Positions 1-5,464 of a stretch of 5,464 nt of DNA are shown piece after piece (positions within the stretch are counted from its first letter, which is position 1; every line of letters begins with the position of its first letter). The notes under the pieces are model-generated. The model was given only the letters and a program-made list of their open reading frames with translations, searched no databases and was not told where the DNA came from. The stretch is taken from contig JAPOHM010000104.1 of NCBI GenBank assembly GCA_029979405.1, positions 1-5,464 of the forward strand. The letters are read 5' to 3'. Both the position numbers and the translations under genes were made by a program. This stretch comes from Methanobacteriota archaeon (GTDB taxonomy: Archaea > Thermoplasmatota > Poseidoniia > Poseidoniales > Poseidoniaceae).

Positions 1-75
1 CTTGAGGGGCAAGCTGAGTCTTATGAGGATGTCTTCCTTCGTTCTGTCCAGAAGCGAAGATGGCGAGATTCTTAA
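1..75 (+). CDS. C-terminal fragment of a small protein, possibly a ribbon-helix-helix antitoxin-like protein
   Basis: Frame 1 is open from the left edge to a TAA at 73-75 and encodes 24 residues, LEGQAESYEDVFLRSVQKRR followed by WRDS. The block 'ESYEDVFLR' resembles the C-terminal helix of small archaeal VapB-type or ribbon-helix-helix antitoxin families, in which an 'xESYxDVIxRLL' pattern is common. That resemblance comes from memory of the family and covers very few residues. The start and most of the protein lie outside the window, and no toxin partner follows it on this strand. It could equally be the tail of an unrelated small protein, or a chance open frame. The charged, Arg-rich end is compatible with a soluble protein. 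Confidence 0.35.
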   Translation, partial: LEGQAESYEDVFLRSVQKRRWRDS

Positions 76-187
76 TCTGAAAATCATATCCATCTAAATG
101 CGTTATGAATGACTTGTAGCAGCTAATGTGTATCTTAACAGTAATCGTATAACGGTTGAGATTATACTCAAAAAGTTCACTGACTAA

Positions 188-196
188 TTTATAAAA
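188..196 (+). promoter_or_regulatory. Putative archaeal TATA box for a leaderless operon transcript
   Basis: TTTATAAAA lies in the 141-bp intergenic stretch 76-216, centred about 25 nt before the GTG at 217. That is the usual archaeal distance between TATA box and transcription start, so the transcript would begin at or very near the start codon. The only Shine-Dalgarno-like run, AAGGGG at 198-203, is 13 nt from the GTG, which is too far for normal use and fits a leaderless start. The rest of 76-216 shows no clear hairpin terminator, RNA gene or repeat. A TATACT at 163-168 could be read as a bacterial -10 box, but I see no partner -35 at the right spacing. Confidence 0.5.
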
Positions 197-216
197 AAAG
201 GGGTTTTACAAAAAAT

Positions 217-1296
217 GTGTCAGTAATTCTATTCCTTCAAGGCGATTTAACGACCATTGGGGGAATGGAAGAACATGGATGGGCAATGGTTGAATGGATG
301 GAGAAAAAAGGAATAGAGCATCATATTGTGAGGTTCAACACAAAACATAAGGGAGAACCTCGATTTCATGTGGAGGGTATGGGTTCGATGAGCCTAAGTG
401 AAATGAAAAAGAGACTCTATTGTAAGGTGTTATTTCACAACACTGGGCATTTGATAAACCAATTTGCGGATTTAAAACAAGCTTTTCCTGAATCAATTCA
501 AGTATATCGTACTGGAGGGAATGAAGTCCTCCAAGCCCGTCTTCAGAATGGATCCTTGAATCATTCTGAACGACAGAAGTTTTGGGTAAATTCAATCAAT
601 GAATCTATTGATGTTTTAGTAACCAATTCCGAATTTACTGAATGCAGATATGAGAATTTAGGCATCTCAAGAAAACTCTTTCATCGAGCGGTTGGAGGTA
701 CAAACCTTCCTCTACCAATTCAGAAACAGACAACTTCAGACGATGAATTGATACTTTTCTGCGCCGCTAGATTTGTCACCTACAAGAATCACTATACTTT
801 GATTGAACTTATGGATAAAATAATTCAAAATGGGTACAGAGCAAAGTTATACCTCGCAGGAGGGGGCTCGTTATTAGATAATGTCAAATCCCAAGTGGAA
901 TCTTTAGGCTTGAGCAACCATGTTGTTTTTCTCGGTGAAATCACTCCCAAGGAGGTGACGAAATTCCTTACCAAAACCGACGTTTACATTCAATTGAGCA
1001 TTGAGGAAAATAGAGCAGTAGATTGCGGGTCTTACATACATACTGAAGGAATGGGGCGTTCAGTCCTTGCAGCAATTAGTTCAGCCACCTGGATCATCGC
1101 TGGAAATGCAGGTGCCTTGCCTGAGATTGTGCATGGAGCCAGAGGGGTTATTGTAAATCCACTTAGTTCAGATGACGCTATGCAAGCCCTAATTCAATGG
1201 TTAGGAAATGGTTGCCCAAGACCTGAACAAACAGAACAATACTCATGGGATAATTATTTTGAAAAGTATTTGGCATTTATTGAGGTGAAGTCTTGA
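217..1296 (+). CDS. GT4-family glycosyltransferase (GT-B fold)
   Basis: This 359-residue protein is a typical length for GT4 enzymes, which transfer a sugar from a nucleotide-sugar donor. The N-terminal Rossmann half carries the glycine-rich acceptor-side motif GGMEEH at residues 15-20. The linker ends with GGTNLP at 160-165. The C-terminal donor-binding half begins near 177 with 'LILFCAARFVTYKNH', then GGGS (215-218), 'VVFLGEI' (236-242), and EGMGRSVLA (277-285) followed by 'GNAGALPEIV' (296-305). The first Glu of the EX7E signature is present (E277), but the second is Ala (A285), a departure from the consensus that may affect donor binding or activity. No signal peptide or membrane segment is seen, so it is probably cytosolic. 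The start is GTG; an ATG two bases earlier opens only a three-codon frame. It is first in a four-gene operon and its TGA overlaps the next gene's TTG. The substrate is unknown; the fold assignment is firm. Confidence 0.9.
   Translation: MSVILFLQGDLTTIGGMEEHGWAMVEWMEKKGIEHHIVRFNTKHKGEPRFHVEGMGSMSLSEMKKRLYCKVLFHNTGHLINQFADLKQAFPESIQVYRTGGNEVLQARLQNGSLNHSERQKFWVNSINESIDVLVTNSEFTECRYENLGISRKLFHRAVGGTNLPLPIQKQTTSDDELILFCAARFVTYKNHYTLIELMDKIIQNGYRAKLYLAGGGSLLDNVKSQVESLGLSNHVVFLGEITPKEVTKFLTKTDVYIQLSIEENRAVDCGSYIHTEGMGRSVLAAISSATWIIAGNAGALPEIVHGARGVIVNPLSSDDAMQALIQWLGNGCPRPEQTEQYSWDNYFEKYLAFIEVKS
1282..1288 (+). promoter_or_regulatory. Shine-Dalgarno site supporting the TTG start at 1293
   Basis: GAGGTGA sits four bases before TTG 1293. 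It supports the non-standard TTG start, which overlaps the TGA of the upstream gene in the form TTGA. The start also places the conserved hydrophobic strand NILVV immediately at the N terminus, as expected for a GT-B Rossmann fold. Confidence 0.6.
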
Positions 1297-2114
1297 ATAT
1301 CCTCGTAGTTACTGAGAAACAACATGTTTCCGATAATCAAAGAGACGGGGGAGCACGTGTAATTGAAATGTTAACCTCAATTGAATCTGTAGAAGTGAAA
1401 ATTCTTGATTTCTCAGTACATGCAGATGTTTCCAAATCTTCATCTCTGGTTTATCCATTCCATGATGATTGTAGATTTGAACGTAGATTATTGAATAAGG
1501 AATTCATTTCTGAGACAGTTAGGAAACACTTGCCATGGTCTGATGTCGTGATTTTTGTTCATTGCTCAATGATGTTTGGCTGTGGTCATGATGATTTTAT
1601 TGATGTTAGGTCTGTCTTATTCCCAATGTTCACTTCAGCATCGTATTTGCAATCAGGTGAAATTGTACCCGAATCATATGTCGAAGAGGAAAATAGAATT
1701 TTACAACTTGTTGACAAAATAATCACGCCAAGTAACTTAGAGAAAAAAATGATGCTGGATATAGGAATACAAGAACAAAAAATCGCCGTTATTTCACGAG
1801 GTGTTCAGGCAAATGCAAAACATTTGATTAGAAAAATTAAAGCTGACGAGACACTTAATTGTGTTTGTTTAGGCTCAATTAAACCTCAAAAAAATCCAAT
1901 AGAGACCCTGCTGATTTTCGAAAAGATTGCGAAAGAAAGACCAAACTCTACGCTTACATTTATTGGACCAATTCAATGCAGGAATACACACGCAGATCTG
2001 ATGTCTGCAATTCGAGAAAGCGAATTCTCTAACTCGATTTCCATCAAAAAACCTGTACTTCACAATGATTTGAACAAGATTCTGAGAGAATATCATGTTC
2101 ATATCTCCACATAA
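1293..2114 (+). CDS. Glycosyltransferase, GT4-type, truncated before its EX7E motif
   Basis: This 273-residue piece starts at TTG in an overlap with the preceding gene. It holds the N-terminal Rossmann domain with the acceptor-side glycine motif DGGARVIEML at residues 18-27, a second strand near 84-90 (DVVIFVH), and the inter-domain marker 'DKIITPSNLEKKMM' at 141-154. The donor domain begins 'NCVCLGSIKPQKNPIETLL' at 189-207 and continues with 'LTFIGPI' at 221-227, ending at HVHIST just before TAA. GT4 proteins need about 80-100 more residues after this point, including the donor-contacting EX7E block, which is encoded in frame beyond the stop. As it stands the product would lack the donor site and is expected to be inactive or unstable unless the stop is read through. 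No membrane segments are seen. The GT assignment is firm; the donor and acceptor are not predictable. Confidence 0.75.
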   Translation: MNILVVTEKQHVSDNQRDGGARVIEMLTSIESVEVKILDFSVHADVSKSSSLVYPFHDDCRFERRLLNKEFISETVRKHLPWSDVVIFVHCSMMFGCGHDDFIDVRSVLFPMFTSASYLQSGEIVPESYVEEENRILQLVDKIITPSNLEKKMMLDIGIQEQKIAVISRGVQANAKHLIRKIKADETLNCVCLGSIKPQKNPIETLLIFEKIAKERPNSTLTFIGPIQCRNTHADLMSAIRESEFSNSISIKKPVLHNDLNKILREYHVHIST

Positions 2115-2153
2115 AAGTGTGAGACATTTGGTCGAGCGATTATTGAAACATCT

Positions 2154-2921
2154 GTGATGGGGATTCCAAATATTATGAGCCGATCATTCAATGCGGCAGC
2201 TGCACTCTTAGAACATAGGGTAGGTGCCCATGTAATCAACGATATTGCTGAATTTGATGCAGCCAAATGGCTAAACGAAATTAGCCTTGAAACTAAATCT
2301 CTCTCGCTTATTGGTCTAAGCGACATTTTTGACATAGACATTGAACGAAGAAGGGTTCTTGCATCAATAACAGAAGATTATACAACCGTTGTAACGGATT
2401 TTGATGGTACGATATTCCACAAATCATCACCTAAACTTACGAGGGAATGGGTCTCTAAGATCTCAAAATTTGATTATGTAATTCTTTGTTCTGCGAGAGG
2501 ATTAGATTCATTGACGGCACTTTCCAATAAAATTGGTTTGCATTGGGACGCTATTGTGTCTTATTCCGGAGCATTACTGACCCTCAATGGAGGAGATAAT
2601 CAAGTTATTTCTGAGATGAAATCATTACCCAATGGATGCAGTGAAATCAGATTCGAACAGCACCTTCTGCAAGCTAAATTTGAACTCAATAATGCTGTGT
2701 TTTCCGATGAATTCCGTAAAGAATCTTATTCTGGCAAAGGGTACCTGCTTCCGTGGAAAACTACCAAATTAAGAGGGGCAATGCTAGCAATCTCCCATTT
2801 TCCAAAAGTGGGAAGAGTTGTTGCTTTCGGCGATGGAAAGCATGACATCCCAATGATTCAGTTTTTCGGGGGTAAAGTTGTAACAGACGGCCTGCCAGCA
2901 AACAACGAGGGGGCAAATTAA
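2154..2921 (+). CDS. HAD-superfamily (IIB-type) phosphatase domain with the remnant C-terminal end of a GT4 glycosyltransferase
   Basis: The 255-residue open frame called from GTG 2154 contains two parts. Residues 1-60 (MGIPNIMSR ... GAHVIND) are the tail of the glycosyltransferase encoded upstream in the same frame. Residues 76-255 are a HAD phosphatase: motif I DFDGT at 82-86 (nucleophile D82, acid/base D84), motif II Ser at 113 in LCSARG, a C2-type cap between about 136 and 200, motif III Lys near 202-205, and motif IV GDGKHD at 226-231. This order fits Cof/sucrose-phosphatase-like HAD-IIB enzymes that remove phosphate from sugar phosphates. I see no Shine-Dalgarno sequence before GTG 2154 or ATG 2157, so this is probably not a true independent start; the frame is open back to 2115. 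As a part of the fusion it could dephosphorylate the product of the glycosyltransferase, which is an inference. Its TAA overlaps the next ATG by one base. Confidence 0.75.
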   Translation: MMGIPNIMSRSFNAAAALLEHRVGAHVINDIAEFDAAKWLNEISLETKSLSLIGLSDIFDIDIERRRVLASITEDYTTVVTDFDGTIFHKSSPKLTREWVSKISKFDYVILCSARGLDSLTALSNKIGLHWDAIVSYSGALLTLNGGDNQVISEMKSLPNGCSEIRFEQHLLQAKFELNNAVFSDEFRKESYSGKGYLLPWKTTKLRGAMLAISHFPKVGRVVAFGDGKHDIPMIQFFGGKVVTDGLPANNEGAN

Positions 2922-3844
2922 TGGATAGATACAAAGGCTACTACATGATTACTTCAAGGTGCAACCTTGACTGTGATTACTGTGTTCTGGAGGATTCTCC
3001 TGACCAAATTGCATCTGAATTAGATCTTTTTTCAAAATTAAACCTAATTGATCATCTCTACAATGCGCTTGGCTTTCGAAGAATTACTTTCTCGGGCGGC
3101 GAAGTGTTGGTCGCCGGCGGAAAACCACGCCAGCAATTTATTCAAATTCTAAATCACCTCAAAACATACAAAGGTAAAGGTCATGAAGATAATCTAGAAG
3201 TTCGAATGTATACGAATGCTTTACTTCTTAATGATGAAGTGGCTGACGCAATGATCGGTGTTGTAGATTTGGTAGCCATTAACATTGATTCTTCAGATGG
3301 AGCCCAATTAGAAAATTTTGGTCGTAAAGGGAGACTGGGGTCGACATATCTCGAGAGAGTGGTAGAAGTAATGCACATGTTAGCAGAACGTGGCATACCA
3401 TTGAAAATTCATTCAGTAGTTGGTAAACTCAATCACACAACGCTTCCTGAACAAATTCTTTCAATTTGGAAATCGGTAGAAAAGTCAGGAGTTGAAGTTA
3501 AAAAGTGGAAATTTTATCAGTATATGTCTTATGATGACCCAGAAAGAGATCAACGGCATACTATTACCTTGGAGGAATTTGAAAACTTTATTTCCAAAGT
3601 TGAGAACACGAAGATACCGAGGGAAGTGAATTGCCACTTCAAATCGAATCAGGAAATGGATGACTCTTTGTTTAATATTTTACATTATGGAAATGCCCAA
3701 TATCGTTTAGAGGGTGATACCTGGACAACCACACGCCGTACGCTCGATTTGCGGGAATATTCCTCCATGAACGAATTATTTGAGAAAACTGGAATCGACC
3801 GAGAGATTTTCAACAAACACCATTTACTGGAGCCATTATCATGA
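2921..3844 (+). CDS. Viperin-like radical SAM enzyme
   Basis: This 307-residue protein carries the 4Fe-4S motif CNLDCDYC (C14, C18, C21) and the SAM-binding 'RRITFSGGE' at 53-61, so it is a radical SAM protein. Further blocks match those I recall from human viperin: 'AINIDSSD' (119-126; viperin AISCDSFD), 'FGRKG' (133-137; IGRGQG), 'LKIHSVVGKLN' (161-171; FKINSVINRFN), 'KKWKFYQ' (194-200; VRWKVFQ), 'SNQEMDDSL' (242-250; SNQKMKDSY) and 'TGIDREIFNK' (290-299; SGFDEKMFLK). The order and length also fit. Viperins use SAM to convert nucleoside triphosphates into 3'-deoxy-3',4'-didehydro chain terminators, and prokaryotic versions act against phage. Whether this one uses an NTP is unknown; an Asn of the viperin KINSV block is His164 here. 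No SPASM-type extra Cys cluster or membrane helix is seen. GAGGGGG at 2907-2913 is a good ribosome site. It overlaps both neighbours, implying coupled translation with sugar-active enzymes. Confidence 0.85.
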   Translation: MDRYKGYYMITSRCNLDCDYCVLEDSPDQIASELDLFSKLNLIDHLYNALGFRRITFSGGEVLVAGGKPRQQFIQILNHLKTYKGKGHEDNLEVRMYTNALLLNDEVADAMIGVVDLVAINIDSSDGAQLENFGRKGRLGSTYLERVVEVMHMLAERGIPLKIHSVVGKLNHTTLPEQILSIWKSVEKSGVEVKKWKFYQYMSYDDPERDQRHTITLEEFENFISKVENTKIPREVNCHFKSNQEMDDSLFNILHYGNAQYRLEGDTWTTTRRTLDLREYSSMNELFEKTGIDREIFNKHHLLEPLS

Positions 3845-4563
3845 CATGTCGGATTTTCGTGACAATTGACTTAGATTGGGCTTCTGAAGTAGTAATTGAG
3901 GAGACGATGAATTGGTTTTCTCAATTCAAGATTCCAGTTACCGTTTTTGCGACGCACGAGTCGAGGGCAATAGTTGAACGAATGAACAGGATTGAAGTCG
4001 GTTTACACCCCTATTTTTCTCCGGACTCGAGTCAGGGCTCGAATTCAGAAGAAATCATTGAGAATTTATCGAAAATAACAACAAATATTCCAGTGTATCG
4101 CTCTCACCGTTTTCTGGATTCGAATCAAATAAGGGAGCATATGGCGAGGATGGGTATGAGAGCGAGCTCAAATGTATGCACCGATTTGGATCCTATAGCG
4201 CCATTTAGGCATCGTTCTAGAATGTTAGAGATACCTATCGCATTTGAAGATGGTAACTTTTTGGAGCGGAAATATAATTTAGACAGTTGTGATGAAATTG
4301 TGCAATTGATTTCTCAGAGTGAAATCTTTGTTATTGCAATACATCCAATGCACTTCGTGCTCAATACTCCTCATTACCAGTGGATGAGAGACATAAAAGA
4401 CTCAACTACACGAATACGTTGGAACAATATGACATGTGACGAAGTGACTGAACTACGTTACTCTGGAAGGGGCATTGCTTCTTTTGTGAAGCAATTATTA
4501 ATGACAATTGAGAAATGTGGGCACAAGTTTGAACAATTTAGTTCATTAATTTTGGACGTCTAA
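3841..4563 (+). CDS. NodB/CE4 polysaccharide-deacetylase-like protein (WbmS-like)
   Basis: This 240-residue protein begins with 'IFVTIDLDWASEVVIEE', a motif I strand with D10 and D12, followed by 'IPVTVFATHES' (31-41), 'IEVGLHPYFSP' (51-61, H56), 'PVYRSHRF' (84-91) and 'FVIAIHPMHFVLN' (163-175, H168). This order is that of the NodB-like (beta/alpha)7 barrel, and the HPxF and HPMHxxLN blocks recall the WbmS-like subgroup found in O-antigen and surface-glycan clusters. Classical CE4 enzymes bind metal through an Asp and an HxxxH pair. Here the second His of that pair is missing, so the metal site differs, with H89 or H168 as possible substitutes (inference). Deacetylation of an N-acetylated sugar is the family expectation, not a demonstrated role. 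There is no signal peptide, pointing to action on a cytosolic intermediate. GGAG at 3829-3832 precedes the ATG, which overlaps the previous stop as ATGA. Confidence 0.75.
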   Translation: MTCRIFVTIDLDWASEVVIEETMNWFSQFKIPVTVFATHESRAIVERMNRIEVGLHPYFSPDSSQGSNSEEIIENLSKITTNIPVYRSHRFLDSNQIREHMARMGMRASSNVCTDLDPIAPFRHRSRMLEIPIAFEDGNFLERKYNLDSCDEIVQLISQSEIFVIAIHPMHFVLNTPHYQWMRDIKDSTTRIRWNNMTCDEVTELRYSGRGIASFVKQLLMTIEKCGHKFEQFSSLILDV

Positions 4564-5220
4564 TTTCCATAAACTCCCTTCTTTCTTTGCTAAAATGACT
4601 GTTGATATCTGCTCAGTGTTTAGACAAATATCGATATCAGTGATAGGATATTCATCTGAATTGATAGAGAAGCGTGTTGAACTCTCCGTATTTCGTAATT
4701 CTTGGACGTAAGTTTCAATGTAACCTATTGGGTCTTCAGAAATTAATGCTTTTGCACATACATTATCCTCTTTGACTGGTGTGATTCCCTGATGACCGGC
4801 AGCAACAATATCCCATCTTCCTCCCAATTTGTCCATGAATACTTTTGTTGCCTTAAGGTTCGAGATGCTGCAAAGCAACACAATTTTTGGATCAAACAAA
4901 CCATCGAGGCAACCGCCACAGCCTGCAGTTCTGTGGATAATGCTCTGTCCACACAAATCAATCTCAGAAACACGAGTTGGAGAGTTGGGGGCATCATAAT
5001 TTACATTTGAACCCATGAATGGCTTTCCTATACGGATAAAATCTGGTTTCGAAGAACGGACATTATTTTCATCTGAGGTCATGTAATAGATTGAAGGCTT
5101 CTGCTCCAAGATTGCAATCGCTGTAGGTACTGCTCTAAAAACATCGATAATTACTACGTTTTGTCCTGCGTTCTTCGCACCAGTTTGTCCATGAGAGATA
5201 CTCTCATTTATCGGTGCCAT
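4546..5220 (-). CDS. ComB-like protein (2-phosphosulfolactate phosphatase family)
   Basis: The 224-residue product is close to the usual length of ComB, a Mg-dependent phosphatase that removes phosphate from 2-phosphosulfolactate in coenzyme M and sulfolactate synthesis. Family blocks seen in order: 'NVVIIDVFRAVPTAIAIL' (21-38, D26 and R29), an 'IGKPFMG ... DAPNSP' stretch (64-81) matching the family's GE-x-GG ... GNSP region, 'SIIHRTAGCGG' (93-103) for the usual TTxNGT turn, and 'EDNVCAKALI' (151-160) for the ED-x-x-CA motif. The TAGCGG turn with two nearby Cys (C101, C104) departs from the consensus, so the substrate may differ. The ATG is fixed by AGGAGGAG five bases upstream and by an in-frame stop just before that. 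The 3' end overlaps the facing deacetylase-like gene by 18 bp. The RNA methyltransferase gene lies upstream on the same strand, 88 bp away, so co-transcription is possible. Confidence 0.65.
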   Translation of the reverse strand: MAPINESISHGQTGAKNAGQNVVIIDVFRAVPTAIAILEQKPSIYYMTSDENNVRSSKPDFIRIGKPFMGSNVNYDAPNSPTRVSEIDLCGQSIIHRTAGCGGCLDGLFDPKIVLLCSISNLKATKVFMDKLGGRWDIVAAGHQGITPVKEDNVCAKALISEDPIGYIETYVQELRNTESSTRFSINSDEYPITDIDICLNTEQISTVILAKKEGSLWKLDVQN

Positions 5221-5225
5221 AATTT

Positions 5226-5233
5226 CTCCTCCT
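5226..5233 (-). promoter_or_regulatory. Strong Shine-Dalgarno site for the ComB-like gene
   Basis: On the minus strand AGGAGGAG lies five bases before ATG 5220. It fixes the start of the ComB-like gene and shows that this genome uses Shine-Dalgarno initiation in addition to the probable leaderless start at 217. The 88-bp gap 5221-5308 otherwise holds no clear terminator hairpin or convincing promoter. Confidence 0.75.
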
Positions 5234-5308
5234 GTAAATTCTTTATCAAGTTTGTATGACGGATATTGTTTTCAAACATCCTAGCTCAGCAATAAGAGAA
5301 CTCTGCCC

Positions 5309-5464
5309 CTAGGTACCATTTCTTTGCCGCAACGCCTCAACAGCAAGAACACTGATTGCAACCTGGAGGTTGTACGATGGAACAAACCCATCCATCGGTA
5401 GTCGAACAATTTCATCGCATGCATCGAGCACTTCTTTCGAGACACCATCTCGTTCAGCTCCGAC
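5309..5464 (-). CDS. C-terminal part of a SpoU/TrmH-family RNA 2'-O-methyltransferase
   Basis: The minus-strand frame is open from the right edge to a TAG at 5311-5309 and gives 51 residues. It contains VGAERDGVS, matching SpoU motif 2 (GxExxG), and 'RLPMDGFVPSYNLQVAISV', matching motif 3 (IPMxGxxxSLNVSVA). It ends with EALRQRNGT, where the RQR tail is common in TrmH-type tRNA methyltransferases. These motifs form the knotted SAM-binding site of SPOUT enzymes, which methylate a ribose 2'-OH in tRNA or rRNA. The N-terminal part, including motif 1, lies beyond the window, so the target RNA cannot be deduced. It appears to be a housekeeping gene that marks the edge of the accessory segment. Confidence 0.88.
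   Translation of the reverse strand, partial: VGAERDGVSKEVLDACDEIVRLPMDGFVPSYNLQVAISVLAVEALRQRNGT

Follow-up and report, generated by a model that had tools for sequence, protein, structure and literature searches.

Gene content of the window

The window, i.e., the whole stretch of 5,464 nucleotides that was analysed, contains the following genes:

217..1296, + strand: GTa, a GT4 glycosyltransferase of 359 aa (Glycos_transf_1, E 5.4e-26)
1293..2921, + strand: GTb, a GT4-HAD-IIB fusion gene split by a TAA codon into ORFs 1293-2114 and 2154-2921
2921..3844, + strand: RS, a radical SAM protein of predicted viperin fold, intact from its ATG start, 307 aa
3841..4563, + strand: DAC, a WbmS-like polysaccharide deacetylase of 240 aa (PF22537, E 6.8e-29)
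4546..5220, - strand: a ComB-like (2-phosphosulfolactate phosphatase-like) gene (PF04029, E 1.4e-13)

The initial annotation had placed in this region a radical SAM ORF with a CX3CX2C motif, accompanied by two GT4 glycosyltransferases, a HAD domain and a deacetylase-like protein in overlapping genes, and all of these were recovered. Two additions were made to the list of partners: the second GT4 and the HAD domain belong to one gene, broken by the TAA codon, and the ComB-like gene is part of the unit. The family profile of GTa matched the phosphatidylinositol monomannoside mannosyltransferase 3okc/3okp (E 7.8e-26) and the N-acetyl-glucosaminyl L-malate synthase 5d00 (E 5.8e-11), and that of GTb matched the GT4 structure 7mi0 in the PDB. 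The DAC protein passed the gathering score of PF22537 (101.6 bits, gathering score 27), its family profile matched WbmS (3hft, E 1.4e-21), and the start of its gene overlaps RS by 4 bases. The ComB-like gene is convergent with DAC and overlaps its 3' end; the PDB matches of its family profile were 2-phosphosulfolactate phosphatases. No nucleotide kinase, a neighbour that some prokaryotic viperins have and that is not required of a viperin, was found among the six ORFs of the window or in the representative loci scanned, and neither WecB nor WecC is encoded in the window. At 5311-5464 on the - strand, a frame reading VGAERDGVSKEVLDACDEIVRLPMDG... resembles, by its motif, the C-terminus of a SpoU/TrmH-type RNA methyltransferase.

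The in-frame TAA of GTb, at 2112-2114, lies just ahead of a block which we take to be of the EX7E type. In all the other variant A loci described below (15/15) GTb is a single ORF of 541-616 aa. Since TAA also terminates other ORFs of the window, recoding is unlikely, and the codon may have arisen by nonsense mutation or from an error in assembly. With GTb interrupted in this way, the local pathway may be broken.

Similarity of RS to viperins and its altered signature

Comparison of RS with Pfam gave a match to Radical_SAM (E 4.6e-15). The top NCBIfam model was that of prokaryotic viperin, NF038283, with 92.9 bits, about half of its cut-off of 180, which was not reached; the MoaA model, second after viperin, likewise stayed under its cut-off (55.8 bits, cut-off 284), as did the SPASM-family models, the best of which among the 25 of 65 models listed scored 49.9 bits for a cut-off of 625. 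The only PADLOC matches were to three viperin models (95.1, 89.3 and 33.8 bits, these scores being taken without a PADLOC cut-off). The structure model, of low confidence at residues 14-23 and 60-67, predicted a viperin fold over the full length, with viperin ranking above SuiB, SkfB, MoaA, BlsE and DesII. By profile and predicted fold, the nearest named family of RS is viperin, and at both of these levels (NF038283 and PADLOC on the one hand, the fold ranking on the other) the earlier designation "viperin-like" holds.

Six sequence blocks had been described as following the order of viperin, and all six occur in the translated ORF. When the family was aligned with bacterial viperins by MAFFT (6 of 38 rows listed), they stood, in the same order, opposite the bacterial viperin motifs DS/DA, IGR, K(I/L/V)NTVV, WKVL(Q/R), (E/D)(S/N)N..M..S and F...F, and the alignment extended to the C-terminus; five of the blocks aligned with bacterial viperins, the sixth (GIDREIF against F...F) being a weak match. 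Comparison of the RS-family profile with a viperin profile by hhalign gave E 1.7e-23 over 227 columns, which include blocks one to five and leave the sixth outside. The corresponding values were E 1.7e-19 over 176 columns against MoaA-like rows and E 3.6e-17 over 196 columns against SPASM-like rows, both row labels having been assigned in this analysis. The patterns WK..[QR] and N..M..S were found jointly in 22/24 family rows, 11/14 viperin rows and 0/21 other radical SAM rows; N..M..S is missing in P0103 and L039 of the 24-row family set. By these counts the block match between RS and viperin exceeds chance.

Two trees were calculated, both with long-branch warnings. The first, whose bootstrap had not settled, contained 59 rows: 24 of the family (the window, 15 of 120 listed relatives and 8 loci), 14 of 124 viperins, bacterial only and neither eukaryotic nor archaeal, and 21 other radical SAM rows as outgroup, drawn from 29 other loci (3 without an ORF and 5 left out). 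For the second, of 50 rows, the divergent L039 and 8 rows of the outgroup with long branches were taken out. The RS family formed its own clade in both (99/99 and 100/98) and the bacterial viperins another (99/100 and 96/95); the MoaA-like rows occupied their own branch in both, RS lay outside the MoaA-like and SPASM-like rows, and in the second tree the SPASM-like rows grouped with the viperins (78/33). A sister grouping of the RS family and viperins was settled in neither the 59-row nor the 50-row tree. For the initial annotation, a tree position firmly outside the viperin clade, for example within SPASM or MoaA-like groups, would refute its reading; this applies to RS by half, as it was found outside the sampled viperin clade but not inside either of the other two groups.

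Trees that do not join the RS family to viperin would agree with RS being an enzyme of peptide modification, or some other generic radical SAM enzyme, with a superficial resemblance to viperin, as would the MoaA-like profile similarity, which follows closely behind that to viperin, and the annotation by its source of one relative (P0035) as an AlbA-type bacteriocin maturase. This is highly improbable in our view, since the fold ranking puts viperin above SuiB, SkfB, MoaA, BlsE and DesII, the viperin alignment reaches the C-terminus, and the SPASM-family scores are far under their cut-offs.

When the genomes of 18 relatives were compared with NF038283, full-length family members scored about 80-106 bits, and one of the 18 genomes, a Rhodocyclaceae MAG (G014), also contained a true viperin of 342.7 bits beside a family member of 87 bits. 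The presence of a viperin and an RS relative in one genome suggests different roles for the two. The viperin cut-off was passed in 4/398 genomes of the phylum of G014 and in 0/247 genomes of the phylum of G015. The two proteins of G014 correspond to loci L020 and L038. A second, partial viperin match with an internal stop (G088:C15:9495-9899) lies on the contig of viperin L040.

The cluster motif and three positions at which RS departs from viperins are located as follows:

2960..2983, + strand: CX3CX2C cluster motif (Cys14, Cys18, Cys21), invariant in 25/25 alignment rows
3410..3412, + strand: codon of His164 (KxH; Asn, KxN, in viperins), from motif counts
3641..3643, + strand: codon of Lys241 (Glu/Asp in viperins), from motif counts
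3668..3670, + strand: codon of Leu250 (Tyr of N..M..SY in viperins), from motif counts and alignments

Motifs were counted in the closest 120 of 304 relatives of RS at E <= 1e-5, which are 47-95% identical to RS, mostly near 50%, and in the closest 120 of 1378 matches to one gammaproteobacterial viperin, a choice that makes the viperin set narrow:

Motif: relatives (best 120 of 304); viperins (best 120 of 1378)
K[ILMV]H[ST]V[VI]: 118/120; 0/120
K[ILMV]N[ST]V[VI]: 0/120; 120/120
N..M..SL: 119/120; 0/120
N..M..SY: 0/120; 118/120
K.[NS]..M..S: 120/120; 0/120
[ED].N..M..S: 0/120; 118/120
Position of Lys241: K in 120/120; E/D in 118/120
GGEP: 0/120; 120/120
WK..[QR]: 120/120; 76/120 (44 without)
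C-terminal [RK]Y, loose pattern: 11/120; 118/120
CX3CX2C and GGE, relatives only: each 120/120

The formation of a 5'-deoxyadenosyl radical by proteins with CX3CX2C and GGE is established for the radical SAM superfamily, and with both motifs kept we would say that RS makes this radical. The proline of GGEP was present in 1/24 family rows and in 19/21 other radical SAM rows; its loss is therefore the RS family's own. The lysine of KxH is not special, because MoaA also has KxN at this site in the alignment. The residue preceding WK was K in 76/76 of the viperins showing WK..[QR] among the best 120 of 1378, and in the relatives (best 120 of 304) it was C in 46, K in 39, S in 11, A in 10, R in 6, Y in 5, T in 2 and Q in 1. 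Compared with viperins, the family rows carry additional stretches of 3-5 residues flanking WK..Q on both sides. With the lysines of KxH and WK kept and Lys241 constant, the signature would fit a phosphate-bearing substrate.

The roles assigned to viperin residues follow PMC9642334, PMC10732462 and PMC8124187 together with general background; in PMC9642334 and PMC8124187, a conserved, unnumbered tyrosine is described as giving proton and electron transfer. At the N..M..S motif the counts above give leucine in the RS relatives and tyrosine in the viperins. If the catalytic tyrosine is, as we assume, that of N..M..SY, its replacement by leucine would mean that the final reductive step of viperin needs another donor in RS, or that the reaction ends differently. 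By the tests run on its sequence, RS is a predicted viperin-fold relative with an altered active-site signature, and not a viperin.

The conserved unit in other genomes

Searching the species genomes of GTDB yielded 19 loci, and clustering of their ORFs revealed one unit, in variants A and B. Variant A comprises the window and 15 of the loci, with the order GT4, the GT4-HAD fusion, RS, deacetylase and then the convergent ComB-like gene; the locus L010, on a 3-kb contig, is limited to GT4-HAD, RS and a portion of the deacetylase gene. The tail-to-tail overlap of the deacetylase and ComB-like genes was found in all 14 variant A loci that reach that far (14/14) as well as in the window. Variant B (L013, L016, L017 and L019) consists of RS, HAD_2, deacetylase, a separate HAD-IIB, and two GT4 genes, with HAD_2 preceding RS in L017; GTb lacks a fused HAD in the four loci, and WecB is present in the three whose contig extends to it. 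No ComB-like gene was seen in the four variant B loci (domains scanned in L013), where HAD_2 may take its place. The copy of RS in L017, a Clostridia MAG (also L039), is divergent, with 35% identity. Pairwise distances of the five unit genes correlated in 14 variant A loci (r 0.49-0.84, p 0.001-0.028), as is expected if the genes travel together.

A WecB homologue was found in 13/19 loci and not seen in 6/19, among them two long loci, L011 (14.8 kb) and L015 (20.9 kb). In 8 loci of variant A it directly precedes GTa, and in L007 and L008 it lies on the far side of the unit, with 31-34% identity to the copy of L003; in both loci scanned for it, WecB was above the equivalog cut-off. WecC was found in 9/19 loci (one partial fused frame, two cut by contig ends), and an ABC gene sharing more than 30% identity with the MsbA-like gene of L003 lies near the unit in 7/19. 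Among the shared families, of which representatives were scanned, nothing was recognisable as a flippase, polymerase, priming transferase or ligase.

By record title, 12/19 loci belong to Chlamydiota, Holosporales, Rickettsiales, Caedibacter and Francisellaceae, all intracellular or symbiotic groups; the others come from Thiomargarita, Rhodocyclaceae, a Rhizobium-labelled MAG, an unplaced gammaproteobacterium, Chitinophagaceae, Clostridia and Pacearchaeota, and 16/19 are titled MAG. At E <= 1e-40, family members were found in 6/232 genomes from the phylum to which a Chlamydiota seed belongs, 1/289 from the class of the Paracaedibacter genome and 1/10 from the order of the Caedibacter genome, all these matches being loci already in the 19-locus set. 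The RS tree mixes phyla and is poorly resolved (1/15 inner branches starred). Since RS is rare and scattered over phyla, the cluster is an accessory one, probably spread by transfer. Closely similar variant B clusters on short branches were found in L013 and L016, from Thiomargarita and the Chitinophagaceae MAG, by transfer or binning error, and the label of L007, titled Rhizobium sp. Q54, is doubtful for a genome of only about 1.1 Mb.

The surroundings were surveyed through 118 ORFs of at least 120 aa from the 19 loci, outside the shared families. Among the best 25 of 84 families matched by PADLOC were AbiEi and AbiEii (2 members each) and PDC candidate models (1 member each); the best 25 of 140 Pfam families included transposases and integrases, again with 2 members per family, beside housekeeping genes. 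A clear defence island was neither established nor excluded by the 118-ORF scan. A viral origin of RS was likewise set aside: 2 phage and 15 plasmid records match residues 2-181 only, at 26-33% identity and as generic radical SAM proteins, and pattern-based scans confirmed no RS relative on viral contigs.

The first of two readings offered by the initial annotation, a defence gene in a new setting, would make RS a divergent but genuine antiviral viperin whose ddh-nucleotide poisons phage polymerases, the sugar genes being incidental or modifying the product. The viperin fold, the retained lysines of KxH and WK, the restriction of PADLOC matches to viperin models and the AbiE, transposase and integrase genes among the flanking ORFs would be in agreement with it. 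We nevertheless regard it as unlikely, and the defence reading was not upheld: RS reaches about half the curated cut-off and falls outside the sampled viperin clade, the tyrosine is replaced by leucine in 119/120 relatives (best 120 of 304), the genome with the 342.7-bit viperin has an RS relative as well, no kinase accompanies RS in the window or the representatives scanned, phage and plasmid matches are partial, and the constant partners are glycan-type genes.

Proposed role and comparison with known systems

Of the two readings offered, we prefer the second, in which a relative of viperin was recruited for modifying a nucleotide-sugar or glycan. We think it rather probable that, on the way to a small ManNAc(A) glycoside, the RS family acts by radical chemistry on an intermediate that is a phosphorylated or nucleotide-linked sugar, within a dedicated biosynthetic unit and not as a stand-alone antiviral ddh-NTP maker; the product of the cluster is probably a small sugar compound, and direct action against viruses is the less likely function. 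The partners, taken as ManNAc(A) supply, two glycosyl transfers, two phosphatases and de-N-acetylation, are the ground on which radical dehydration or rearrangement of such a sugar is proposed, and as a set they fit, by analogy, the logic of a small aminosugar glycoside built on a phosphorylated acceptor.

All the reactions of this route, their order, the substrate and the product are inferred. WecB, with WecC where present, would convert UDP-GlcNAc to UDP-ManNAc or UDP-ManNAcA, and the two GT4 enzymes would assemble a small glycoside on a phosphorylated acceptor, whose phosphate would be removed by the HAD-IIB part of GTb. The WbmS-like hydrolase would take off the N-acetyl group. RS would direct its 5'-deoxyadenosyl radical at a phosphorylated or nucleotide-linked sugar, most likely for a diol dehydration or other rearrangement, and the ComB-like phosphatase (HAD_2 in variant B) would take off a further phosphate. 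The MsbA-like ABC protein is a possible exporter of the product. Points that weaken this proposal are the 6/19 loci in which WecB was not seen, the displaced and diverged WecB of L007 and L008, the window without WecB and WecC, the trees in which a sister grouping with viperins did not emerge, the KxN of MoaA, the low-confidence segments of the structure model, and an ABC gene near the unit in no more than 7/19 loci.

Much of this equipment could also belong to a cluster for a surface polysaccharide or glycolipid, such as an O-antigen or capsule, in which RS would modify a sugar of the envelope glycan and not a free small molecule. WecB/WecC, the GT4 pair and the MsbA-like ABC protein of some loci would suit such a cluster, as would the WbmS-like deacetylase, 3hft being deposited as involved in O-antigen biosynthesis, and the resemblance of the GTa profile to a lipid-linked mannosyltransferase. 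Against it, the unit has only two glycosyltransferases, flippase, polymerase, priming transferase and ligase were unrecognised among the shared families (representatives scanned), and the HAD-GT4 fusion suggests, by analogy with sucrose-phosphate synthase/phosphatase, a soluble phosphorylated acceptor; we hold an envelope glycan to be a less than likely destination. As for the biology of a small glycoside, it is a quite improbable suggestion that symbionts within protists secrete a viperin-type, drug-like didehydro or rearranged sugar or nucleoside, glycosylated with ManNAcA, deacetylated and exported into the host.

If the role proposed for the RS family in making a small glycoside is right, viperin-type chemistry is not limited to antiviral nucleotides, and the fold has another branch, re-tooled in its active site. 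The RS family would then be the natural comparison for the roles of the viperin tyrosine and C-terminus, and would serve as a warning that sub-threshold matches to viperin profiles can be biosynthetic enzymes. No publication on the cluster was found in the open-licence literature, and it looks undescribed; a description may exist, e.g., in surveys of prokaryotic viperins.

Among known systems, the pathways of the mycothiol/bacillithiol, aminoglycoside and tunicamycin type lead to small aminosugar products by a GT4, phosphatase and deacetylase logic. Their toolkit is like that of the RS unit, with no shared orthologous set shown, and a viperin-fold enzyme and a ComB-like gene are not known as parts of them. 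The cytosylglucuronate decarboxylase BlsE and DesII, which are radical SAM enzymes with sugars or nucleoside-sugars as substrates, both appear in the fold list of RS, and BlsE in its sequence-match list also (E 0.0066). From viperin itself (SAND, RSAD2) and the prokaryotic viperins (NF038283, PADLOC pVip), RS differs by its clade, by a score of about half the cut-off and by its glycan-type partners, and the RS family differs by the changes of Tyr to Leu, KxN to KxH, GGEP to GGE without the proline, and Glu/Asp to Lys.
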